NCBI RefSeq assembly: GCF_011043625.1
Contig: NZ_JAAKGT010000011.1
Coordinates: 62,001 to 126,000 of the forward strand
Source of the DNA: Caulobacter sp. 602-2
GTDB lineage: Bacteria; Pseudomonadota; Alphaproteobacteria; Caulobacterales; Caulobacteraceae
Reading direction: 5' to 3'
Length of the DNA stretch: 64,000 bases
Part shown: one piece after another, positions 1-64,000 of the stretch
Layout: every line of letters begins with the position of its first letter
Position numbering within the stretch: the stretch's first letter is position 1
Translations under genes and position numbers: made by a program
The notes under the pieces: model-generated
Told to the model about the DNA's origin: nothing
Seen by the model: only the letters and a program-made list of their open reading frames with translations
Database searches by the model: none

Positions 1-2
1 TC

Positions 3-116
3 GGCCTGGCCGCCCGGATGGTGTTCCTGCTGCTGCTGATCTTCGCGGCCCTGCCGTGGCTGCCCAGGGGCGAGGCGCTGGATCCCCACGACCTGCCCAG
101 GCGCTGGCTGCCCTAG
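3..116 (+). CDS. C-terminal end of an unknown membrane protein (partial)
   Basis: The frame is open from the window edge to a TAG at 114-116 and encodes 37 residues. It holds one strongly hydrophobic stretch (about MVFLLLLIFAALPWLP) followed by a short charged tail ending RRWLP. This looks like the last transmembrane helix of a protein that begins upstream. The family cannot be told from this fragment. The call rests on codon use and on the good spacing to the next gene at 218. Confidence 0.45.
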   Translation, partial: GLAARMVFLLLLIFAALPWLPRGEALDPHDLPRRWLP

Positions 117-217
117 GCGAGGGACGCGGCGGGCCTTCCCTTTCGGAAGCTTCATTTGCATCGCCGCGCGTTTTTGGCGAGCATCCGCGAAACATCGCTT
201 TTCAAGCCAGGAACACC

Positions 218-589
218 GTGACCGACGTCCAGCCCGATCCCGCCGTCCCGCCCGCCCTGCAGGACGACAAGACCATGCCGATCATCGTCTATGCCTGCTA
301 CATCGGCGGCTGGGTGACGGGCGGCGTGTCGGCGATCATCGGCCTGATCCTGGCCTATGTCTCCAAGGGCGCGGCGCCGGAATGGCTGCAGAGCCACTAT
401 GTCTTCCAGATCCGCACCTTCTGGCTGTCGCTGCTGTTCGGGGTCATCGGCTTTGCGACCGCGTTCCTGGGCATCGGGCTTCTGATCCTGGCCGGCATCG
501 GCATCTGGGTGACCGTGCGCGCGATCATCGGCCTGTCGTGGCTGCTGAAGGGCCAGGCCTATCCGACGCCCCGCAACTGGATGCTCTGA
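218..589 (+). CDS. DUF4870-like small membrane protein, copy 1
   Basis: A 123-residue protein read from a GTG at 218, chosen because a CCAGGA purine stretch lies just upstream and homology with the next gene begins there. It has three hydrophobic segments: IVYACYIGGWVTGGVSAIIGLILAYV, a central one after FQIRTFWLSLLFGVIGF, and a third before a short KGQAYPTPRNW tail. The pattern of a small protein with an SHYxFQIRTFW motif fits DUF4870 (Tic20-like) membrane proteins, whose function is unknown. It is followed after 6 bp by a paralogue, so the two are a tandem duplication in one operon. Confidence 0.75.
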   Translation: MTDVQPDPAVPPALQDDKTMPIIVYACYIGGWVTGGVSAIIGLILAYVSKGAAPEWLQSHYVFQIRTFWLSLLFGVIGFATAFLGIGLLILAGIGIWVTVRAIIGLSWLLKGQAYPTPRNWML

Positions 590-595
590 GGACCG

Positions 596-997
596 ATGAC
601 CGACCTTGCTCCCGCCGTCGAACGGCACTCCGAGGACAAGATCGTCCCGGCCGTGGTCTACGGTCTCTACCTGCTGGGCTTCAGTAACGGCCTGACCTTC
701 TTCATCGGCCTGATCGTGGCCTATGTGCAGCGCGGCCAGGCCGGGCCGATCAACGAGAGCCACTACACCTTCGCGATCCGCACCTTCTGGCTGTCGATCG
801 CCTGGTTCCTGGTCGGCGGGGCGCTGGTGCTGTTCGGCATCCCGCTGTCGCTGGTGCTGATCGGTGTGCCGATGATCATCGCGGGGGTGGCGATCATCTC
901 GGCGATCAGCATCTGGTTCATCGTCCGGTGCATCGCCGGAATCGCCTTCCTGGTGCGCGGCGAGGCCTATCCCAGGCCGCGCACGTGGTTGATTTAG
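596..997 (+). CDS. DUF4870-like small membrane protein, copy 2
   Basis: A 133-residue paralogue of the preceding protein. It shares the motifs IVPAVVYGLYLLGF, SHYTFAIRTFWLSI and RGEAYPRPRTW in the same order, with three predicted membrane segments. The ATG at 596 is preceded by GAGGA overlapping the stop region of copy 1, which suggests translational coupling. The two copies have diverged strongly outside these motifs, so the duplication is old. Function is unknown; a small membrane complex formed by the two is possible but is inference. Confidence 0.75.
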   Translation: MTDLAPAVERHSEDKIVPAVVYGLYLLGFSNGLTFFIGLIVAYVQRGQAGPINESHYTFAIRTFWLSIAWFLVGGALVLFGIPLSLVLIGVPMIIAGVAIISAISIWFIVRCIAGIAFLVRGEAYPRPRTWLI

Positions 998-1136
998 AGG
1001 CAGGAACGCGCCTCGGCGCCCGCGCGGGCGTCTTCCAGGTTATCAACGTTCCCCTGGCAGGCGAGTATGCTCGACGCCGGTCGCCCGGTCCTATGACTTT
1101 CCGCCCCTGGCGGAAGTGCGTCGTGGAGGGGGCGAC

Positions 1137-2144
1137 ATGCTGGCTCGCATCGTAGGGATCATCTTGGGGCTGATCCTGGCGACGTCGGGATACGTGATCT
1201 CAGGCCTGGGCACGCTGGGGACGTGGGCCGTCGGCTGGGATCTCGGCCCGTTCGAGCCGCATCGGACGACCGCCGGTTGGGCGGCGATGACGTTGGGGGG
1301 AATCCTTCTCGTCGCCGCCCTGATACCCCGCATGGGGACGTCGCGTCGGGGGACGCGACGCAGGAAGGGGAGCGCTCGCGGGGGCGAGCGTTCCCTGACC
1401 AAACCCTTCGACATGGGCGGGCCCGAGCCGGCGGCGGCGATTCCGGCTATGACGGCGCCCGTCATGACGACCGCTTCCACCGTTCAAGCCGCGCCGGCGC
1501 CCGCTCAAGCTCCCGCCAGCGCGCCCGCGCCCGCCGCACCTGTCGGGGCCACCGAATTCGAGATCCTGCGCGCCGAGATGCTGGCGCTGTGCGGCTCGGA
1601 GGCCTGGAACCCGGCCGCCCGGGTCCTGGCCAGACTGGTCCGCGCCGCCGAAACCGACCGTGAGCGGACGATCGCCTATCGCGACCTGGGCGACTTCGCC
1701 GCCGCGCAGGGGCGGCACGACGACGCCGCCGAGGCCTATGAGGAAGCCGTGTCCTACGCCCGCATGGTCAGGAAGGCCGCGCCGAACGATCCGACGGCGG
1801 ACGAGCTGCTGGCCGGCGCGCTGGCCGGGGTGGGCGACACGGCCGAGGCCGAGGGACGCCTGAACGAGGCGCTGTCGGCCTTCGAGGAGGCGCTGGCCCT
1901 GCGCCGCTCGCCCGGCGGTCGTGAGGCCGCCGATCCCGGCGCGCAGCGGGCGCTGTCGGTGGCGCTGGAGCGCCTGGCCGACCTGCGCGAGGATCGCGGC
2001 CACCGCATGCGGGCGCTGGATCTGTATCGCGAGAGCTACGACGTCACCGCGCGCCTGGCCGCCGCCGATCCGGCCCGGTTCGGCCTCGACCTCGTCGCCA
2101 CCCGCGCGCGCCTGGAAGAGATCGAGGCGCGGGTCGCGGGGTAG
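1137..2144 (+). CDS. Membrane-anchored TPR-repeat protein
   Basis: A 335-residue protein. The ATG at 1137 is preferred over the in-frame GTG at 1116 because GGAGGG sits 7-12 bp before it. Residues 1-60 hold two hydrophobic segments (LARIVGIILGLILATSGYVI and AAMTLGGILLVAALI). A basic stretch (RRGTRRRKGSARGGE) and a Pro/Ala-rich linker follow. The C-terminal half is alpha-helical, with TPR-like units such as DLGDFAAAQGRHDDAAEAYEEAVSYAR and LNEALSAFEEALALRR. It is probably a cytoplasmic protein-interaction domain anchored to the inner membrane. No enzymatic motif is visible. Confidence 0.7.
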   Translation: MLARIVGIILGLILATSGYVISGLGTLGTWAVGWDLGPFEPHRTTAGWAAMTLGGILLVAALIPRMGTSRRGTRRRKGSARGGERSLTKPFDMGGPEPAAAIPAMTAPVMTTASTVQAAPAPAQAPASAPAPAAPVGATEFEILRAEMLALCGSEAWNPAARVLARLVRAAETDRERTIAYRDLGDFAAAQGRHDDAAEAYEEAVSYARMVRKAAPNDPTADELLAGALAGVGDTAEAEGRLNEALSAFEEALALRRSPGGREAADPGAQRALSVALERLADLREDRGHRMRALDLYRESYDVTARLAAADPARFGLDLVATRARLEEIEARVAG

Positions 2145-2227
2145 GAGAAAGTCTGGCGCCTTGTGGCCAAGCTTTCCCCCCGCCATCATCGCCTGCTTCG
2201 GGGACGGTCCCCGCTCTGGGGAAAGTC

Positions 2228-2884
2228 ATGGTCTATCTGCGCTGGCGGCGCTTCATCGAGATGGCGTCGCTGGATCGTCCGTGGCTGGGCGACCTGATGG
2301 AGAAGCGCAAGGGCGAGGCCTTCCGCGCGGCTCCGGTCGAGCGCTGGGACCAGGAATATCGTGACGGCGTCTACGACCGCCTGCACCGCTCCGACCAACG
2401 CCACCATCACCGCCTGCTGGCCGCCATGATCGCCGACCGCTGGCCCAGCCCCCGCGTGCTCGAGATCGGCGCCGGCGAGGGGGTGTTCTTCGAGGCCCTG
2501 CGTAATCACCGGCCCGCGCGCTATGTGGGCGTCGACTTCTCCGAGCCGGCGGTGGCGATGGGGCAAAAGCGCCTGTCGGCCGAGATCGCCTCGGGCCAGG
2601 TCCAGATGCTGCTGGGCGACGGCCGCGCCTTCGCCGTCGACGAGACCTTCGACGTGGTGGTGTTCTCCGAGTGCATCGAGCACCTGGGCGAGGTCGAGCC
2701 GTTGATCGACCACTACCGCGCCATGCTGGCGCCCGGCGGGGCGGTGGGCTTGACCATGTGGCTGTCGCTCAAGCCCCTGCGCCTGTGGCGACGCCTGAAG
2801 GCCATGGGCCAGGTTCGCGACGAGGCGGTGGTCAACACGCCCTGGGGCGGCGGCTGGCTGGTGGCGACGGTGGAGCCCCGCTGA
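2228..2884 (+). CDS. Class I SAM-dependent methyltransferase
   Basis: A 218-residue protein. The glycine-rich SAM-binding motif I is VLEIGAGEGVFFEAL (about residues 77-91). The acidic residue closing strand 2 is in YVGVDFSEPA, and FDVVVFSECIEHLGEV is the usual post-motif typical of Methyltransf_11/25 proteins. The substrate is unknown. GGGAAAG precedes the ATG; MASLDRPW 12 codons further in is an alternative start. The final codons run into a palindromic repeat, so the natural C-terminus may have been altered by repeat insertion. Confidence 0.8.
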   Translation: MVYLRWRRFIEMASLDRPWLGDLMEKRKGEAFRAAPVERWDQEYRDGVYDRLHRSDQRHHHRLLAAMIADRWPSPRVLEIGAGEGVFFEALRNHRPARYVGVDFSEPAVAMGQKRLSAEIASGQVQMLLGDGRAFAVDETFDVVVFSECIEHLGEVEPLIDHYRAMLAPGGAVGLTMWLSLKPLRLWRRLKAMGQVRDEAVVNTPWGGGWLVATVEPR

Positions 2885-2887
2885 AGC

Positions 2888-3000
2888 GGGGTCCCCCTCC
2901 GGCCTTCCGGGCCACCTCCCCCAGAGGGCGAGGATCTTGGCGCACAGATGCTCCCCCTCTGGGGGAGCTGTCGCGGAGCGACTGAGGGGGTCCTCCTCAC
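2888..3000. repeat. Palindromic intergenic repeat (family R3)
   Basis: GC-rich inverted repeat with CCTCCCCCAGAGG / CCTCTGGGGGAG arms and the typical GGCCTTCCGGGCC and GTCGCGGAGCGAC inner hairpins. Related copies lie at 5243, 19285 and 28140. It sits between the methyltransferase and the ilvE terminator. Confidence 0.7.
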
Positions 3001-3002
3001 AC

Positions 3003-3036
3003 AAAGAAAAACCCCGGAGCGTTTCCGCCCCGGGGT
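3003..3036 (-). terminator. Intrinsic terminator of ilvE
   Basis: Read on the minus strand, an 11-bp stem (ACCCCGGGGCG / CGCTCCGGGGT, one mismatch) with a GAAA loop is followed directly by a TTTTTC tract, about 28 bp after the ilvE stop codon. Confidence 0.9.
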
Positions 3037-3063
3037 CTTCAGATCAACAGTCCGAACCAGGCC

Positions 3064-3954
3064 TTACGCCGGCACGACTTCCTCGCGGCGGACCAGGGCG
3101 GCGTAGGCGTCCATCAGGTCCAGCGACAGCTTGCCGGGGGTGAAGGTGAACTCGCCGATCTCGGCCACCGGGGTCACTTCCGCGGCGGTGCCGACGATGA
3201 AGCATTCGGTGAAGTCGGCCAGCTCCTGCTTTTCGATGTGGCGCTCGACCACCTCGATCCCCTTGCCCTTGGCGATCTCGATCACCGTGCGGCGGGTGAT
3301 GCCGTCCAGGAAGCAGTCGGGCTTGGGCGTGTGCAGCACGCCGTCCTTGACGAAGAACACGTTGGCGCCGGTCGCCTCGGCCACGTAGCCGCGGTAGTCC
3401 AGCATCATCGCGTCGGTGTAGCCGTCCTTCTCCGCGGCGTGCTTGGAGATGGTGCAGATCATGTAGAGGCCGGCGGCCTTGGCGGCGACGGGGGCCGTCT
3501 TCGGATCGGGGCGGTTGTACTTGGCCCAGGTCAGGCGGATGCCCTTGGCCTTCAGCGCCGGGTCGAAATAGCTGGGCCAATCCCACACGGCGATGGCCAC
3601 GTGGATCTTGGTCTGCTGCGCCGAAACGCCGATCATCTCGCTGCCGCGCCAGGCGATCGGGCGCACGTAGCAGTCGGACAGGCCGTTCTTGGCGGCGGTC
3701 GCCTTGCAGGCCTCGTCGATCTCGGCCACCGTGTAGGGGATCTCGAAATCGAGGATTTCCGCCGACTTGAACAGGCGCTCGGTATGCTCGGTCAGCTTGA
3801 AGATCTCGCCGCCGTACATGCGCTCGCCCTCGAACACCGACGAGGCGTAGTGCAGGCCGTGCGTCAGTACGTGCACCTTCGCCTCGCGCCAGGGAACGAA
3901 CTGGCCGTCCAGCCAGATCCATCCGTCGCGATCATCGAAGGGAACGAGAGACAT
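3064..3954 (-). CDS. ilvE: Branched-chain amino acid aminotransferase
   Basis: A 296-residue fold-type IV PLP enzyme that interconverts Leu, Ile and Val with their 2-oxo acids, using glutamate/2-oxoglutarate. Visible family motifs are VHVLTHGLHYASSVFEGER near residues 27-45, the catalytic-lysine region with KAAGLYM (Lys near 155-160), YVAEATGANVFFVKDG, and DGITRRTVIEIAKGKG in the C-terminal half. Length matches the family. It has its own terminator and is transcribed divergently from the MarR-type regulator at 4035, so the 80-bp gap between them holds both promoters. Confidence 0.95.
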   Translation of the reverse strand: MSLVPFDDRDGWIWLDGQFVPWREAKVHVLTHGLHYASSVFEGERMYGGEIFKLTEHTERLFKSAEILDFEIPYTVAEIDEACKATAAKNGLSDCYVRPIAWRGSEMIGVSAQQTKIHVAIAVWDWPSYFDPALKAKGIRLTWAKYNRPDPKTAPVAAKAAGLYMICTISKHAAEKDGYTDAMMLDYRGYVAEATGANVFFVKDGVLHTPKPDCFLDGITRRTVIEIAKGKGIEVVERHIEKQELADFTECFIVGTAAEVTPVAEIGEFTFTPGKLSLDLMDAYAALVRREEVVPA

Positions 3955-4034
3955 CGGTCCAAGACCTCCTTATTTGGAACCCGGTCCTTAGACGCCCGAG
4001 GAGCCCGAAGGTCAAACGAAATGGACACCCTCGC

Positions 4035-4526
4035 ATGACGCCACACGCTGATCCCCGCCTGATCCTGCGCGAGGAAGAGCTCGACGGCGGCCTGGAGTTG
4101 ATTCTCCTGGCCGAGGCGGCGCTGTGGGCGGCGGTCGACGGCGTGCTCGAGACTGAAGGTCCGGGCCTTGGCCGGTCGCACTGGCGGGCGGCGTTCCTGC
4201 TGCGGCGGCGTCCGGGCATCGGCGTGCAGGACCTGTCGAAGCTGACCAGCCTGTCGAAACAGGCCGCCAGCAAGACCCTATCGGACCTGCAGCGACTGGG
4301 CCTGGCCGAGAAGGCGGCCGGCGACCTGGACGCGCGCCGGCGGCCCGCGGTGCTGACCGAGGCCGGCAAGGCCTTCGAGGCGCGGGTCAGCGAGCGGCTG
4401 CGGGCGCTCCTGGGGCGCGCCTATCGCACGGGCGGGCTGGACGGCGTGCCCGGCGCGCGCAGGATCCTTGCGGCCCTGGCCGGTCCGCGCCAAGGGGTTG
4501 GCGTCAATCGAAGGGAGGCGCTGTGA
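4035..4526 (+). CDS. MarR-family transcriptional regulator (PetP-like)
   Basis: A 163-residue protein with a winged helix: LLRRRPGIGVQDLSKLTSLSKQAASKTLSDLQRLGLAEKAAGDLDARRRPAVLTEAGKAF (about residues 52-115), where DARRR is the MarR wing. It overlaps the response regulator gene by 4 bp (GTGA), so the two are co-translated. A MarR protein paired with an OmpR-type regulator recalls PetP-PetR of Rhodobacter. The assignment to that system is inference from gene order, and no ligand can be named. Confidence 0.85.
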   Translation: MTPHADPRLILREEELDGGLELILLAEAALWAAVDGVLETEGPGLGRSHWRAAFLLRRRPGIGVQDLSKLTSLSKQAASKTLSDLQRLGLAEKAAGDLDARRRPAVLTEAGKAFEARVSERLRALLGRAYRTGGLDGVPGARRILAALAGPRQGVGVNRREAL

Positions 4527-5224
4527 GCCCCGAGGAAAGACGCGACCGCCACCTGCTGGTGGTCGACGACGACGACCGCATCCGCGACCTGCTCAAGCAG
4601 TTCCTCAGCCGCGCCGGCTTTCGGGTCAGCGCCGCGGCCGACGCCGCCCACGCCGATCGCCTGATCGGGGTGATGGACTTCGACCTCCTGGTGCTCGACG
4701 TGATGATGCCGGGCGAGGACGGGTTCTCCTTCACCAGGCGCGTGCGGGCCAAGGGCGGCGAGGTCGGCCGCATGCCGATCCTGATGCTGACCGCGCGCGA
4801 CACCACCGGCGACCGCATCGAGGGCCTGACGCACGGCGCCGACGACTACCTGGCCAAGCCGTTCGAGCCGCAGGAACTGCTGCTGCGCATCGAGTCGATC
4901 CTGCGTCGCGCCGCGCCCAAGCCGATGGGCCCGCAGGAGATCGTCATGGGCGACTGCGCCTTCCTGCCGGATCGGGGCGAACTGACCCGAGGCGGCGCGC
5001 CGGTGCGCCTGACCGAGGCCGAGGTCGCCCTGCTGCGTCGCCTGGCCCGCGCCGTGCACGAGCCGGTCGACCGCCTGGAACTGGCCCGCGACACCGCCGA
5101 CGCCACCGGTCGCGCCGTCGACGTGCAGGTCACCCGCCTGCGCCGCAAGATCGAGCCTGACCCCAAGAACCCGAGGTACCTGCAGACCGTGCGGGGCGTG
5201 GGCTATCGGCTGGCGCCGGATTGA
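4523..5224 (+). CDS. OmpR-family response regulator (PetR-like)
   Basis: A 233-residue two-domain regulator. In the receiver domain the acidic pocket is DDDD (15-18), the phospho-acceptor is Asp59 in LLVLDVMMPGEDG, the switch Thr90 is in MLTARD, and Lys112 is in YLAKPFEP. The C-terminal winged helix shows LTEAEVALLRRLARAVHEPV and the family-typical DVQVTRLRRKIEPDPKNPRYLQTVRGVGYRL. The GTG start overlaps the marR stop. Its likely partner is the kinase at 5416, which follows after a repeat insertion. Confidence 0.95.
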   Translation: MSPEERRDRHLLVVDDDDRIRDLLKQFLSRAGFRVSAAADAAHADRLIGVMDFDLLVLDVMMPGEDGFSFTRRVRAKGGEVGRMPILMLTARDTTGDRIEGLTHGADDYLAKPFEPQELLLRIESILRRAAPKPMGPQEIVMGDCAFLPDRGELTRGGAPVRLTEAEVALLRRLARAVHEPVDRLELARDTADATGRAVDVQVTRLRRKIEPDPKNPRYLQTVRGVGYRLAPD

Positions 5225-5242
5225 AGATGGTCGTGCATCGAG

Positions 5243-5376
5243 GAACCTCCCCCCTTGGGGGAGGCGGCCGTAGGCCGGTGGGGGGGCGTTTTCAGCTTCC
5301 GCAGCGCTGGGCTGATTTCGCAAGAACGCCCCCCACCGATCGCTGCGCGATCGCCTCCCCCAAAGGGGGAGGTTCC
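5243..5376. repeat. Palindromic repeat (family R3) between response regulator and kinase genes
   Basis: Terminal arms GGAACCTCCCCC and GGGGGAGGTTCC form a long inverted repeat. Inside it GGCGGCCGTAGGCCGGTGGG faces CCCACCGATCGCTGCGCGATCGCC, and GGGGGCGTT faces AACGCCCCCC. The element fills nearly the whole gap inside an otherwise compact operon and could form a strong RNA hairpin in the transcript. Confidence 0.8.
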
Positions 5377-5415
5377 TTACCCGCTTACCTCTCCCGCCTC
5401 GCGTGGAAGGCCTAG

Positions 5416-6759
5416 ATGCGCCTGCGCACCCGCCTGTTCATTCCCCGCCAGATCAAGCGCTGGCTGCCGACCTCGCTGTTCGGCCGCAGCCTGCTGATCA
5501 TCGTCCTGCCGGTGGCGGTGATGCAGATCGCCGTCACCTGGGGCTTCTTCGACGCCCACTGGGAGACGGTGAACAGCCGCCTGTCCGAAGGCCTGGCCGG
5601 CGACATCGCCTGGGCCGTGGCCACCTATCAGGACGATCCCAGCCCCGCCGCCGTCGACCGCATGGCCCAGCGGGCCGAAGACACCATGGACCTGTCGATC
5701 GCCCTGCTGAGGGGGCGCGAGCTGCCCACGGGCAAGCGGCCGGCCATGTTCGCCTCGCTCGACCGCTCGATGCAGCGGGCCCTGGAGGAGCGGCTGGACG
5801 AGCCCTTCTGGTTCGACGCGTCGGACCGCTACACCGCCCACGTGCAGATCCAGGTGAAGGTCAAGGAAGGCACGCTGCGGATCTACGCGCCGCGCGATCG
5901 CGCCTTCGCCACCCAGGGCCACATCTTCATCCTGTGGATGGTGGTGGCGACGATGCTGCTGACCGCGATCGCCATCCTGTTCATCCGCAACCAGGTGCGG
6001 GCCATCGAGCGCCTGGCCGACGCCGCCGACGCCTTCGGGCGGGGGCTGGACCCTGAGTTCAAGCCGCACGGCGCGCGCGAGGTGCGCCAGGCGGCCCAGG
6101 CCTTCCTGGCCATGAAGGCCCGCATCCAGCGCCACATCGAGCAGCGCACGGCTCTCCTGGCTAGCGTCAGCCACGACCTGCGCACGCCGCTGACCCGGCT
6201 GAAGCTGGAGATGGCGCTCTCCGAGCCGGGGCCGCAGGTCGAGGCCATCAAGCGCGATCTCTCCGAAATGGAGCACATGATCGACGAGTACCTGGCCTTC
6301 GCGCGCGGCGAGGGCGGCGAGGCCCTGCAGGCGGTCGAACTGGCGCCGCTGATCGCCGGGGTCTGCGCGGCGGCCGAGCGCGGCGGGGCGCGGGTCGAGA
6401 CCGTGCTGGAGCAGGACCTGACCGCCAACCTGCGGCCCAGCGCCTTCAAGCGGGCCCTGGCCAATCTGGTCGACAACGCCGCCGCCCACGGCGACACCGT
6501 CCGCGTGACGCTGGAGGCGCGGCTGACCGGCGGGGTCAACATCGTGGTCGACGACGACGGGCCGGGTATTCCCGAAGACCGCTACGAAGAGGCCTTCAAG
6601 CCCTTCAACCGCCTCGACGAGTCGCGGAACCAGAACGAGAAGGGGGTCGGCCTGGGCCTGGCCCTGGCCCGCGACATGGCCCGCGGGCTGGGCGGCGATC
6701 TCGTGCTGGAGCGCTCGCCGATGGGCGGGCTGCGGGCGGTGATGCGGCTGCCGGGCTGA
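5416..6759 (+). CDS. EnvZ-type membrane sensor histidine kinase
   Basis: A 447-residue kinase. TM1 is about residues 24-43 (LLIIVLPVAVMQIAVTWGFF), a periplasmic region of about 130 residues follows, then TM2 about 174-193 (FILWMVVATMLLTAIAILFI) and a HAMP domain. The HisKA box is LLASVSHDLRTPLTRLKLEM with phospho-acceptor His253. The catalytic domain shows the N box at Asn354 (LANLVDNAAAHG), the G1 box DDDGPGIP near 379 and the G2 box GVGLGLALAR. It probably phosphorylates the OmpR-type regulator upstream. The input signal is unknown. Confidence 0.93.
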   Translation: MRLRTRLFIPRQIKRWLPTSLFGRSLLIIVLPVAVMQIAVTWGFFDAHWETVNSRLSEGLAGDIAWAVATYQDDPSPAAVDRMAQRAEDTMDLSIALLRGRELPTGKRPAMFASLDRSMQRALEERLDEPFWFDASDRYTAHVQIQVKVKEGTLRIYAPRDRAFATQGHIFILWMVVATMLLTAIAILFIRNQVRAIERLADAADAFGRGLDPEFKPHGAREVRQAAQAFLAMKARIQRHIEQRTALLASVSHDLRTPLTRLKLEMALSEPGPQVEAIKRDLSEMEHMIDEYLAFARGEGGEALQAVELAPLIAGVCAAAERGGARVETVLEQDLTANLRPSAFKRALANLVDNAAAHGDTVRVTLEARLTGGVNIVVDDDGPGIPEDRYEEAFKPFNRLDESRNQNEKGVGLGLALARDMARGLGGDLVLERSPMGGLRAVMRLPG

Positions 6760-6891
6760 CCCTGGACGACGTCCGTTTCCGTCGTCCCGCCGACACAATA
6801 TCACCGGGTAATTCCGTGAATGCTACTATCGGTTGACTCGCCTTGATGCGTGCGCTTCCGATACCGGCGTTCCTCAAGGAAGGGCCGGGTC

Positions 6892-7620
6892 ATGAAGATC
6901 AAGGACATCCAGCAGCAACTGGCCGCGCGCGGCTACACGCCAGGGCCGATCGACGGCATCTGGGGGCGGCAGACCATCGCCGCCGTTCGCCGGTTCCAGA
7001 GCCGGCACGGACTGGAGGCCGACGGCGTGGTCGGGCCCCTGACCCTGGCGGCCCTGTTCCAGGGAGCGCCGGCCGCGGCCGCCCCGACGCCGTCGTCGCT
7101 GACCGGCTTCGACGATCCCAGCCTGGTGTGGTTCCAGGAGGCGCGCCGCCTGATCGGCACGCGCGAGAAGCCCGGCGCCGGCAACAATCCGGAGATCCTC
7201 GACTGGGCCACCGAGCAGGGGCTGAAGAACAGCTACACCGGCGACGACATCCCTTGGTGCGGCCTCTTCGTCGGCCACTGCGTCAGCAGCACCCTCGACC
7301 GCGAGGCCACGCCCTCCAGCCTGCTGTCGGCCAGGGCCTGGGAGCGGTTCGGGATCCCGATCGCGCCGACGCCGGGGGCGGTGATGGTGTTCTGGCGGGA
7401 AAGCCGGACCAGCGGCAAGGGCCATGTCGGCTTCTATGCCGGCGAGGACGACACCGGCGCCTTCCGCATCCTGGGCGGTAACCAGTCCGACAGCGTGTCG
7501 CTGGCCTGGCTGGGCAAGGACCGCTTCCTCGGCGCCCGCTGGCCCGCCACCGTGCCGCCGCCGATCCCGCGCCCGGTCAAGGTGGCCCGCAACGCCAGCC
7601 TGTCGTGGAACGAGGCCTGA
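6892..7620 (+). CDS. Peptidoglycan-binding protein with TIGR02594/CHAP-like hydrolase domain
   Basis: A 242-residue protein. Residues 1-60 form a PG_binding_1 domain (QLAARGYTPGPIDGIWGRQTIAAVRRFQSRHGLEADGVVGPLT). The rest matches the TIGR02594 pattern of endolysin-like cysteine peptidases: IPWCGLFVGHCV gives the catalytic Cys, KGHVGFYAGEDD the His, and ILGGNQSDSV the closing motif. It probably cleaves or binds murein. No signal peptide is visible, as in many phage lysins, but no other phage gene is nearby. GGAAGGG precedes the chosen ATG. Confidence 0.85.
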   Translation: MKIKDIQQQLAARGYTPGPIDGIWGRQTIAAVRRFQSRHGLEADGVVGPLTLAALFQGAPAAAAPTPSSLTGFDDPSLVWFQEARRLIGTREKPGAGNNPEILDWATEQGLKNSYTGDDIPWCGLFVGHCVSSTLDREATPSSLLSARAWERFGIPIAPTPGAVMVFWRESRTSGKGHVGFYAGEDDTGAFRILGGNQSDSVSLAWLGKDRFLGARWPATVPPPIPRPVKVARNASLSWNEA

Positions 7621-7661
7621 GGGGTCATGCCCCGGACGCCCTGGCGGGGAGCTCGGTCGGC

Positions 7662-8219
7662 CTAGAACCCCGCGCCGACCTTGGCCAGTTGCTCGGCCAT
7701 CTGCTTCAGGCGCTTGTCGAGCTCGGCCATGGTGCGGTTCAGCGCGCCCTCGTCGTCGCGCCAGATCTGCAGGGTGCGGGCCCAGACGGCGGTCATGGCC
7801 GCCAGGCGCACGGGCGTGGCCTCGACCCCGGCGGCTTCGAGGATCGCCCGGGCGGTCCTGGGAAAGCGCAAGGCGGCGTGCGGCAGGCCCTCGGACTTGG
7901 CGATGGCGATCAGGGCGTGGCGATGCGGCTCCATCGCCTCGACCCGGGCCATGGCCGCGTCGAACAGGCGGTCGTGGGCGGCCGCGCCCTCGCCGGCGTC
8001 GGCGTTGAGGGCCGCCTGGTCGAAGCGGCGCGACAGGTGGGAGAGCACCTTGGCCTTGCTGTCGGCCTTCACGTAGAGCTCGGCGAACGGCGCCCCGGCG
8101 GCCACGGCGATGTCGCGCAGGGCGATCTGGGGCCAGGGGCGGTCGGCGGCCAGCGACAGGGCGGCGGCGGCCGCGCGGTCGAGCAGGTCTTCGGCGGGCG
8201 TGGTCATGGAGGAAGACAT
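7662..8219 (-). CDS. TetR-like transcriptional regulator
   Basis: A 185-residue all-helical protein. The N-terminal part, LLDRAAAAALSLAADRPWPQIALRDIAVAAGAPFAELYVKADSKAKVLSHL, follows the TetR helix-turn-helix layout (the usual YYHF is replaced by LYVK). The C-terminal helices would form the ligand domain. Starts at 8219 and 8207 are both possible; neither has a clear Shine-Dalgarno sequence. It could also be a divergent COQ9/TetR-fold protein without DNA binding. Target and ligand are unknown. Confidence 0.7.
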   Translation of the reverse strand: MSSSMTTPAEDLLDRAAAAALSLAADRPWPQIALRDIAVAAGAPFAELYVKADSKAKVLSHLSRRFDQAALNADAGEGAAAHDRLFDAAMARVEAMEPHRHALIAIAKSEGLPHAALRFPRTARAILEAAGVEATPVRLAAMTAVWARTLQIWRDDEGALNRTMAELDKRLKQMAEQLAKVGAGF

Positions 8220-8247
8220 GGCCGTGCGGCAGCCGTCGAGCAAGAGG

Positions 8248-8439
8248 CTACCCGCAGCAGTAGTCCGAGCGGAACGTCTCCAGAATCTTTGCTGCCTGCT
8301 TTAGGTTCCGCGCCGCGGTCCGATCTTCGTTCGGTCCCAGACCCTCCTCAAGGGCTCTGTAAGCCGCCTGAGCGTCCACCAGGAGAGTTAGAATTTCCGC
8401 TGACGCTTTCTGCAGTTCATGCAGCTTGGAGTTTGCCAT
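8248..8439 (-). CDS. Small hypothetical protein, 63 residues
   Basis: A helical protein (MANSKLHELQKASAEILTLL...) ending DYCCG, with no recognised domain. The ATG has GGAG 7 bp upstream. It lies just upstream of the TetR-like gene on the same strand and may share its transcript. Base composition here (positions 8250-8450) is somewhat lower in GC than the neighbours. Confidence 0.5.
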   Translation of the reverse strand: MANSKLHELQKASAEILTLLVDAQAAYRALEEGLGPNEDRTAARNLKQAAKILETFRSDYCCG

Positions 8440-8569
8440 TGCCGGCTCCGTCTATGGGAAAGGGCGTCATCCGACGGCCAGTACGACTAGGTATGCCGAG
8501 CACTTTGGAGGGCGGGAAGGGGGCTCTTCCGGCTTGCGGAAGTTTTTTTGGCGAGGGAAAGGAGCCGCC

Positions 8570-8878
8570 ATGAGCCTTTCCCACTACCGCTGCGACTGGA
8601 CCCACGCCCACGCCGACGAGCCGGTCACCCTGTTCTACGAGGTCGACGAGGAAGGCCGCGTGCTGCGGATGGTCGACATCTACCGCGACGGCCGCCGCGA
8701 GCGCGACACGGTCGCCAACTATTTCGGCCCCGACGCCGAGAACCTGACGGACGGCGACTTCTTCGAAAGCACCGAGAACCTGCGGGCGGGCTACGAGGCC
8801 GTCGACGGCGACGAGCGGATGTCGCTGGTCCAGGTGGACGCCGCGGCCTTTGACGCCGCCTGGCGGCTGGACGCCTGA
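8570..8878 (+). CDS. DUF6881 domain protein
   Basis: A 102-residue protein with an excellent AAGGAG site 6 bp before its ATG. The sequence YRCDWTHAHADEPVTLFYEVDEEGRVLRMVDIYRDGR at the N-terminus and NLTDGDFFESTENL in the middle match the DUF6881 pattern, a small domain of unknown function. The protein is acidic and probably cytoplasmic. It stands alone, followed by a palindromic repeat. Confidence 0.75.
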   Translation: MSLSHYRCDWTHAHADEPVTLFYEVDEEGRVLRMVDIYRDGRRERDTVANYFGPDAENLTDGDFFESTENLRAGYEAVDGDERMSLVQVDAAAFDAAWRLDA

Positions 8879-8903
8879 TCTCAACTGAAGCCTAAAGAAA
8901 CTT

Positions 8904-9016
8904 GTCATCCCGGCCGGAGGAGCGCGTTAGCGATCCGCAGAGCCGGGATCTCCCACGTCGGCAGGCTCGGCAAGCGTGGGAGGTCCCGGCGCTCCGCTTC
9001 GCTACGGCCGGGATGA
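8904..9016. repeat. Palindromic repeat, family R1 (GTCATCCCGGCC type), copy a
   Basis: Outer arms GTCATCCCGGCC and GGCCGGGATGAC, with inner arms GGGATCTCCCACG / CGTGGGAGGTCCC. Other copies are at 39978, 42850, 43318 and 47476. The element lies between two convergent genes, where it may also act as a bidirectional terminator. Confidence 0.9.
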
Positions 9017-9064
9017 CAGGCAACATCGTACGATGCCCTGGGCTTGGGCAATGGGTTAGGCCCT

Positions 9065-9364
9065 CTAGCCCAGCAACCAGCGCAGCCCGCCGGCCGCGAT
9101 GACGCCGATCGGCACGACGGCCAGCATCGGCAGGCGCAGGGCCGCCAGGAAGGTGACGGCCAGGGCCAGCAGGTCGGCCGGGCGGGGCGAGACGAAGTGC
9201 GGGGCGATCACCGCGATCAGCACGCAGCCGGGCGCGGCCTCCATCACTGCCGTGGCGCGCGGGCCCAGCGTGCGGTTGCGCAGCACCAGATAGCCGCCGA
9301 TGCGGGTCAGGTAGGTGACGGCGGCCATGGCCAGGATGGTCGCCAGGACGGGCAGCGAGATCAT
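9065..9364 (-). CDS. azlD: AzlD-type branched-chain amino acid exporter small subunit
   Basis: A 99-residue membrane protein with four hydrophobic stretches; VTYLTRIGGYLVLRNR and EAAPGCVLIAVIAP are AzlD signatures. Its ATG overlaps the azlC stop by 4 bp (ATGA), so translation is coupled. AzlC and AzlD together form an exporter of branched-chain amino acids or their analogues in the inner membrane. The neighbouring Lrp-type gene is the expected regulator. Confidence 0.9.
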   Translation of the reverse strand: MISLPVLATILAMAAVTYLTRIGGYLVLRNRTLGPRATAVMEAAPGCVLIAVIAPHFVSPRPADLLALAVTFLAALRLPMLAVVPIGVIAAGGLRWLLG

Positions 9365-10137
9365 GCGGCGGCTTCCTTCCTGTTCGGCGCGGCCCACAGC
9401 CAGGCGGTCAGCAGGCCGGCCAGCGCGCCGGCCGCCACCGTCCAGGCGCCCGGCGCCAGAAGGTGGCCGCTCGCGGCGACGGCCAGGCTGACCAGCCAGG
9501 GGCGGGCGGCCCGGAAGGTGGTCCACATGCCGCGCAGCAGCACCAGGAAGATCGCCGGGAAGGCCATGTCGAAGCCGAGGGTCTCGACGTTCCCCAGCAC
9601 CGGGCCGACCATCGCGCCCAGCGTCGTGAAGGCGATCCAGGCCAGCCACATCGGCAGGGCGACGCCCAGATAGTGCGCCAGGCTGAAGGTCCCGCGGGCC
9701 TTGGCGTCGGCCAGGGCCATGGCCCAGCTTTCGTCGCACATCAGGAACAGCGCCGGCAGCACCCGGCGCTTGGGCAGGGATTTTAGGAACGGCGCCAGCG
9801 CCGCGCCCATCAGCAGGTGGCGGCTGTTGACCATCAGGGTCACGGCCGCGATCAGCAGCAGGTGCGGCGGCGAGGTCCACAGGCCGATGGCCGCGAACTC
9901 CGATCCGCCGGCGAAGTTCAGGCCGGTCATCAGCGGCGTCTCGACGGCGGACAGGCCCTTCTGGGCGGCCTGGGCGCCCAGCACCAGGGCGAAGGGCGTG
10001 AACCCGGCGGTCACCGGCAGCGAGGCCAGCAGGCCGCGCCGAAATTCGGATCGCGATCGGTCGCGCCCGGATTCAGGACGCAGTTCGGAGAGCCGCTCGC
10101 CAGGCATGGCGGCGGGAGCGCAGGTTTCGATTGTCAT
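9361..10137 (-). CDS. azlC: AzlC-type branched-chain amino acid exporter large subunit
   Basis: A 258-residue protein with 6-7 hydrophobic segments. Motifs typical of AzlC/YgaZ are FRRGLLASLPVTAGFTPFALVLG near residue 35, the NFAGGSEFAAIGLW region, VTLMVNSRHLLMGAALAP, and FLMCDESWAM. The start at MTIETC is chosen for length. No clear ribosome-binding site precedes it, so MPGERL ten codons in is an alternative. It is divergent from lrp at 10278 with a 140-bp shared control region. Confidence 0.92.
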   Translation of the reverse strand: MTIETCAPAAMPGERLSELRPESGRDRSRSEFRRGLLASLPVTAGFTPFALVLGAQAAQKGLSAVETPLMTGLNFAGGSEFAAIGLWTSPPHLLLIAAVTLMVNSRHLLMGAALAPFLKSLPKRRVLPALFLMCDESWAMALADAKARGTFSLAHYLGVALPMWLAWIAFTTLGAMVGPVLGNVETLGFDMAFPAIFLVLLRGMWTTFRAARPWLVSLAVAASGHLLAPGAWTVAAGALAGLLTAWLWAAPNRKEAAA

Positions 10138-10231
10138 GGGCGACCGGGGGAGGGCGGTTGCGGGAAGGATTGGCAGCCTAGCGCAAACCTCGCGCAATCG
10201 GGTTGCGATCATGCTCCCATATGATCAATGA

Positions 10232-10259
10232 TTGGCATCAGGGCGAAATTGATCGCCAA
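10232..10259. promoter_or_regulatory. Candidate Lrp operator between azlC and the lrp-type gene
   Basis: Within the divergent intergenic region an AT-richer stretch carries nested inverted arms: TTGGC / GCCAA outside and GGCGA / TCGCC (10242-10257) inside. Lrp-family proteins bind degenerate palindromes of about 15 bp in such gaps. Position and symmetry are the only evidence. Confidence 0.35.
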
Positions 10260-10277
10260 ATCTTGGTTCTGGATTCC

Positions 10278-10736
10278 ATGAAGCTCGACGACATCGATCG
10301 CCGCATCCTTCGCGAACTGCAGAAGGACGGCCGCATCCAGAACGCCGAACTGGCCAAGCGGGTGGGCCTGTCGCCCTCGCCCTGCCTGCGTCGGGTGAAG
10401 ATCCTGGAGGAGGCGGGCGTGATCGCCCGCTACGTGGCGGTGCTCGACGCCGCCAAGGTCGGCCGGGGGCAGACCTTCTTCACCCGCATCTGGCTGAACG
10501 CCCAGCACGAGGACGCCGTCGACCACTTCGTCGCCGAGGTGAACAAGCTGCCCGAGGTGGTCGAGTGCTACGTCATGCTCGGCGACTGCGACATGCTGCT
10601 GCGCGTGGTCGCCGCCGACATCGCCGACTATCGCCGCTTCCAGGCCGATCACCTCAGCCGCATCCGGGGCGTGCTGAACGTCAAGACCGACGTCCCGGCC
10701 CAGACGGTCAAGCAGACCTTCGCGGTGCCGCTCTAG
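10278..10736 (+). CDS. Lrp/AsnC-family transcriptional regulator
   Basis: A 152-residue protein read from the ATG at 10278 (MKLDDIDRRILRELQKDGR), the canonical Lrp N-terminus. The HTH is IQNAELAKRVGLSPSPCLRRVKILEEAGVI and the C-terminal RAM domain contains VVECYVMLGDCDMLLRVVAADIADYRRF. Divergence from azlCD suggests that it controls amino acid export in response to a branched-chain amino acid, as with AzlB of Bacillus. The effector itself is inference. Confidence 0.93.
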   Translation: MKLDDIDRRILRELQKDGRIQNAELAKRVGLSPSPCLRRVKILEEAGVIARYVAVLDAAKVGRGQTFFTRIWLNAQHEDAVDHFVAEVNKLPEVVECYVMLGDCDMLLRVVAADIADYRRFQADHLSRIRGVLNVKTDVPAQTVKQTFAVPL

Positions 10737-10738
10737 AA

Positions 10739-10903
10739 TTTCACCTTCTCCCATAGGGAGAAGGGGGGGCGCGCCGTCAGGCGTGGGAGGATGAGGGGTT
10801 ACGCCTTCGACCGGCGTGCCGGCACGCCGTCGGGCGCCGTCACCCCTCACCCTCCCGTCGCGATGCGACGGGCCCCTCCCTCTCCCCTCCGGGAGAGGGT
10901 TGT
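10739..10903. repeat. Palindromic repeat, family R4, copy a
   Basis: Outer arms resemble TTCTCCCATAGGGAGAA and CTCCCCTCCGGGAGAGG; inner parts are GTGGGAGGATGAGGGGT facing ACCCCTCACCCTCCC. Related copies are at 17797 and 53621. It lies between two convergent genes. Confidence 0.75.
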
Positions 10904-12027
10904 TATTCCGCGGCCGCCGCCAGTTCAGCCGCCGGGCGGTACTTGTCCAGCCAGTGCGCGTACGGGGCCGGCAGGGTGGCCCAGGTCGGACGATCCACGC
11001 CCAGGATCTGTGCCAGCTCGTAGGGGTAGTGCGGGTTGGCCAGATGGGCGCGGCCGATCATCACCAGGTCCATCTGCTCGCTGGCGACCAGGCTTTCGGC
11101 CAGCTTGGGCGCGTCCAGGCCCCATGACGAGGCCACCGGCAAGCCGGCTTCCTCGCGCACGCGCTTGGCGATCGGGCCCAGGAACGGCGTGCCCCACGGA
11201 ATGCTGGTGTTGGGGATGGTGAAGCCGACGCTGACGTTCAGCAGGTCCAGGCCGCCGGCCTTCATCCGGCGGGTCAGGTCGATCGACTCGGCCAGGGTCT
11301 GCTCGTCGTGGCCGTCATATTCCAGCACGCCGAAACGGGCGGTCAGCGGCAGGTTCTCGGGCCATTCGGCGCGGACAGCCGCCAGGGTCTCTTCCATGAA
11401 CCGGCCCCGGCCGTGCGCGTCGCCGCCGTACTGGTCGGTGCGGTGGTTGGAGTGGTGCGAGAAGAAGCTCTGGGCCAGGTAGCCGTGGGCGAAGTGCAGC
11501 TCCAGCCATTCGAAGCCGGCCTCGCGGGCGCGGCGGGTCGCGGCGGCGAAGTCGGCCTTCACCCGCTCGATGTCGGCCAGGGTCATCTCGCGCGGGACCT
11601 TCGGCAGGCCCGCGCCGTAGGCGATGGCCGAGGGGGCGATGGTCTGCCAGCCGCGCGGATCGCCGTCGGCGATGTGGTCGTCGCCTTCCCAGGGACGGTT
11701 GGCGCTGGCCTTGCGGCCGGCGTGGGCGATCTGGATGCCGGGGACAGCGCCGGCCGCCTTGATGGCCGCGGCGATCCTGGCCAGGCCTTCAGCCTGCTCG
11801 TCGGTCCAGATGCCGGTGCAGCCGGGGCTGATGCGGCCTTCGGGCGAGACGGCCGTGGCCTCGACGATCACCAGGCTCGCGCCGCCGCGCGCCAGGCCGG
11901 CGTAGTGGGGCAGGTGCCAGTCGGTCGTGACGCCGTCCTCGGCGCTGTACTGGCACATCGGCGGAATGGCGATGCGGTTGCGAAGCTGGGCGTCCTTCAG
12001 GCGGAAGGGCGTGAACAGTGCGGACAT
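10903..12027 (-). CDS. NADH:flavin oxidoreductase, Old Yellow Enzyme family (YqjM type)
   Basis: A 374-residue FMN-dependent TIM-barrel ene-reductase. The N-terminus LFTPFRLKDAQLRNRIAIPPMCQYSAEDG carries the YqjM-class Cys (in MCQYS). GIQIAHAGRKAS holds the substrate-binding HAGR, followed by FEWLELHFAHGYLAQSFFSHHSNHRTDQYGG, and DLVMIGRAHLANPHYP sits at the C-terminal phosphate site. It reduces activated alkenes at the expense of NAD(P)H; the physiological substrate is unknown. The start at MSALF is supported by family length. Confidence 0.93.
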   Translation of the reverse strand: MSALFTPFRLKDAQLRNRIAIPPMCQYSAEDGVTTDWHLPHYAGLARGGASLVIVEATAVSPEGRISPGCTGIWTDEQAEGLARIAAAIKAAGAVPGIQIAHAGRKASANRPWEGDDHIADGDPRGWQTIAPSAIAYGAGLPKVPREMTLADIERVKADFAAATRRAREAGFEWLELHFAHGYLAQSFFSHHSNHRTDQYGGDAHGRGRFMEETLAAVRAEWPENLPLTARFGVLEYDGHDEQTLAESIDLTRRMKAGGLDLLNVSVGFTIPNTSIPWGTPFLGPIAKRVREEAGLPVASSWGLDAPKLAESLVASEQMDLVMIGRAHLANPHYPYELAQILGVDRPTWATLPAPYAHWLDKYRPAAELAAAAE

Positions 12028-12143
12028 GCGGGCGGGTGCTTTCGGGGAGGAAAGGGAATGGAGGCGGCAGAGGTGTAGGCCCGACCGGTGCGTCTCAAGT
12101 GCCGTTCGGGCGCAAGACCTGTGCCCTGGGGGCACAATGCCCG

Positions 12144-12662
12144 TTATTCGAGCGGCGCTTGCGAGCGCGCCGCGCGGGCCAGGCCGTGGAGCCAGGCCTG
12201 GTGGGCGTTGAGCATCGGGTTGGGCAGGGTGGCCGCCAGGTCGCGGGCCGGCCCGCCGTTCTGGGTCTCCTGGGTCAAGATCCGCAGGCGGCCGCCCGGC
12301 AGGTCTTCCAACAGCCAGGCGTGGTGGACGTCGAGCCGGGCCTCGCCTTCGCCCTCGACCCAGCCGCGCCAGGCGATACGGGCCGGCTCGCCCGCGACCG
12401 GCGGGACGAACTCGACCACCTGTCCTTCGACGGCGAAACCGAAGGTGGTGAAGGAAAAGCGGGCGCCGTCCGCCAGCCGCGGGCCGGGAACGTCGTGAAA
12501 CGCAATGTCGGCGGCGTTCTCGTAGTAGGTCGGCCAGGCCGTCGCGGTGGCGAGATAGGGCCAGGCGTCGGCGGCGGTCAGGTCCGGGACGATGATCTCG
12601 TTGGAGACGAAGTTGTCGGTGGTTCCGGGCAGGTAGCCCTCGGGCCAGCGGATGGCGTGCAT
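12144..12662 (-). CDS. SRPBCC (START-like) domain protein
   Basis: A 172-residue protein with the polyketide-cyclase/START layout: an N-terminal strand and helix (NEIIVPDLTAADAWPYLATATAWPTYYENAADIAF), a central sheet (GARFSFTTFGFAVEGQVVEFVP) and a long C-terminal helix (NPMLNAHQAWLHGLARAA). It is a hydrophobic-ligand pocket of unknown specificity. It is transcribed divergently from the LysR gene at 12766, which is therefore its likely regulator, and lies upstream of the Old Yellow Enzyme on the same strand. Confidence 0.8.
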   Translation of the reverse strand: MHAIRWPEGYLPGTTDNFVSNEIIVPDLTAADAWPYLATATAWPTYYENAADIAFHDVPGPRLADGARFSFTTFGFAVEGQVVEFVPPVAGEPARIAWRGWVEGEGEARLDVHHAWLLEDLPGGRLRILTQETQNGGPARDLAATLPNPMLNAHQAWLHGLARAARSQAPLE

Positions 12663-12746
12663 GGGGGAAAGCCTTCAGGCGGGGCGGGGAGGCCCCTGGA
12701 CCCGGCGAGGGATGCGCCCTAAGCCATCATAAGGCCAATCGTCATT

Positions 12747-12754
12747 CGATATCG
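12747..12754. promoter_or_regulatory. Palindromic core in the SRPBCC/LysR divergent region
   Basis: CGATATCG is a perfect 8-bp palindrome (with flanks, TTCGATATCGGA) about 12 bp before the LysR start. It is a possible autoregulatory site for the LysR protein, but the evidence is only symmetry and location. Confidence 0.25.
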
Positions 12755-12765
12755 GATCCATCAGC

Positions 12766-13668
12766 ATGCGCGATATCAAAACCCTGGATCTCAATCTGCT
12801 GAAGGCGTTCGACGCCCTGATGGACGAGCGCAGCGTCACCCGCGCGGCCGAGCGCCTGGCCCTGACCCAACCGGCGGTCAGCGGCATGCTGGCGCGCCTG
12901 CGCGAGGGGTTCGATGATCCGTTGTTCGTGCGCGCCCAGCGCGGCGTCACCCCCACGGCGCGGGCGCTGGAGCTGGCCGGGCCGGTCAGGCAGGTGTTGG
13001 CCGAGGTCGAAGCCTTGCTGCGCCCTGCGGCCTTCGATCCGGCGACGGCCAGCTTCACCCTGACCCTGGCGGCGACCGACTACGCCCTGCAGGCCATCGT
13101 CGCGCCGTTCATCACCGCCCTGCGCGCCCGGGCCCCGAACATGGTCGTCGCCGTCAGGCCGATGGAGGACGCGCGGGTGCTGACGCAGTTCGAACGGGGC
13201 GAGGTCGACATCGGCTTCATGTCGCCCGAGACCCTGCCGCCGGGCGTGCATTCGCGGCGCCTGTTCGACGAGTCCTATGTCTGCGCCTTGCGCGCCGACC
13301 ATCCCGACGCCGCCGGACCGATCCTGCTGGATCGGTTCTGCGAACTCGACCACGCGCTGGTCTCCTATTTCGGCGAGCCGTTCTTCGGCCCCACCGACGC
13401 CGCCCTGGCCAAGCTCGGGCGGCGGCGAAAGGTGGCGCTGTCGGTGACCAGCTTCCTGATCCTGCTGAAGCTGTTGCGGACCACCGACCTGATCGCGGTC
13501 GCGCCGCGGCGCCTGCTGGACGACGCCGAGGGCCTGGTCTTCCGCGATCCGCCGGTGGCGATCCCGGGCTTCACCAAGCTGGCCGTCTGGCACGAGCGCA
13601 CCCACCGCGATCCCGGCCGCCGCTGGGTGCGCGAGCTGTTGTTCGAGATCGCGGGCGAGAAGGTCTAG
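12766..13668 (+). CDS. LysR-family transcriptional regulator
   Basis: A 300-residue regulator with the canonical N-terminal HTH (LDLNLLKAFDALMDERSVTRAAERLALTQPAVSGMLARLREGFDDPLFVR, residues 7-56) and a type 2 periplasmic-binding-like effector domain (FTLTLAATDYALQAIVAPF ... GEVDIGFM). It belongs to the NodD-like subgroup by the form of the linker. Its gene is divergent from the SRPBCC gene, the usual LysR arrangement, and overlaps the ankyrin lipoprotein gene tail-to-tail. Confidence 0.93.
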   Translation: MRDIKTLDLNLLKAFDALMDERSVTRAAERLALTQPAVSGMLARLREGFDDPLFVRAQRGVTPTARALELAGPVRQVLAEVEALLRPAAFDPATASFTLTLAATDYALQAIVAPFITALRARAPNMVVAVRPMEDARVLTQFERGEVDIGFMSPETLPPGVHSRRLFDESYVCALRADHPDAAGPILLDRFCELDHALVSYFGEPFFGPTDAALAKLGRRRKVALSVTSFLILLKLLRTTDLIAVAPRRLLDDAEGLVFRDPPVAIPGFTKLAVWHERTHRDPGRRWVRELLFEIAGEKV

Positions 13669-14327
13669 GGCAGCAGGGCGGCCACGGCGTGGTGGCCGGC
13701 GTCCTGCGCCACCTTGCGCGCGGTGCGGCCGCTGTCGTCCTTCAGCGACGGATCCGCGCCATGCGCCAGCAGCCAGCGGACGGACTGCGCCTGCCCGAAC
13801 TGCGCCGCGCCCATCAGCGGCGTGAAGCCGCCGTCGGGCGCCTGCAGATCGATCTTGCCGCCGTGCTTGAGGCAAAGCTCCAGCGCGGCGATGTCGCCCA
13901 GGGCGGCGCTGCCCATGAAGGCGCTGGCGGCGCTCTGGTTGAAGTAGTTGGGGTCGGTTCCGTGGGCCAGCAGGTAGGCGCGGATGGTCGCGGGATCCGC
14001 GGCAGGGCCGCCCTTGATCGAGTGGAGGTCGCCGACGACCATGAAGGCCGTGTCGCCATAGGCGTTGAGGCCGTTGGGATCGGCGCCGGCTTCGATCAGC
14101 ATGCGGACCATCTCGAGGTCGGCGTGGCTGGCGGCCAGGGCCAGCGGCTTGCAGATGTCGTAGGGGCCGCAGGGCGGTTCCAGGTCGGGCTTGGCGGCCA
14201 GGGCCTCGCGCAGGGCCGCGACGTCGCGCGCCTGGATGGCGGCCTTGGTCGCCTCCTCGGCGGAGGGCGCGCAGCCCGTCGTCAGGATCGCGGCGACAAC
14301 GGCGCCGGCCAGTTTCCAGCGGGTCAT
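13665..14327 (-). CDS. Ankyrin-repeat lipoprotein
   Basis: A 220-residue protein with a lipoprotein signal peptide (MTRWKLAGAVVAAILTTGC, lipidated Cys19). Ankyrin repeats follow: KPLALAASHADLEMVRMLIEAGADPN, the central SAASAFMGSAALGDIAALELCLKHGG, and FTPLMGAAQFGQAQSVRWLLAHGADPSLKDDSGRTA. It is probably a periplasmic or outer-membrane protein-binding module. GGAGG precedes the ATG, and the gene starts 2 bp after the stop of the DUF805 gene, so the two form an operon. Confidence 0.85.
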   Translation of the reverse strand: MTRWKLAGAVVAAILTTGCAPSAEEATKAAIQARDVAALREALAAKPDLEPPCGPYDICKPLALAASHADLEMVRMLIEAGADPNGLNAYGDTAFMVVGDLHSIKGGPAADPATIRAYLLAHGTDPNYFNQSAASAFMGSAALGDIAALELCLKHGGKIDLQAPDGGFTPLMGAAQFGQAQSVRWLLAHGADPSLKDDSGRTARKVAQDAGHHAVAALLP

Positions 14328-14329
14328 GC

Positions 14330-14836
14330 TCACGCCTCCGGGCCGTAGCGGTTGTCGTCGGGCTGCCCCGCCCGGCACAGGAAGACCACCAGCATGACCA
14401 GCGAGGCCATGTAGGCCAGGTTGTTGGCGAACAGCGGCAGGAACAGGAACATGGTCGTCTCGTCGCCGGCGATCGCGCCTTCGAAGAGGACCGGGAACAG
14501 CGCCAGGCCGATCGCCAGGAACACCGCCGGAGGCAGGCCCCAAAGGCCCGAGCGGCCGATGTCGTGCAACCGGCGGGTCACGGCGGCCGCCAGCAGGGCG
14601 ACGATCGCGGCCGTGCTCGCGCCCATGATCCAGAAGAACGGGCGGAAGCCCGAGCCGCCGTCCGCGAACGGATCGGCGGCGACGAAGGCGGCCGTGAAGA
14701 TCGGCAGAATGGCCAGGTTCATCCCGATCAGGCCGCCGATCACGACGAGGCCCGCGAACGGCCAGAACCGACCGCGCCGGTCGCGGCCGGAAAACCGGCA
14801 AAGGTTCGAGAAGCCGTGGCGGATCGAGGCGAGCAT
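14330..14836 (-). CDS. DUF805 membrane protein
   Basis: A 168-residue protein. SNLCRFSGRDRRGRFWPF is the DUF805 N-terminal motif (usually FxGRxxRxxFW), and AAAVTRRLHDIGRSGLWGLP is its second hallmark. It has four hydrophobic segments. It is an inner-membrane protein of unknown function, the first gene of a two-gene unit with the ankyrin lipoprotein and divergent from blaI. Confidence 0.88.
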   Translation of the reverse strand: MLASIRHGFSNLCRFSGRDRRGRFWPFAGLVVIGGLIGMNLAILPIFTAAFVAADPFADGGSGFRPFFWIMGASTAAIVALLAAAVTRRLHDIGRSGLWGLPPAVFLAIGLALFPVLFEGAIAGDETTMFLFLPLFANNLAYMASLVMLVVFLCRAGQPDDNRYGPEA

Positions 14837-14925
14837 GAACGCGCTCCAGTGAAGCTTGCGCACCAGCCTTAAGCGCCGTCGCCGCTGCAAGGCAAGCGGG
14901 TCGTCCTCGTCTCGGAAATCGTCGG

Positions 14926-14954
14926 TTGACTTCGGTCGCGCTACAAATGTAGCG
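14926..14954 (+). promoter_or_regulatory. Promoter with BlaI/MecI-type operator
   Basis: CGCTACAAATGTAGCG at 14939-14954 is a perfect 7-bp-arm palindrome around AA containing TACA-AA-TGTA, the recognition core of BlaI/MecI/CopY repressors. A TTGACT -35-like hexamer at 14926 puts the operator over the presumed -10 region, 31 bp before the blaI start. Confidence 0.8.
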
Positions 14955-14984
14955 TCATCGCTAATGAAGTCGTGAGGCGAGCGC

Positions 14985-15374
14985 ATGGGTGATCCGTCCG
15001 AACTGGAGCTGGAGGTCATGAAGGCCTTCTGGCGCGATGGCGCGATGAGCGCGCGCGAGGTGCAGGCCGCCGTACAGGCCTCGCTGGGCTGGAGCGGCTC
15101 GACCACGCGCACGGTGCTGGAGCGCATGGTCGCCAAGGGGCTGCTGGAGCGCGGGGCCGTGCACGGCCTGGCCGTCTATCGTCCGCGCAAGGCCAAGGTG
15201 GCGGTGATCGGCGGGGTGCTGCAGCGCCTGCGCGGCCTGCTCGACATCGACGGGCCGCTGCCGGCCTCGGCCTTTTCGGGCAGCCAGTTGCTCAGCGCCG
15301 CCGAACTGGACGAGCTGCAGGCCCTGCTGGCCGCCGCGGACGACCAGGTCCGGGACGAGGAGCCTTCGAAATGA
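14985..15374 (+). CDS. BlaI/MecI/CopY-family repressor
   Basis: A 129-residue winged-helix repressor: SELELEVMKAFWRDGAMSAREVQAAVQASLGWSGSTTRTVLERMVAKGLLER, then a C-terminal dimerisation/cleavage region rich in Ala and Leu. In the known systems it is cleaved by its membrane-bound M56 peptidase partner. Here that partner overlaps it by 4 bp (ATGA). The perfect TACA/TGTA operator upstream supports autorepression. Confidence 0.93.
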   Translation: MGDPSELELEVMKAFWRDGAMSAREVQAAVQASLGWSGSTTRTVLERMVAKGLLERGAVHGLAVYRPRKAKVAVIGGVLQRLRGLLDIDGPLPASAFSGSQLLSAAELDELQALLAAADDQVRDEEPSK

Positions 15375-16687
15375 GCCCCCTGCTCGCCGCCTTCGGCTTT
15401 GGCCTCGTCGCCGCCTTTCCCGTGGGGGCCCTCGGCTTCCTGCTCGGCTGGAGCGTCGAGGGGCTGACGCCCGCGCCGCGCGTCCGGGCGCTGGTCTGGG
15501 GCCTGGCCTTCCTGCTGCCGGCCGCCGTGCTGGCCGCCACCCTGCTGGGCGCGGCGATCCCGCTGCCCCAGCCGCAGCGGGTGTTGCTGCCGGCGCCGCT
15601 GTCGGTCGACCTGACCGAGTTCGGCCCGTCCGGTGCGGAGCGCCCGCGCTACTGGGCCGCCTCGGCCGCCTGGATCGCCGGCGGGTTGCTCGCGCTGTCG
15701 CTGGCCGGCGTGCTGTTCAGGGCGACGGGTTGGCTGCTGGCCCGCGGGCGTCTGGCCGCGGTGGTCGCCCGGGCGAGGCCGGCCGACGCCGACCTGGCCC
15801 AGGCCGTCGCCGTCGAGGCCGGCGCGCTGGGCGTTGCGCCGCCGCGGGTGCTGATCGGCGCCGGCGTGGCCGAGCCGCTGCTGGCCGGCGTGCGCCGCCC
15901 GGCCATCCTGCTGCCGGCCGGACTGGTCGAGACCCTGCCGCGCGAGACCCTGATCCGGATCTGTCGCCACGAACTGGCCCACCTGGTTCGCCGCGACAAC
16001 CTGCGCCTGCCGGTCGAGGAGCTGCTGGCCGGCCTCTTCTGGCTGTCGCCGCTGACGAGCCTGCTGCGCCGGCGGATGCTGGCCGCCCGCGAGGCCGTCT
16101 GCGACGAGATCGCCGTCGGCGCCGCCCCGCCCGAAGCCCGCCGGGCCTATGCCCAGGCCCTGGTCGACGTGCTGCGCCAGGCCGCCGCCGACCCTTCCCT
16201 GCACCCCGCGTTCACTGGCCGAGAAAGGACCCCGACCGCCATGCGCCTCGACTCCATCCTGCACCCCGCCGCGCCGATCTCCGGCGCCCGCCGCATCGCC
16301 GTCGCGGCCCTGACCCTGCTGGTCGCCGGCGGCGGCGTCATGGGCGCCAACGCCCTGGCCGACGAGGCCCGCCACGCCCAGCCCCGGCCCGAGGCGGCGC
16401 CCGCCCGGTCGGTGTCGCTGCCGACGATCAGCCTGCCCTCGGGCGCTTCCTTCAGCCCGGTGCGCATCGAGGCCGACAGCATCGAGACCTTCAAGGACAA
16501 GCCCGATCGCGTCGTCTACCAGGGCGACGTGCACGTGAAGGGAAACACTGAAAGCACCGAGTTCCGGCTCGACGGCAAGCCGGCGCCGGCCGGCTTCAAT
16601 CCGCGCGACCTGCCGCCCGGCGCGGTCAAGCGCATGGAGATGTTCCGCGAGGGCGACCGGACGATCATGGACTTGAAGACCAACTAG
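15371..16687 (+). CDS. M56-family (BlaR1-like) membrane metallopeptidase with atypical sensor domain
   Basis: A 438-residue protein with four membrane segments. The zinc site lies between TM3 and TM4: RHELAHLVRRDN (His200-Glu201...His204) plus REAVCDEIAVG near 240. After a last membrane segment (IAVAALTLLVAGGGVMGANAL, about 312-332) the periplasmic tail has only about 105 residues, not the penicillin-binding domain of true BlaR1. It includes RIEADSIETFKDKPDRVVYQGDVHVKG, reminiscent of LptA/OstA-type strands. It probably cleaves the BlaI partner; the signal is unknown and need not be a beta-lactam. Confidence 0.9.
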   Translation: MSPLLAAFGFGLVAAFPVGALGFLLGWSVEGLTPAPRVRALVWGLAFLLPAAVLAATLLGAAIPLPQPQRVLLPAPLSVDLTEFGPSGAERPRYWAASAAWIAGGLLALSLAGVLFRATGWLLARGRLAAVVARARPADADLAQAVAVEAGALGVAPPRVLIGAGVAEPLLAGVRRPAILLPAGLVETLPRETLIRICRHELAHLVRRDNLRLPVEELLAGLFWLSPLTSLLRRRMLAAREAVCDEIAVGAAPPEARRAYAQALVDVLRQAAADPSLHPAFTGRERTPTAMRLDSILHPAAPISGARRIAVAALTLLVAGGGVMGANALADEARHAQPRPEAAPARSVSLPTISLPSGASFSPVRIEADSIETFKDKPDRVVYQGDVHVKGNTESTEFRLDGKPAPAGFNPRDLPPGAVKRMEMFREGDRTIMDLKTN

Positions 16688-16710
16688 GCTCGGATCGTCG
16701 CGAAAACGAA

Positions 16711-16752
16711 GAAGGCGGCCTCTCCTGCGAGGGGCCGCCTTCGATCGTTTTT
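16711..16752 (+). terminator. Intrinsic terminator after the M56 peptidase gene
   Basis: A 10-bp stem GAAGGCGGCC / GGCCGCCTTC is followed within 6 bp by TTTTT at 16748. A-rich sequence (CGAAAACGAAGAA) precedes the stem, so it may also serve the convergent cobS transcript. Confidence 0.85.
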
Positions 16753-16774
16753 CCGAGGTTCTGGAGGCGGGTCC

Positions 16775-17782
16775 TTACGCCACCTTCACCCGGGCGGCGC
16801 TTTCCGGCAGGTCCTGGCCGAAGGCGCGCTGGTAGAACTCGGCCACGGTGGGGCGCTCGAGTTCGTCGCACTTGTTGAGGAAGGTCAGGCGGAAGGCCAG
16901 GCCGATGTCGCCGTCGAAGATCTCGGCGTTCTGGGCCCAGGTGATCACCGTACGCGGGCTCATGACCGTCGAGATGTCGCCGTTCATGAAGGCGTTGCGG
17001 GTCATGTCGGCCACGCGGACCATGGCCGCCAGGGTGCGCTTGCCCTCGGCGGTGTCGTAGTGCGGGTTCTTGGCCAGCACGATGGCCGCCTCGACGTCGT
17101 GCTCGAGGTAGTTCAGCGTGGTGACGATCGACCAGCGGTCCATCTGGCCTTGGTTGATCTGCTGGGTGCCGTGGTAGAGCCCCGTGGTGTCGCCCAGACC
17201 GATCGTGTTGGTCGTCGAGAACAGCCGGAAATACGGGTTGGCGCGGATCACCCGGTTCTGGTCGAGCAGGGTCAGCTTGCCGCCGGCCTCCAGCACGCGC
17301 TGGATGACGAACATCACGTCGGGACGGCCCGCGTCATATTCGTCGAACACCAGGGCGATCGGGCGCTGCAGGCTCCAGGGCAGGATGCCTTCGCGGAATT
17401 CGGTGATCTGCTTGCCGTCCTTCAGGACGATGGCGTCCTTGCCGACCAGGTCGATCCGGGAAACGTGGCTGTCGAGGTTCACGCGGACCAGCGGCCAGTT
17501 CAGGCGCGCGGCGATCTGCTCGATGTGGGTCGACTTGCCGGTGCCGTGATAGCCCTGGACCATCACCCGGCGGTCTTTGGCGAAGCCGGCGCAGATGGCC
17601 TTGGTCGTCTGCGGGTCGAAGCGGTAGGCCGGGTCGATCTCGGGCACGTGCGGATCGCGGTGCGAGAAGGCGGGCACCTTCATGTCGCTGTCGACGCCGA
17701 ACGCGTCGCGCAGCGTCACCCACTTGTCCGGGACCAGGGTGATCAGGGGATCGGCGGCGTGGCTGTCGGTCAGTTCGGGCAT
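16775..17782 (-). CDS. cobS: CobS, cobaltochelatase AAA+ subunit
   Basis: A 335-residue MoxR-like AAA+ ATPase. Walker A is GYHGTGKS (77-84), Walker B is IALVFDEYD (142-150), and sensor 1 is in [11 protein letters not shown]. The N-terminus ([19 protein letters not shown]) and the long [18 protein letters not shown] segment are typical of CobS, which with CobT and CobN inserts cobalt into hydrogenobyrinate a,c-diamide in aerobic cobalamin synthesis. No cobT or other cob gene is adjacent here: the next downstream gene is the convergent peptidase. Confidence 0.92.
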
Positions 17783-17796
17783 GGGTTTTCGATTAG

Positions 17797-18003
17797 CGCT
17801 CCGCCCCTGGGAGGGGAAGGGGGAATTGCGCCAATTATCCTTCTCCCCTTGCGGGGGAAGGTGGCGCGAAGCGCCGGATGAGGGGTGTCTCAAAAGCGAA
17901 ACGCCGCGACGGCCTTTCGGCTGTCGCGGCGTTCGGGCCGGTGCGACCCCTCACCCGACCCCGCTCTGCGGGGCCACCCTCTCCCGCAAGGGGAGAGGGG
18001 TCG
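17797..18003. repeat. Compound palindromic repeat, family R4, copy b
   Basis: Outer arms CCTTCTCCCCTTGCGGGGGAAGG and CCCTCTCCCGCAAGGGGAGAGG enclose GATGAGGGGT / ACCCCTCACC arms. The centre is occupied by the hairpin described at 17890-17933. It fills the gap between cobS and the RcnB-like gene. Confidence 0.75.
17890..17933 (-). terminator. Intrinsic terminator of the RcnB-like gene
   Basis: On the minus strand AACGCCGCGACAGCC pairs with GGCCGTCGCGGCGTT around a GAAA loop, followed by TTCGCTTTTGAG. The stem is long and the U tract interrupted. It lies inside the R4 repeat, about 80 bp after the stop codon. Confidence 0.7.
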
Positions 18004-18013
18004 GTTGGGCGCC

Positions 18014-18385
18014 CTAGTTGTTGGCGATGATCACCGAGGCGATGATGCCGGTGGCGACCGCGGCCAGGATGTACTGGTCGTTCACGCGCTGCCAGCGGTA
18101 GCCGCGGGGCGGGGCGCGCAGGCCGTGGCGACGGTAGTCGCTGACATAGTAGCCGTTGCCGCGATAGCGGGCGTCGAGGCGTTGGCCCTTGGCCCAGCGG
18201 CGGTACTCGCGGCGATCTTCCTTGCGCTCGTAGCGAGCCTGGTCGCGGCGGCCCTTTTCGTAGGCGCGCTGCTGCTCGTAGCGGTCGTGACGGTCGTCGT
18301 GACGGGGCTGGGCCATGGCGGTCCCCGACAGGGCGGTCCCGGCCAGCAGCGAGGCGGCGACGGCGGTGATGATGAGACGTTTCAT
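18014..18385 (-). CDS. RcnB-family periplasmic protein
   Basis: A 123-residue protein with a Sec signal peptide (MKRLIITAVAASLLAGTALSGTAMA, cleavage near residue 25). A very basic and Arg/Tyr-rich middle (RHDDRHDRYEQQRAYEKGRRDQARYERKEDRREYRRW) is followed by the RcnB signature GQRLDARYRGNGYYVSDYRRHGLRAPPRGYRWQRV. RcnB proteins influence nickel/cobalt homeostasis in E. coli, but most alphaproteobacterial members have no tested role. A hydrophobic tail (YILAAVATGIIASVII) follows the domain. Confidence 0.85.
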   Translation of the reverse strand: MKRLIITAVAASLLAGTALSGTAMAQPRHDDRHDRYEQQRAYEKGRRDQARYERKEDRREYRRWAKGQRLDARYRGNGYYVSDYRRHGLRAPPRGYRWQRVNDQYILAAVATGIIASVIIANN

Positions 18386-18467
18386 GACAAGTCCTTTCCC
18401 TTCGATGCCTCCACCTTAGTGAGGTCGATTTGGACTGGTGATGAACGAAGCAACTCAGGAACGGTTC

Positions 18468-18487
18468 ATGTTTCTTTCATGAAACAT
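18468..18487. promoter_or_regulatory. Palindrome upstream of the PAP2 gene
   Basis: ATGTTTC-TTTCAT-GAAACAT has perfect 7-bp arms, 61 bp before the PAP2 start, and is followed by GCTATAC, similar to the Caulobacter -10 consensus. It is a candidate operator in the divergent RcnB/PAP2 region; the binding protein is unknown. Confidence 0.4.
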
Positions 18488-18547
18488 TGTAGCTATACAC
18501 GACGAATACCGGTTGCGGCCAATCTGCTTTTCGCGCGTTGAGGGTGC

Positions 18548-19282
18548 ATGCCGCTCAAGCTCCGCCTGAACCCCCGTCGCGATCTGCCCCTGCTGCTGCG
18601 GTCCGCCCGGCGCGAGATCGCCGCCACCGCCGCCCTGCTGGTGGCGGGTCTTGGCCTGCTGGCCTTCCTGAACATCGCCGACGAGGTGGCCGAGGGCGAC
18701 ACCCGCGCCCTCGATTTCCAGATCCTGAAGGCGCTGCGCGTGCCGGGCCAGCCGCACCAGCTGATCGGTCCGGAATGGCTGCACACGGCCGCCGCCGACG
18801 TCACGGCCCTGGGCTCGGTGACGGTGCTGACCCTGCTGGTGCTGCTGGCCCTGGCGATCTGCGCCAGCCTGCGCCGCTGGGCCGAGGCGCTGGTGCTGGT
18901 GGTCGGCGCGGTGGGCGGTGTCAGCATCAGCCAGGGGCTGAAGCACCTCTTCCTGCGCGAGCGGCCCGATCTGGTCTATCGCGCCGTCGAGGCGGCCAAT
19001 CCCAGCTTTCCGTCCGGCCACGCCATGCTGTCGGCGGTGGTGTTCCTGACCCTGGGAACCCTGGCTGCGCGCTTTGCGCCCAGGCGCCGGGTCAAGGCCC
19101 TGGCCCTGGCGTCGGCGGTGTTCTTCTCGGTGCTGGTGGGGCTTAGCCGCGTCTATCTCGGCGTCCACTGGGCCAGCGACGTGCTGGCCGGCTGGTGCGT
19201 CGGCGCGGCCTGGGCCATGGCCTGCTGGCTGGCCGCCTGGGCCTGGGCGCGGTTCTTCCGCTCGCCCCTGGCGGAGACTTGA
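18548..19282 (+). CDS. PAP2-family membrane phosphatase
   Basis: A 244-residue protein with about six membrane helices and all three acid-phosphatase motifs: KHLFLRERP (motif 1), PSFPSGHAM (motif 2, His) and SRVYLGVHWASDV (motif 3, His and Asp). Members dephosphorylate lipid phosphates such as phosphatidate or undecaprenyl pyrophosphate at the outer face of the inner membrane; the substrate here is not determined. GAGGGT precedes the ATG. Confidence 0.92.
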   Translation: MPLKLRLNPRRDLPLLLRSARREIAATAALLVAGLGLLAFLNIADEVAEGDTRALDFQILKALRVPGQPHQLIGPEWLHTAAADVTALGSVTVLTLLVLLALAICASLRRWAEALVLVVGAVGGVSISQGLKHLFLRERPDLVYRAVEAANPSFPSGHAMLSAVVFLTLGTLAARFAPRRRVKALALASAVFFSVLVGLSRVYLGVHWASDVLAGWCVGAAWAMACWLAAWAWARFFRSPLAET

Positions 19283-19284
19283 AG

Positions 19285-19419
19285 ATCCTCCCCCTGGTGG
19301 GGGAGGTGGCCCGAAGGGCCGGAGGGGGAAGTCCCTTCTGACGTCAAGGCCGTCGCCGGTTCACAGGCCACATCCCCCTCCGTCGGCTTCGCCGACACCT
19401 CCCCCTTCAGGGGGAGGAT
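19285..19419. repeat. Palindromic repeat, family R3, copy c (close relative of 28140)
   Basis: Arms GATCCTCCCCCTGGTGGGGGAGGTGGCCCGAAGGGCC... are closed by CCTCCCCCTTCAGGGGGAGGAT. The central, not self-complementary part TTCACAGGCCACATCCCCCTCCGTCG is also found at 28140-28274, so the two share ancestry over their whole length of about 135 bp. The last codons of the SRPBCC gene at 19407 lie inside it. Confidence 0.88.
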
Positions 19420-19823
19420 TGTTCCAGCCGGGCCTTCAACGCCTCAAGGTCGCGGGTCACGGCGGCGGCGTCGCGCTCGAAGGCGGCGTCGTCCATGTCG
19501 GGCAGACGAAAGAGCGTGAGGGTCACCTCGGCCCCGTCGCCGTTGGCCACCACGCGCAGGGGGACGGAGATCTCGGTTCCGTCCGGCAGGATCACCCAGT
19601 GGTCGAGCACGCCGAACGGGTTTGCGGGAGAGAACCGCACGCGGACCTCGCCGGCGGGGGTGTCGGCGATCCATACCCCGTCTTCGTCGGCCGATCGGCG
19701 CAGGCCCTCGCCCAAGCCCGCGGCCCATTCGGACATGTTTTCGGGATCGGCCGCATAACCGTAGACGGCGTCGGCCGGGCGGGCGACGCCGATGGTGATC
19801 GGGCGGCAGGGATGCACGGTCAT
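19407..19823 (-). CDS. SRPBCC-family protein
   Basis: A 138-residue START/polyketide-cyclase-like protein: a first strand RPITIGVARPADAVYGYAADPENMSEWAAGLGEGL, then GEVRVRFSPANPFGVLDHWVILPDG and a C-terminal helix AFERDAAAVTRDLEALKARLEQ. It is probably a cytoplasmic ligand-binding protein of unknown specificity. The last few residues and the stop codon are supplied by the palindromic repeat, suggesting that the original 3' end was replaced. Confidence 0.8.
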   Translation of the reverse strand: MTVHPCRPITIGVARPADAVYGYAADPENMSEWAAGLGEGLRRSADEDGVWIADTPAGEVRVRFSPANPFGVLDHWVILPDGTEISVPLRVVANGDGAEVTLTLFRLPDMDDAAFERDAAAVTRDLEALKARLEQSSP

Positions 19824-19898
19824 GCGACGCTCCTCGTCATGGGCGAAGGAACGCGCGGGCCCAGAGCCGTTTCGGTGAAAAGGGCCGTTTCCGTGAAA

Positions 19899-20036
19899 TC
19901 AGAAGAGGACGGTGGCCAGGGCGATAAGGCCGGCCCAGAGCACGATGCTGGCGCCGACGACGGCGACTCGGCTCCAACGGACTCGGCGGCGCGAGGGCGC
20001 GGTATCGGGGCGCGCGCCCATGCTGAGATAAGCCAT
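19899..20036 (-). CDS. Single-span membrane microprotein, 45 residues
   Basis: The ATG at 20036 has an excellent GGAGGAAG site 5 bp upstream. The protein has a short polar, basic N-terminus (PDTAPSRRRVRWSR) and one hydrophobic helix (VAVVGASIVLWAGLIALATVLF) at the very C-terminus, so the N-terminus should be cytoplasmic. No homologue is recognised. It lies upstream of the SRPBCC gene on the same strand. Confidence 0.55.
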   Translation of the reverse strand: MAYLSMGARPDTAPSRRRVRWSRVAVVGASIVLWAGLIALATVLF

Positions 20037-20213
20037 GTCTTCCTCCCCCGCCTCTGTTCTCCCTCGGGGGCGGGAGCGGGCGGTTTCATTTGATACGATC
20101 TCCTGGGTTGCAACGCTTGGCAAGGGCGAACGGAGCCGCGCAGTCACAAAAATGTGCGTTACCACACAGGGGGTTGCGTCGACTCCCCGACTTGGCGGTT
20201 CGTCGCCAGGCGC

Positions 20214-20783
20214 TCAGATCGATCCGGTCCCATGATATGGGCGGCCGACCACCTGGTCTTCGTCGCCCTCCCAGGCCTCGTCGTCGGGCATCGAGACGTT
20301 GGCGTCCCAGTGCTCGGCCTGGCTGGAGCCCGAGCCGCTGTCGGTGTGGCGCACGATCTCGTCGATGTCGCGGGCGTTGCGCGGAGCCGTCCCGGGCGGG
20401 ATGACCGCCGTCTCGGCCGGGCTCAGCGCGTCGTTCTGGAAGTCGACGTGCTGGGGATAGAAGGCCAGGCGTCCGGCCAGGCGCTCCATGCCCGGCAACG
20501 GGGCCTCGTAGGACCACACCGCGTCCTCGATGATCTGGCCGTCGCGATAGATCGTGTAGTAGCTGGCCGAGCCCTTGTAGGGGCAGCGGGTGGTCTTGTC
20601 CGAGCGGCGCAGGAAGGCCATGGCCACGTCGTCGCGCGGGAAGTAGCGGACGGGCGGATAGTCGGCCTCGCGCAGCACCAGCACGTCGTCGCTGTCGGCG
20701 ATTTCGTGGCCCTCGAACAGCACGCGGACGCGGCCGCTTTCGCGGGCGCAGGTGATCGGATGGTTGGGGTCTGACGATTGCAT
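20214..20783 (-). CDS. DUF427 domain protein
   Basis: A 189-residue protein. The core GRVRVLFEGHEIADSDDVLVLREADYPPVRYFPRDDVAMAFL ... TRCPYKGSASYYTIYRDGQIIEDAVWSYEAPLPGMERLAGRLAFYPQHVDF is the complete DUF427 fold, with the conserved CPYKG and AFYP motifs. A 60-residue acidic tail without known domain follows. Function is unknown. The 180 bp downstream (20037-20213) hold no gene that can be supported. Confidence 0.88.
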   Translation of the reverse strand: MQSSDPNHPITCARESGRVRVLFEGHEIADSDDVLVLREADYPPVRYFPRDDVAMAFLRRSDKTTRCPYKGSASYYTIYRDGQIIEDAVWSYEAPLPGMERLAGRLAFYPQHVDFQNDALSPAETAVIPPGTAPRNARDIDEIVRHTDSGSGSSQAEHWDANVSMPDDEAWEGDEDQVVGRPYHGTGSI

Positions 20784-20958
20784 GGGCGTTCCCCAGGCGT
20801 TGAAGGTGTCGTTGCGGAACTTGCAGCCAATGAAACGCGCGGCGCGCCCCAACCGCTCCCTCCCGGCAAGCCTTTGCTTGTGAAACGGAAAGCCGCGTGA
20901 TCTTCTCCCCGCGAACCGGGGAGGGAAGGGCGAAACGACCGTTGGCGTCGCCCTATCT

Positions 20959-20979
20959 GACTTGAATATAGTCAAGGTC
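20959..20979. promoter_or_regulatory. Inverted repeat at the peptide transporter leader
   Basis: TGACTTGA-ATATAG-TCAAGGTC forms an imperfect palindrome ending 4 bp before the transporter start codon and including its weak ribosome-binding region. It is the only AT-rich spot in the 200-bp gap and could be an operator or a translation-control hairpin. Confidence 0.3.
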
Positions 20980-20983
20980 GAGA

Positions 20984-22885
20984 ATGAATAGCATTGTCGT
21001 TGTCGCCGGCATTCTCGTCACGTTGGTGACGGGCCTGCCGGTCTTTTTGCAGCTCATCAAGGAGCACCCGAAAGGGCTGATCATCCTGTTCTTCGCCGAG
21101 ATGTGGGAGCGGTTCTCCTACTACGGCATGCGGGCCATCCTGATCTTCTATCTGACGCAGCACTTCCTTTTCGACCCGAAGGTCGCCAACGGCCATTACG
21201 GCTCCTATACCTCCCTCGTGTACCTGCTGCCGCTGATTGGCGGCTTCCTGGCCGACAAGTGGCTGGGCACCCGCAAGGCCGTGGCCTTCGGCGCCATCCT
21301 GCTGGTCGCCGGCCACCTGGCCATGGCGGTGGAAGGCAAGCCCGCCACCCAGACCCTGACCTACGCCGGCCAGACCTACAGCTTCCAGGCCGAGGGCCGT
21401 GGTGGCGAACGGGTCGCCAAGCTGGTGGTCGCGGGCAAGCCCTACGACGTCTCGGCCACCAAGGCCGGCGACTTCGAGATCAAGGATCTGCCGGCCGCCG
21501 CGCCGCTGCCCGCCGTGCTGCCCAAGGGCCAGTACCAGCTGGGCGTCGAGGGGCGTGATCCGACCTACCTGAACATCTTCTGGCTGGCCCTGTCGCTGAT
21601 CATCGTCGGCGTCGGCTTCCTCAAGCCCAACATCTCGACCATCGTCGGCCAGCTGTACCCGCAGGGCGACCCGCGTCGCGACCCGGGCTTCACCCTCTAC
21701 TACTACGGCATCAACCTCGGCTCGTTCTGGGCCTCGATCCTCTGCGGCCTGCTGGGCATCAAGGTCGGCTGGTGGGCGGGCTTCGGCCTCGCGGGCCTCG
21801 GCATGCTGGCCGGTTTCGTCGTCTTCGTGCTGGGCAAGCCCTGGCTGCTGGGCAAGGGCGAGGCGCCCGAGCCCAAGAAGCTGAAGGAGAAGGTCGCCGG
21901 CCCGCTGACCCGCGAGCACGTGATCTACGCCCTGTCGCTGGTGGGCGTGCTGGGCGTGTTCTTCCTGGTCCAGCGCAGCGCCATCGTCGGGGTGACCCTG
22001 GTGGCCGGCATGATCGGCTCGATCGGCTACGTCCTGTGGTTCATGTTCGCCAAGGTGCAGAAGGTCGAGCGCGAGCGCCTGGCCCTGGCTCTGTTCCTGA
22101 TCTTCGGCGCGGTGGTGTTCTGGACCCTGTTCGAGCAGGCCGGCTCGTCGCTGAACCTGTTCGCGGCCACCAACGTCAACCTCAACCTGACCTCGGCCCC
22201 CGTGCAGTGGTTCGGCGGCGCGGTGACCTTCGCCACGCCCGCCCAGCTTTCGGCCGCGGCCATCGACCCGGCCAAGACGCTGTGGATCGATTCCAGCTTC
22301 AACGCCGCCCAGACCCAGGCCCTGAACGCCGGCTGGATCCTGATCTTCGCGCCGGTCTTCGCGGCGCTGTGGACCTTCCTGGGCCGCCGCGACAAGGACC
22401 CCAACCCGGTCGTGAAGTTCGGTCTGGCGCTGCTGCAGGTGGGCCTCGGCTTCCTGGTGCTGCAGTGGGGCTCGACCTTCGCCGACGGCGCCTTCCGCAT
22501 GCCGCTGTTCTTCCTGGTGCTGATGTACATGCTGCACACCACCGGCGAGCTGTGCATGTCGCCCGTGGGCCTGTCGCAGATGACCAAGCTGTCGCCGGCC
22601 TCGATGGTGTCGTTCATCATGGCCGTGTGGTTCATGGCCGTGGCCATCGCCCAGTACGTCGGCGGCTTCATCGCCGGCCTGACGGCGGTGGAAACCGTCG
22701 GCGGCCAGGTGCTGGACCCCGAAGCGGCGCTGCGCACCTCGCTGCAGGTGTTCAACGTCATCGGCCTGATCGCCGCGGCGATCGGCGTGCTGTTCCTGAT
22801 CGCCTCGCCCTTCCTCAAGAAGTGGTCGCACGGCGCCGACGAGCATCACGCGGCCCCGACCGACACCGCCACGGTCGCCGACTGA
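20984..22885 (+). CDS. POT/PTR-family proton-coupled peptide transporter
   Basis: A 633-residue MFS transporter importing di- and tripeptides. The ExxERF motif is EMWERFSYYGMRAIL (about 38-52), then GGFLADKWLGTRK, and the PTR2 signature region is FLKPNISTIVGQLY with RRDPGFTLYYYGINLGSFW. It is longer than the usual 450-500 residues because of a polar, beta-rich insertion of about 80 residues after the third helix (VEGKPATQTLTYAG...GQYQLGVEGRDP) and a second one of about 60 before helix 9. A strong terminator follows. Confidence 0.93.
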   Translation: MNSIVVVAGILVTLVTGLPVFLQLIKEHPKGLIILFFAEMWERFSYYGMRAILIFYLTQHFLFDPKVANGHYGSYTSLVYLLPLIGGFLADKWLGTRKAVAFGAILLVAGHLAMAVEGKPATQTLTYAGQTYSFQAEGRGGERVAKLVVAGKPYDVSATKAGDFEIKDLPAAAPLPAVLPKGQYQLGVEGRDPTYLNIFWLALSLIIVGVGFLKPNISTIVGQLYPQGDPRRDPGFTLYYYGINLGSFWASILCGLLGIKVGWWAGFGLAGLGMLAGFVVFVLGKPWLLGKGEAPEPKKLKEKVAGPLTREHVIYALSLVGVLGVFFLVQRSAIVGVTLVAGMIGSIGYVLWFMFAKVQKVERERLALALFLIFGAVVFWTLFEQAGSSLNLFAATNVNLNLTSAPVQWFGGAVTFATPAQLSAAAIDPAKTLWIDSSFNAAQTQALNAGWILIFAPVFAALWTFLGRRDKDPNPVVKFGLALLQVGLGFLVLQWGSTFADGAFRMPLFFLVLMYMLHTTGELCMSPVGLSQMTKLSPASMVSFIMAVWFMAVAIAQYVGGFIAGLTAVETVGGQVLDPEAALRTSLQVFNVIGLIAAAIGVLFLIASPFLKKWSHGADEHHAAPTDTATVAD

Positions 22886-22909
22886 TCCTGGCGATCCGTA
22901 ACCAAGACG

Positions 22910-22938
22910 AAGGCCCCGGAGCGATCCGGGGCCTTTTT
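22910..22938 (+). terminator. Intrinsic terminator of the peptide transporter gene
   Basis: Stem AAGGCCCCGG / CCGGGGCCTT with loop AGCGAT, followed by TTTTTC, 25 bp after the stop codon. Confidence 0.92.
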
Positions 22939-23042
22939 CTTTGCCGCCCTGTCGGGTTTCGCACAGTCGCCTGCTCGCCGATCGCGCGAAGTGACGCTGA
23001 TGCACGTCAGGGTCGCGATCGCGGCCGAACGGGGAGACGGCC

Positions 23043-24794
23043 ATGGGAACGACCTACACGATCTTCGGCGCGGGGCCGGCGGGGCTCTACACCGCCTGGC
23101 GGCTGGTCACCGGCGGCAAGGCCGTCGCGGGCGACGTGATCCGGCTCTACGAGTGGGGCGACTACGCCTTCGACGGCCCGGGCTCGGGCACGCGCCTGCC
23201 GGCGGGCCGCATCGTCACCCACTTCTGCAACGACGATCCGCGACAGTCCTACATCGAGGCCGGCGGCATGCGCTTCATCCAGTGGGACGCGACCAAGAGC
23301 GAGGGCCACCAGCTGGTGACCCTGACGATCGAGGCGCTGGGCCTGTCGGGCAAGATCATCGACTTCAACACGACCGACAATCCGCTGCTGTTCCTGCGCG
23401 AGGAGCACATCTACCAGAACGACCTGGCGACCCATCCCGCGCCGTACAACACGCCCGGCAACAACGAGAAGCCGGCCGCCACCCTGTTCTCGAACATCTC
23501 GGCCCTGATCACCGGGGACGCGCCGGTCTCGACCCGCTCCCAGCAGTGCGCCTTCTACGGCTCGGGCCGGCTGCCCGACACCTTCAACTCGTTCGTCTAT
23601 CCGCCGGGCTCGATCGCCGGCAACATCGGCTACTGGAACGTCTTCTACGACCAGGCCGGCAACGAGGGCTATGAGTACGCCGCCGACGCCGGCGGCTACA
23701 CCTCCAACGTCATCAACTGGAACGCCGCCAACGCCGCCGTCTACAACGGCGAGTTCGCGCCCGGCGGGGCCTTCAAGACCCTCAGCGGCGGCTATTCCCA
23801 GGTCTTCGTCGAGCTCTACCAGCAGACCCTCAAGGCCGCCCAGGCCGCGGGCGTGACCTTCGACCTGACCCAGCGCACGCGCCTGCACTCGATCTGGCTG
23901 GAGGGCGAGACGGTCAACTACCGTCTGGCCAGCGCCGAGACGCCGTTCAAGGGCGGGGCGGTGCAGACCACGCAGAACGCTTTCCTCGCCATGCCGCCCG
24001 CCTCGCTGGACCTGGTGGCCGAGGCCACCCAGTACGCCGACATGCCGGGCGGCACGCTCGACATCCTCAACGCCGAGGGCGTGCAGCTCTATATCGACGG
24101 GGTGATCCGCCAGCCGTCGATGCGGGTGATGCTGTTCTTCGACCGTCCGTGGTGGAACGATGCGGACGTACCCTATCCGCCCAGCCTGACCGGGGCGCCC
24201 AACACCTTCGGCCCGACCATCACCGACCTGCCGCTGCGCCAGGTCTACTACTTCGGGAACAACAGCGACGGGGCGGAGAACCCCGCCTACGGCGTCCTCG
24301 CCTCGTACGACGACATGCAGTACGTGCAGTTCTGGCAGGAGCTGGAGGTCGACGTCACCGAGCGCCGCAAGGTGCCGATCGACCAGGACCACCAGGTGCT
24401 GTTCGGACCGCGCAAGGCCACCGACACCATGATCCGCATGGTGCTGCTGGAACTGGCCAAGGTGCACTGGGGCGATCCCAACGCCGCCCACCAGATCCCC
24501 TGGCCGGTCGAGGCGATCTTCAACGACTTCTCGCTGAACCCGTTCGGGGCCGGCTATCACGCCTGGGCCGCGCACTACGACATCTGCGACGTGATGCAGA
24601 GGATCCGCCAGCCCACGGGCCTCGTGCCCGGCGCGACGCCGGCCAATCTGTTCATCATCGGCGAGGCCTATTCCAACGACCAGGCCTGGGTCGAAGGCGC
24701 CTTCTGCACGGCCGAGTCGGTGCTGGTCGACTACTACGGAATGACCACAATCGCCGATACGACCAACTACCCGCTGATCTGCAGCTGCGGGTGA
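23043..24794 (+). CDS. Flavin amine-oxidase-like FAD protein
   Basis: A 583-residue protein. The N-terminal dinucleotide-binding fold is YTIFGAGPAGLYTAWRL (residues 5-21), and RIVTHFCNDD and EAGGMRF follow as in L-amino-acid and monoamine oxidases. The C-terminal FAD motif is ANLFIIGEAYSNDQAWVEGAFCTAESVL (about 537-564). It probably oxidises an amine or amino acid; the substrate is unknown. It has no signal peptide and ends with the unusual ICSCG. GGGAG precedes the start, and no other enzyme of a pathway is next to it. Confidence 0.8.
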   Translation: MGTTYTIFGAGPAGLYTAWRLVTGGKAVAGDVIRLYEWGDYAFDGPGSGTRLPAGRIVTHFCNDDPRQSYIEAGGMRFIQWDATKSEGHQLVTLTIEALGLSGKIIDFNTTDNPLLFLREEHIYQNDLATHPAPYNTPGNNEKPAATLFSNISALITGDAPVSTRSQQCAFYGSGRLPDTFNSFVYPPGSIAGNIGYWNVFYDQAGNEGYEYAADAGGYTSNVINWNAANAAVYNGEFAPGGAFKTLSGGYSQVFVELYQQTLKAAQAAGVTFDLTQRTRLHSIWLEGETVNYRLASAETPFKGGAVQTTQNAFLAMPPASLDLVAEATQYADMPGGTLDILNAEGVQLYIDGVIRQPSMRVMLFFDRPWWNDADVPYPPSLTGAPNTFGPTITDLPLRQVYYFGNNSDGAENPAYGVLASYDDMQYVQFWQELEVDVTERRKVPIDQDHQVLFGPRKATDTMIRMVLLELAKVHWGDPNAAHQIPWPVEAIFNDFSLNPFGAGYHAWAAHYDICDVMQRIRQPTGLVPGATPANLFIIGEAYSNDQAWVEGAFCTAESVLVDYYGMTTIADTTNYPLICSCG

Positions 24795-24798
24795 GGGA

Positions 24799-26508
24799 TC
24801 AGGCGGCGGCTTCGGCCGCCGCCTTGGCCGCCTGCACCTTGGGCTGGCGGGCGGCGACCAGAAACGACAGGATGATCGCGGCCACCCCGATCAGGGCGGT
24901 GTAGATGAAGAAGGCCACGTAGCCCGCGCCCATGGCCTGGCCGCTGACGCCCAGCTTGGCGCCGGCCGCCGCGAAGGTCTCGGGCGGGGTGCGGGCGAAC
25001 AGGCCCTTCAGGCCGGCCAGCGCGCCGTGCTCGGCGGCGGCGGCCGAGGCCTCGACGATGCGGCCCGACTGCGAGGCCACCAGCTTGCCCGGCAGGGCGT
25101 AGAGCGACGAGAACAGGGCGTACTGGGTGGCCGTAAAGCCCGCCGTGGTCAGGCTGGACATGTAGGCGATCAGCGCCGTGCCGGCGATGCCGCCGCAGAT
25201 GTTGTCCAGGCAGATGCTGGTGAACAGCATCGGCACGCTGTGGCCGCTGACGGCCAGCACCGCGAAGCCCAGGTTGCTGATCGGCTGGGCGAAGGCGCCG
25301 ATGATCAGGGCCTTCATCAGGCCGAAGCGGGCGACGATCACCCCACCCAGGAACACGCCGATCATCGAGGCGATGATGCCGAACACCTTGCGGATCTCGG
25401 CGATCTCGGTGAGCGAGAAGCCCATGTCCCGATAGAACGGGTTCATGATGTTGAGCACGAAGTCCGAGACCCGGTAGATGCAGATCGCCGCCAGGATCAG
25501 GCCGGCGACGCCAGAAAACCGGGTCATGAACTCCTTCAGCGGCGAGCCCAGGGCGGTCGACAGATAGACGCCGGGCTTGGTGCGCAGGCCGGGGATCGGC
25601 CAGGCGGCCAGCACGATGACGCCCAGGCCCACCAGGGCGCCGAGAAGCTGCAGCCAGACGCCGTTGGGCTTGGCCTTCCAGGCCTCGGCCAGGGCATCGC
25701 CGCCGACGACCTTGGACAGCAGGTCGGCGTCGCCGGCCAGGCCAGAACCCAGGATCAGGGCGCCGAACGCGATGATCGCCAGGCGGGCCAGCCATTCCAG
25801 CACCACCAGGGCCTGGGGCTGGGAGACGTCGTCGGTATGGATCGGGCGGATGGTGTGGGCCGCCTCGCGCGGGGCCCACAGGGTGGCGCCGACGCCGATC
25901 AGCACGGCCAGGGCCATGATCGCGTAGGAGAAGTTCCAGCCGAAGCTTTCGGCCAGGATCAGCGGCACGGCGCCGGCCATGACCATGGCTCCGCGATAGC
26001 CCCACTGCACGGCCACGGCCATCGGGCCCTGGCGCTCGGCGTCGGCCACCTCGATGCGCCAGGCGTCGATGACGATGTCCTGGCTGGCGGTGAGAAAGCC
26101 GGTCAGCACGGCCAGGGCGGCCAGCAGACCGAGGTTGGTCGCGGGATTGAGCGTCGAGATCGTCCACAGGCCCAGCATGATCCCGGCCTGGCAGACCAGC
26201 ATCCAGGCGCGGCGATGGCCCAGGAGGCCGTGCAGCACCGGAATCTTCGTGCGGTCGATCAGCGGCGCCCACAGGAACTTCAGCGAGAACGACAGGGTGG
26301 CCAGGCTGAAGAAGCCGATCACCGCCAGCGACAGGCCCGAGTCGCGCAGCCACAGCGACAGGGTGTCGAAGATCAGCATGTAGGGCAGGCCCGAGGCGAA
26401 ACCCAGGCCCAGCAGGGCCAGGGCCCGGCGCTCGCCGAACACCGCCAGGGCGCCGGCCAGGCTCTTCTTGGGCGCAGCGGTTGCTTCGCTCTTGGTCTGC
26501 TCGGTCAT
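24799..26508 (-). CDS. ampG: AmpG-like muropeptide MFS permease
   Basis: A 569-residue MFS protein with 12-14 membrane segments. AmpG hallmarks are LLGLGFASGLPYMLIFDTLSLWLRDSGLSLAVIGFF at the N-terminus, LKFLWAPLIDR, GHRRAWML and TASQDIVIDAWRIE. AmpG imports anhydromuropeptides for peptidoglycan recycling and thereby affects beta-lactamase induction. The protein is longer than E. coli AmpG because of an extended loop around residues 255-310 and another near 480-520. GGGGAAG precedes the ATG. Confidence 0.88.
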   Translation of the reverse strand: MTEQTKSEATAAPKKSLAGALAVFGERRALALLGLGFASGLPYMLIFDTLSLWLRDSGLSLAVIGFFSLATLSFSLKFLWAPLIDRTKIPVLHGLLGHRRAWMLVCQAGIMLGLWTISTLNPATNLGLLAALAVLTGFLTASQDIVIDAWRIEVADAERQGPMAVAVQWGYRGAMVMAGAVPLILAESFGWNFSYAIMALAVLIGVGATLWAPREAAHTIRPIHTDDVSQPQALVVLEWLARLAIIAFGALILGSGLAGDADLLSKVVGGDALAEAWKAKPNGVWLQLLGALVGLGVIVLAAWPIPGLRTKPGVYLSTALGSPLKEFMTRFSGVAGLILAAICIYRVSDFVLNIMNPFYRDMGFSLTEIAEIRKVFGIIASMIGVFLGGVIVARFGLMKALIIGAFAQPISNLGFAVLAVSGHSVPMLFTSICLDNICGGIAGTALIAYMSSLTTAGFTATQYALFSSLYALPGKLVASQSGRIVEASAAAAEHGALAGLKGLFARTPPETFAAAGAKLGVSGQAMGAGYVAFFIYTALIGVAAIILSFLVAARQPKVQAAKAAAEAAA

Positions 26509-26548
26509 GGTCTTCCCCGAAGTGGACGGGGAGGCTGGGACCGTCCCG

Positions 26549-28087
26549 TCAGCCGGCGACCTTGGCGCGCGTCGCGTCGTTCGTCCAGCGGCGGGGGCGG
26601 TCGGGGCCGGTCCAGCGGGAAAGGGCCTCGCGCAGGGCGGCGGGCGTCAGCGGCTTGACCAGGAAGTCGTCCATGCCGGCGGTCAGGCACTGGCGGCGAT
26701 CCTCGTCGAAGGCGTCCGCGGTCAAAGCCAGGATCGGGGTGTCGACGCCCTTGGCGCGGACGGCGCGGGTGGCCTCCAGGCCGTTCAGGCCCGGCATGCG
26801 CAGGTCCATGAAGACCAGATCGTAGGTTCCGCGCGACAGGGCGGCGACGGCCTCGTCGCCGCTGGCGATCCGGTCGACGGTGCAGCCCTCGCGCTCGAGC
26901 AGGGTGCGGGCCAGGAGGGCGTTGATCGGGTTGTCCTCGGCCAGCAGCACGCGGGCCCCGGGGGCGGCGGCCGGAGCGATGCGGTCGTCCTGCGCCTCGG
27001 CCGGGGTGACCAGGGCCTCCAGCGCCGCGTCGATCGGCTTGGCGGCCAGCACCTGGGTGACCAGCGAAGCGCGGCGCAGCGGCTTGATCAGGTAGCCCGA
27101 GAAGCCGGCCTTGGAGAGGTTGGGGATCAGGTCGCGCTGGTCGGGGGTCAGCAGGGCCACCGCGGCGCGGCCGGCCGGCGCGGCCAGCGGGCGGTCGGGG
27201 CCGGCCAGGGCCGCGTCGACCAGCAGCACGGTCTGGGCCGGCAGGGTCTCGACCTTGTCGAGGCCTGCGAGGTTCCTGACCCAGGCGCCGCTGGCGATGG
27301 CCTGGGCGCCGACGGCTTCCCGGACCACGGGGTTGGGCGAGACGACGGCGACGAACCGGCCTTCCAGCGGCGGGGCGGCCGGGGACTGGTGATGACGCTC
27401 GAACGGGGCCTCGAACCAGAAGTCGGCGCCGCCGCCGGGGTTTTCCGAGACGCCGGCCTCGCCGTCCATGGCGGCGGCCAGGCGGGCGACGATGGCCAGG
27501 CCCAGCCCCGCGCCGCCCAGCTGGGCCTGATGCGAGGGATCGGTCTGGACGAAGGCCTCGAAGATTTTCTCGCGCGCCTCGGGGGCGACGCCCGGGCCGG
27601 TGTCGGCCACGGAAAAGCGCACGCGGCCGGCGCCGGCGTCGCGGGCGGTGATCAGCACGCCGCCCTTCTCGGTGAACTTCACCGCGTTGCCGGCGAAGTT
27701 CAGCAGCACCTGGCGCAGGCGGCCCTCGTCGGCCATCAGCGGCGGCAGGCCGCGCTCGACCGCCCAGGCGATCTCGACGCCCTTTTCGTGGGCGCGTGGG
27801 CTCATCAGCTCGGCCACCTGGCGCAGCAGGTCCTCGGGGCTCACGGGCGCCAGGTGCAGCTCCAGCGCCGTGGCGCCCAGGCGCGCGAAGTCGAGCACGT
27901 CGTTGACCAGGGAAAGCAGGTGATCGCCGCTCTCGCGCAGGGCCGCGACATAGGAGCGCTGCTCGGCGGTGAGGCGGGTGTTCTCCAGCAGACGCGCCAT
28001 GCCCAGCACCCCGTTCAGGGGCGTGCGGAACTCGTGGCTCAGGGTGGCCAACTGCTCGGCGGAGACGGCGTCGCGGGTCTTGGTCAT
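26549..28087 (-). CDS. Soluble hybrid histidine kinase with pseudo-receiver and receiver
   Basis: A 512-residue cytoplasmic protein that starts almost directly with the HisKA domain: LATLSHEFRTPLNGVLGMARLLENT, phospho-acceptor His18. The HATPase follows (NFAGNAVKFTEKGG, VADTGPGVAPE, GGAGLGLAIVARL), then a degenerate receiver (about 245-360, lacking the acidic pair) and a complete receiver (VLLAEDNPINALLARTLL, Asp428 in LVFMDLRMPG, Lys in FLVKPLTPAAL). No membrane segment or PAS domain is present, so input must come through a partner. A GTG at 28108 is an alternative start. Confidence 0.9.
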   Translation of the reverse strand: MTKTRDAVSAEQLATLSHEFRTPLNGVLGMARLLENTRLTAEQRSYVAALRESGDHLLSLVNDVLDFARLGATALELHLAPVSPEDLLRQVAELMSPRAHEKGVEIAWAVERGLPPLMADEGRLRQVLLNFAGNAVKFTEKGGVLITARDAGAGRVRFSVADTGPGVAPEAREKIFEAFVQTDPSHQAQLGGAGLGLAIVARLAAAMDGEAGVSENPGGGADFWFEAPFERHHQSPAAPPLEGRFVAVVSPNPVVREAVGAQAIASGAWVRNLAGLDKVETLPAQTVLLVDAALAGPDRPLAAPAGRAAVALLTPDQRDLIPNLSKAGFSGYLIKPLRRASLVTQVLAAKPIDAALEALVTPAEAQDDRIAPAAAPGARVLLAEDNPINALLARTLLEREGCTVDRIASGDEAVAALSRGTYDLVFMDLRMPGLNGLEATRAVRAKGVDTPILALTADAFDEDRRQCLTAGMDDFLVKPLTPAALREALSRWTGPDRPRRWTNDATRAKVAG

Positions 28088-28139
28088 GGCGATAATTTTA
28101 CCGGTCACGACTTAACGGGCGGTGGAGGGCTCGCGCAAA

Positions 28140-28274
28140 GATCCTCCCCCGAAGGAGGAGGTGGCCCGTAGGGCCGGAGGGGGAAGTCTCTACCGGCGTT
28201 GAGGCGGTTGCTGGCTCACAGGCCACATCCCCCTCCGTCGCCTTCGGCGACACCTCCCCCTCCAGGGGGAGGGT
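28140..28274. repeat. Palindromic repeat, family R3, copy d
   Basis: Same architecture and same internal CTCACAGGCCACATCCCCCTCCGTCG core as the copy at 19285. It fills the gap between comM and the hybrid kinase and ends at the comM stop codon. Confidence 0.88.
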
Positions 28275-29813
28275 CTAGACGACCCCTTCCATCTCCCCCG
28301 CCGTACTGGTCCGTCGATGCGCCAGGGCTTCGGCGATGTGCACCCGCTTGACCGATCCGGCGCCTTCCAGGTCGGCGATGGTGCGTGAGAGGCGCAGGGT
28401 GCGGGTCCAGCCGCGGGCGCTGATGCGGCCGGCCTCGGCGGCCTTGGCCAGCAGGGCGCGGCCGGCTTCGTCGAGGGCGCAGATGCGTTCGAGCAGTTCG
28501 CCCTCGGCCCGGCCGTTCAGCGTCTCGGCGGTTCCCGGCATCAGGTCTTCGGCGCGGTCGGCCTGCAGGCGACGGGCGGTCGCGACGCGGGCGGCGACCT
28601 CGGCCGAGCCCTCGCTGGCGGCAGGCAAAGCCAGGTCGGCGGCGGTGACGGCGGGCATGTCTACGGCCAGGTCGATGCGGTCTATCAGCGGCCCCGACAC
28701 CCGCCCCTGGTAGTCGCGGATGCAGCGCGGGGCCTTGCCGCAGGCGCCGCGCCCGGCCCCGCCATGACCGCAGCGGCAGGGGTTCATCGCGGCCACCAGC
28801 TGCACCCGGGCCGGATAGCGGATGTGGGCGTTGGCGCGGGCGACCATCACCTCGCCGGTCTCCAGCGGCGCGCGCAGGCTGTCGAGCGCCTGGACGCCGA
28901 ACTCGGGCAGTTCGTCGAGGAACAGCACGCCGTTGTGGGCCAGCGACACCTCGCCGGGCTTGGCGCGCAAGCCCCCGCCGGTGAGCGCGGCCATGCTGGC
29001 GCTGTGGTGCGGACTGCGGAACGGCCGGGCCCTGGTCAGCGCGCCCCTCGCGATCAGCCCCGCCACCGAATGGACCATCGAGGTCTCCAGCAGTTCCTGC
29101 GAGGTCAGCGGCGGCAGCAGGCCCGGCAGGCGCTGGGCCAGCATCGACTTGCCCGAGCCCGGAGGGCCGACGAACAGCAGGTTGTGGCCGCCGGCCGCGG
29201 CGATCTCCAGCGCCCGTTTGCCCTGTTCCTGGCCCTTGACGTCGCGCAGGTCCCTGACGCGCTCGCCCTCGATCACCGGGCCGGGGACGGGCGGACCCAG
29301 GACCTGGCTGCCGCGGAAGTGGTTGATCAGCGCCACCAGCGAGCGGGGCGCCAGGATTCGCGTGCCGCCGGCCCAGGCGGCCTCGGGCCCGCAGGCCTCG
29401 GGACAGATCAGGCCCAGGTCCATGGCCCCGGCGGCCATGGCCGCGGGCAGGGCGCCGGCGCAGGCGACGATGCGGCCGTCCAGCGAGAGCTCGCCCATGG
29501 CCGCCCAGCCGTCCAGCGCGTCGGGCGGGATCACGCCCATGACGCCCAGCACCGCCAGGGCGATGGGCAGGTCGAAGTGCGTGCCCTCCTTGGGCAGGTC
29601 GGCGGGCGCCAGGTTGGCGACGATGCGCTTGCCGGGCATGGACAGGCCCAGACCCGCGAAGGCGCCGCGCACCCGCTCGCGGCTCTCGGCCACGGCCTTG
29701 TCGGCCAGGCCGACCACGGCGAAGGCGATATTGCCGCCGGTCAGCTGCACCTCGACGTCGACGCGGCGCGCCTCGACGCCCTCGAACGCCACCGTGACGA
29801 CCTTGGCCGCCAT
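28275..29813 (-). CDS. comM: YifB/ComM Mg-chelatase-like AAA ATPase
   Basis: A 512-residue ComM protein: an N-terminal ChlI/lon-like domain (EVQLTGGNIAFAVVGLADKAVAESRERVRGAF), AAA+ core with Walker A GPPGSGKS (216-223) and Walker B GVLFLDELPEF (about 282-292), the Cys cluster MNPCRCGHGG...CGKAPRC, and the C-terminal ISARGWTRTLRLSRTIADLEG motif. ComM is a hexameric helicase that promotes branch migration during natural transformation. A LexA box 64 bp upstream implies SOS control. GGGGGAGA precedes the ATG. Confidence 0.95.
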   Translation of the reverse strand: MAAKVVTVAFEGVEARRVDVEVQLTGGNIAFAVVGLADKAVAESRERVRGAFAGLGLSMPGKRIVANLAPADLPKEGTHFDLPIALAVLGVMGVIPPDALDGWAAMGELSLDGRIVACAGALPAAMAAGAMDLGLICPEACGPEAAWAGGTRILAPRSLVALINHFRGSQVLGPPVPGPVIEGERVRDLRDVKGQEQGKRALEIAAAGGHNLLFVGPPGSGKSMLAQRLPGLLPPLTSQELLETSMVHSVAGLIARGALTRARPFRSPHHSASMAALTGGGLRAKPGEVSLAHNGVLFLDELPEFGVQALDSLRAPLETGEVMVARANAHIRYPARVQLVAAMNPCRCGHGGAGRGACGKAPRCIRDYQGRVSGPLIDRIDLAVDMPAVTAADLALPAASEGSAEVAARVATARRLQADRAEDLMPGTAETLNGRAEGELLERICALDEAGRALLAKAAEAGRISARGWTRTLRLSRTIADLEGAGSVKRVHIAEALAHRRTSTAGEMEGVV

Positions 29814-29838
29814 CGTTCTCCCCCGAAAAACGTTCGAC

Positions 29839-29847
29839 TTATCCACA
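29839..29847 (+). promoter_or_regulatory. Perfect DnaA box
   Basis: TTATCCACA matches the 9-bp DnaA consensus exactly, 26 bp upstream of the comM start. It is a single box, not a cluster, so it suggests transcriptional control or titration rather than an origin. Confidence 0.65.
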
Positions 29848-29876
29848 AGCCAAGCATGGCTGTCGGCTCGGAGCAA

Positions 29877-29891
29877 GAACGAAAAACGAAC
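29877..29891 (-). promoter_or_regulatory. LexA (SOS) box upstream of comM
   Basis: GTTCGTTTTTCGTTC on the comM coding strand fits the alphaproteobacterial LexA consensus GTTC-N7-GTTC exactly, centred about 70 bp before the comM start. It lies in the gap between gshB and comM, both on the minus strand, so comM is the natural target. Confidence 0.85.
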
Positions 29892-29934
29892 GTTTCAGGA
29901 AAGTGTGACGATTCAGTCGTCTATGGCCACTTCC

Positions 29935-30888
29935 TCACGCAGGGGTTGATCGGATGGTTTCGATCCGATCCCAGAGCACCGCGGCGGCGTCGATGCCGCT
30001 GAACCGCTTGAGCTGCTGGGCCCCGGTGGGCGAGGTGACGTTGATCTCGGTCAGGTAGTCGCCGATCACGTCGATGCCGACGAACAGCAGGCCGCGCTTC
30101 TTCAGCTCCGGGCCGATGATGGCGCACAGCTCCTTGTCGCGGGCGGTCAGCTCGACGGCCTCGGCGCGGCCGCCGACGCGCAGGTTCGAGCGCACCTGGC
30201 CGGCGGCCGGCACGCGGTTGATGGCGCCCACCGGCTCGCCGTCGACCAGCAGCACGCGCTTGTCGCCCTTGCTGACGGCCGGGACGAACTTCTGGGCGAT
30301 GACCTGCTCGCGGCCGATCATAGCGTGCAGTTCCAAGAGCGCGTCGAGATTGGGATCGTCCGCCAGCAGACGGGCCACGCCCGAGCCGCCGCCGCCGTAG
30401 AGGGGCTTCAGGACGATGTCGCCGTGGCGGGCGCGGAAATCGTAGATCGCCTCGTGGTCGGAGGTGATCAGGGTCGGGGGCTGCACGCCCGGGAAGTCGG
30501 TGACGAACAGCTTCTCGGGCGCGTTGCGCACCTCGGCCGGATTGTTCACCACCAGGGTGTGGGGGTGCACCTTCTCGAGAAAATGCGTGGCCGTGATGTA
30601 GGCCATGTCGAACGGCGGATCCTGGCGCATCAGCACCACGTCGACGTCGTCCTTCATGTCGAGCAGCACGGTCTCGCCGAGCTTGGCGTGCGCGCCTTTT
30701 TCCGCGAACACCTCCAGCGGCTGGGCGCGGGCGAAGACGCGGCCGTCCTCGAGGGAGAGCTTGTCGGGCGTGTAGAACCACAGCTTATGGCCGCGGATCT
30801 TCGCCTCCATCATCATCAGGAAGGTGGTGTCGGTGTCGATGTTGATCCCCAGGACGGGATCCATCTGGACGGCGACTCTCAGCGACAT
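29935..30888 (-). CDS. gshB: Glutathione synthetase
   Basis: A 317-residue ATP-grasp enzyme joining gamma-glutamylcysteine and glycine. Family motifs are [31 protein letters not shown] at the N-terminus, [38 protein letters not shown] (ATP-grasp loop), [19 protein letters not shown] and [23 protein letters not shown]. Length matches the family. GGAG precedes the ATG. It shares direction with comM but is separated from it by 120 bp with its own control sites. Confidence 0.97.
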
Positions 30889-31023
30889 GACGACTCCGGG
30901 TTACTTTCCGATCTGGGGCGCAGTCACCTAGTTAGGCCGATTTTTGGCGATTGCGAGGGCGAAGTGCGCCTTGCTTGGCGCGCGCTTGGATGTCCATGTG
31001 GGGTGATCGTGTTGGGGGATGGA

Positions 31024-31767
31024 ATGAACGTTCGGGGTGCCGCGCTTATTATGGCCACGGTTTTGCCCGGCGTTGGCCTGTTGGCAGTGTTCGCTCGCGG
31101 GGCGAACTTATTTTCCGACCAAAGTTGGATCTACAGATACCAAACTCTTATTGGTGCTGTGGTGGCGCTTCTGGCTGCTTATATTGCGGTCAGGCCTGTT
31201 TGGCGTCAGTTGAAATATATAAAATTTCAATCAAGCGCGATGTATCGTGATTTTGTTGATAGGAGATTGTCTGAAATTCATGAGAGATATAAAATTGTAT
31301 CTGAATTTGTGAGCGGTGACTTAGATAATTTTGAGAGAAAAATTTACGAAGTGGAGGAACTTGGAATTGGAAAGTATGATATAGAATGGCTTTTTGAAAG
31401 TGGGCAAAATTTATACTTCGTTGTTGTAAATATGGAATCTTATAAAAGTAAGCGCCTTGATCCTCTATTTATCGAAGATAAGGTTCAAAATATTATTGAA
31501 TCGATCAGATTTCTTGTGGATAGGCTTGAAGCTGCGCATCGTCCCCATACGGCTGAGCAATTTGGGGAGGATTATGCTATTAGTGATGAAGATTGGGCGC
31601 AGATCGAAAAGGAAGGTGCGCTAGCCGAGGAGCAAATAATTGGGGCGGCATCCAAGGTGCGTCGTGACTTCAATGATCTTCGTGCGTCTTTTGAGTTTGA
31701 AATCAATCGTATGCGCACTTCGCTCAGGTCAATCGACCAGGAATTGATAAAAGCCTCGCCACTATAA
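31024..31767 (+). CDS. AT-rich orphan membrane/coiled-coil protein
   Basis: A 247-residue protein of unknown family. Residues 1-60 contain two hydrophobic helices (GAALIMATVLPGVGLLAVFA and TLIGAVVALLAAYIAV). The rest is charged and helical, with long stretches likely to be coiled coil (VRRDFNDLRASFEFEINRMRTSLRSIDQELI). Its coding sequence is far richer in A+T than all neighbours and uses codons such as ATA, AAA and TTT that are rare elsewhere in the window, which indicates recent horizontal acquisition. GGGGGA precedes the ATG at 31024. It is a single gene with no mobility gene beside it. Confidence 0.75.
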   Translation: MNVRGAALIMATVLPGVGLLAVFARGANLFSDQSWIYRYQTLIGAVVALLAAYIAVRPVWRQLKYIKFQSSAMYRDFVDRRLSEIHERYKIVSEFVSGDLDNFERKIYEVEELGIGKYDIEWLFESGQNLYFVVVNMESYKSKRLDPLFIEDKVQNIIESIRFLVDRLEAAHRPHTAEQFGEDYAISDEDWAQIEKEGALAEEQIIGAASKVRRDFNDLRASFEFEINRMRTSLRSIDQELIKASPL

Positions 31768-31773
31768 GCAAAG

Positions 31774-32589
31774 CTAATTCAGCCGCAGCCGCACGCGCTC
31801 GCGCGCCGCTCGGGCCGCGATCGTCGCGCCGCCGTCGAGGGTCTGCGCCCGCGAAAGGGCCTGCAATGCCCCGGCCAGGGCGCCCTGGCCTTCGCGGGCC
31901 GCGGCGACGTCGAGCCAGGGGTGGTGGTCGGTGGGGTCGAGCAGGGCGCGGCGCAGGGCCGAGCGCTCGGCCCTGGCCCAGTCGCGCGACTGCTGGGCGC
32001 GGGCGAAGATGTTGTTTTGCAGGCGGATCAACACCGCGCGATCCGAGATCGGGGCCATCAGTTGGTCGAGGCGGGCGGCGACGTCGGGCATCAGCCCGGT
32101 GCGCAGGGCCCGGCGCGAGAGTTCGGACGGCAGCACCACCCGGCCCTCGCTGAACGGATCCAGCGCCAGCGGCCCCTCGTCGGTCTCGATACGCAGCAGG
32201 AAGTGGCCGGGGAAGTCGACGCCGTTGACGTCCAGCCCCGTCTCGCGGGCGGCATGGATGTAGAACACGCCCAGCGCCACCGGCAGGCCCTTGCGGCGCT
32301 CGGCGATGGCGATGACGTCGGCGTTGTCGGGATGGTCGTAGGTCAGGAGGTCGCCGGTCAGGCGCAGGTCGCCGGCCATGGCCTCAGCGATGGCCTCCTC
32401 GGGCGACTCGCTCTGCATGCGGGCCTTCAGGCGCTCGACGGCCGAGCGGGCCAGATCCAGGGCGGGCTGCTCGTCGCGGTCGGGATCGTCGTGCGCGGCG
32501 CAGGCCAGGGCGGCCTCGAACAGCGGGAAGCCGTCGTCGTCGTGCTCGCCGGCGCGGGTGAGGATGGCCTCGGCCTCTTCGCGGGTCAT
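31774..32589 (-). CDS. SirB1-family transglutaminase-like/TPR protein
   Basis: A 271-residue protein. The transglutaminase-like region is DVIAIAERRKGLPVALGVFYIHAARETGLDVNGVDFPGHFLLRI (about 95-138), where PGHFLLR is the SirB1 signature, followed by DPFSEGRVVLP. A TPR-like C-terminus contains LIRLQNNIFARAQQSRDWARAERSALRRALLDP. Catalytic activity has not been shown for the family. It overlaps yraN by 4 bp and is the last gene of the rsmI-yraN-sirB1 unit. It converges on the AT-rich gene with a 6-bp gap. Confidence 0.88.
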   Translation of the reverse strand: MTREEAEAILTRAGEHDDDGFPLFEAALACAAHDDPDRDEQPALDLARSAVERLKARMQSESPEEAIAEAMAGDLRLTGDLLTYDHPDNADVIAIAERRKGLPVALGVFYIHAARETGLDVNGVDFPGHFLLRIETDEGPLALDPFSEGRVVLPSELSRRALRTGLMPDVAARLDQLMAPISDRAVLIRLQNNIFARAQQSRDWARAERSALRRALLDPTDHHPWLDVAAAREGQGALAGALQALSRAQTLDGGATIAARAARERVRLRLN

Positions 32590-32990
32590 GCCCAGGCCCT
32601 CCCGTCGTCGGGCCAGGCGTCGGGCACGTGGCGGGGCGGCCGGCCGGGCGTCATGGCCAGCAGGTCGAGACGCACGGCCATGCCCTTGAGACCAGCGCGC
32701 GTCGCCGCGGCCAGCGCGCCCGCGCGGCGCAGGCGCATCCGTTGTTCGAAGCTCACCGCCTCCAGCGCCGCCTCCAGGCTCGTCCGACTCTTGACCTCGA
32801 CAACGATCAAGACGCGTCCGCGTTGCGCCAGGATGTCGATCTCTCCGGCCCTGGTCGCCAGGCGGAAGCCGAGGATGCGGTAGCCCTTCAGCATCAGCCA
32901 GGCGGCGGCCCAGGCCTCGGCGCGCCGGCCCGAGCGCCGCGCGGCCGCGCCGCGGACCTTGCGGATCTCGCGCAGCGGCGGGGCCGTCAT
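32586..32990 (-). CDS. yraN: YraN/UPF0102 family nuclease-like protein
   Basis: A 134-residue protein with the nuclease-like core RRAEAWAAAWLMLKGYRILGFRLATRAGEIDILAQRGRVLIVVEVKSR. The GEIDI...VEVK residues correspond to the metal-binding D-ExK set of Holliday-junction resolvase-like folds. Function is unproven. Start and stop both overlap neighbours by 4 bp (ATGA), so it is translationally coupled to rsmI upstream and the SirB1-like gene downstream. Confidence 0.93.
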   Translation of the reverse strand: MTAPPLREIRKVRGAAARRSGRRAEAWAAAWLMLKGYRILGFRLATRAGEIDILAQRGRVLIVVEVKSRTSLEAALEAVSFEQRMRLRRAGALAAATRAGLKGMAVRLDLLAMTPGRPPRHVPDAWPDDGRAWA

Positions 32991-33859
32991 CCGGCCTCCT
33001 TCAGGGCCAGGGCCTGGCGGTAGAGGTCCTTGCGCGACAGGCCCAGGGCCTTGGCCACCTCGGAGGCGGCCTCGCCCAGGGGCAGGCGGGTCATGGCCTC
33101 GCGCAGGGCGGCCTCGGCGTCGTCGGCGCTGGCGGCCTTCTCCTCGCCGGGACCCACCAGGATGACGATCTCGCCCTTGGGGGCCTCGAAACGGGGATCG
33201 ACGGCCAGCTCGCCCAGCGGGCCGCGCACGCAGGTCTCGTAGAGCTTGGTCAGTTCGCGGCACACCGCCGCCGGGCGCTCGGCGCCGAACACGGCGGCCA
33301 TGTCGGCCAAGGTGTCGTCCACCCGCGAGGCGCCTTCGAAGAAGATCAGGGTGGCGCGGGTCGCGGCGAACTCCTCGAAGAAGGTCTTGCGCGCGCCGGT
33401 CTTGGGCGGCGGGAAGCCGGCGAACAGGAAACGGTCGGTGGGCAGGCCCGCCAGGGTCAGGGCCGCCAGGGCCGCCGAGGCGCCGGGGATGGGAAACACC
33501 GGATGGCCGGCGGCGATGGCCTCGCGGGCCAGGCGATAGCCGGGGTCCGACACCATCGGCGTGCCGGCGTCCGACACCAGGGCCACGCGCTCGCCGGCTT
33601 CCAGCCGTTCGAGGATGGCCGGGATGGCGCGCTCGGCCACGTGCTCGTCGTGGCGCTCCAGCTTGGTGCGGATGGAATAGGCCGACAGCAGCTTGCCCGT
33701 CACCCGGGTGTCCTCGGCCAGCAGCAGGTCGCAGGCGGCCAGCACGTCGAGCGCCCGCAGAGTGATGTCGCGCAGGTTCCCGATCGGCGTGGCGACCAGG
33801 TAGAGGCCGGGCGCGAGGGGGGCGTCGGACAGGACGGGCGGGGGAAGCAAACGGCTCAA
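32987..33859 (-). CDS. rsmI: 16S rRNA (cytidine-1402) 2'-O-methyltransferase RsmI
   Basis: A 290-residue SAM-dependent tetrapyrrole-methylase-fold protein. Hallmarks are LYLVATPIGNLRDITLRALDVLAACDLLLAEDTR, RVALVSDAGTPMVSDPGYRLAREAI, PIPGASAALAALTLAGLPTDRFLFAGF, and the C-terminal helical LGLSRKDLYRQALAL. It modifies C1402 in the ribosomal P site. The start codon is TTG at 33859 without a clear ribosome-binding site, so the exact start is uncertain by several residues. It is first in a coupled unit with yraN. Confidence 0.96.
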   Translation of the reverse strand: MSRLLPPPVLSDAPLAPGLYLVATPIGNLRDITLRALDVLAACDLLLAEDTRVTGKLLSAYSIRTKLERHDEHVAERAIPAILERLEAGERVALVSDAGTPMVSDPGYRLAREAIAAGHPVFPIPGASAALAALTLAGLPTDRFLFAGFPPPKTGARKTFFEEFAATRATLIFFEGASRVDDTLADMAAVFGAERPAAVCRELTKLYETCVRGPLGELAVDPRFEAPKGEIVILVGPGEEKAASADDAEAALREAMTRLPLGEAASEVAKALGLSRKDLYRQALALKEAG

Positions 33860-33914
33860 GCGGCGGTACTTTCCGTTGAGTGGGCCGGGCCAGGGCCCGT
33901 GAAGCGAGACGTTA

Positions 33915-35102
33915 TCAGGTCGCGAGCACGCCTGTCAGCCGGTCGAGAAGCAATCGGCCTTGGCGCGTGGCGCGCAACCGAACCGGGTCATCGACCAGAA
34001 GTCCCGTCTCGACCAGCGATTTCACCTTGGGCGTGTCCGGCGACAGGTCCAGGGCGGCCATCTCGGCGAAGGCGACGCCGTCGTCGATGCGCAGGCCCAA
34101 GAGCAGGCGCTCCTCGGCGGCCTCGACGGGCGTGAGACCCTCGCGCTCGAAGCCGACGCCGTCGCGGGCGACGGCGGCGATGTAGTCGGCGATCTTCGAG
34201 CGGGCGGTGGTGGCGATCTTGCCGCCGATTGGGCCGGTCTCCAGCGTCAGGCGGCCGTGGGCCCCGGGGCCCACGCCCACATAGTCGACGCCGCGCCAGT
34301 AGACGAGGTTGTGGCGCGAGCGGGCGGCCGCGCCCCGGGCGTGGTTGGAAACTTCGTAGGCGTCGAAGCCGGCGGCTTCCAGCACCTCCTGCGTGGTCTC
34401 GAACAACTGGGCGGCCAGATCCTCGTCGGGCGGGACGATCTTGCCGCGGCCGACGGCGCGGTCGAAGGCGGTGCCGGCCTCGATGGTCAGCTGGTAGGGC
34501 GAGACGTGCTCGGGGCCGTAGGCCAGCATTTCCGCCAGCTCCTCGCGCCAGGCCGCGTCGGTCTGGCCGGGGCGGGCGTAGATCAGGTCGACCGACAGGC
34601 GCGGAAAGAGGCGCGCGGCCGTGGCGATGGCGCGGCGGGCCGAGCCGGCATCGTGATTGCGGCCCAGCATCTTCAGCGAGGCGTCGTCCAGCGCCTGGAC
34701 GCCCAGCGACAGCCGCGCCACGCCCGCCTGCGCCAGCGCCTCGAAGCGCCCGGCCTCGCCGTCGGTGGGATTGGCCTCGAGGCTGATCTCCAGGTCGTCG
34801 GCCGCCGACCACAGGGCCTTGGCCGTCTCGATCACCCGGGCGACGGCGGTGGGATCCATCAGCGAGGGCGTGCCGCCGCCGAAGAAGATCGATAGCAGCC
34901 GGCGCTCGCCGGTCAGCGCGCGCTGGGCGGTCATGTCGGCGATGATGGCGTCGGCCAGCGCCGCCTGCTCGTCCGTCCGTCCCCGGTCGCGCACGACGTT
35001 GAAGTCGCAATAGGGGCAGATGCGGGCGCAGTAGGGCCAGTGGACGTAGAGGCCGAGAGGGGGGAGGGGGCTTTCCAATATCCCGCCCCCTAAGCCGCGC
35101 AT
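33915..35102 (-). CDS. hemW: HemW-type radical SAM protein (heme chaperone)
   Basis: A 395-residue protein. The [4Fe-4S]/SAM motif is HWPYCARICPYCDF (Cys25, Cys29, Cys32; CX3CX2C, lacking the extra Cys of true HemN coproporphyrinogen oxidase). LLSIFFGGGTPSLM, LEISLEANPTDGE, RLSLGVQALDD and SVDLIYARPGQT follow as in HemW, which binds heme. The annotated ATG lies inside a palindromic repeat, so the N-terminus may really begin a few codons later, before LYVHWPYC. Confidence 0.93.
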   Translation of the reverse strand: MRGLGGGILESPLPPLGLYVHWPYCARICPYCDFNVVRDRGRTDEQAALADAIIADMTAQRALTGERRLLSIFFGGGTPSLMDPTAVARVIETAKALWSAADDLEISLEANPTDGEAGRFEALAQAGVARLSLGVQALDDASLKMLGRNHDAGSARRAIATAARLFPRLSVDLIYARPGQTDAAWREELAEMLAYGPEHVSPYQLTIEAGTAFDRAVGRGKIVPPDEDLAAQLFETTQEVLEAAGFDAYEVSNHARGAAARSRHNLVYWRGVDYVGVGPGAHGRLTLETGPIGGKIATTARSKIADYIAAVARDGVGFEREGLTPVEAAEERLLLGLRIDDGVAFAEMAALDLSPDTPKVKSLVETGLLVDDPVRLRATRQGRLLLDRLTGVLAT

Positions 35103-35210
35103 CCCCGCGAAGGCGGGGACCCGAGCTGAGATGCCGAATGGATCAAGGCGGTGAAGCTTCCGCGCCGCACGCTTTCCTGGACGCCGGCTTGGATCCCAGC
35201 CTTCGCGGGG
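35103..35210. repeat. Palindromic repeat, family R2 (CCCCGCGAAGGCGGGG type), copy a
   Basis: CCCCGCGAAGGCGGGGACCCGAGC faces GGCTTGGATCCCAGCCTTCGCGGGG about 70 bp further on. The same unit occurs at 45001-45092. It separates rdgB from hemW and reaches the hemW start codon. Confidence 0.85.
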
Positions 35211-35240
35211 ACAGGCGGATTGAAAGGCGGAAGGCCGGGC

Positions 35241-35846
35241 TTATTCAAACAGCGCCGCCTTCAGCTTCTCGAAGGCCACGGCGCGGTGGCTCATGGCGTC
35301 CTTCTGGGCCGGCTCCATCTCGCCGAAGGTCTGGTCGTAGCCGTTGGGCACGAAGATCGGGTCGTAGCCGAAGCCCTTGTCGCCGCGCGCCGGGAACACC
35401 AGGGTCCCGTGCACCTCGCCCTGCACCACCACGGCGGGGCCGCCGTTCGGCCAGGCGACGGCCAGCGCGCAGGTGAACCAGGCCGACAGGTCTTCCGAAC
35501 CGGTCTCCTCGATGCGCTCGGCCACCTTGTCCATGGCCATGGCGAAGTCCTTGCCCGGGCCGGCCCAGCGGGCCGAATAGATGCCCGGCGCGCCGTCGAG
35601 CGCAGTGACCGACATGCCGGAGTCGTCGGCCAGCGAAACCTCGCCCGACAGGTCGGCGGCGTGGCGCGCCTTCAGCAGGGCGTTGCCGACGAAGGTCGTC
35701 TCGGTCTCGTCCGGCTCGGGCAGGCCCAGGGCGCCGGCGGCCAGCACCTCGAAACGCCCGTCGAGCAGGGCGGCCAGCTCCTTGGCCTTGCCCGGATTGT
35801 GGGTGGCGGCGACGATCTTCTGGCCGTTGATCAGTTTCAGGGTCAT
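35241..35846 (-). CDS. rdgB: XTP/dITP diphosphatase RdgB (HAM1 family)
   Basis: A 201-residue enzyme that hydrolyses dITP, XTP and ITP to monophosphates and keeps non-canonical purines out of DNA. Motifs are IVAATHNPGKAKELAALL near the N-terminus, the ETTFVGNALLKAR helix, the catalytic SLADDSGMSVTALDGAPGIYSARWAG, and the C-terminal GFGYDPIFVPNGYDQTFGEM and SHRAVAFEKL. GGAGG is placed well before the ATG. It lies upstream of hemW, an order common in alphaproteobacteria. Confidence 0.97.
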   Translation of the reverse strand: MTLKLINGQKIVAATHNPGKAKELAALLDGRFEVLAAGALGLPEPDETETTFVGNALLKARHAADLSGEVSLADDSGMSVTALDGAPGIYSARWAGPGKDFAMAMDKVAERIEETGSEDLSAWFTCALAVAWPNGGPAVVVQGEVHGTLVFPARGDKGFGYDPIFVPNGYDQTFGEMEPAQKDAMSHRAVAFEKLKAALFE

Positions 35847-35935
35847 CGGAGCCTCCGGGCGGAAAAACAGGAGGTCGTTAGACCCCCGGCGCGCGCCCGC
35901 CGCAAGGGCGGATCATTGCGAAAGTTTAATATCGT

Positions 35936-35945
35936 TTATCGATAA
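35936..35945. promoter_or_regulatory. AT-rich palindrome between rdgB and the 36.0-kb small gene
   Basis: TTATCGATAA is a perfect 10-bp palindrome embedded in an unusually AT-rich stretch (35920-35950) in the middle of a 180-bp gap between divergent genes. It is a plausible promoter/operator region; no known consensus is matched. Confidence 0.3.
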
Positions 35946-36028
35946 GCAGCATTGTCCGCGGGGCGCGGAGCGGCGATCCTGGCGACGTCGGCGAGGATCG
36001 TCCGACACCCCCTGTCCGGAACCGCCTC

Positions 36029-36145
36029 ATGACGCCGCCCCGCCTGTTCAGCCTCCTGGAATCCTCGGTCGTCCGCCTGGCGACCCTGGCGCTGATCGCG
36101 GGCCTGCCGATCTCGGCCGTGACGTTCCTGGCTCACTCGCTCTAG
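36029..36145 (+). CDS. Candidate 38-residue membrane microprotein
   Basis: ATG to TAG encodes MTPPRLFSLLESSVVR followed by one hydrophobic helix (LATLALIAGLPISAVTFLAHSL). The ribosome-binding site is weak (CCGGAA). The only support is the good hydrophobic profile, the GC-rich third positions and the position ahead of the DUF2975 gene. Confidence 0.4.
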   Translation: MTPPRLFSLLESSVVRLATLALIAGLPISAVTFLAHSL

Positions 36146-36202
36146 ACTTCAATCCGACGGCCGCCCGGGGAGGCGAGTCGTGACTGGCGGGGGACAAAGC
36201 CC

Positions 36203-36733
36203 ATGCGCGCCTTGGGGCCGGGCTCGGTATCGAGCTTCCTGAAGATCATTCTCGACGTCAGCTACTATGCGCTGTGGGTCTGGGTCAGCTTCCTGGCCCT
36301 GGTGACGGTGCTGGTGCTGCTGCTCAGCTTCAATCCCGACCTGCTGACCTCGATGCTGCCGGCCGAGGCGGCGGCGGAACTGCGCAAGTACGGGGCCGGC
36401 GCGCCCGTCGCCCTGGCGGGCTGGGCGCTGATGTCCGGCGGCTGGATGGCCATCGTCGAGCGCCTGCGCAAGATCTTCGCCACCATGATCGTGGGCGATC
36501 CCTTCCACCCCGACAACGTGCGCCGGCTGCGCGTGGTGGGCGCCATTCTGGCCGGGCTGGAGATCGGCCGTTACGCGTTCGCGGCCCTGACCCAGGTGCT
36601 GATGCGCGACGAGCAGGTCGTCGACGGATCCTTCACCCTGAACGCGTGGTTCTCGGTTCTGGTCGTCTTCGTCCTGGCCGAGGTCTTCCGCGAGGGCGCC
36701 CGCCTTCGCCGCGAAGCCGAACTGACCATCTGA
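36203..36733 (+). CDS. DUF2975 membrane protein
   Basis: A 176-residue protein with four membrane segments, including SYYALWVWVSFLALVTVLVLLLSF and the last one FSVLVVFVLAEVFREGARLRREAELTI. The Phe-His-Pro-Asp-Asn motif DPFHPDNVRRLRVVGAILAGLEI is the DUF2975 hallmark. DUF2975 genes are typically paired with a YozG-like Cro/CI regulator, as here at 36770. Function is unknown; control of the regulator by membrane binding has been suggested for similar pairs and is inference here. Confidence 0.88.
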   Translation: MRALGPGSVSSFLKIILDVSYYALWVWVSFLALVTVLVLLLSFNPDLLTSMLPAEAAAELRKYGAGAPVALAGWALMSGGWMAIVERLRKIFATMIVGDPFHPDNVRRLRVVGAILAGLEIGRYAFAALTQVLMRDEQVVDGSFTLNAWFSVLVVFVLAEVFREGARLRREAELTI

Positions 36734-36769
36734 CCGCGTCCCTCCTGATCGCGTAGCCCAGAGTTTTCC

Positions 36770-37006
36770 ATGTCCATTCGCGTCAATCTCGACCGCGTGC
36801 TGCTGGAACGCCGCATGTCGCTGACCGAGCTTTCCGACCGTGTCGGGGTCACCATCGCCAACCTGTCGATCCTGAAGACCGGCAAGGCGAGGGCCATCCG
36901 CTTCTCCACCCTCGACGCCCTGTGCCGGGAACTGGGGTGCCAGCCGGGCGACCTGATGACCTTCGAGCACGGTCCCGGCGACGGCGGCGAAGGCGACGGG
37001 GGCTGA
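36770..37006 (+). CDS. Cro/CI-family (YozG-like) small transcriptional regulator
   Basis: A 78-residue HTH protein: VNLDRVLLERRMSLTELSDRVGVTIANLSILKTGKARAIRFSTLDALCRELGCQPGDLMTFE is a complete HTH_3/HTH_26 domain with the YozG-type NLSILKTGKA recognition helix. A Gly/Asp/Glu tail follows. It lies 36 bp after the DUF2975 gene and is the second half of that common pair. Confidence 0.92.
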   Translation: MSIRVNLDRVLLERRMSLTELSDRVGVTIANLSILKTGKARAIRFSTLDALCRELGCQPGDLMTFEHGPGDGGEGDGG

Positions 37007-37048
37007 CGCCGGGCTTGCGAAGCCGGCGGACGGGCCCACCTGTGGCCC

Positions 37049-37477
37049 ATGCAAATCGTCTGTCCATCGTGCGGGGCGGCCAATCGCCTGCCAGAAGACC
37101 GTGATCCCGCCGCGGCCAAGTGCGGCCGCTGCAAGAGCGCCGTCTTCACCGGCGCGCCGGTCGAGGTCGACGCTGCGGGCCTCGATCGCCATCGCCGCCT
37201 GACCAAGGGCGCGGCCGTGCTGCTCGACGTCTGGGCTCCGTGGTGCGGCCCCTGCCGGGCCATGGCGCCGAACTATGCCGCGGCGGCGACGAAGCTGGAG
37301 CCTCGCGTGCGTCTGCTGAAGCTGAATTCCGAGGCCCATCCCGCGCCCGCCTCGGCCCTGGGCGTCAGCGGCATCCCGGCCCTGATCCTGTTTCGCGACG
37401 GCGCGGTGGTCGCCCGCCAGGCCGGCCTGATGAGCGCGCCGCAGATCATCGACTGGACGAGCCGGGCGCTGGCCTGA
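37049..37477 (+). CDS. trxC: Thioredoxin 2
   Basis: A 142-residue cytoplasmic thioredoxin with an N-terminal zinc ribbon (CPSC at 5-8, CGRC near 25-28) and the active site WAPWCGPCRAMAP (Cys near 66 and 69), then the cis-Pro motif VSGIPALILFRDG. This two-domain layout is specific for TrxC, which is usually linked to oxidative stress and regulates its redox state through the zinc site. The start at MQIVCPSC is fixed by the zinc ribbon. Confidence 0.95.
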   Translation: MQIVCPSCGAANRLPEDRDPAAAKCGRCKSAVFTGAPVEVDAAGLDRHRRLTKGAAVLLDVWAPWCGPCRAMAPNYAAAATKLEPRVRLLKLNSEAHPAPASALGVSGIPALILFRDGAVVARQAGLMSAPQIIDWTSRALA

Positions 37478-37545
37478 CCGGCGAGCTATCGGCCTTCACA
37501 ACCTGCGGCTAAGCTGTCTGCGTCAGGGACGCGGGGGCGGACGGC

Positions 37546-39012
37546 ATGTCGGAAACGATTTCTCGGCGCAAAGCGCCTTCCCGTCGCGAGGCGGTGGGCG
37601 GGATCGCGGCCGGGGCGGCCGTGCTGGCCGCGCCCGCGATCGCCGCGCCGACGTCCGGCCCGATCATCCTCGACGACGTCAGCGGCCTGAACGCCACGCC
37701 GGTGGCCCGCCACCTGCGGCCGCCGGTCGGCGAGGGCCTGGTCGAGACGCTGCGGCGGGAGTTGAAGGCGGCGGCCGCGGAGGGGCGTCCGGTCTGCGTC
37801 GGCGGGGCGCGCCACTCGATGGGCGGCCAGAGCCTGGCGCGGGACGGCGCGGCGATCACCTTCGACCGCGGCGTCTGCAGGCCGGACGCCGACGGCCGGA
37901 CCTACCACGCCGGGGCCGGCGCCCGCTGGCGCGACGTGATCGCGACGCTCGACCCGCTGGATCGCGCGCCCATGGTCACCCAGGCCAACAACGACTTCAC
38001 CCTGGGCGGAGCGTTCAGCGTCAACGTCCACGGCTGGGCCGCGCCGCTGGGGCCGATGGGCTCGACCGTGCGGTCGATCAGGCTGCTGACGGCTGACGGC
38101 CAGCTGGTGCGCTGCTCGCGCGAGGTCGAGCCGGACCTGTTCGCCCTGGCCATGGGCGGTTACGGCCTGCTGGGGATCATCGTCGACCTGGAGGTCGAGA
38201 CGGCGCCCAACGTCCGCCTCAAGCCCAGCTACGAGAAGACAGCGGCGGCCGGGTTCGGGTCGCGCTTCGCCAAGGCTCTGCACGAACCCGGCGTGGTCAT
38301 GGGCTACGGGCGCCTGTCGGTGTCGCGGCGCGATTTCTTCGAAGAGGCGATGATGACGGTGTTCCGGCGGGTGGACGGCGATCCCGAACGCCTGTCGGGC
38401 AAGGGCGATCCGATGGCCGGAGTGGTGCGCGAGCTCTACCGCGCCCAGATCGGTTCGGAGTTCTGGAAGACCCTGCGCTGGCGCGCCGAGACGCGGCTCA
38501 AGCCCAGCCTGGACAACAAGGTCTTCACCCGCAACGCGCTGATCAACTCGTCGGTGGATGAGCTGGCCGGCCGCGACCGCCGCCGCACCGACATCCTGCA
38601 CGAATACTTCCTGCCGCCCGAAGGGCTGGACGGCTTCCTGGCGGCCTGTCGCGGCATCATTCCGAGGTCGGGCCTTGATCTGCTGAACGTGACGCTGCGC
38701 TACGTGGCGGCCGACCGGACCAGCGTCATGGCCTTCGCCCCGACCGACCGGGTGGCGGCGGTGATGTCGTTCTCGCAACCCCTGACGCAGAAGGCCGACG
38801 AGGCGATGAAGCCCGTCACCCAGGCGCTGATCGACGCGGCCCTGGCCAGCGGCGGCTCGTTCTACCTGCCCTACCGCCTGCACGCGCGGCCAGACCAGCT
38901 GGCGCGGGCCTATCCGGGCCTGTCGCGGTTCGTGGCCGAGAAGCGGCGGCTGGATCCCGGCGGGCTGTTTCGCAACACCATGTGGGACCGCTATTTCGCC
39001 GGCGTGGCTTGA
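37546..39012 (+). CDS. Tat-exported FAD-binding (PCMH-type) oxidoreductase
   Basis: A 488-residue protein with a twin-arginine signal peptide (SRREAVGGIAAGAAVLAAPAIAA, residues 12-34). The PCMH FAD domain shows PVCVGGARHSMGGQSLARDGAAITFDRG and NNDFTLGGAFSVNVHGWAAPLGPMGSTVRSIRLLTADG. The C-terminal half resembles the D-arabinono-lactone oxidase/DprE1 type (final LDPGGLFRNTMWDRYF). It probably acts in the periplasm on a sugar lactone or alcohol; the substrate is unknown. Confidence 0.85.
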   Translation: MSETISRRKAPSRREAVGGIAAGAAVLAAPAIAAPTSGPIILDDVSGLNATPVARHLRPPVGEGLVETLRRELKAAAAEGRPVCVGGARHSMGGQSLARDGAAITFDRGVCRPDADGRTYHAGAGARWRDVIATLDPLDRAPMVTQANNDFTLGGAFSVNVHGWAAPLGPMGSTVRSIRLLTADGQLVRCSREVEPDLFALAMGGYGLLGIIVDLEVETAPNVRLKPSYEKTAAAGFGSRFAKALHEPGVVMGYGRLSVSRRDFFEEAMMTVFRRVDGDPERLSGKGDPMAGVVRELYRAQIGSEFWKTLRWRAETRLKPSLDNKVFTRNALINSSVDELAGRDRRRTDILHEYFLPPEGLDGFLAACRGIIPRSGLDLLNVTLRYVAADRTSVMAFAPTDRVAAVMSFSQPLTQKADEAMKPVTQALIDAALASGGSFYLPYRLHARPDQLARAYPGLSRFVAEKRRLDPGGLFRNTMWDRYFAGVA

Positions 39013-39065
39013 CGGCTGGGGCGCAAGGCGGTCTTGCCGCCGTGAGCGAAGCGATGAGGTTTCAG

Positions 39066-39413
39066 ATGATCGAACGTATCGGCAAGGCCAAGCGGTGGAG
39101 CGACGCGGTCGCCTTCAACGGCGTGGTGTTCCTGTCGGGCCACGTTGCCGAGGAGACCCGCGGCCGCTCGGTGCTGGAGCAGACCAAGGAAGTGCTGGCC
39201 CAGATCGACGAGACCTTGGCCGAGGCCGGCTCGAGCAAGGACAAGCTGCTCAGCGCCACCATCTACCTGGCCGACATCGCCGGCTTCGACGAGATGAACC
39301 AGGCCTGGGACGCCTGGGTGGACAGTGAAAATCCGCCGGCCCGCACCACGGTCGAGGCCCGCCTGGCCCGTGCGGACTACGCCGTCGAGGTGACGGTGGT
39401 CGCGGCGCGCTAG
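39066..39413 (+). CDS. RidA-family protein
   Basis: A 115-residue YjgF/RidA-like protein read from the ATG at 39066, which has TGAGG 6 bp upstream; in-frame ATG 39054 and GTG 39042 are less well placed. Motifs are KRWSDAVAFNGVVFLSGHVAEE, SVLEQTKEVLAQIDETLAEAGSSKDKLLSATIYLADI and PARTTVEARLARADYAVEVTVVA. The Arg of the imine-deaminase site (usually in PARTxV) is present. It may hydrolyse reactive enamines/imines and follows the FAD oxidoreductase in the same direction, a functionally sensible pairing. Confidence 0.9.
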   Translation: MIERIGKAKRWSDAVAFNGVVFLSGHVAEETRGRSVLEQTKEVLAQIDETLAEAGSSKDKLLSATIYLADIAGFDEMNQAWDAWVDSENPPARTTVEARLARADYAVEVTVVAAR

Positions 39414-39423
39414 GGAGAAACGG

Positions 39424-39918
39424 ATGCGGGTCTTGAAGCAAGCTCTTGTGGCCGTCCTGGCCGTCGCGGCGGCCGGGTCTTCGCCGGCGCTGGCCTGCAC
39501 CTTGGCGCCGCCGGCCACGCCGGAGGTCAAGCGCCAGCGAACGCTCGATTTCCAGGCCAGCCTGTGGGATCGCTCCGAAGCGGTGTTCTTGGCCTCGGTC
39601 GAGCGACGCGGCCAGGTGACGATCGGGGGCGGCGGCTCGATGACGGGGCAAGAGGCCGTGCTCAGGCCGATCCTGCAGTTGAAGGGGCCGCGCGTGGCCT
39701 CGCCCGTCACTGTGCGCCACACCAGCGTCACTTCGTGCGGGCCGGCGCCGTTCCTGGACGCCCTGCATCCGCAGGCCGAAGGGGTCTTCGTGGTCTACGC
39801 GTCGTCGGCGGCGCCGACGGGCGACGGGATCATCGGGACGCTGGCGCCCAAGGCGGTGATGGAACCGCGCGTCCTGGAGGCCTGGGCGCAGGCCTATGGG
39901 CGCGAGACGTCGCGCTAG
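39424..39918 (+). CDS. Secreted hypothetical protein (164 residues)
   Basis: A Sec signal peptide (MRVLKQALVAVLAVAAAGSSPALA, cleavage before CTLAPP) precedes a domain of about 140 residues with two cysteines: one directly at the mature N-terminus and one in VRHTSVTSCGPAPF. The N-terminal Cys, the internal Cys and the motif DRSEAVFLASVERR...LKGPR recall the NTR/TIMP-like OB fold. That resemblance is weak. GGGAG precedes the ATG. Confidence 0.7.
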   Translation: MRVLKQALVAVLAVAAAGSSPALACTLAPPATPEVKRQRTLDFQASLWDRSEAVFLASVERRGQVTIGGGGSMTGQEAVLRPILQLKGPRVASPVTVRHTSVTSCGPAPFLDALHPQAEGVFVVYASSAAPTGDGIIGTLAPKAVMEPRVLEAWAQAYGRETSR

Positions 39919-40126
39919 GGTCGGTACTCAATTGGCCGAGGGCAATGGGTTATCTGTTTCAACAGCTTATAGCAGTTGTCATCCCGGCCGCAGCGCAGCG
40001 GAGCGCCGGGATCTCCCACAGTTCAGAACCTGCCGACGTGGGAGATCCCGGCTCTACGGATCGCTGACGCGCTCCTCCGGCCGGGAAGACACGTTTCTTT
40101 GCACGCCAATTGAGTCCAGACCCTAG
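39915..40126. repeat. IR-flanked composite repeat unit, about 210 bp
   Basis: The 22-nt ends at 39915-39936 and 40105-40126 are inverted repeats of each other with 19 matches (CTAGGGTC, three mismatches, ACTCAATTGGC). They enclose an R1 palindrome. The left end contains the stop codon of the upstream gene. A MITE-like structure or a long RNA hairpin are both possible. Confidence 0.65.
39978..40090. repeat. Palindromic repeat, family R1, copy b
   Basis: GTCATCCCGGCC...GCCGGGATCTCCCAC faces GTGGGAGATCCCGGC...CGGCCGGGAAGAC; the right end is slightly degenerate. It lies inside the IR-flanked unit 39915-40126. The remaining gap to rph (40127-40232) holds only an inverted repeat, GAGGGCGCCA / TGGCGCCCTC, at 40194-40228. 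Confidence 0.85.
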
Positions 40127-40232
40127 GCCGGATCGATCTTCAGCCAGCCTGATCCACCGAGCTCCCCGCCGTCGCGGGGAAGCCACGGTTTGTGAGGGCG
40201 CCAGGCGGCCACGCCGCGTGGCGCCCTCTTCG

Positions 40233-40949
<717 letters not shown>

Positions 40950-41001
40950 GGGCAAACTCCGGTCTAGTGGGCTCCAGGAGAGCCGAAGGGTCTGGTCGTA
41001 T

Positions 41002-41031
41002 CTGAAGGCGCCGCTTATCCTCCCCCAGGCG
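41002..41031 (+). promoter_or_regulatory. Possible heat-shock (sigma-32-like) promoter of hrcA-grpE
   Basis: TCTGAAG followed about 15 bp later by TCCCCCAG loosely resembles the sigma-32 elements CTTGAA and CCCCATNT, about 60 bp before hrcA. Known regulation of Caulobacter hrcA-grpE by heat shock makes the place plausible, but the match is weak. No CIRCE element (TTAGCACTC-N9-GAGTGCTAA) is visible here. Confidence 0.3.
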
Positions 41032-41087
41032 GGAACCTCCAAGTCCCCGCTCGATTTTTTCGTCTCTCGCTCCTATCTCGAAGGGCC

Positions 41088-42164
41088 ATGACGCAGCTTT
41101 TTCCGGGACCGATCGCTCGGACGCCCGGCCTTACCGAGCTCGACGCCCGCGCCCGCGACATCTTCCGCCGGGTGGTCGAGGGCTATCTGGAGACCGGCGA
41201 GCCGGTCGGGTCGCGCACCCTGTCGAAGGGCGGCGTGCAGCTTTCGCCGGCCTCGATCCGCAACACCATGCAGGACCTGGCGCAGCTGGGCCTGCTGGAT
41301 GCGCCGCACACCAGCGCCGGGCGCATGCCCACGCACGCGGGCCTGCGGATGTTCGTCGACGGCTTTCTGGAGGTCGGCGACGTCGGCGAGGACGAGCGGC
41401 GCGAGATCGAAAGCCGCCTCTACGCCAAGGGCCGCACCTTCGAGGAGGCGCTGAACGAGGCTTCGGCCATCCTGTCGGGCCTGGCCGGCGGGGCCGGCAT
41501 CGTCGTCACGCCGGTGCGCGAGGGCGGGGTCAAGCACGTCGAGTTCGTGGCCCTGGGCGGCGGCCAGACCCTGGCGGTGATGGTCTTCGAGGACGGCACG
41601 GTCGAGAACCGGCTGATGCGCGGCGGGGCGGGGCTGACCCCCTCGGCCTTCCAGGAGGCCTCGAACTTCCTCAACGCCCGCCTGCGCGGCCGCACCCTGA
41701 CCGAGGCCAAGGACGAGATCCGGGCCGAACTTGAAACCGCTCGCCGCCAGCTGGACGAGACCGCCGCGCGCCTCGTGGAGGACGGCCTGGCCGCCTGGGG
41801 CGGCGGGGAGGGGGCAGAGCGGGCGCTGATCGTGCGCGGCCGCGCCAACCTGCTGGCCGACACGGGCGCTCGCGAGGACCTGGAGCGCGTGCGCCAGCTG
41901 TTCGACGACCTGGAGCAGAAGGGCCAGCTGATCGGCCTGCTGGACGACGTGCGCGACGCCGAGGGCGTGCGGATCTTCATCGGGGCCGAGACGCGACTCT
42001 TTTCGCTTTCGGGTTCCTCCGTGATCGCGGCGCCCTATATGACGGGGCGACAGAAGGTGCTGGGCGCGATCGGCGTGATCGGCCCCACGCGTTTGAACTA
42101 TGCCCGGGTGATCCCGCTGGTGGACTATACCGCCCGCGTGCTCGGCCGGATGATCGATGGATGA
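41088..42164 (+). CDS. hrcA: HrcA heat-inducible transcription repressor
   Basis: A 358-residue repressor of CIRCE-controlled chaperone genes such as groESL. The N-terminal winged helix is [75 protein letters not shown], the family signature. The C-terminal GAF-like domain ends in [29 protein letters not shown]. It is followed 12 bp later by grpE in one operon. Confidence 0.97.
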
Positions 42165-42176
42165 GGACTGTTTGAA

Positions 42177-42797
42177 ATGACCGACGAGCAAACGCCGGCC
42201 GAAGACGTCGCTTTCGAAGCCGAGGACCTGGCGCAGGAAATCGAGGCCCTGAAGGCCGAAATCGCCGCGATGAAGGACCAGGCGCTGCGCTATGCGGCCG
42301 AGGCCGAGAACGTCAAGCGCCGCGCCGAGCGCGAGATGAACGACGCCCGCGCCTACGCCATCCAGAAGTTCGCCCGCGACCTGCTGGGCGCGGCCGACAA
42401 CCTGTCGCGCGCCACCGCGGCCAGCCCGCGCGATTCGCAGGACGCGGCGGTGAAGAACTTCATCGTCGGCGTCGAGATGACCGAGAAGGAGCTGCAGGCG
42501 GCCTTCGAGCGCAACGGCCTCAAGAAGGTCGACCCGACCAAGGGCGAGAAGTTCGATCCCCACCTGCACCAGGCGGTGATGGAGCAGCCCTCGGACGAAG
42601 TCGCCGCCGGCGGCGTCGTCGCCGTGCTGCAGGTCGGCTACGAACTGCTGGGCCGTCTGGTGCGTCCGGCCATGGTGGCCGTCGCCGCCAAGGGCTCCAC
42701 CGGCCCGGCCCCGGCCGAACCGGCGGCCGCCGCGGCCAACCCCTACAAGGCCTCGGGCGAGGACGCCGGCGGTTCGGCGTTCGACACCAAGGCTTGA
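42177..42797 (+). CDS. grpE: GrpE nucleotide-exchange factor of DnaK
   Basis: A 206-residue protein with a long N-terminal coiled coil (LAQEIEALKAEIAAMKDQALRYAAEAENVKRRAEREMNDARAYAIQKFARDLL) and the C-terminal beta domain carrying the GrpE signature KVDPTKGEKFDPHLHQAVMEQPSDEVAAGGVVAVLQVGYELLGRLVRPAMVAVA. A Pro/Ala-rich tail follows. GAGGA lies before the ATG, 12 bp after the hrcA stop. Confidence 0.97.
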   Translation: MTDEQTPAEDVAFEAEDLAQEIEALKAEIAAMKDQALRYAAEAENVKRRAEREMNDARAYAIQKFARDLLGAADNLSRATAASPRDSQDAAVKNFIVGVEMTEKELQAAFERNGLKKVDPTKGEKFDPHLHQAVMEQPSDEVAAGGVVAVLQVGYELLGRLVRPAMVAVAAKGSTGPAPAEPAAAAANPYKASGEDAGGSAFDTKA

Positions 42798-42802
42798 TGA
42801 AG

Positions 42803-42832
42803 AGGCCCTCTCCGCAAGGAGTGGGCCTTTTT
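42803..42832 (+). terminator. Intrinsic terminator of hrcA-grpE
   Basis: AGGCCC-T-CTCC-GCAA-GGAG-T-GGGCCT forms a bulged stem with a GCAA tetraloop, directly followed by TTTTTC. Confidence 0.88.
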
Positions 42833-42849
42833 CTTATTTCCTTTTGAGT

Positions 42850-42894
42850 GTCATCCCGGCCGAAGCGCCGGGATCTCCCACGCCGGCCATGACA
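42850..42894. repeat. Short (deleted) copy c of repeat family R1
   Basis: GTCATCCCGGCCGAAGCGCCGGGATCTCCCACG is followed at once by CCGGCCATGAC. This is the R1 left half joined to its right terminus, with the central part missing. It lies 12 bp before the GIY-YIG gene. Confidence 0.8.
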
Positions 42895-42905
42895 ACCGGC
42901 CTTTC

Positions 42906-43301
42906 ATGGGTAAATATCAACCCATGATTGAGCGAGTTTATTTCGTCTACATCATGTCGAACCGCAAGGGCGGCGTGATCTATGTGGGCGTCACCTCGGA
43001 CCTCGCGACCTGCGTCCTGCAGCATCGCGCCGGCGACACGGGCGGCTTCACCAAGCGCTACAACTGCCGCCGTCTCGTCTGGTTCGAGGGCTTCGACGAC
43101 GTCCGCGATGCGATCGATCGCGAAAAGCGGCTCAAGCGCTGGCTGCGGGCGTGGAAGGTCGACCTGATCGAGGCGCGTAATCCGGACTGGAAGGATTTGT
43201 GGCCGGCGTTGATGGGGCAGGAGCGCTTTCCGTGGGAGACGGAGGCGGACTTCCTGGCCCCCGGTGATCCAGGAACGCTGACCTGGATGCGAAGGGATTG
43301 A
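42906..43301 (+). CDS. GIY-YIG nuclease family protein
   Basis: A 131-residue single-domain protein. The GIY-YIG core appears as YFVYIMSNRKGGVIYVGVTSDLATCVLQHR (about residues 12-41), then TKRYNCRRLVWFEGFDDVRDAIDREKRLKRWLRAWKVDLIEARNPDWKDL, where the Glu after DAIDRE is the metal ligand. Small nucleases of this type are abundant in alphaproteobacteria, role unknown. The C-terminal LAPGDPGTLTWMRRD appears to be repeat-derived. R1 repeats lie on both sides, 12 and 17 bp away. MIERVYF at 42924 is an alternative start. Confidence 0.88.
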   Translation: MGKYQPMIERVYFVYIMSNRKGGVIYVGVTSDLATCVLQHRAGDTGGFTKRYNCRRLVWFEGFDDVRDAIDREKRLKRWLRAWKVDLIEARNPDWKDLWPALMGQERFPWETEADFLAPGDPGTLTWMRRD

Positions 43302-43317
43302 TCGCCCCCTTGAGTTT

Positions 43318-43425
43318 GTCATCCCGGCCGGAGGCGCAAAGCGCCGTAGAGCCGGGATCTCCCACGTCAGCAGTTTCTGAGCGGTGGGAGATCCCGGCGC
43401 TCCGCTGCGCTACGGCCGGGATGAC
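43318..43425. repeat. Palindromic repeat, family R1, copy d
   Basis: Complete copy: GTCATCCCGGCCGGAGG...GAGCCGGGATCTCCCACGTC faces GGTGGGAGATCCCGGC...TACGGCCGGGATGAC. It is 17 bp after the GIY-YIG gene and 20 bp before the DUF2061 gene end. Confidence 0.9.
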
Positions 43426-43445
43426 AGAGAAAGTTGCTGCGCAGC

Positions 43446-43640
43446 CTAAGCCGCCGCCTTTTCCTTCCCCACCTTGCTCCACACCCGCTCATGCAGGTTG
43501 AAGGCCACGGTCTGGACCAGCGGCTCGACGATGCCGACGGCCAGGGCCACGCGCCAGTCGCGGGTCAGGGCGTAGGCGACGGCGATGGCCACCGTCAGGT
43601 GCATGGTGGCGTAGGTGGCGGTCTTGATGGCGAGGCGCAT
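43446..43640 (-). CDS. DUF2061 membrane protein
   Basis: A 64-residue protein: KTATYATMHLTVAIAVAYALTRDWRVALAVGIVEPLVQTVAFNLHERVWSKVG covers the full DUF2061 domain, with two helices and the typical LHERVW end. Function is unknown. The 3' end adds a KEKAAA tail. It is divergent from dnaN. Confidence 0.88.
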   Translation of the reverse strand: MRLAIKTATYATMHLTVAIAVAYALTRDWRVALAVGIVEPLVQTVAFNLHERVWSKVGKEKAAA

Positions 43641-43668
43641 GGCGCGATCTCTTGTGCGACTGATTATC

Positions 43669-43696
43669 AATATAAGAAATTGACTTGACCCTGCAA
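43669..43696 (-). promoter_or_regulatory. Candidate promoter of the DUF2061 gene
   Basis: On the minus strand TTGCAG and TATATT are separated by 16 bp in the only AT-rich part of the 220-bp gap between the DUF2061 gene and dnaN, ending 29 bp before the start codon. The rest of the gap (43697-43862) shows no gene and no clear DnaA box. Confidence 0.4.
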
Positions 43697-43862
43697 GGGT
43701 TCCGAACGGGATTCGCCCACCGCCGGATGCGCCAAAAGGCCGCGTCAGGCTCTTCCCTGTCGGCCCGATTACGGTAATGTCCGTGGTCCATTGACGACGG
43801 GGCCGTTGCGCGAGGGGGATTCTCTTGATCGACCAGGCCCTGCGTCCAGCTTGGACCGAGAA

Positions 43863-44981
43863 ATGAAGCTTACCATCGAGCGGGCGGCGCTGCTGAAGGC
43901 GCTGGGTCACGTGCAGAGCGTCGTCGAGCGCCGCAACACCATCCCGATCCTGTCCAACATCCTGCTGTCGGCGGATCGCGACACCCTCTCGTTCTCGGCC
44001 ACCGATCTCGACATGGAGATCATCGACGAGGGCCTGGCCCAGATCGACGTGCCCGGTCAGATCACCGCGCCGGCTCACACCCTGTACGAGATCGTCCGCA
44101 AGCTGCCCGACGGCTCGGACGTGTCCCTGAACTTCTCGGGCGACGACCCGCGCCTGGTGATCCAGACCGGCCGCTCGCGCTTCAACCTGCCGGTGCTGCC
44201 GGCCGGCGACTTCCCGGTGATGAGCAACGAGGGCCTGTCGAGCCGCATCGCCGTCGACGTCAACGAGCTGATGCGCCTGATCGACAAGACGCGCTTCGCC
44301 ATCTCGACCGAAGAGACCCGCTACTATCTGAACGGCCTCTACCTGCACACGGTCAACGAAGGCGGCGAGACCAAGCTGCGCGCCGTGGCCACCGACGGCC
44401 ACCGCCTGGCCCTGGCCGAGATGCCGGCGCCGGAAGGCTCGGCCGGCCTGCCGGGCGTGATCGTGCCGCGCAAGACCATCGCCGAGGCCCGCCGCCTGCT
44501 GGAAGACGCCGGCGAGTCGATCGACCTGCAGGTCTCGCCCCAGAAGGTCCGCTTCGAGTTCGGCCGCGCCGCCCTGACCTCGAAGGTCATCGACGGCTCG
44601 TTCCCCGACTACATGCGCGTGATCCCCAAGGACAACGCCAAGATCCTGACGCTGGACAACGACCTGTTCGCCAAAGCCGTCGACCGCGTGGCCACCATCT
44701 CGGCCGAGAAGAGCCGTTCGGTGAAGCTGGCCATCGAGCCGGGCCGCATCACCCTGACCGTCCGCAACATGGAAGCCGGCCAGGCCGTGGAAGAGGTCGA
44801 GGTCGACTACGACGGCGAGCCCTTCGAAATCGGCTTCAACGCCCGCTACCTGCTCGACGTCTGCGGCCAGATCGGCGGCCCCCAGGCCGAATTCCGCTTC
44901 GCCGACCCGGCCTCGCCCACCCTGGTGGTCGACCCGACCGACCCGGGCGTGAAGTACGTGCTGATGCCGCTGCGGGTTTAA
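43863..44981 (+). CDS. dnaN: DNA polymerase III beta subunit (sliding clamp)
   Basis: A 372-residue clamp protein with three repeated domains. It begins MKLTIERAALLKALGHVQSVVERRNTIPILSNILL, the canonical alphaproteobacterial DnaN start, contains LNGLYLHTVNEGGETKLRAVATDGHRLALAEM and the FEFGRAALTSKVIDGSFPDYMRVIP segment, and ends GVKYVLMPLRV, the standard clamp C-terminus. The start at 43863 is fixed by homology even though the frame stays open upstream. dnaA is not in the window. Confidence 0.98.
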   Translation: MKLTIERAALLKALGHVQSVVERRNTIPILSNILLSADRDTLSFSATDLDMEIIDEGLAQIDVPGQITAPAHTLYEIVRKLPDGSDVSLNFSGDDPRLVIQTGRSRFNLPVLPAGDFPVMSNEGLSSRIAVDVNELMRLIDKTRFAISTEETRYYLNGLYLHTVNEGGETKLRAVATDGHRLALAEMPAPEGSAGLPGVIVPRKTIAEARRLLEDAGESIDLQVSPQKVRFEFGRAALTSKVIDGSFPDYMRVIPKDNAKILTLDNDLFAKAVDRVATISAEKSRSVKLAIEPGRITLTVRNMEAGQAVEEVEVDYDGEPFEIGFNARYLLDVCGQIGGPQAEFRFADPASPTLVVDPTDPGVKYVLMPLRV

Positions 44982-45000
44982 GACCGCATATTTTCCGCCT

Positions 45001-45092
45001 GTCCCCGCGAAAGCGGGGATCCAAGCTGATGTTGAGCCTCCTGGCGCCGCGCCCCTCCTTGCCTCGGCTTGGATCCCCGCCTACGCGGGGAT
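45001..45092. repeat. Palindromic repeat, family R2, copy b
   Basis: GTCCCCGCGAAAGCGGGGATCCAAGC faces GCTTGGATCCCCGCCTACGCGGGGA. Same unit as at 35103. It lies between dnaN and the S9 peptidase gene. Confidence 0.88.
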
Positions 45093-45127
45093 GAACGGTG
45101 GAGGGGGCGGTTCCCGGAGACGCCCTC

Positions 45128-47086
45128 GTGAAATCCCGCCTGCTTGTCCTGACCGCCGCCCTGGCGCTGTCGACCTCGACCCTGGCCCTGGCTCAGACCC
45201 AGCCGGTCGAGCGCCGCGAGATCGGCAATCAGATCCTCGAGAACGTGCCGACGGCCGATCCTTCGATCCGGGCCAGCCTGGCGCGCTACCAGAACGCCCG
45301 CAGCGCCAGCTTCCAGGACTGGGCCAGCGCCGGCGGCATGCTGATCGTCACGCGTTTCGGCAACACCAACCAGATCCACCAGGTCGCCGCCCCGGGCGCC
45401 GACCGCAGCCAGCTGACCTTCCACGACGAGCCGGTCAGCGGCGTCCACACCCTGCCCGCCAATGGGACGTCTACTGGCGAGATCCTGTTTTCCAAGGATA
45501 CCGGCGGCGACGAGTGGTTCCAGCTGTTCGTGCGCGACGCCTCGGGCAAGGAGACCCAGCTGACCGAAGCGGGCACCCGCAACCAGTCGCCGGCCTGGTC
45601 GGGCGACGGCAAGGTGCTGGTCTGGAGCCGCGCCACCAAGGGGTCGGCCAATTACGACGTCGTCATGCGCGACCCCGCCGCCCCGGGCGGTCGCCGGGTG
45701 ATCTTCCAGGGCGAGGGCCAGGTCTCGCCGATCGACGTCTCGCCCGACGGCAGGACCGTGCTGCTGGGGCGCTATTTCTCGATCGGCGAAAGCAAGCGCT
45801 GGCTGCTGGACGTGGCCACCGGCAAGACCACCGAACTGAACCCGGTCAAGGGCAAGGTCTCCTATGACGGCGGCGTCTTCACGCCCGGCGGCAAGTCGGT
45901 GCTGATGCTGTCGGACGAGGGCTCGGACTTCATGCGCCTGGTGGAGTTCGACCTGGCGACCGGCAAGAAGGCCCTGGTCTCGGGCGAGCGCCGCTGGGAC
46001 GTCGAGGACTTCAAGCTGTCGGGCGACGGCCGCGTCCTGGCCTACGTGGTCAACGAGGACGGCTATTCCAAGCTGGTGGTGCAGGACTTCCGCACCCGCC
46101 GCGCCCTGCCGCAGCCGGAGCTGCCGGGCGGCGTGGTCTCGAACCTGGCCTTCTCGGCCGACGGCGGCAAGCTGGGCTTCTCGCTGGCCACGCCCACGGC
46201 CTCCAGCGACGCCTGGAGCTTCGACCTGGCCAGCGGCCAGGTCACGCGCTGGACGGCCTCGGAGCTGGGCGGCCTGGACGCCAAGGCCCTGGTCAGCCCG
46301 GAACTGGTGCGCTTCCCCTCGTTCGACAAGCGCTCGATCCCGGCCTTCGTCTACAAGCCCAAGCTGGCCGCGGGGCAGAAGGCGCCGGTGATCATCGACA
46401 TCCACGGCGGCCCGGAAGGCCAGTCGCGGCCGACCTTCAACCCGTTCCACCAGCACACGACGGCAGAGCTGGGCGCGGCGGTGATCGTCACCAACGTCCG
46501 CGGCTCGTCGGGCTACGGCAAGACGTTTCTCAACCTCGACAACGCCGAGAAGCGCGAGGACTCGGTCAAGGACATCGGCGCGCTGCTCGACTGGATCAAG
46601 ACCCAGCCTGACCTGGATCCGAACCGCGTCGTCGTCTACGGCCAGTCCTACGGCGGCTACATGTCGCTGGCGGTGATGACCCACTATTCCGACCGCCTGG
46701 CCGGCGGGGTCGAGCGCTACGGCATCTCCAACTTCGTCTCGTTCCTGCAGAACACCGAGGCCTATCGCCGCGACCTGCGCCGGGCCGAGTACGGCGACGA
46801 GCGCGATCCGAAGATGCTGAAGGCCTTCGAGACGATCTCGCCGCTGAACAACGTCGGGAAGATCACCAAGCCGATGCTGGTCATGCAGGGCTGGAACGAT
46901 CCGCGGGTGCCCAAGTCGGAGTCCGACCAGGTGGTCGCCAAGCTGCGCGAGAAGGGCGTGGAGACCTGGTACGTCCAGTTCAAGGACGAAGGCCACGGCT
47001 TCGCCAAGAAGATCAACAACGACCGCCGCCGCGAGGTCGAGACCCAGTTCCTGCAGAAGGTGCTGGGCGTCGGCGCCGCCCAGTGA
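45128..47086 (+). CDS. Secreted S9-family peptidase (prolyl oligopeptidase type)
   Basis: A 652-residue protein starting at GTG 45128, with GGAGA upstream and a signal peptide directly after it (VKSRLLVLTAALALSTSTLALAQ). A WD/TolB-like propeller with blades such as SPIDVSPDGRTVLLGRYF spans about 60-370. The alpha/beta-hydrolase domain shows DIHGGPEGQSRP, Ser507 in YGQSYGGYMSLAVM, Asp591 in GWNDPRVP and His623 in DEGHGF. It is probably a periplasmic dipeptidyl- or oligopeptidase. Confidence 0.93.
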   Translation: MKSRLLVLTAALALSTSTLALAQTQPVERREIGNQILENVPTADPSIRASLARYQNARSASFQDWASAGGMLIVTRFGNTNQIHQVAAPGADRSQLTFHDEPVSGVHTLPANGTSTGEILFSKDTGGDEWFQLFVRDASGKETQLTEAGTRNQSPAWSGDGKVLVWSRATKGSANYDVVMRDPAAPGGRRVIFQGEGQVSPIDVSPDGRTVLLGRYFSIGESKRWLLDVATGKTTELNPVKGKVSYDGGVFTPGGKSVLMLSDEGSDFMRLVEFDLATGKKALVSGERRWDVEDFKLSGDGRVLAYVVNEDGYSKLVVQDFRTRRALPQPELPGGVVSNLAFSADGGKLGFSLATPTASSDAWSFDLASGQVTRWTASELGGLDAKALVSPELVRFPSFDKRSIPAFVYKPKLAAGQKAPVIIDIHGGPEGQSRPTFNPFHQHTTAELGAAVIVTNVRGSSGYGKTFLNLDNAEKREDSVKDIGALLDWIKTQPDLDPNRVVVYGQSYGGYMSLAVMTHYSDRLAGGVERYGISNFVSFLQNTEAYRRDLRRAEYGDERDPKMLKAFETISPLNNVGKITKPMLVMQGWNDPRVPKSESDQVVAKLREKGVETWYVQFKDEGHGFAKKINNDRRREVETQFLQKVLGVGAAQ

Positions 47087-47445
47087 GTTCGCGGGGCGGT
47101 CCCGCCGGCCTGCTGCGCGAGGACCGCTTCGACGATCTCTTCGAGCGGATGCTGACCCTGTGGGCGGCCATCGACTTCTCGGACTGCTCGACCTGGTTCG
47201 AGCGCTCCGAGGCGGTCGCGGCCGCCTTTTCGTCGCTGGAGGGGGCGGTCGACCTGGCGGCCATGAACGCCGCCGTACACCGGGCGATCGCCGTCGATGC
47301 GCCGTTCGAGGTTCCGGTGCGGGACCTGGTCGACCGCGCCGTCGCCCGCGAGGTCTTCGAGGTCGAGATGCGCCGCGTGCTGCTGGGCGCGGCCGGCGTG
47401 TGGCGACTGACCGAGGTCGAGGTCGCGCGGGGATATTTCGGGTAG
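47083..47445 (+). CDS. Hypothetical helical protein coupled to the S9 peptidase
   Basis: A 120-residue acidic helical protein (LREDRFDDLFERMLTLWAAIDFSDCSTWFERSEAVAAAFSSLEGAVDLAAMNAAVHRAI...) with no recognised domain. Its GTG overlaps the peptidase stop by 4 bp, so it is translated from the same message. No signal peptide is visible, so it would stay in the cytoplasm. It may be an unannotated DUF. Confidence 0.65.
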   Translation: MSSRGGPAGLLREDRFDDLFERMLTLWAAIDFSDCSTWFERSEAVAAAFSSLEGAVDLAAMNAAVHRAIAVDAPFEVPVRDLVDRAVAREVFEVEMRRVLLGAAGVWRLTEVEVARGYFG

Positions 47446-47475
47446 GGGGCGCCTTTTATCGCACCTACATTCTTC

Positions 47476-47586
47476 GTCATCCCGGCCGCAGCGAACCGGA
47501 GAGCCGGGACCCAGGAGCCGGCGCAGTGCGGTTGCCCCTGGGTCCCGGGTCTGCGGCCCGCTAAGCGGTCCTCCGCCCGGGATGAC
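47476..47586. repeat. Palindromic repeat, family R1, copy e (variant centre)
   Basis: GTCATCCCGGCCGCAGCG... and ...CGCCCGGGATGAC are the R1 ends, but the centre is GGGACCCAGGAGCCGG facing GCCCCTGGGTCCC instead of the GGGATCTCCCAC arms of the other copies. This is a subfamily. Confidence 0.8.
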
Positions 47587-47698
47587 GACGTTTGATGGGC
47601 TGTGAAATCCGTTGGCTGAGTAGGGATTTACTGCGCTCTTGCCCCTCGCCGTCGGGCCATGCCAACGTCCGTTTCATAAGAAAACGGGAGGCGCCGCC

Positions 47699-48076
47699 AT
47701 GGCCAAGATCAGCTACATGACCGTCGGTTCGAACCGGCTGGAGGAGGCCAAGGCCTTCTACGACGCCCTGCTGGGCTCGATCGGCATGCGGCCGCTGTTC
47801 GAGCATCCGTCCGGCGGGCGGCTCTATCGCGGCAAGGGCGTGGGCATGTTCGGCGTGCTGGGTCCGTATGACGGCAATCCGGCCTGCATCGGCAACGGCA
47901 TGATGGGCGGCTTCGACTTCGAAACCCGCGAGGAGGTCGACGCCTTCCACGCCAAGGCCATCGAACTGGGCGGAACCTGCGAGGGCGCGCCCGGCGAGCG
48001 GATGCCCAAGGCCTATTTCGCCTATTTCCGGGATCTCGACGGCAACAAGCTGTGCGCCTACCGGCTGGGGGAATGA
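47699..48076 (+). CDS. VOC-family (glyoxalase-like) protein
   Basis: A 125-residue protein of the vicinal-oxygen-chelate fold: ISYMTVGSNRLEEAKAFYDALLGSIGMRPLFE opens the first beta-alpha-beta-beta-beta unit, and AIELGGTCEGAPGERMPKAYFAYFRDLDGNKLCAYR closes the second. DLDGNKL is the usual place of the last metal ligand, here without the standard Glu-Phe pattern (CAYR). Substrate unknown. GGGAGG precedes the ATG. Confidence 0.88.
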   Translation: MAKISYMTVGSNRLEEAKAFYDALLGSIGMRPLFEHPSGGRLYRGKGVGMFGVLGPYDGNPACIGNGMMGGFDFETREEVDAFHAKAIELGGTCEGAPGERMPKAYFAYFRDLDGNKLCAYRLGE

Positions 48077-48181
48077 CGGGAAGTAGGGGCGGGGAGCTCT
48101 CTGCTAGGGCTGTTCTTTTTTCCGCCCTGATCCGGGCGTAGCGCGGCGGTGTCGCTTCTTCCTCTCTGCTGGAGACACCCC

Positions 48182-48331
48182 ATGCGCCTGGCCTGGGACC
48201 GTATCGCCGTCGTGCTCGTGAGCGCCGGGGCCTGGGCCCTGGTGCTGCTGGCCGGTCCGCACCTGATGCACGGCTTGCGGAGCGCGCCGCGTCTTCTGGC
48301 CCATGCCGGCGGACGGCGCTGGCAGGGCTGA
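48182..48331 (+). CDS. Small membrane protein, 49 residues
   Basis: The ATG at 48182 has GGAGA 8 bp upstream. One hydrophobic helix (RIAVVLVSAGAWALVLLAGPHLM) is followed by a basic tail (SAPRLLAHAGGRRWQG). No family is recognised. It stands alone between the VOC gene and recF. Confidence 0.5.
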   Translation: MRLAWDRIAVVLVSAGAWALVLLAGPHLMHGLRSAPRLLAHAGGRRWQG

Positions 48332-48385
48332 CGGGCGGGCCAGCCGGCGCGTGACGCGGCGGGCGACCTACCGTAAGAGACGCCC

Positions 48386-52011
<3,626 letters not shown>

Positions 52012-52047
52012 CGAAGCTTCGCCCTTGCGGGTGAGCGATGTTCTGTG

Positions 52048-52083
52048 AAACCCTCCCAGGTTGAGCGACCTGGGAGGGTTTTT
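52048..52083 (+). terminator. Terminator of recF-gyrB, also holding the next gene's ribosome-binding site
   Basis: AAACCCTCCCAGGT pairs perfectly with ACCTGGGAGGGTTT around TGAGCG, with a five-T end. GGGAGGG in the 3' arm lies 6 bp before the ATG at 52085, so the same sequence is the Shine-Dalgarno site of the following gene. Confidence 0.9.
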
Positions 52084-52084
52084 C

Positions 52085-52936
52085 ATGTCGGTTTCGGTGT
52101 TGGCGGCCTTGATGCTGGCGCTGTCGGTCGCGCAGGGCGCGGCGCAGCCTCCGGCCGTGGACGAGGTCGAGGTCTCGCCCCAGGGCGTGGATCCCTATCC
52201 GGGCTTCGTGCGGCGGGCCACGCCCCTGACGCCGGCCGGCAAGGTGATGATGTGGGCCGGCCCCCTGTGCCCTTACGTGGCCGGCGGGCGCACGGAAGAG
52301 AACCGCTACCTGCATGACCGCATCAGCCAGATGGCGCGCGATGCGGGGGTGCGTATGGCCGCCAAGGGCTGCCAGCCCAACCTCACCGTCGTGCTGGCCG
52401 ACGAGCCCGAAAAGCTGGTGCGCAAGGCCAGGGCGGCGGGCAAGTTCTGGGTCGACCGCGAACGGCCCTTGAGCTTCGAGCGCTACGCCACGACCGATCG
52501 TCCGGTGCGGGTGTGGACCAACTTCGCCGAGGTCGACGTGATGCGCGGCGCGGTCAGCGCCGACGGCCTGGGCAACGACCTGCTGATGTTCACCACCAGC
52601 AGCGCCGGCTCGCGCGTGCGCACCTCGGTGGTGGGCGTGATCCAGGACCAGTTCGTGGTGGTCGATCGCCGCCGGATGGGCGGCCGCAAGCTGGGCGGCC
52701 TCGCCGACTACGTGGCGCTGGCCGGCGTCGCCTCGGCGCGCGCCGATCGCGACTACGAGGGGTTCAACACCGTGCTCAACCTCTTCACCGAGGAAGGCAG
52801 GACCGACGCCTCGCCGATGGACCGGGCCTATCTGCGCGGCCTGCAGACGGTGAAGCCCGACTCGCCCGGCGGCTCGCAGATCGGCCAGGTGGTCACCGCG
52901 ATGCGCGCCGAGCGCGACGGGCGGGCCAAGCCCTAG
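52085..52936 (+). CDS. Secreted hypothetical protein (283 residues)
   Basis: The signal peptide (MSVSVLAALMLALSVAQGAAQ) is followed by a mature domain without recognised family. KGCQPNLTVVLADEPEKLVRKARAAGKFWVDRERP and YVALAGVASARADRDYEGFNTVLNLF look like a globular periplasmic protein, and two Cys (in LCPY and GCQP) could form a disulfide. Its ATG lies 2 bp after the T tract of the gyrB terminator whose stem carries its ribosome-binding site. It overlaps the convergent flavin reductase gene by 4 bp. Confidence 0.75.
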   Translation: MSVSVLAALMLALSVAQGAAQPPAVDEVEVSPQGVDPYPGFVRRATPLTPAGKVMMWAGPLCPYVAGGRTEENRYLHDRISQMARDAGVRMAAKGCQPNLTVVLADEPEKLVRKARAAGKFWVDRERPLSFERYATTDRPVRVWTNFAEVDVMRGAVSADGLGNDLLMFTTSSAGSRVRTSVVGVIQDQFVVVDRRRMGGRKLGGLADYVALAGVASARADRDYEGFNTVLNLFTEEGRTDASPMDRAYLRGLQTVKPDSPGGSQIGQVVTAMRAERDGRAKP

Positions 52937-53583
52937 TCCGCAGGCGGAATGTCGGCCTTGGTCGGGCGGAAGATCTCGAACATGGCCGACGGATCGACGG
53001 CGACGTAGTCGCCGCGGCCGCCCCAGCGCAGGATCGGCCGGCCGGCGGGCGCGTCGTAGACGCGGTCGTCACGGATCAGGCGGCGGTCGATGTGGACGGC
53101 GACGACCTCGCCGAAGGTCATCCAGGTCTCGACCGCCTCGCCGGCTGCCGTGGTCAGCTGGAACGACTGGGTGACGCGGCACTCGAAATTGACCGGGCTT
53201 TCCAGCACGCGCGGCGCGGCGATCAGCGTGCTGTCGACCGGCGTCAGCCCGGCCAGCGCGAACTCGTCCTGGCCGGGGGCGGCGGGGGCCGAGGTCATGT
53301 TCATCGCCTGGGCCAGCTCGCGCGTCGCCAGGTTCCAGCAGAACACGCCGGTGGCCTGGACGTTGGCGATGGTGTCCTTCCAGCCCGTAGAGGCGAAGCC
53401 GACGATCGGCGGGGTGTAGTTGAAGGCGTTGAAGAAGCTGTAGGGCGCCAGGTTGCGCCGCCCCTGGGCGTCGACGCTGGAGATCCAGCCGATCGGGCGC
53501 GGGCCGACGATGGAATTGAACGGATCGTGGGCCAGGCCGTGGCCGTCGCGGGGGTGGTAGAGGTAGGCATCGGCGGCGGCCAT
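52933..53583 (-). CDS. Flavin reductase-like FMN-binding protein
   Basis: A 216-residue flavin_reduct domain protein: FNSIVGPRPIGWISSVDAQGRRNLAPYSFFNAFNYTPPIVGFAST (about residues 22-66) is the FMN-binding split barrel, and TIANVQATGVFCWNLATRELAQAMN and VNFECRVTQSFQL follow as in this family. It may be an FMN reductase or an FMN-dependent oxidoreductase; the substrate is unknown. GGAG precedes the ATG. Confidence 0.88.
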   Translation of the reverse strand: MAAADAYLYHPRDGHGLAHDPFNSIVGPRPIGWISSVDAQGRRNLAPYSFFNAFNYTPPIVGFASTGWKDTIANVQATGVFCWNLATRELAQAMNMTSAPAAPGQDEFALAGLTPVDSTLIAAPRVLESPVNFECRVTQSFQLTTAAGEAVETWMTFGEVVAVHIDRRLIRDDRVYDAPAGRPILRWGGRGDYVAVDPSAMFEIFRPTKADIPPAD

Positions 53584-53620
53584 GCGGGCTCCGAGTAAAG
53601 GGCGCGGACGCCATATAAAC

Positions 53621-53806
53621 CTCTCCCATGGGGAGAGGGAGGGGCCCGCGCCGCAGGCGTGGGAGGGTGAGGGGGTAAGGCGCCGGCCCGCGCATGGCTT
53701 GAACGACGGCGCTGGGTTTGGGGGAGGGGACCGCAGGCGGTGCAACCCCTCACCCTCCCATGCTGCGCATGGGCCCCTCCCTCTCCCTCTGGGAGAGGTG
53801 TTTCCT
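53621..53806. repeat. Palindromic repeat, family R4, copy c
   Basis: AACCTCTCCCATGGGGAGAGGGAGGGGCCC...GTGGGAGGGTGAGGGG faces CCCCTCACCCTCCCATGCTGCGCATGGGCCCCTCCCTCTCCCTCTGGGAGAGG. Related to 10739 and 17797. It fills the gap between the flavin reductase gene and nodT. Confidence 0.85.
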
Positions 53807-55203
53807 TACGACCACCCGCCTCCCAGCGCCTTGTAGATGGCCACGACGTCGGTGTTGACGCCGGTCTCGGCGACGGTCAGCGCGTCTTCCGCCGCCAGCA
53901 GGGTGCGTTCGGCGTCGAGCAGCACCAGGAAGTCGATGCCGCCTTCCTTGTACTGGATGCGGGCCAGCTCGGCCGCGCGGCGCGAGGCGGCGGCCTGGTC
54001 GGCCAGGCTTTTGAGCCGGGCCTGGCGCTGGGCGTAGGAGACGAGCGCGGTCTCCAGGTCCTCGATCGCCGCCAGCACGGTCTGGTCGTAGGCCGCCAGC
54101 GCCGCGTCGTTGCGGGCTTCCGCCGCCTTCAGCCGCGCCCGGGCGCCGCCGAGGTCCAGAGCCGGCCAGCTGACCGCCGGGGCGATCGACCAGGCCTGGC
54201 TGGCGCTGTTGCCGAAGCCCGACGAGGTGCCCGACAGGAAGCCGACGAAGCCGCTGACCCGCACGCGCGGGAACAGGTCGGCGGTGGCCACGCCCACCTT
54301 GGCGGTCTGGGCCGCCAGGCGGCGTTCGGCCGCCTGCACGTCGGGACGGCGGCGCAGGAACTCGGACGCCTCGCCGATCGGCAGGGCGGCGACCAGCGGC
54401 GCGGGCTCCTCGGCGCGGGGCGCGAGCTGGGCGTCCAGTGCGCCCGGGCGCTGGCCGGTCAGGACGGCCAGGCGATAGTTGGCGCGCGTGGCGGCGGTGA
54501 CCAGGTCGGGGATCGTGCCTTCCGTGGCGTTGAGGCGCGCCTCGGCGCTGGCGACGTCGATGGCCCCGCCGGCCCCGGCCTCGAACCGCACGCGGGTCAG
54601 GCGCAGGGTGTCGCGCTGGGTCTCGAGGTTGCGGCGGGCCACCGCCAGGCGGGCCTGGGCGCCGCGCAGTTCCAGATAGTTGCGGGCCACCTCGGCGGCG
54701 ACGCTGACCTGCACGTCGCGCAGGTCGGCCTGGGCCGCGCCGGCCTCGGCGCCGGCGGCCTGCACGCCGCGGCGCACCCGGCCGAACAGGTCGATCTCCC
54801 AGGCCGCGTCGAGGCCGGCGCGATAGCTCTCGACCTCGACCCGCTGGTCGGAGAAGCCGGGCTGCTGCTGCTTGGTGTCGGTGTAGCCGCCCGAGGCGGT
54901 GACCCGCGGGATCTGGTCGAGGCGCGCGTCCTTGAACAGGGCGCGGGCTTCGTCGACGCGGGCCACGGCGACCTTGAGGTCGAGATTGGCGGCCAGGGCC
55001 TGGGAGACCAGGGCGTCGAGCGTCGGGTCGCCGAACGCCTTCCACCACTGGGCCTCGGGATTGGCGGCGGTGGAGGCGACGGCGGGCGTCGCGTTCTGGA
55101 GGGCGACGGGGGCGGGCGTCGGGGCCTTGTAGGTCGGGCCGACGGCGCAGGCCGTGGCCAGCAGCGAGGCGCCGGCGATCAGGGCTGTGCGAAGGAGGGT
55201 CAT
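53806..55203 (-). CDS. nodT: NodT/OprM-type outer-membrane efflux lipoprotein
   Basis: A 465-residue TolC-like outer-membrane factor with a lipoprotein signal (MTLLRTALIAGASLLATAC, lipidated Cys19; AVGPTYKAP follows as in OprM/NodT). Two homologous outer_membrane_efflux repeats are visible, with EAQWWKAFGDPTLDALVSQALAANLDLKVAVARVDEAR and FLRRRPDVQAAERRLAAQTAKVGVATADLFPRV as hallmark segments. It provides the exit duct of the AcrAB pump encoded upstream in the same operon. Confidence 0.95.
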   Translation of the reverse strand: MTLLRTALIAGASLLATACAVGPTYKAPTPAPVALQNATPAVASTAANPEAQWWKAFGDPTLDALVSQALAANLDLKVAVARVDEARALFKDARLDQIPRVTASGGYTDTKQQQPGFSDQRVEVESYRAGLDAAWEIDLFGRVRRGVQAAGAEAGAAQADLRDVQVSVAAEVARNYLELRGAQARLAVARRNLETQRDTLRLTRVRFEAGAGGAIDVASAEARLNATEGTIPDLVTAATRANYRLAVLTGQRPGALDAQLAPRAEEPAPLVAALPIGEASEFLRRRPDVQAAERRLAAQTAKVGVATADLFPRVRVSGFVGFLSGTSSGFGNSASQAWSIAPAVSWPALDLGGARARLKAAEARNDAALAAYDQTVLAAIEDLETALVSYAQRQARLKSLADQAAASRRAAELARIQYKEGGIDFLVLLDAERTLLAAEDALTVAETGVNTDVVAIYKALGGGWS

Positions 55204-55279
55204 GGGAGCCTCGGAAGTCTCCCTTCCCCCGAGAGGGAAGGGACAGGGATGGGTGTGCTTGGGTTGGGAAGCGAGGCGA

Positions 55280-58200
55280 TCAGCCGTGGGCCTGGGCCTC
55301 CGCCGCCGGGGCCGTCTTGACGGTCGCCAGCGACTTGCGGCCCGAGAGCCGGCGGATGACGTAGTAGAACACCGGCGTCAGGATCAGGCCGAAGACGGTG
55401 ACGCCCAGCATGCCGGAGAACACCGCCACGCCCATGGCCCGGCGCATCTCCGCGCCCGCCCCGTGCGACACCACCAGCGGCCAGACGCCCATGATGAAGG
55501 CGATCGAGGTCATCAGGATGGGACGCAGGCGCAGGCGGCAGGCCTCCAGCACCGCCTGGAGCGGCGTGTCGCCCTCGATCTCGCGTTCGCGGGCGAACTC
55601 GACGATCAGGATGGCGTTCTTGCACGCCAGCCCCACCAGCACGATCAGGCCGATCTGGGTGAAGATGTTGTTGTCGCCGCCGGTGACCAGCACGCCGACC
55701 AGGGCCGACAGCAGGGTCATCGGAACGATCAGGATCACCACCAGCGGCAGGCTCCAGCTTTCGTACTGGGCGACCAGCACGAGGAAGGCCAGCAGCACGC
55801 ACAGCGGGAAGATGTAGATCGCCGTGTTGCCGGCCAGGATCTGCTGGTAGGTCAGCTCGGTCCATTCGAAGCCGATGCCGTTGGGCAGTTCCTCGGCCGC
55901 GATCTTCTCCAGCGCCGCCTGGGCCTGGCCGGTCGAGAAGCCGGGCGCCGGGCCGCCGTTGATCTCGGCGGTCAGCATGCCGTTGTAGTGCATCTCGCGG
56001 TCGGGACCGGTGGCCTCCTTGAAGCTGACAAAGGCGCCCAGCGGGATCATCTGGCCGTCGCCGTTGCGGGTCTGCAGGCGCAGCATCTGCTCGGGCTGCA
56101 GGCGGAAGTCCTGGTCGGCCTGCACGTTGACCTCGTAGGTCCGCCCGAAGCGGTTGAAGTCGTTGACGTACAGCGAGCCCAGATAGACCTGCAGGGTCTC
56201 GAACAGGTCGGTCAGCGACACGCCCTGGGCCCGGGCCTTCTCACGATCGATGTCGGCCTGGATCTTCGGAACGCTGACCTGGTAGCTGGAGAAGACGCCG
56301 GCCAGGGCCGGATCCTTCTGCGCCTTGGCGATGATCGCCTGGGTCTGCTTGTAGAGCTCGTCCGAGCCGAGGCCGGCCTTGTCGACGATCTGCATGCGGA
56401 ACCCGCCGATGGTGCCCAGCCCCTGCACGGACGGCGGCGGGAAGACCGCGATCTGGGCGTCGGGGATGGCGGCGAACTTCTGGTTCAGCTGGCCCACGAT
56501 GGCCCCGGCCGAGAGCTCCTTGCCGCGGCGGTCCTTGAAGTCGCTGAGCGGGAAGAACACCGCGCCGGCGTTGGGGCTGTTGATGAAGCCGTTGGCCGAC
56601 AGGCCCGGGAAGGCCACCGAGTGCTCGATGCCCGGGGTCTTCATGGCGATGTCGCCCATCTGCTTGATCACGGCCTCGGTGCGGTCCAGCGAGGCGGCGT
56701 CGGGCAGCTGCACGACGGCGACCACATAGGCCTTGTCCTGCTGCGGCACGAAGCCGGACGGGGTGCGGGCGAACGCGAGAGCGGTGAGCAGCAGCAGGCC
56801 GCCATAGACGAACAGCGAGGCGGTCGAACGGCCCAGCGTCGCCTTCACGCCGCGGACATAGCCGTTCGAGGCGCGGTGGAAGACCTTGTTGAAGGGAACG
56901 AACAGCCAGCCCAGCAAGCGGTCGATCAGCTTCTGGAAGCGGTCCTTGGGCGCGTGGTGCGACTTCAGGAGCACGGCGGCCAGGGCCGGCGACAGGGTCA
57001 GCGAGTTGACGGCCGAGATGATCGTCGAGATGGCGATCGTCAGGGCGAACTGACGGTAGAACTGGCCCGACAGGCCGGTGATGAACGCCGTGGGGATGAA
57101 CACGGCGCACAGCACCAGGGCCACGGCGATGATCGGGCCGGTGACCTCGCTCATCGCCTTGCGGGTGGCTTCGGGCGGCGAGAGGCCGTTCTCGATGTGC
57201 CGCTCGACGTTCTCGACCACGACGATGGCGTCGTCGACGACGATGCCGATCGCCAGCACCAGGCCGAACAGGGTCAGCGCGTTGAGGCCGAAGCCCAGCA
57301 GCAGCATGATCGCGAAGGTGCCGATCAGCGACACCGGCACGGCCAGCAGCGGGATCACCGAGGCGCGCCAGCCCTGCAGGAAGATCACCACCACGATGAC
57401 CACCAGGATGATGGCCTCGATCAGGGTGTGGACCACCGAGTCGATGCTTTCCTGCACGAAGGCGGTGGTGTCGTAGATGATCTCGTAGTCGACGCCCTCG
57501 GGGAAGTCCTTCTTCAGCTCCTTCATGGTCTTCTTGACCTCGGCCGCCATCTCCAGGGCGTTGGAGCCCGGGCGCTGGAAGATCGGCACGGCCACGGCCG
57601 ACTTGTTGTCGAGCAAGCTGCGCAGGGCGTAGTTGTTGGCGCCCAGCTCCACGCGGGCCACGTCGCCCAGGCGGGTGATCTGGCCGTCGGCGCCCGAGCG
57701 GATGATGACGTTGCGGAACTGGTCCTCGTCGGTCAGGCGCCCGGGGGCGTTGATCGACAGCTGGAAGTCGGCGCCCGAGCCGGCGTTGGGCGGCGCGCCC
57801 AGCTGGCCGGCGGCCACCTGCACGTTCTGCTCGCGCAGGGCGCGGACGACGTCGCCGGCGGTCATGCCGAGCGCGGCCACCTTCTCCGGATCCAGCCACA
57901 CCCGCATGGAGTAGGCGCCGGCGCCGAAGATCTGCACGTCGCCCACGCCGTCGATGCGCTTGAGCCGATCACGCACGTTCAGCTGCGCGTAGTTGCTGAG
58001 GTACAGCATGTCGTAGCGGTTGTTGGGCGAGACCATGTGCACGACCAGGGTCAGGTCGGGCGAGGCCTTGTTGGTGGTCACGCCGATGCGCTGCACCTCC
58101 TGGGGCAGTTTCGGCAGGGCCTGGGCCACGCGGTTCTGAACCTGCACCTGGGCCTTATCCAGGTCGGTGCCCAGCGCGAAGGTCACGGTCAGGATCATGG

Positions 58201-58465
58201 CCCCGTCCGAGGCCGACTGGGACGACTGGTAGATCATCCCCTCGACGCCGTTGATGGCCTGCTCCAGCGGGGCGGCCACGGTCTCGCCGATCACCGACGG
58301 GTTGGCGCCGGGATAGGCCGCGCGCACGACGACCGTCGGCGGCACCACTTCGGGGTACTCGCTGATCGGCAGGTTGGGCAGGGCCACGAGCCCCGCGATG
58401 AAGATGACGATGGACAGCACGGCGGCGAACCGCGGTCGTCCGACGAAGAATTTTGCGAAATTCAT
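55280..58465 (-). CDS. acrB: RND multidrug efflux permease (HAE1, AcrB-like)
   Basis: A 1061-residue inner-membrane proton/drug antiporter. It begins with FFVGRPRFAAVLSIVIFIAGLVALPNLPISEYPEVVPPTVVVRAAYPGANP, carries the proton-relay aspartates in GLVLAIGIVVDDAIVVVENVERH, and contains FIPTAFITGLSGQFYRQFALTIAISTIISAVNSLTLSPALAAVLL and the C-terminal NAILIVEFAREREIEG. It forms the tripartite pump with AcrA and NodT. The gene ends with a 16-residue Ala-rich tail. Confidence 0.97.
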   Translation of the reverse strand: MNFAKFFVGRPRFAAVLSIVIFIAGLVALPNLPISEYPEVVPPTVVVRAAYPGANPSVIGETVAAPLEQAINGVEGMIYQSSQSASDGAMILTVTFALGTDLDKAQVQVQNRVAQALPKLPQEVQRIGVTTNKASPDLTLVVHMVSPNNRYDMLYLSNYAQLNVRDRLKRIDGVGDVQIFGAGAYSMRVWLDPEKVAALGMTAGDVVRALREQNVQVAAGQLGAPPNAGSGADFQLSINAPGRLTDEDQFRNVIIRSGADGQITRLGDVARVELGANNYALRSLLDNKSAVAVPIFQRPGSNALEMAAEVKKTMKELKKDFPEGVDYEIIYDTTAFVQESIDSVVHTLIEAIILVVIVVVIFLQGWRASVIPLLAVPVSLIGTFAIMLLLGFGLNALTLFGLVLAIGIVVDDAIVVVENVERHIENGLSPPEATRKAMSEVTGPIIAVALVLCAVFIPTAFITGLSGQFYRQFALTIAISTIISAVNSLTLSPALAAVLLKSHHAPKDRFQKLIDRLLGWLFVPFNKVFHRASNGYVRGVKATLGRSTASLFVYGGLLLLTALAFARTPSGFVPQQDKAYVVAVVQLPDAASLDRTEAVIKQMGDIAMKTPGIEHSVAFPGLSANGFINSPNAGAVFFPLSDFKDRRGKELSAGAIVGQLNQKFAAIPDAQIAVFPPPSVQGLGTIGGFRMQIVDKAGLGSDELYKQTQAIIAKAQKDPALAGVFSSYQVSVPKIQADIDREKARAQGVSLTDLFETLQVYLGSLYVNDFNRFGRTYEVNVQADQDFRLQPEQMLRLQTRNGDGQMIPLGAFVSFKEATGPDREMHYNGMLTAEINGGPAPGFSTGQAQAALEKIAAEELPNGIGFEWTELTYQQILAGNTAIYIFPLCVLLAFLVLVAQYESWSLPLVVILIVPMTLLSALVGVLVTGGDNNIFTQIGLIVLVGLACKNAILIVEFAREREIEGDTPLQAVLEACRLRLRPILMTSIAFIMGVWPLVVSHGAGAEMRRAMGVAVFSGMLGVTVFGLILTPVFYYVIRRLSGRKSLATVKTAPAAEAQAHG

Positions 58466-58546
58466 GGGAGGCGTCCGGGGAGGGGAGGGACGTACAAGGT
58501 CGTTCCCTCCCCCTTTGATGGGGGAGGGGAGCGTTCAGAGGGGCCG

Positions 58547-58638
58547 CCCTCGTCCTTCGACAGGCTCAGGATGAGGGCTAGTTTTGCGAGGGGCGGGTCG
58601 GTTGAGACCCTCATCCCGAGCTTGTCGAAGGACGAGGG
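58547..58638. repeat. Inverted repeat R5 between acrA and acrB
   Basis: Arms at 58547-58577 and 58608-58638 are 31 bp long with 29 matches; the core of each is TCCTTCGACA(A/G)GCTC(A/G)GGATGAGGG. It sits in the 188-bp gap inside the operon and would form a very stable hairpin in the mRNA between acrA and acrB. Confidence 0.9.
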
Positions 58639-58653
58639 GGTCGCGCTCCGCCG

Positions 58654-59829
58654 TCAGTTCTGCTGCACGGGGCTGGCGACCGCGGCCACCTTCTGCGGGC
58701 CGACTTCCAGCTGGCCGAGGTCGGCGGCTTCAGTCTTGACCGCCACCGGCGCGACGGTGTCGCCCGGCTTGACCTTCTGCAGGCCGCCGACGATCACCCG
58801 GTCGCCGGGCTTGAGGCCCTGGCGGACGACGCGAAGGTTGCCGGCCAGCGGACCCACCTCGACCGGGCGGTACTGGGCCTTGTTGGCCTGGTCGACGACG
58901 ATCACATAGCGCTTGCCAAGGTCGGTCGCGATGGCGCGGTCGGGGGCCAGGGCCACCGTCTGGGCGGCGGCGCTGACCAGGCGGATGCGGGCGAACAGGC
59001 CCGGCGTGAACTTGCCGTCGGCGTTGGCGAAGATCGCCCGGCCGCTGATCGTGCCGCTCTTGGCGTCCAGCGCGTTGTCGATGAACGACAGCTTGCCCAC
59101 GTGCGGATAGCCGTCCTCGGTCATCAGCCCCATATAGACCGGGCTTTCCTTGCCGCGCTCGGCGGCGGCGTACTTCAGGAAGGTCTGCTCGTCGGCGCTG
59201 AAGGCCGCGTAGATCGGCGCGTCGGAGACCACCGTGGTCAGCATGTCGGCCTGGGTGACCAGGTTGCCGCGGGTGATGCGGGCCTTGGAGACGCGGCCGT
59301 CGATCGGCGAGACCACGCGGGTCCATTCCAGGTTCAGGCGGGCGGTCTGCAGGGCGGCCTGGGCGGCGGCCAGATTGGCCTGGGCGGCCTTCTCTTCCGA
59401 GGCCAGGCGGTCGAATTCGCTGCGGGCCAGGGCGTTCTGGTCGATCAGCCGCTGGCCGCGCTCGCGGTTGACGACGGCCAGATCAAGGCCGGCCTTGGCG
59501 CGGGCCACTTCGGCGCCGGCGCGGGCGGCTTCGGCCTGGAACGGGCGCGGGTCGATCTCGAACAGCACCTGGCCCTTGCGGACATAGGCGCCTTCGGCGA
59601 AGCGCACGGCGTTCACGTAGCCGCCGACGCGGGGCCGGATGTCGACGGTGTCGACCGCTTCCAGGCGGCCGGTGAAGTCGTCCCACTGGCGCAGCGACTT
59701 GAAGGCCACGTCGGCGACGGTGACCTGCACGGCGGGAGCGGGGCCCTGTTCGGGCTTGGCCTGGGCGCTGCAGGCGGTGAGGACCGCCAGCGCGGCGAGG
59801 CCGGCGAAGGTGTTGATGGCTTGGCGCAT
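58654..59829 (-). CDS. acrA: RND efflux periplasmic adaptor (AcrA-like lipoprotein)
   Basis: A 391-residue membrane-fusion protein. The lipoprotein signal is MRQAINTFAGLAALAVLTAC (Cys20). The lipoyl/hairpin region is FTGRLEAVDTVDIRPRVGGYVNAVRFAEGAYVRKGQVLFEIDPRPFQAE, followed by LASEEKAAQANLAAAQAALQTARLNLEWTRVVSPIDGRVSKARITRGNLV. It bridges AcrB and NodT in the periplasm. It is the first large gene of the acrA-acrB-nodT operon. Confidence 0.96.
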   Translation of the reverse strand: MRQAINTFAGLAALAVLTACSAQAKPEQGPAPAVQVTVADVAFKSLRQWDDFTGRLEAVDTVDIRPRVGGYVNAVRFAEGAYVRKGQVLFEIDPRPFQAEAARAGAEVARAKAGLDLAVVNRERGQRLIDQNALARSEFDRLASEEKAAQANLAAAQAALQTARLNLEWTRVVSPIDGRVSKARITRGNLVTQADMLTTVVSDAPIYAAFSADEQTFLKYAAAERGKESPVYMGLMTEDGYPHVGKLSFIDNALDAKSGTISGRAIFANADGKFTPGLFARIRLVSAAAQTVALAPDRAIATDLGKRYVIVVDQANKAQYRPVEVGPLAGNLRVVRQGLKPGDRVIVGGLQKVKPGDTVAPVAVKTEAADLGQLEVGPQKVAAVASPVQQN

Positions 59830-59893
59830 CGGAAGACCTGTCGAAAAGAACGCCCGGGGGAGCGGGCGGACGGGGAGGGGACGCTTGGGACGG

Positions 59894-60070
59894 CTATTCC
59901 CAGGTCGGCGGGCGATAGGGCCGCGACGACCGGGTGCGGGGCTTGGGCGCGGCGGCCTTGCCGATCCACCGCTGGATCGAACGGCCGTGACGCGCGGCGC
60001 TGGCCAGCCACCCGGAGGCGCAGGCCGTGGCGGCTTCGGGGGCGGCGGTGATGTCGCTCGCGTTCGGCAT
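59894..60070 (-). CDS. Small basic protein ahead of acrA (58 residues)
   Basis: The ATG has GGAG 8 bp upstream. MPNASDITAAPEAATACASGWLASAARHGRSIQRWIGKAAAPKPRTRSSRP ends strongly basic, without a membrane helix or known domain. It is 64 bp upstream of acrA and would be the first gene of the TetR-controlled operon. It might be a leader peptide or an expressed small protein; support is modest. Confidence 0.45.
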   Translation of the reverse strand: MPNASDITAAPEAATACASGWLASAARHGRSIQRWIGKAAAPKPRTRSSRPYRPPTWE

Positions 60071-60163
60071 GGCTTGCGCTCCGTTCAAGGGGTAAGAGGG
60101 GGAGAAATGTCGCAGGGTCTGTTGCTTGACTTGGCTCGGCGGAATGACGATTTAGGATGTGAC

Positions 60164-60179
60164 GATACCGTTCGGTATC
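60164..60179. promoter_or_regulatory. TetR operator site 1 (acrAB-nodT / tetR divergent region)
   Basis: GATACCGTTCGGTATC is a perfect palindrome with 7-bp arms, between the divergent TetR gene and the acr operon. Palindromes of the TACCG-N2-CGGTA type are typical for AcrR/TetR-family repressors. Confidence 0.8.
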
Positions 60180-60194
60180 ACTCCCTGGCGGAGA

Positions 60195-60210
60195 GATACT
60201 GACCGGTAAC
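60195..60210. promoter_or_regulatory. TetR operator site 2 (degenerate copy)
   Basis: GATACTGACCGGTAAC matches site 1 at 12 of 16 positions and lies 31 bp downstream (three helical turns), 29 bp before the TetR start codon. Same helical face and similarity suggest cooperative binding and autorepression. Confidence 0.6.
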
Positions 60211-60238
60211 TCTCACGTCAAGGCGAGGTGCTGCGAAA

Positions 60239-60880
60239 ATGGCTGCGAGAAAATCTGGGGAGGTCGGCTCGGGGGAGCTGGGAGCCGGGACGGCGTGCGC
60301 GCCGGACGGTCCGCCAGCGTCCAAGAGGCCCGCCCGCGACCGGATCTTCGAGACGGCCCGCGAGCTCTTCTACCAGCACGGCATCCGGGCCGTCGGCGTC
60401 GAGGCCATCGCGGCCGAGGCCGAGGCCACCAAGATGACGCTGTACCGGAACTTTCCGTCGAAGGACGAACTGGTCGCCGAGGTCCTGCGCGAGCAGGAGC
60501 GCGAGTACTGGGCCTGGTGGGACGGGGTGACGGCGTGCTGCTGCACCGACCCGCGCGCCCAGCTGGAGGCGATCTTCGACGCCTTCGAGACCAAGGCCTG
60601 CGACATGAACGTCCACGGCTGCCCGCTGTCGAACGCCGCCATCGAGCTGCACGAGGAAAACCACCCGGCCCAGCAGGTGTCGGTGAACTACAAGCGCTCG
60701 CTGCACGGCCGGCTGATCGACCTGTGCCGCCGCGCCGGCGCGGCCGACGACGAACTGGCCGACGCCCTGATGCTGCTGATGGAGGGCTCCTACACCGCCC
60801 GCGTCACCCTCGGCGCCGACGGCCCGGCCCGCTCGGTCGCCCGCGCCGCGCGGAGCCTGATCCGCGTGCATCTGGGGTAG
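60239..60880 (+). CDS. TetR/AcrR-family repressor, likely of acrAB-nodT
   Basis: A 213-residue regulator. After a 30-residue polar extension the HTH is RDRIFETARELFYQHGIRAVGVEAIAAEAEATKMTLYRNFPSKDELVAEVLREQEREYW (about 33-91). The ligand domain contains several Cys (ACCCTDPRAQ, ACDMNVHGCPL) that could sense reactive compounds, which is speculation. It is divergent from the acr operon with two related palindromes between them, the classic local-repressor layout. Confidence 0.93.
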   Translation: MAARKSGEVGSGELGAGTACAPDGPPASKRPARDRIFETARELFYQHGIRAVGVEAIAAEAEATKMTLYRNFPSKDELVAEVLREQEREYWAWWDGVTACCCTDPRAQLEAIFDAFETKACDMNVHGCPLSNAAIELHEENHPAQQVSVNYKRSLHGRLIDLCRRAGAADDELADALMLLMEGSYTARVTLGADGPARSVARAARSLIRVHLG

Positions 60881-60886
60881 GGTCCG

Positions 60887-61141
60887 ATGGGGCTGGTCTG
60901 GCGCTTCCTGGCCTTCGTCCTGCTGGTCGCCGTCGTGTTCGGCGGCAAGCTGCTGGTGATCGACGGCGGCTGGCCGGGCCAAGACCTCGGCGCCTGGGCC
61001 ATGTTCGCCGGCGTCACGGTCGGGATCGCCGCGCTGCTGTTCGGGCTTGAGCGTCTGCTCAGCCTGTTATCGCCGCGCCGGGGGCGCTTTGGCCGCCGTA
61101 AGCCCGTCGATCTCCTGAAGGACTGGCCGCCCGGGCTCTAG
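60887..61141 (+). CDS. Small two-helix membrane protein
   Basis: An 84-residue protein with two hydrophobic segments (WRFLAFVLLVAVVFGGKLLVI and GAWAMFAGVTVGIAALLFGLERLLSLL) and a basic C-terminus (PRRGRFGRRKPVDLLKDWPPGL). It starts 6 bp after the tetR stop with AGGG before the ATG, so it is probably co-transcribed with the repressor. No known family. Confidence 0.65.
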   Translation: MGLVWRFLAFVLLVAVVFGGKLLVIDGGWPGQDLGAWAMFAGVTVGIAALLFGLERLLSLLSPRRGRFGRRKPVDLLKDWPPGL

Positions 61142-61599
61142 CTCGCGATCTTCGCCGCCAGGCCACGGGCCCCCGCAACGGCGTCGGCCCAGGTGATCTC
61201 GAAGCCGGCGTCGTCGCCGTAATAGGGATCGGCCACGGCCTGACCGGCGCGTCCGTCGACATGGTCGAGCAGCAGGCTCAGCCGCGCCGGGCTTCCCGCC
61301 GGCGCCAGCCGCCGCAGGTTGCGCAGATTGTCGAGGTCCAGCGCCACCACGTGGTCGAAGCGCTCGAAATCGGCCGCCGTCACCTGGCGGGCCGCATATT
61401 GGCCGATCTCGACCCCGTGCCGCCGCGCCGTCGCCTGCGCCCGACGGTCGGGCGGATCGCCCGCGTGCCAGCCGCTGGTGCCGGCCGAATCCACGACGAC
61501 GTCCAGCCCCCGCCGTTCGGCTTCCTGCCGGAAGGCGGCCTCGGCCAGAGGCGATCGACAGATGTTGCCCAGGCAGACGAACAGCACGGAAACGGTCAT
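61138..61599 (-). CDS. Low-molecular-weight protein-tyrosine-phosphatase-like protein
   Basis: A 153-residue enzyme. The P-loop near the N-terminus is VLFVCLGNICRSPLAEA (catalytic Cys9, Arg15), and the general-acid loop is DPYYGDDAGFE (Asp near 124). Typical LMW-PTP length. It may dephosphorylate tyrosine kinases of exopolysaccharide synthesis or act as an arsenate-reductase-like enzyme, but no such partner lies near. It overlaps the convergent small membrane protein gene by 4 bp. Confidence 0.93.
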   Translation of the reverse strand: MTVSVLFVCLGNICRSPLAEAAFRQEAERRGLDVVVDSAGTSGWHAGDPPDRRAQATARRHGVEIGQYAARQVTAADFERFDHVVALDLDNLRNLRRLAPAGSPARLSLLLDHVDGRAGQAVADPYYGDDAGFEITWADAVAGARGLAAKIAS

Positions 61600-61680
61600 G
61601 TGCAATCGCTAGGGCCAAACCCGCCGCGCCGACAACGCCTATTTTTGGATGGCTCCCAGGGGGCGACGCCCCGCCGTAAA

Positions 61681-61709
61681 GGCGACGAGCCGAAGCCCGG
61701 CTCGTCGCC
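61681..61709 (-). terminator. Terminator of double-glycine protein gene A
   Basis: GGCGACGAGCCG / CGGCTCGTCGCC perfect 12-bp stem with a 5-nt loop, followed on the minus strand by TTTAC. It lies 28 bp after the stop codon. A related hairpin follows the paralogous gene B at 62550. Confidence 0.75.
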
Positions 61710-61736
61710 CGTCTCATGAAACGGCAGTTGCGCGCG

Positions 61737-62399
61737 TCAGACGGCGCAGCTGGCGGTTTCGGTGTCTTCGTCGGTCTTGTCGTAGGCGCGCAGGCTGCCG
61801 TCTTCGTTGGTGTAGATGAACAGCAGCATGTTCGGATCGGCGGTGATGCCGCGCGGCAGCGTGGTGCTGTTGACCAGGGCGTTGTACTGGTCCCAGTCGC
61901 CGCCCACGTGGTTCGACGGCGTGCGGTCGTCGACGCCGGCGACGTCCGGATGGTTGTGGACGTAGCCGACGATGCGGGCGCCGTCCGGCACGCCGCTGGA
62001 GCCGATCTGGACCTGACCGGTGTCGTTCTGGGTGTAGATGGCGCCCATGCCGACCGTGCCGTTGAGCTCCCAGATGAGCGCGCCGTACTCGAAGGTCTCG
62101 TCGTTGCCGGCGGCGATCTGAGCGGCTGCCGAGCGGGCCGTGTCGAGGATCGCGCCCGGCGCCACGCCCTCGGGCGAGGCTTCGACGCAGGGCGGATATT
62201 CTTCGGTGATGCCGTCGCCGCCGCCGTCGGGGCCGACGCCGCCGTCACCGCCGTCCCACCAGCCGTCGCCGCCGTCGCCGCCGTCCCACCAGCCGTCCCA
62301 GCCGTCGCCGTCGCCGCCGTCGGCCGTGACGGTGATGCCGTCGACTTCGTCGGCGCCGCCGGTGACGAAGTCGAGCTCTTCTAGGGTCAACTCACGCAT
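61737..62399 (-). CDS. Double-glycine-leader protein A with JAMM/JAB-like domain
   Basis: A 220-residue protein in three parts. (1) The leader MRELTLEELDFVTGG is the bacteriocin-type signal cut after Gly15 by C39-peptidase ABC exporters. (2) A Gly/Asp/Trp linker, residues about 28-64, is made of repeating GDGWDGWWDGGDGG-like units. (3) A domain of about 150 residues runs from Cys71 to Cys218 with VGYVHNHPDV (His148, His150, Pro151), Ser162, Asp168/Asp170 and an upstream Glu104 in FEYGALIWELNG, the order of a JAMM metalloprotease site as in JAB/DUF4329-like domains. The exact JAMM spacing is not met. A processed, exported metalloenzyme or toxin is possible. No exporter or immunity gene is adjacent. 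Confidence 0.8.
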   Translation of the reverse strand: MRELTLEELDFVTGGADEVDGITVTADGGDGDGWDGWWDGGDGGDGWWDGGDGGVGPDGGGDGITEEYPPCVEASPEGVAPGAILDTARSAAAQIAAGNDETFEYGALIWELNGTVGMGAIYTQNDTGQVQIGSSGVPDGARIVGYVHNHPDVAGVDDRTPSNHVGGDWDQYNALVNSTTLPRGITADPNMLLFIYTNEDGSLRAYDKTDEDTETASCAV

Positions 62400-62410
62400 A
62401 CAGAATCCAC

Positions 62411-62441
62411 CTGTCTGGAAAACACCCTCAAAGCGGGTGTT
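62411..62441 (-). promoter_or_regulatory. 5' leader element of gene A
   Basis: On the minus strand a hairpin AACACCC / GGGTGTT (62421-62441) is followed by CCAGACAGGTG, which carries the ribosome-binding site. The same 11-mer after another hairpin precedes gene B. Confidence 0.55.
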
Positions 62442-62549
62442 GTGAAATCATGCATGCCAAGGTCGAGCTTGCGAGGCGCCTCTGCGGGCTGCGTGATAAC
62501 AATATCGTTATCCTGGGTTGCAGTTATGAAAATACGCATTTGGCGCGAA

Positions 62550-62577
62550 ACGGCGAGCCGAAAGTGCGGCTCGCCGT
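62550..62577 (-). terminator. Terminator of double-glycine protein gene B
   Basis: ACGGCGAGCCG / CGGCTCGCCGT, an 11-bp stem with a 6-nt loop, then TTTCGCG on the minus strand. It lies 19 bp after the gene B stop and is similar in sequence to the gene A terminator. Confidence 0.7.
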
Positions 62578-62596
62578 CCGCATCAGGCTGAGCGCG

Positions 62597-63253
62597 TCAG
62601 ACGGCGCAGCTGGCGGTGGTCGTGCCTTCGTCGGTCTTGTCGTAGGCGCGGACCTTGCCGTCTTCGTTGGTGTAGATGAACAACAGCATGTTCGGGTCGG
62701 CGGTGATGCCGCGCGGCAGCGAGGTGCTGTTGATCAGGCCGTTGTACTGATCCCAGTCGCCGCCGGCGTGGTCGGAAGGCGTGCGGTCGTCGATGCCGCC
62801 CACGTCCGGGTGGTTGTGGATGTAGCCCACGATACGGGCGCCGTCCGGCACGCCGCCGGCGCCGATCTGGACCTGACCGGTGTTGTTCTGCGTGTAGATG
62901 TTGCCCACGCCGACAACGCCGTTGAGCTCGTAGATGAGCGCGCCGTACTCGTAGGTCTCGTCGTTGCCGGCCGCGATCTGGCTGGCCGCGTTGCGGGCCG
63001 CGTCGAGGATCGCGCCCGGCGCCACGCCCTCGGGCGAGGCTTCGACGCACGGCGGATACTCCTCGGCCGGGGGATCGCCGCCGTCTCCGCCGCCGCCGTC
63101 GTACCCGCCGTCGCCGCCGTCATAGCCGCCGTCCCACCAGCCGTCCCAGCCATCCCAGCCGTCGCCGTCGCGGGTGCCCGTGACCGTGATCGTCTCGAGC
63201 GTATCGATACCGCCGCTGATCAGTTCAAGCTCTTCCAAGGTCAGCTCACGCAT
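62597..63253 (-). CDS. Double-glycine-leader protein B with JAMM/JAB-like domain
   Basis: A 218-residue tandem paralogue of protein A. The leader is MRELTLEELELISGG, the linker is richer in Tyr (GGYDGGDGGYDGGGG), and the C-terminal domain is highly similar, from EEYPPCVEASPEGVAPGAIL to TASCAV, with Cys69 and Cys216, Glu102, VGYIHNHPDV (His146, His148), Ser160 and Asp166/Asp168. Variation is concentrated in the leader-linker part, whereas the HNHP domain is conserved, so that domain is under selection. Gene, terminator and 5' element are duplicated as one unit. Likely role: secreted effector, bacteriocin or surface enzyme; not established. Confidence 0.8.
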   Translation of the reverse strand: MRELTLEELELISGGIDTLETITVTGTRDGDGWDGWDGWWDGGYDGGDGGYDGGGGDGGDPPAEEYPPCVEASPEGVAPGAILDAARNAASQIAAGNDETYEYGALIYELNGVVGVGNIYTQNNTGQVQIGAGGVPDGARIVGYIHNHPDVGGIDDRTPSDHAGGDWDQYNGLINSTSLPRGITADPNMLLFIYTNEDGKVRAYDKTDEGTTTASCAV

Positions 63254-63260
63254 TCATCAC

Positions 63261-63291
63261 ACCTGTCTGGAGCCTCGCCCTTCCTGGGCGA
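63261..63291 (-). promoter_or_regulatory. 5' leader element of gene B
   Basis: Hairpin TCGCCC / GGGCGA (63275-63291) followed on the minus strand by CCAGACAGGTG with the ribosome-binding site of gene B, matching the layout upstream of gene A. The rest of the gap to the TPR gene (63292-63453) must hold the divergent promoters; no consensus is obvious. Confidence 0.5.
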
Positions 63292-63453
63292 CGCGCTCTT
63301 TGACGCATGCTTTCCGCGTATTTCACAGAGAACATTTTAAGGTTGCATTGTCACGTCTCTGTGATCGGAAGTGGCGCTGTGGACGACGCCGACAATCCGG
63401 TTGCCAAGGGTTCGTGTACGCCCATAGGTTGTCAGCTTCGAGAGGGGATTCCG

Positions 63454-64000
63454 TTGACGCCAGCGCCGTTGCCCATCGCGCCCCGCACCCTTGGCGAGGC
63501 GCTCGCCCGGAGCATGCGCGAGGCCGGTTTCGAGGCGAGCGCGCGACTGTTCGACGACATCACCTCCAGGCACCGCGTGCCGCCCAAGATGGCTTCGGCC
63601 TTCGGCGCCTACGCGGCCTATTGGGGCCAGGCCGACGCCGCCGAGCGGGCCTACGCCCTGGCGGTGGAGCCCGGCGCGTCGCCGGAAATGCTGATGAACC
63701 GGGGTCTGGCCCGCCTGCGGCTGGGCGACTGGCGCGACGGCTGGGGCGACATGGAACATCGCCTCGAGGCTCTGCGCCTGACCCCCTTCGCCGAACTGCG
63801 CGGCAAGGAGAGCGGGCGCTCGGTCGAGCGCTGGCGCCGGGGCGAGCCCGTTCCCCAAGAGCTGTTGGTGTTTCCCGAGCAGGGGCTGGGCGACACCCTG
63901 CAGTTCGCGCGCTTCCTGCCCGACCTGGTCGGGCGCGGGGTCGCCGTCACCGTGGTCGGCCGGCCGTATCTGGAGCCGGCGATCGCCAGCCTGAGCGACG
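63454..64000 (+). CDS. TPR-repeat protein with O-GlcNAc-transferase-like C-terminal region (partial)
   Basis: The frame is open from a TTG at 63454 (AGAGGGG upstream) to the window end, 182 residues. It begins LGEALARSMREAGFEASARLFDDITSRH, continues with TPR-like AFGAYAAYWGQADAAERAYALAVEPG and MLMNRGLARLRLGDWRDGWGDMEHRL, then RWRRGEPVPQELLVFPEQGLGDTLQFARFLPDLVGRGVAVTVV. The EQGLGDxxQFARFLP motif is typical of TPR proteins with a glycosyltransferase-like (GT41-related) second half. ATG at 63514 is an alternative start. It is divergent from gene B. Confidence 0.75.
   Translation, partial: MTPAPLPIAPRTLGEALARSMREAGFEASARLFDDITSRHRVPPKMASAFGAYAAYWGQADAAERAYALAVEPGASPEMLMNRGLARLRLGDWRDGWGDMEHRLEALRLTPFAELRGKESGRSVERWRRGEPVPQELLVFPEQGLGDTLQFARFLPDLVGRGVAVTVVGRPYLEPAIASLSD

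Follow-up and report, generated by a model that had tools for sequence, protein, structure and literature searches.

What does a bacteriocin-type leader do in front of a folded, enzyme-like domain, and by which route would such a protein leave the cell? In Gram-negative bacteria, small peptides are the known cargo of export through double-glycine leaders and C39 peptidases. The question is raised by a stretch of 64,000 nucleotides from Caulobacter sp. 602-2 (the window), in which two tandem open reading frames described in the initial annotation were confirmed on the minus strand, with products that are 80% identical. Each product has the same architecture, a 15-residue leader, a linker of 48-50 residues and a domain of 155 residues:

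61737..62399, minus strand: cargo gene 1 (P0001), 220 aa, leader, linker and JAMM-like domain
62355..62399, minus strand: double-glycine leader of gene 1, MRELTLEELDFVTGG, with predicted C39 cleavage after GG
62205..62354, minus strand: W/G/D-rich linker of gene 1, 50 residues (20 Gly, 13 Asp, 5 Trp)
62597..63253, minus strand: cargo gene 2 (P0002), 218 aa, tandem paralogue of gene 1
63209..63253, minus strand: double-glycine leader of gene 2, MRELTLEELELISGG
63065..63208, minus strand: W/G/D-rich linker of gene 2, 48 residues

Both ORFs have a GC3 of ~0.92 and a codon bias resembling that of the neighbouring genes. The duplication and the conserved putative active site had been taken as arguments for selection, and the comparison of the two genes agrees with this, synonymous changes exceeding replacement changes (dN/dS ~0.43), a value consistent with moderate purifying selection on the pair. 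A scan for promoters and terminators found nothing, and a stretch CCAGACAGGTG beside the start codons, considered as a shared upstream motif, is confined to the tandem pair and absent at the other loci. The pair is adjoined by a low-molecular-weight phosphotyrosine phosphatase gene (61138-61605), and the window also contains an RND efflux operon (outer-membrane lipoprotein, RND pump and adaptor) with a TetR-type regulator (53806-59829 and 60239-60880).

The leader has the form MRELTLEEL..GG in both proteins and comprises residues 1-15, ending in the glycine pair. The classical double-glycine consensus has Leu at -12, Glu at -8, Leu at -7, Val or Ile at -4 and Gly at -2 and -1. Both leaders agree with it, having GG at -1/-2 together with the conserved positions -4, -7, -8 and -12, as the initial annotation had proposed. 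When the pattern MREL[ST]xxExxxxxGG was searched at the DNA level, exactly three matches were obtained in the 5.17 Mb genome, corresponding to the three paralogues (the third is described below). Among 75 congeneric genomes there were eight matches in four (three of them this genome's own copies), leaving 71 without a match, and the reversed pattern used as control had zero matches in the same 75 genomes. A chance origin of the leader is thus ruled out, because the pattern marks only the three paralogues here and the control gave none. A looser pattern matched 10 of 390 genomes of the family, against one control match. Among the weak matches of the proteins in Pfam and NCBIfam, those of note were to the leader-type models Mersacidin and CCRG-2.

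A leader of this kind calls for an exporter, which the initial annotation had advised looking for beyond the 64 kb. A complete HlyD, C39-ABC and TolC set was indeed found immediately outside the window, in a region (L005) whose coordinates become window coordinates by adding 55999:

63454-64653, plus strand: TPR/glycosyltransferase-9-like gene at the start of the exporter locus, divergent from the cargo, leaving the window at 64000
64844-66151, beyond the window: HlyD, divergent from the cargo
66154-68289, beyond the window: ABC transporter with an N-terminal C39 peptidase (PF03412 8.7e-28, PF00664, PF00005)
68295-69767, beyond the window: TolC-type outer-membrane protein
L005:13771-16556, beyond the window: following genes for a Fic protein, a DUF6932 nucleotidyltransferase-like protein and a DUF6817/2OG-Fe(II) oxygenase

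The window stops 0.55 kb into the exporter locus, and the genes from HlyD to TolC are located 0.8-5.8 kb beyond its edge. Cargo and exporter genes are divergent and belong to separate operons. The C39 domain is intact, with the catalytic Cys15, His88 and Asp104 present, and the transporter is the sole C39 exporter of the genome; the other C39-like match is weak (26.6 bits), has no Cys and belongs to an ABC transporter beside a second HlyD-like gene. Searched against a plasmid collection, the transporter falls into a peptidase-ABC class that is widespread (2541 records, none reaching 60% identity). Exporters of this class are found in 15 of the 75 congeners, among them all five congeners with leader matches, a co-occurrence with a naive p of 1.7e-4 when the congeners are counted as if unrelated.

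The cargo itself has, behind the linker, a domain in which the following elements can be located:

61740..62204, minus strand: JAMM/JAB-like domain of gene 1, residues 66-220
62088..62090, minus strand: putative JAMM Glu104 of gene 1, invariant among relatives
61947..61958, minus strand: HNHP motif of gene 1, residues 148-151
61896..61916, minus strand: Ser162...Asp168 of gene 1
62600..63064, minus strand: JAMM/JAB-like domain of gene 2, residues 64-218
62948..62950, minus strand: putative JAMM Glu102 of gene 2
62807..62818, minus strand: HNHP motif of gene 2, residues 146-149
62756..62776, minus strand: Ser160...Asp166 of gene 2

Protein 1 has Glu104, H148-N-H150-P151, Ser162 and Asp168, flanked by Cys71 and Cys218, and protein 2 has the same set numbered two lower, so that the JAMM order and the flanking Cys pair noticed in the initial annotation are present in both. 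In an alignment of 12 diverse relatives the Glu, a Gly and HxHP are invariant and the Ser is nearly so. The canonical JAMM spacing is Ser-x2-Asp. Most relatives have it, whereas the window pair has Ser-x5-Asp, an insertion of about three residues. Searches of Pfam and NCBIfam gave no model above cut-off for the pair, Tox-JAB-2/DUF4329 and Toxin-JAB1 included. An AlphaFold2 model built from four sequences, with moderate scores (mean pLDDT 78.7, pTM 0.81), has helix, strands, HxHP, helix and strands in the order expected for JAMM. Foldseek comparison of the model with the PDB placed BRCC36, an MPN-type chain of the EMC complex and Rpn8/Rpn11 at the top, with no match at E 0.001, and ranked cytidine deaminases, which have a related fold, next; in a viral structure library the top match was a JAB protein (2.5e-4, probability 1.00). 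A profile search of PDB sequences gave mostly BRCC36, RPN11, AfJAMM and RadC at the top, each with E 0.03-1. Furthermore, profile-profile comparison with 15 Prok-JAB/RadC proteins of the same order reached E 3.5e-6 (probability 87.6), pairing Glu with Glu and HNHP..S..D with H-HP..PS..D, and column-shuffled controls gave no match. Model, structure search and profile comparison all favour the JAB fold that the initial annotation had suggested comparing, and as a prediction the JAMM/JAB fold of the cargo domain is well supported.

The third paralogue is located on contig 9 (C9:12329-12946, equivalent to L004:8330-8947), with no exporter nearby. It retains the leader, the linker and the overall domain sequence, and its HNHP has become QNQS, a change by which the metal site was probably lost. 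This copy is likely a pseudoenzyme served by the same exporter as the window pair and, since it is still a full-length ORF despite the loss of HNHP, enzymatic activity may not be the sole function of these proteins.

Sequence searches detected relatives of the domain in the same family, and profile searches detected them in other, related families of the order and in the genus. A class-wide profile search gave matches only from the family Caulobacteraceae, and a GTDB scan with an alignment query returned one relative. None was found in viral contigs, plasmids or phages with the sequence patterns and tblastn searches applied, and one match in the genome G214 (L011) was discarded as a TonB-receptor match. 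Homologues without the GG leader, which had been regarded as unfavourable to a leader-borne effector, do exist, and the interpretation has to be widened accordingly. They belong to a modular, toxin-like family in which the domain stands alone or at the C terminus, in one case that of an Rhs protein (L022), a point in favour of a toxin. The leaderless relatives at L015 and L016 are followed by a small exported protein gene, and several relatives have weak Toxin-JAB1 or DUF4329 matches (0.0056-0.1). Two JAB toxin clades have been described in polymorphic toxins, Tox-JAB-1 and Tox-JAB-2, the second overlapping DUF4329, with the choice between peptidase and nuclease left undecided (Zhang et al. 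2012, PMC3482391). A JAB warhead is a known kind of toxin domain.

Other cargo travels behind the same leader in related genomes. Congener G209 has the same exporter locus (identities of 76% for HlyD, 81% for ABC, 63% for TolC, 56% for Fic, 78% for the nucleotidyltransferase and 76% for the 2OG oxygenase) and three leader proteins with a WDGWWDGG linker, two beside the exporter and one elsewhere in the genome. Two of the three end in domains with HELGH or HELEH zinc motifs, and one relative has HDLSH (L044:10047-11407, L043:9957-10700); one of the two zincin-motif proteins has a weak likeness to Peptidase_M91 (0.003). Directly upstream of this exporter locus there is a broken double-glycine leader (MRELTLKEMNLVTGR..., L113:333-635), which may be what is left of a cargo gene since lost. 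G203 has a leader-JAMM gene that is divergent beside its own HlyD/C39-ABC genes, the transporter being 58% identical to that of the window genome, and that is followed by the gene of a small exported protein. G273 codes for a 389-residue leader protein with HELAH beside HlyD/C39-ABC, and its stop codon overlaps the start of a lipoprotein-like gene. In G182, on a contig too short to reveal an exporter, a leader precedes an SLT-like domain (weak, 0.051) and the gene overlaps that of an LprI lysozyme inhibitor (1.8e-12; L057:843-1544 and 325-852), the two being, from their domains, likely a toxin-immunity pair. Further large leader proteins, accompanied by exported partners and C39 exporters, are encoded in G202 and G201/G270, and G211 and G191 have Cdz-type glycine-zipper peptides behind the same leader, so that the leader set spans classical bacteriocins and enzyme cargo. 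The linker, mainly Gly, Asp and Trp in WDGWWDGG repeats, is common to the window proteins and the zincin cargo of G209. A constant leader with exchangeable JAMM, HExxH and other domains, and with the same linker in the window genome and G209, is the arrangement by which polymorphic toxins are recognised.

The survey also brought up very acidic leader proteins of ~157-182 mature residues (L078:4018-6530, L080:5944-6462 and 10005-12426), two of the three followed by a signal-peptide protein, one with a prolyl-oligopeptidase (S9) domain. At L082:9858-11719 and L050:1395-2434 leader proteins stand beside predicted exported proteins that look, by eye, of the ClpP/crotonase type (SGGG...CxSxC).

We consider it rather likely that the window pair are enzyme toxins of the adjacent C39-peptidase type I secretion system, that is, a small polymorphic-toxin system built on a bacteriocin exporter. 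As the leader consensus and the adjacency of the genes suggest, the C39 domain of the ABC transporter would recognise the 15-residue leader and cut after Gly14-Gly15, and the remaining ~205 residues would be threaded unfolded through ABC, HlyD and TolC to the outside. There the JAMM-like domain would fold, possibly closed by a Cys71-Cys218 disulfide, and use His148, His150 and Asp168 as metal ligands and Glu104 as the general base; the fold is supported by the comparisons above, and metal and activity are those expected of it. The product would be a hydrolase, most likely a peptidase, acting on competing bacteria, and the W/G/D-rich linker may hold or present the domain at the surface. Leader, linker and exporter would form a constant frame for exchangeable toxin enzymes. 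This exporter subgroup would need to be more permissive for size, because CvaAB of E. coli loses efficiency at 116 residues and the cargo has ~205. Further points against the reading are the failure of any Pfam or NCBIfam model to reach cut-off, the unusual Ser-Asp spacing, the full-length contig-9 copy without HNHP and the divergence of cargo and exporter genes.

An immunity function is the point at which this reading is most exposed. An exported or lipoprotein partner is encoded adjacent to the leader gene in G203, G121, G124, G182, G202 and G273 but not at the window pair. The small immunity-like ORF that had been anticipated among the neighbours is not adjacent; neither an immunity-like gene nor an exported or lipoprotein partner was found beside the pair in the window and the fetched flank, and the window genome has no homologue of the G203 partner protein. 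A small exported protein encoded ~11 kb away (L005:18599-19033) was considered as an orphan immunity protein and rejected, having no detectable similarity to the partners in G203, G121 and G124. These partners and that protein do not make up a single immunity family either, as judged by detectable similarity. Either folding only outside protects the producer, or its immunity gene is located elsewhere, or the pair are not weapons.

The last of these options would make the pair C39-exported enzymes, secreted or surface-bound, that trim surface proteins of the producer itself or polymers of its environment; no immunity gene would then be needed, because the enzyme is not a toxin. The lack of an adjacent immunity-like gene and of a G203 partner homologue agrees with this, as do the duplication under moderate purifying selection and the TPR/GT9-like and oxygenase genes in the neighbourhood. 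Nevertheless we regard it as unlikely, considering that relatives combine the same leader and exporter with domains of the antagonism type and partner genes, that one JAMM relative forms the C terminus of an Rhs protein and that the spread is patchy (leader in 4 of 75 congeners), which is typical for weapons.

A toxin could also act as a nuclease instead of a peptidase, as was suggested for toxin JABs by Zhang et al. 2012, where these were argued to lack the tunnel residues for ubiquitin-like tails (PMC3482391); the RadC clade among our profile matches would fit. A nuclease would have to reach the cytoplasm, and the proteins show no domain for translocation, whereas the zincin- and transglycosylase-like sister cargo of G209, G273 and G182 suits extracellular or periplasmic targets. 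Nuclease activity of the JAMM-like domain is for us likewise unlikely.

The linker deserves attention of its own. Homologues of the 2OG-Fe(II) oxygenase (E below 1e-10) occur in exactly three of the 75 congeners, the window genome, G209 and G203, and in all three the oxygenase gene shares the leader-cargo locus with homologues of Fic and of the nucleotidyltransferase (L005:13771-16556, L014:10789-12736, L044:7915-13077). Among the congeners examined, W/G-rich linkers were found only in these same three genomes. From this co-occurrence, the enzyme set may modify the linker, by hydroxylation and then nucleotidylation. Common descent of the locus accounts for part of the pattern in G209 and for less of it in G203, because the transporter there is 58% identical. 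A broader proposal, possible but doubtful, is that we are dealing with a new polymorphic-toxin route, in which a C39 bacteriocin exporter ships enzymes of 180-375 residues behind a constant leader and a W/G/D-rich linker, and the linker, modified by the 2OG-Fe(II) oxygenase, Fic and nucleotidyltransferase proteins (e.g. hydroxylation then nucleotidylation), serves as surface anchor or receptor-binding element. It is quite improbable that the JAMM-like fold is catalytically dead or structural, with the activity residing in the W/G/D-rich segment, a modified peptide similar to bacteriocins. The contig-9 paralogue with leader and linker but without HNHP, the sharing of the linker by different domains and the enzyme set tracking it point that way, but both window copies retain Glu, HxHP and Ser, which 12 diverse relatives also conserve, and the linker is of low complexity, neither amphipathic nor zipper-like.

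Returning to the pair as exported enzyme toxins, the separate parts (double-glycine/C39 export, JAB toxin domains and polymorphic toxins) are already known. Their combination, C39 export of enzyme toxin cargo, was not found in the literature searched, a search that left most subscription journals and preprints outside its scope. If whole enzymes are exported, bacteriocin exporters would be a route for polymorphic enzyme toxins, and such cargo would have been overlooked by microcin searches that combine leader and size. It would also make available an experimentally accessible system for cleaving and exporting enzymes, and give a role between bacteria to the JAMM fold, whose chemistry in toxin JABs may be that of a peptidase or of a nuclease.

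Among known systems, the Tox-JAB-1 and Tox-JAB-2 toxins (PF15659, DUF4329 PF14220) share with the window proteins the JAB/JAMM fold as a C-terminal toxin module, RHS proteins included. They differ in that their delivery is described without C39 exporters (the terms 'type I secretion' and 'T1SS' are absent from PMC3482391) and in that the window proteins fall below the threshold of both Pfam models. The JAMM/MPN+ metallopeptidases (BRCC36, Rpn11, AfJAMM) have the same order of Glu, HxHP, Ser and Asp and the same predicted fold; unlike them, the window proteins are predicted to be extracellular, with an extra Cys pair, Ser-x5-Asp and no ubiquitin system implied. On the export side, class II microcins such as MccV (CvaAB-TolC) also use a double-glycine leader, a C39 ABC transporter, an HlyD-type adaptor and TolC, but their cargo are small peptides without an enzyme domain, and the related MccV exporter of E. 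coli, the one exporter examined for cargo size, disfavours cargo of more than ~100 residues, export falling sharply at 116 residues (PMC10231218). The Cdz system of Caulobacter crescentus (CdzC/CdzD, PMC5380434) is also from the Caulobacteraceae and likewise has two related cargo proteins, which leave by type I secretion and have a leader with G[G/A/S] at its end. As the initial annotation had held, these known Caulobacter substrates are small (60-151 residues, with glycine zippers) and they come with the CdzI immunity protein, whereas the window pair, with no adjacent immunity gene, would deliver a mature cargo of 203-205 aa with a predicted metalloenzyme-like domain.
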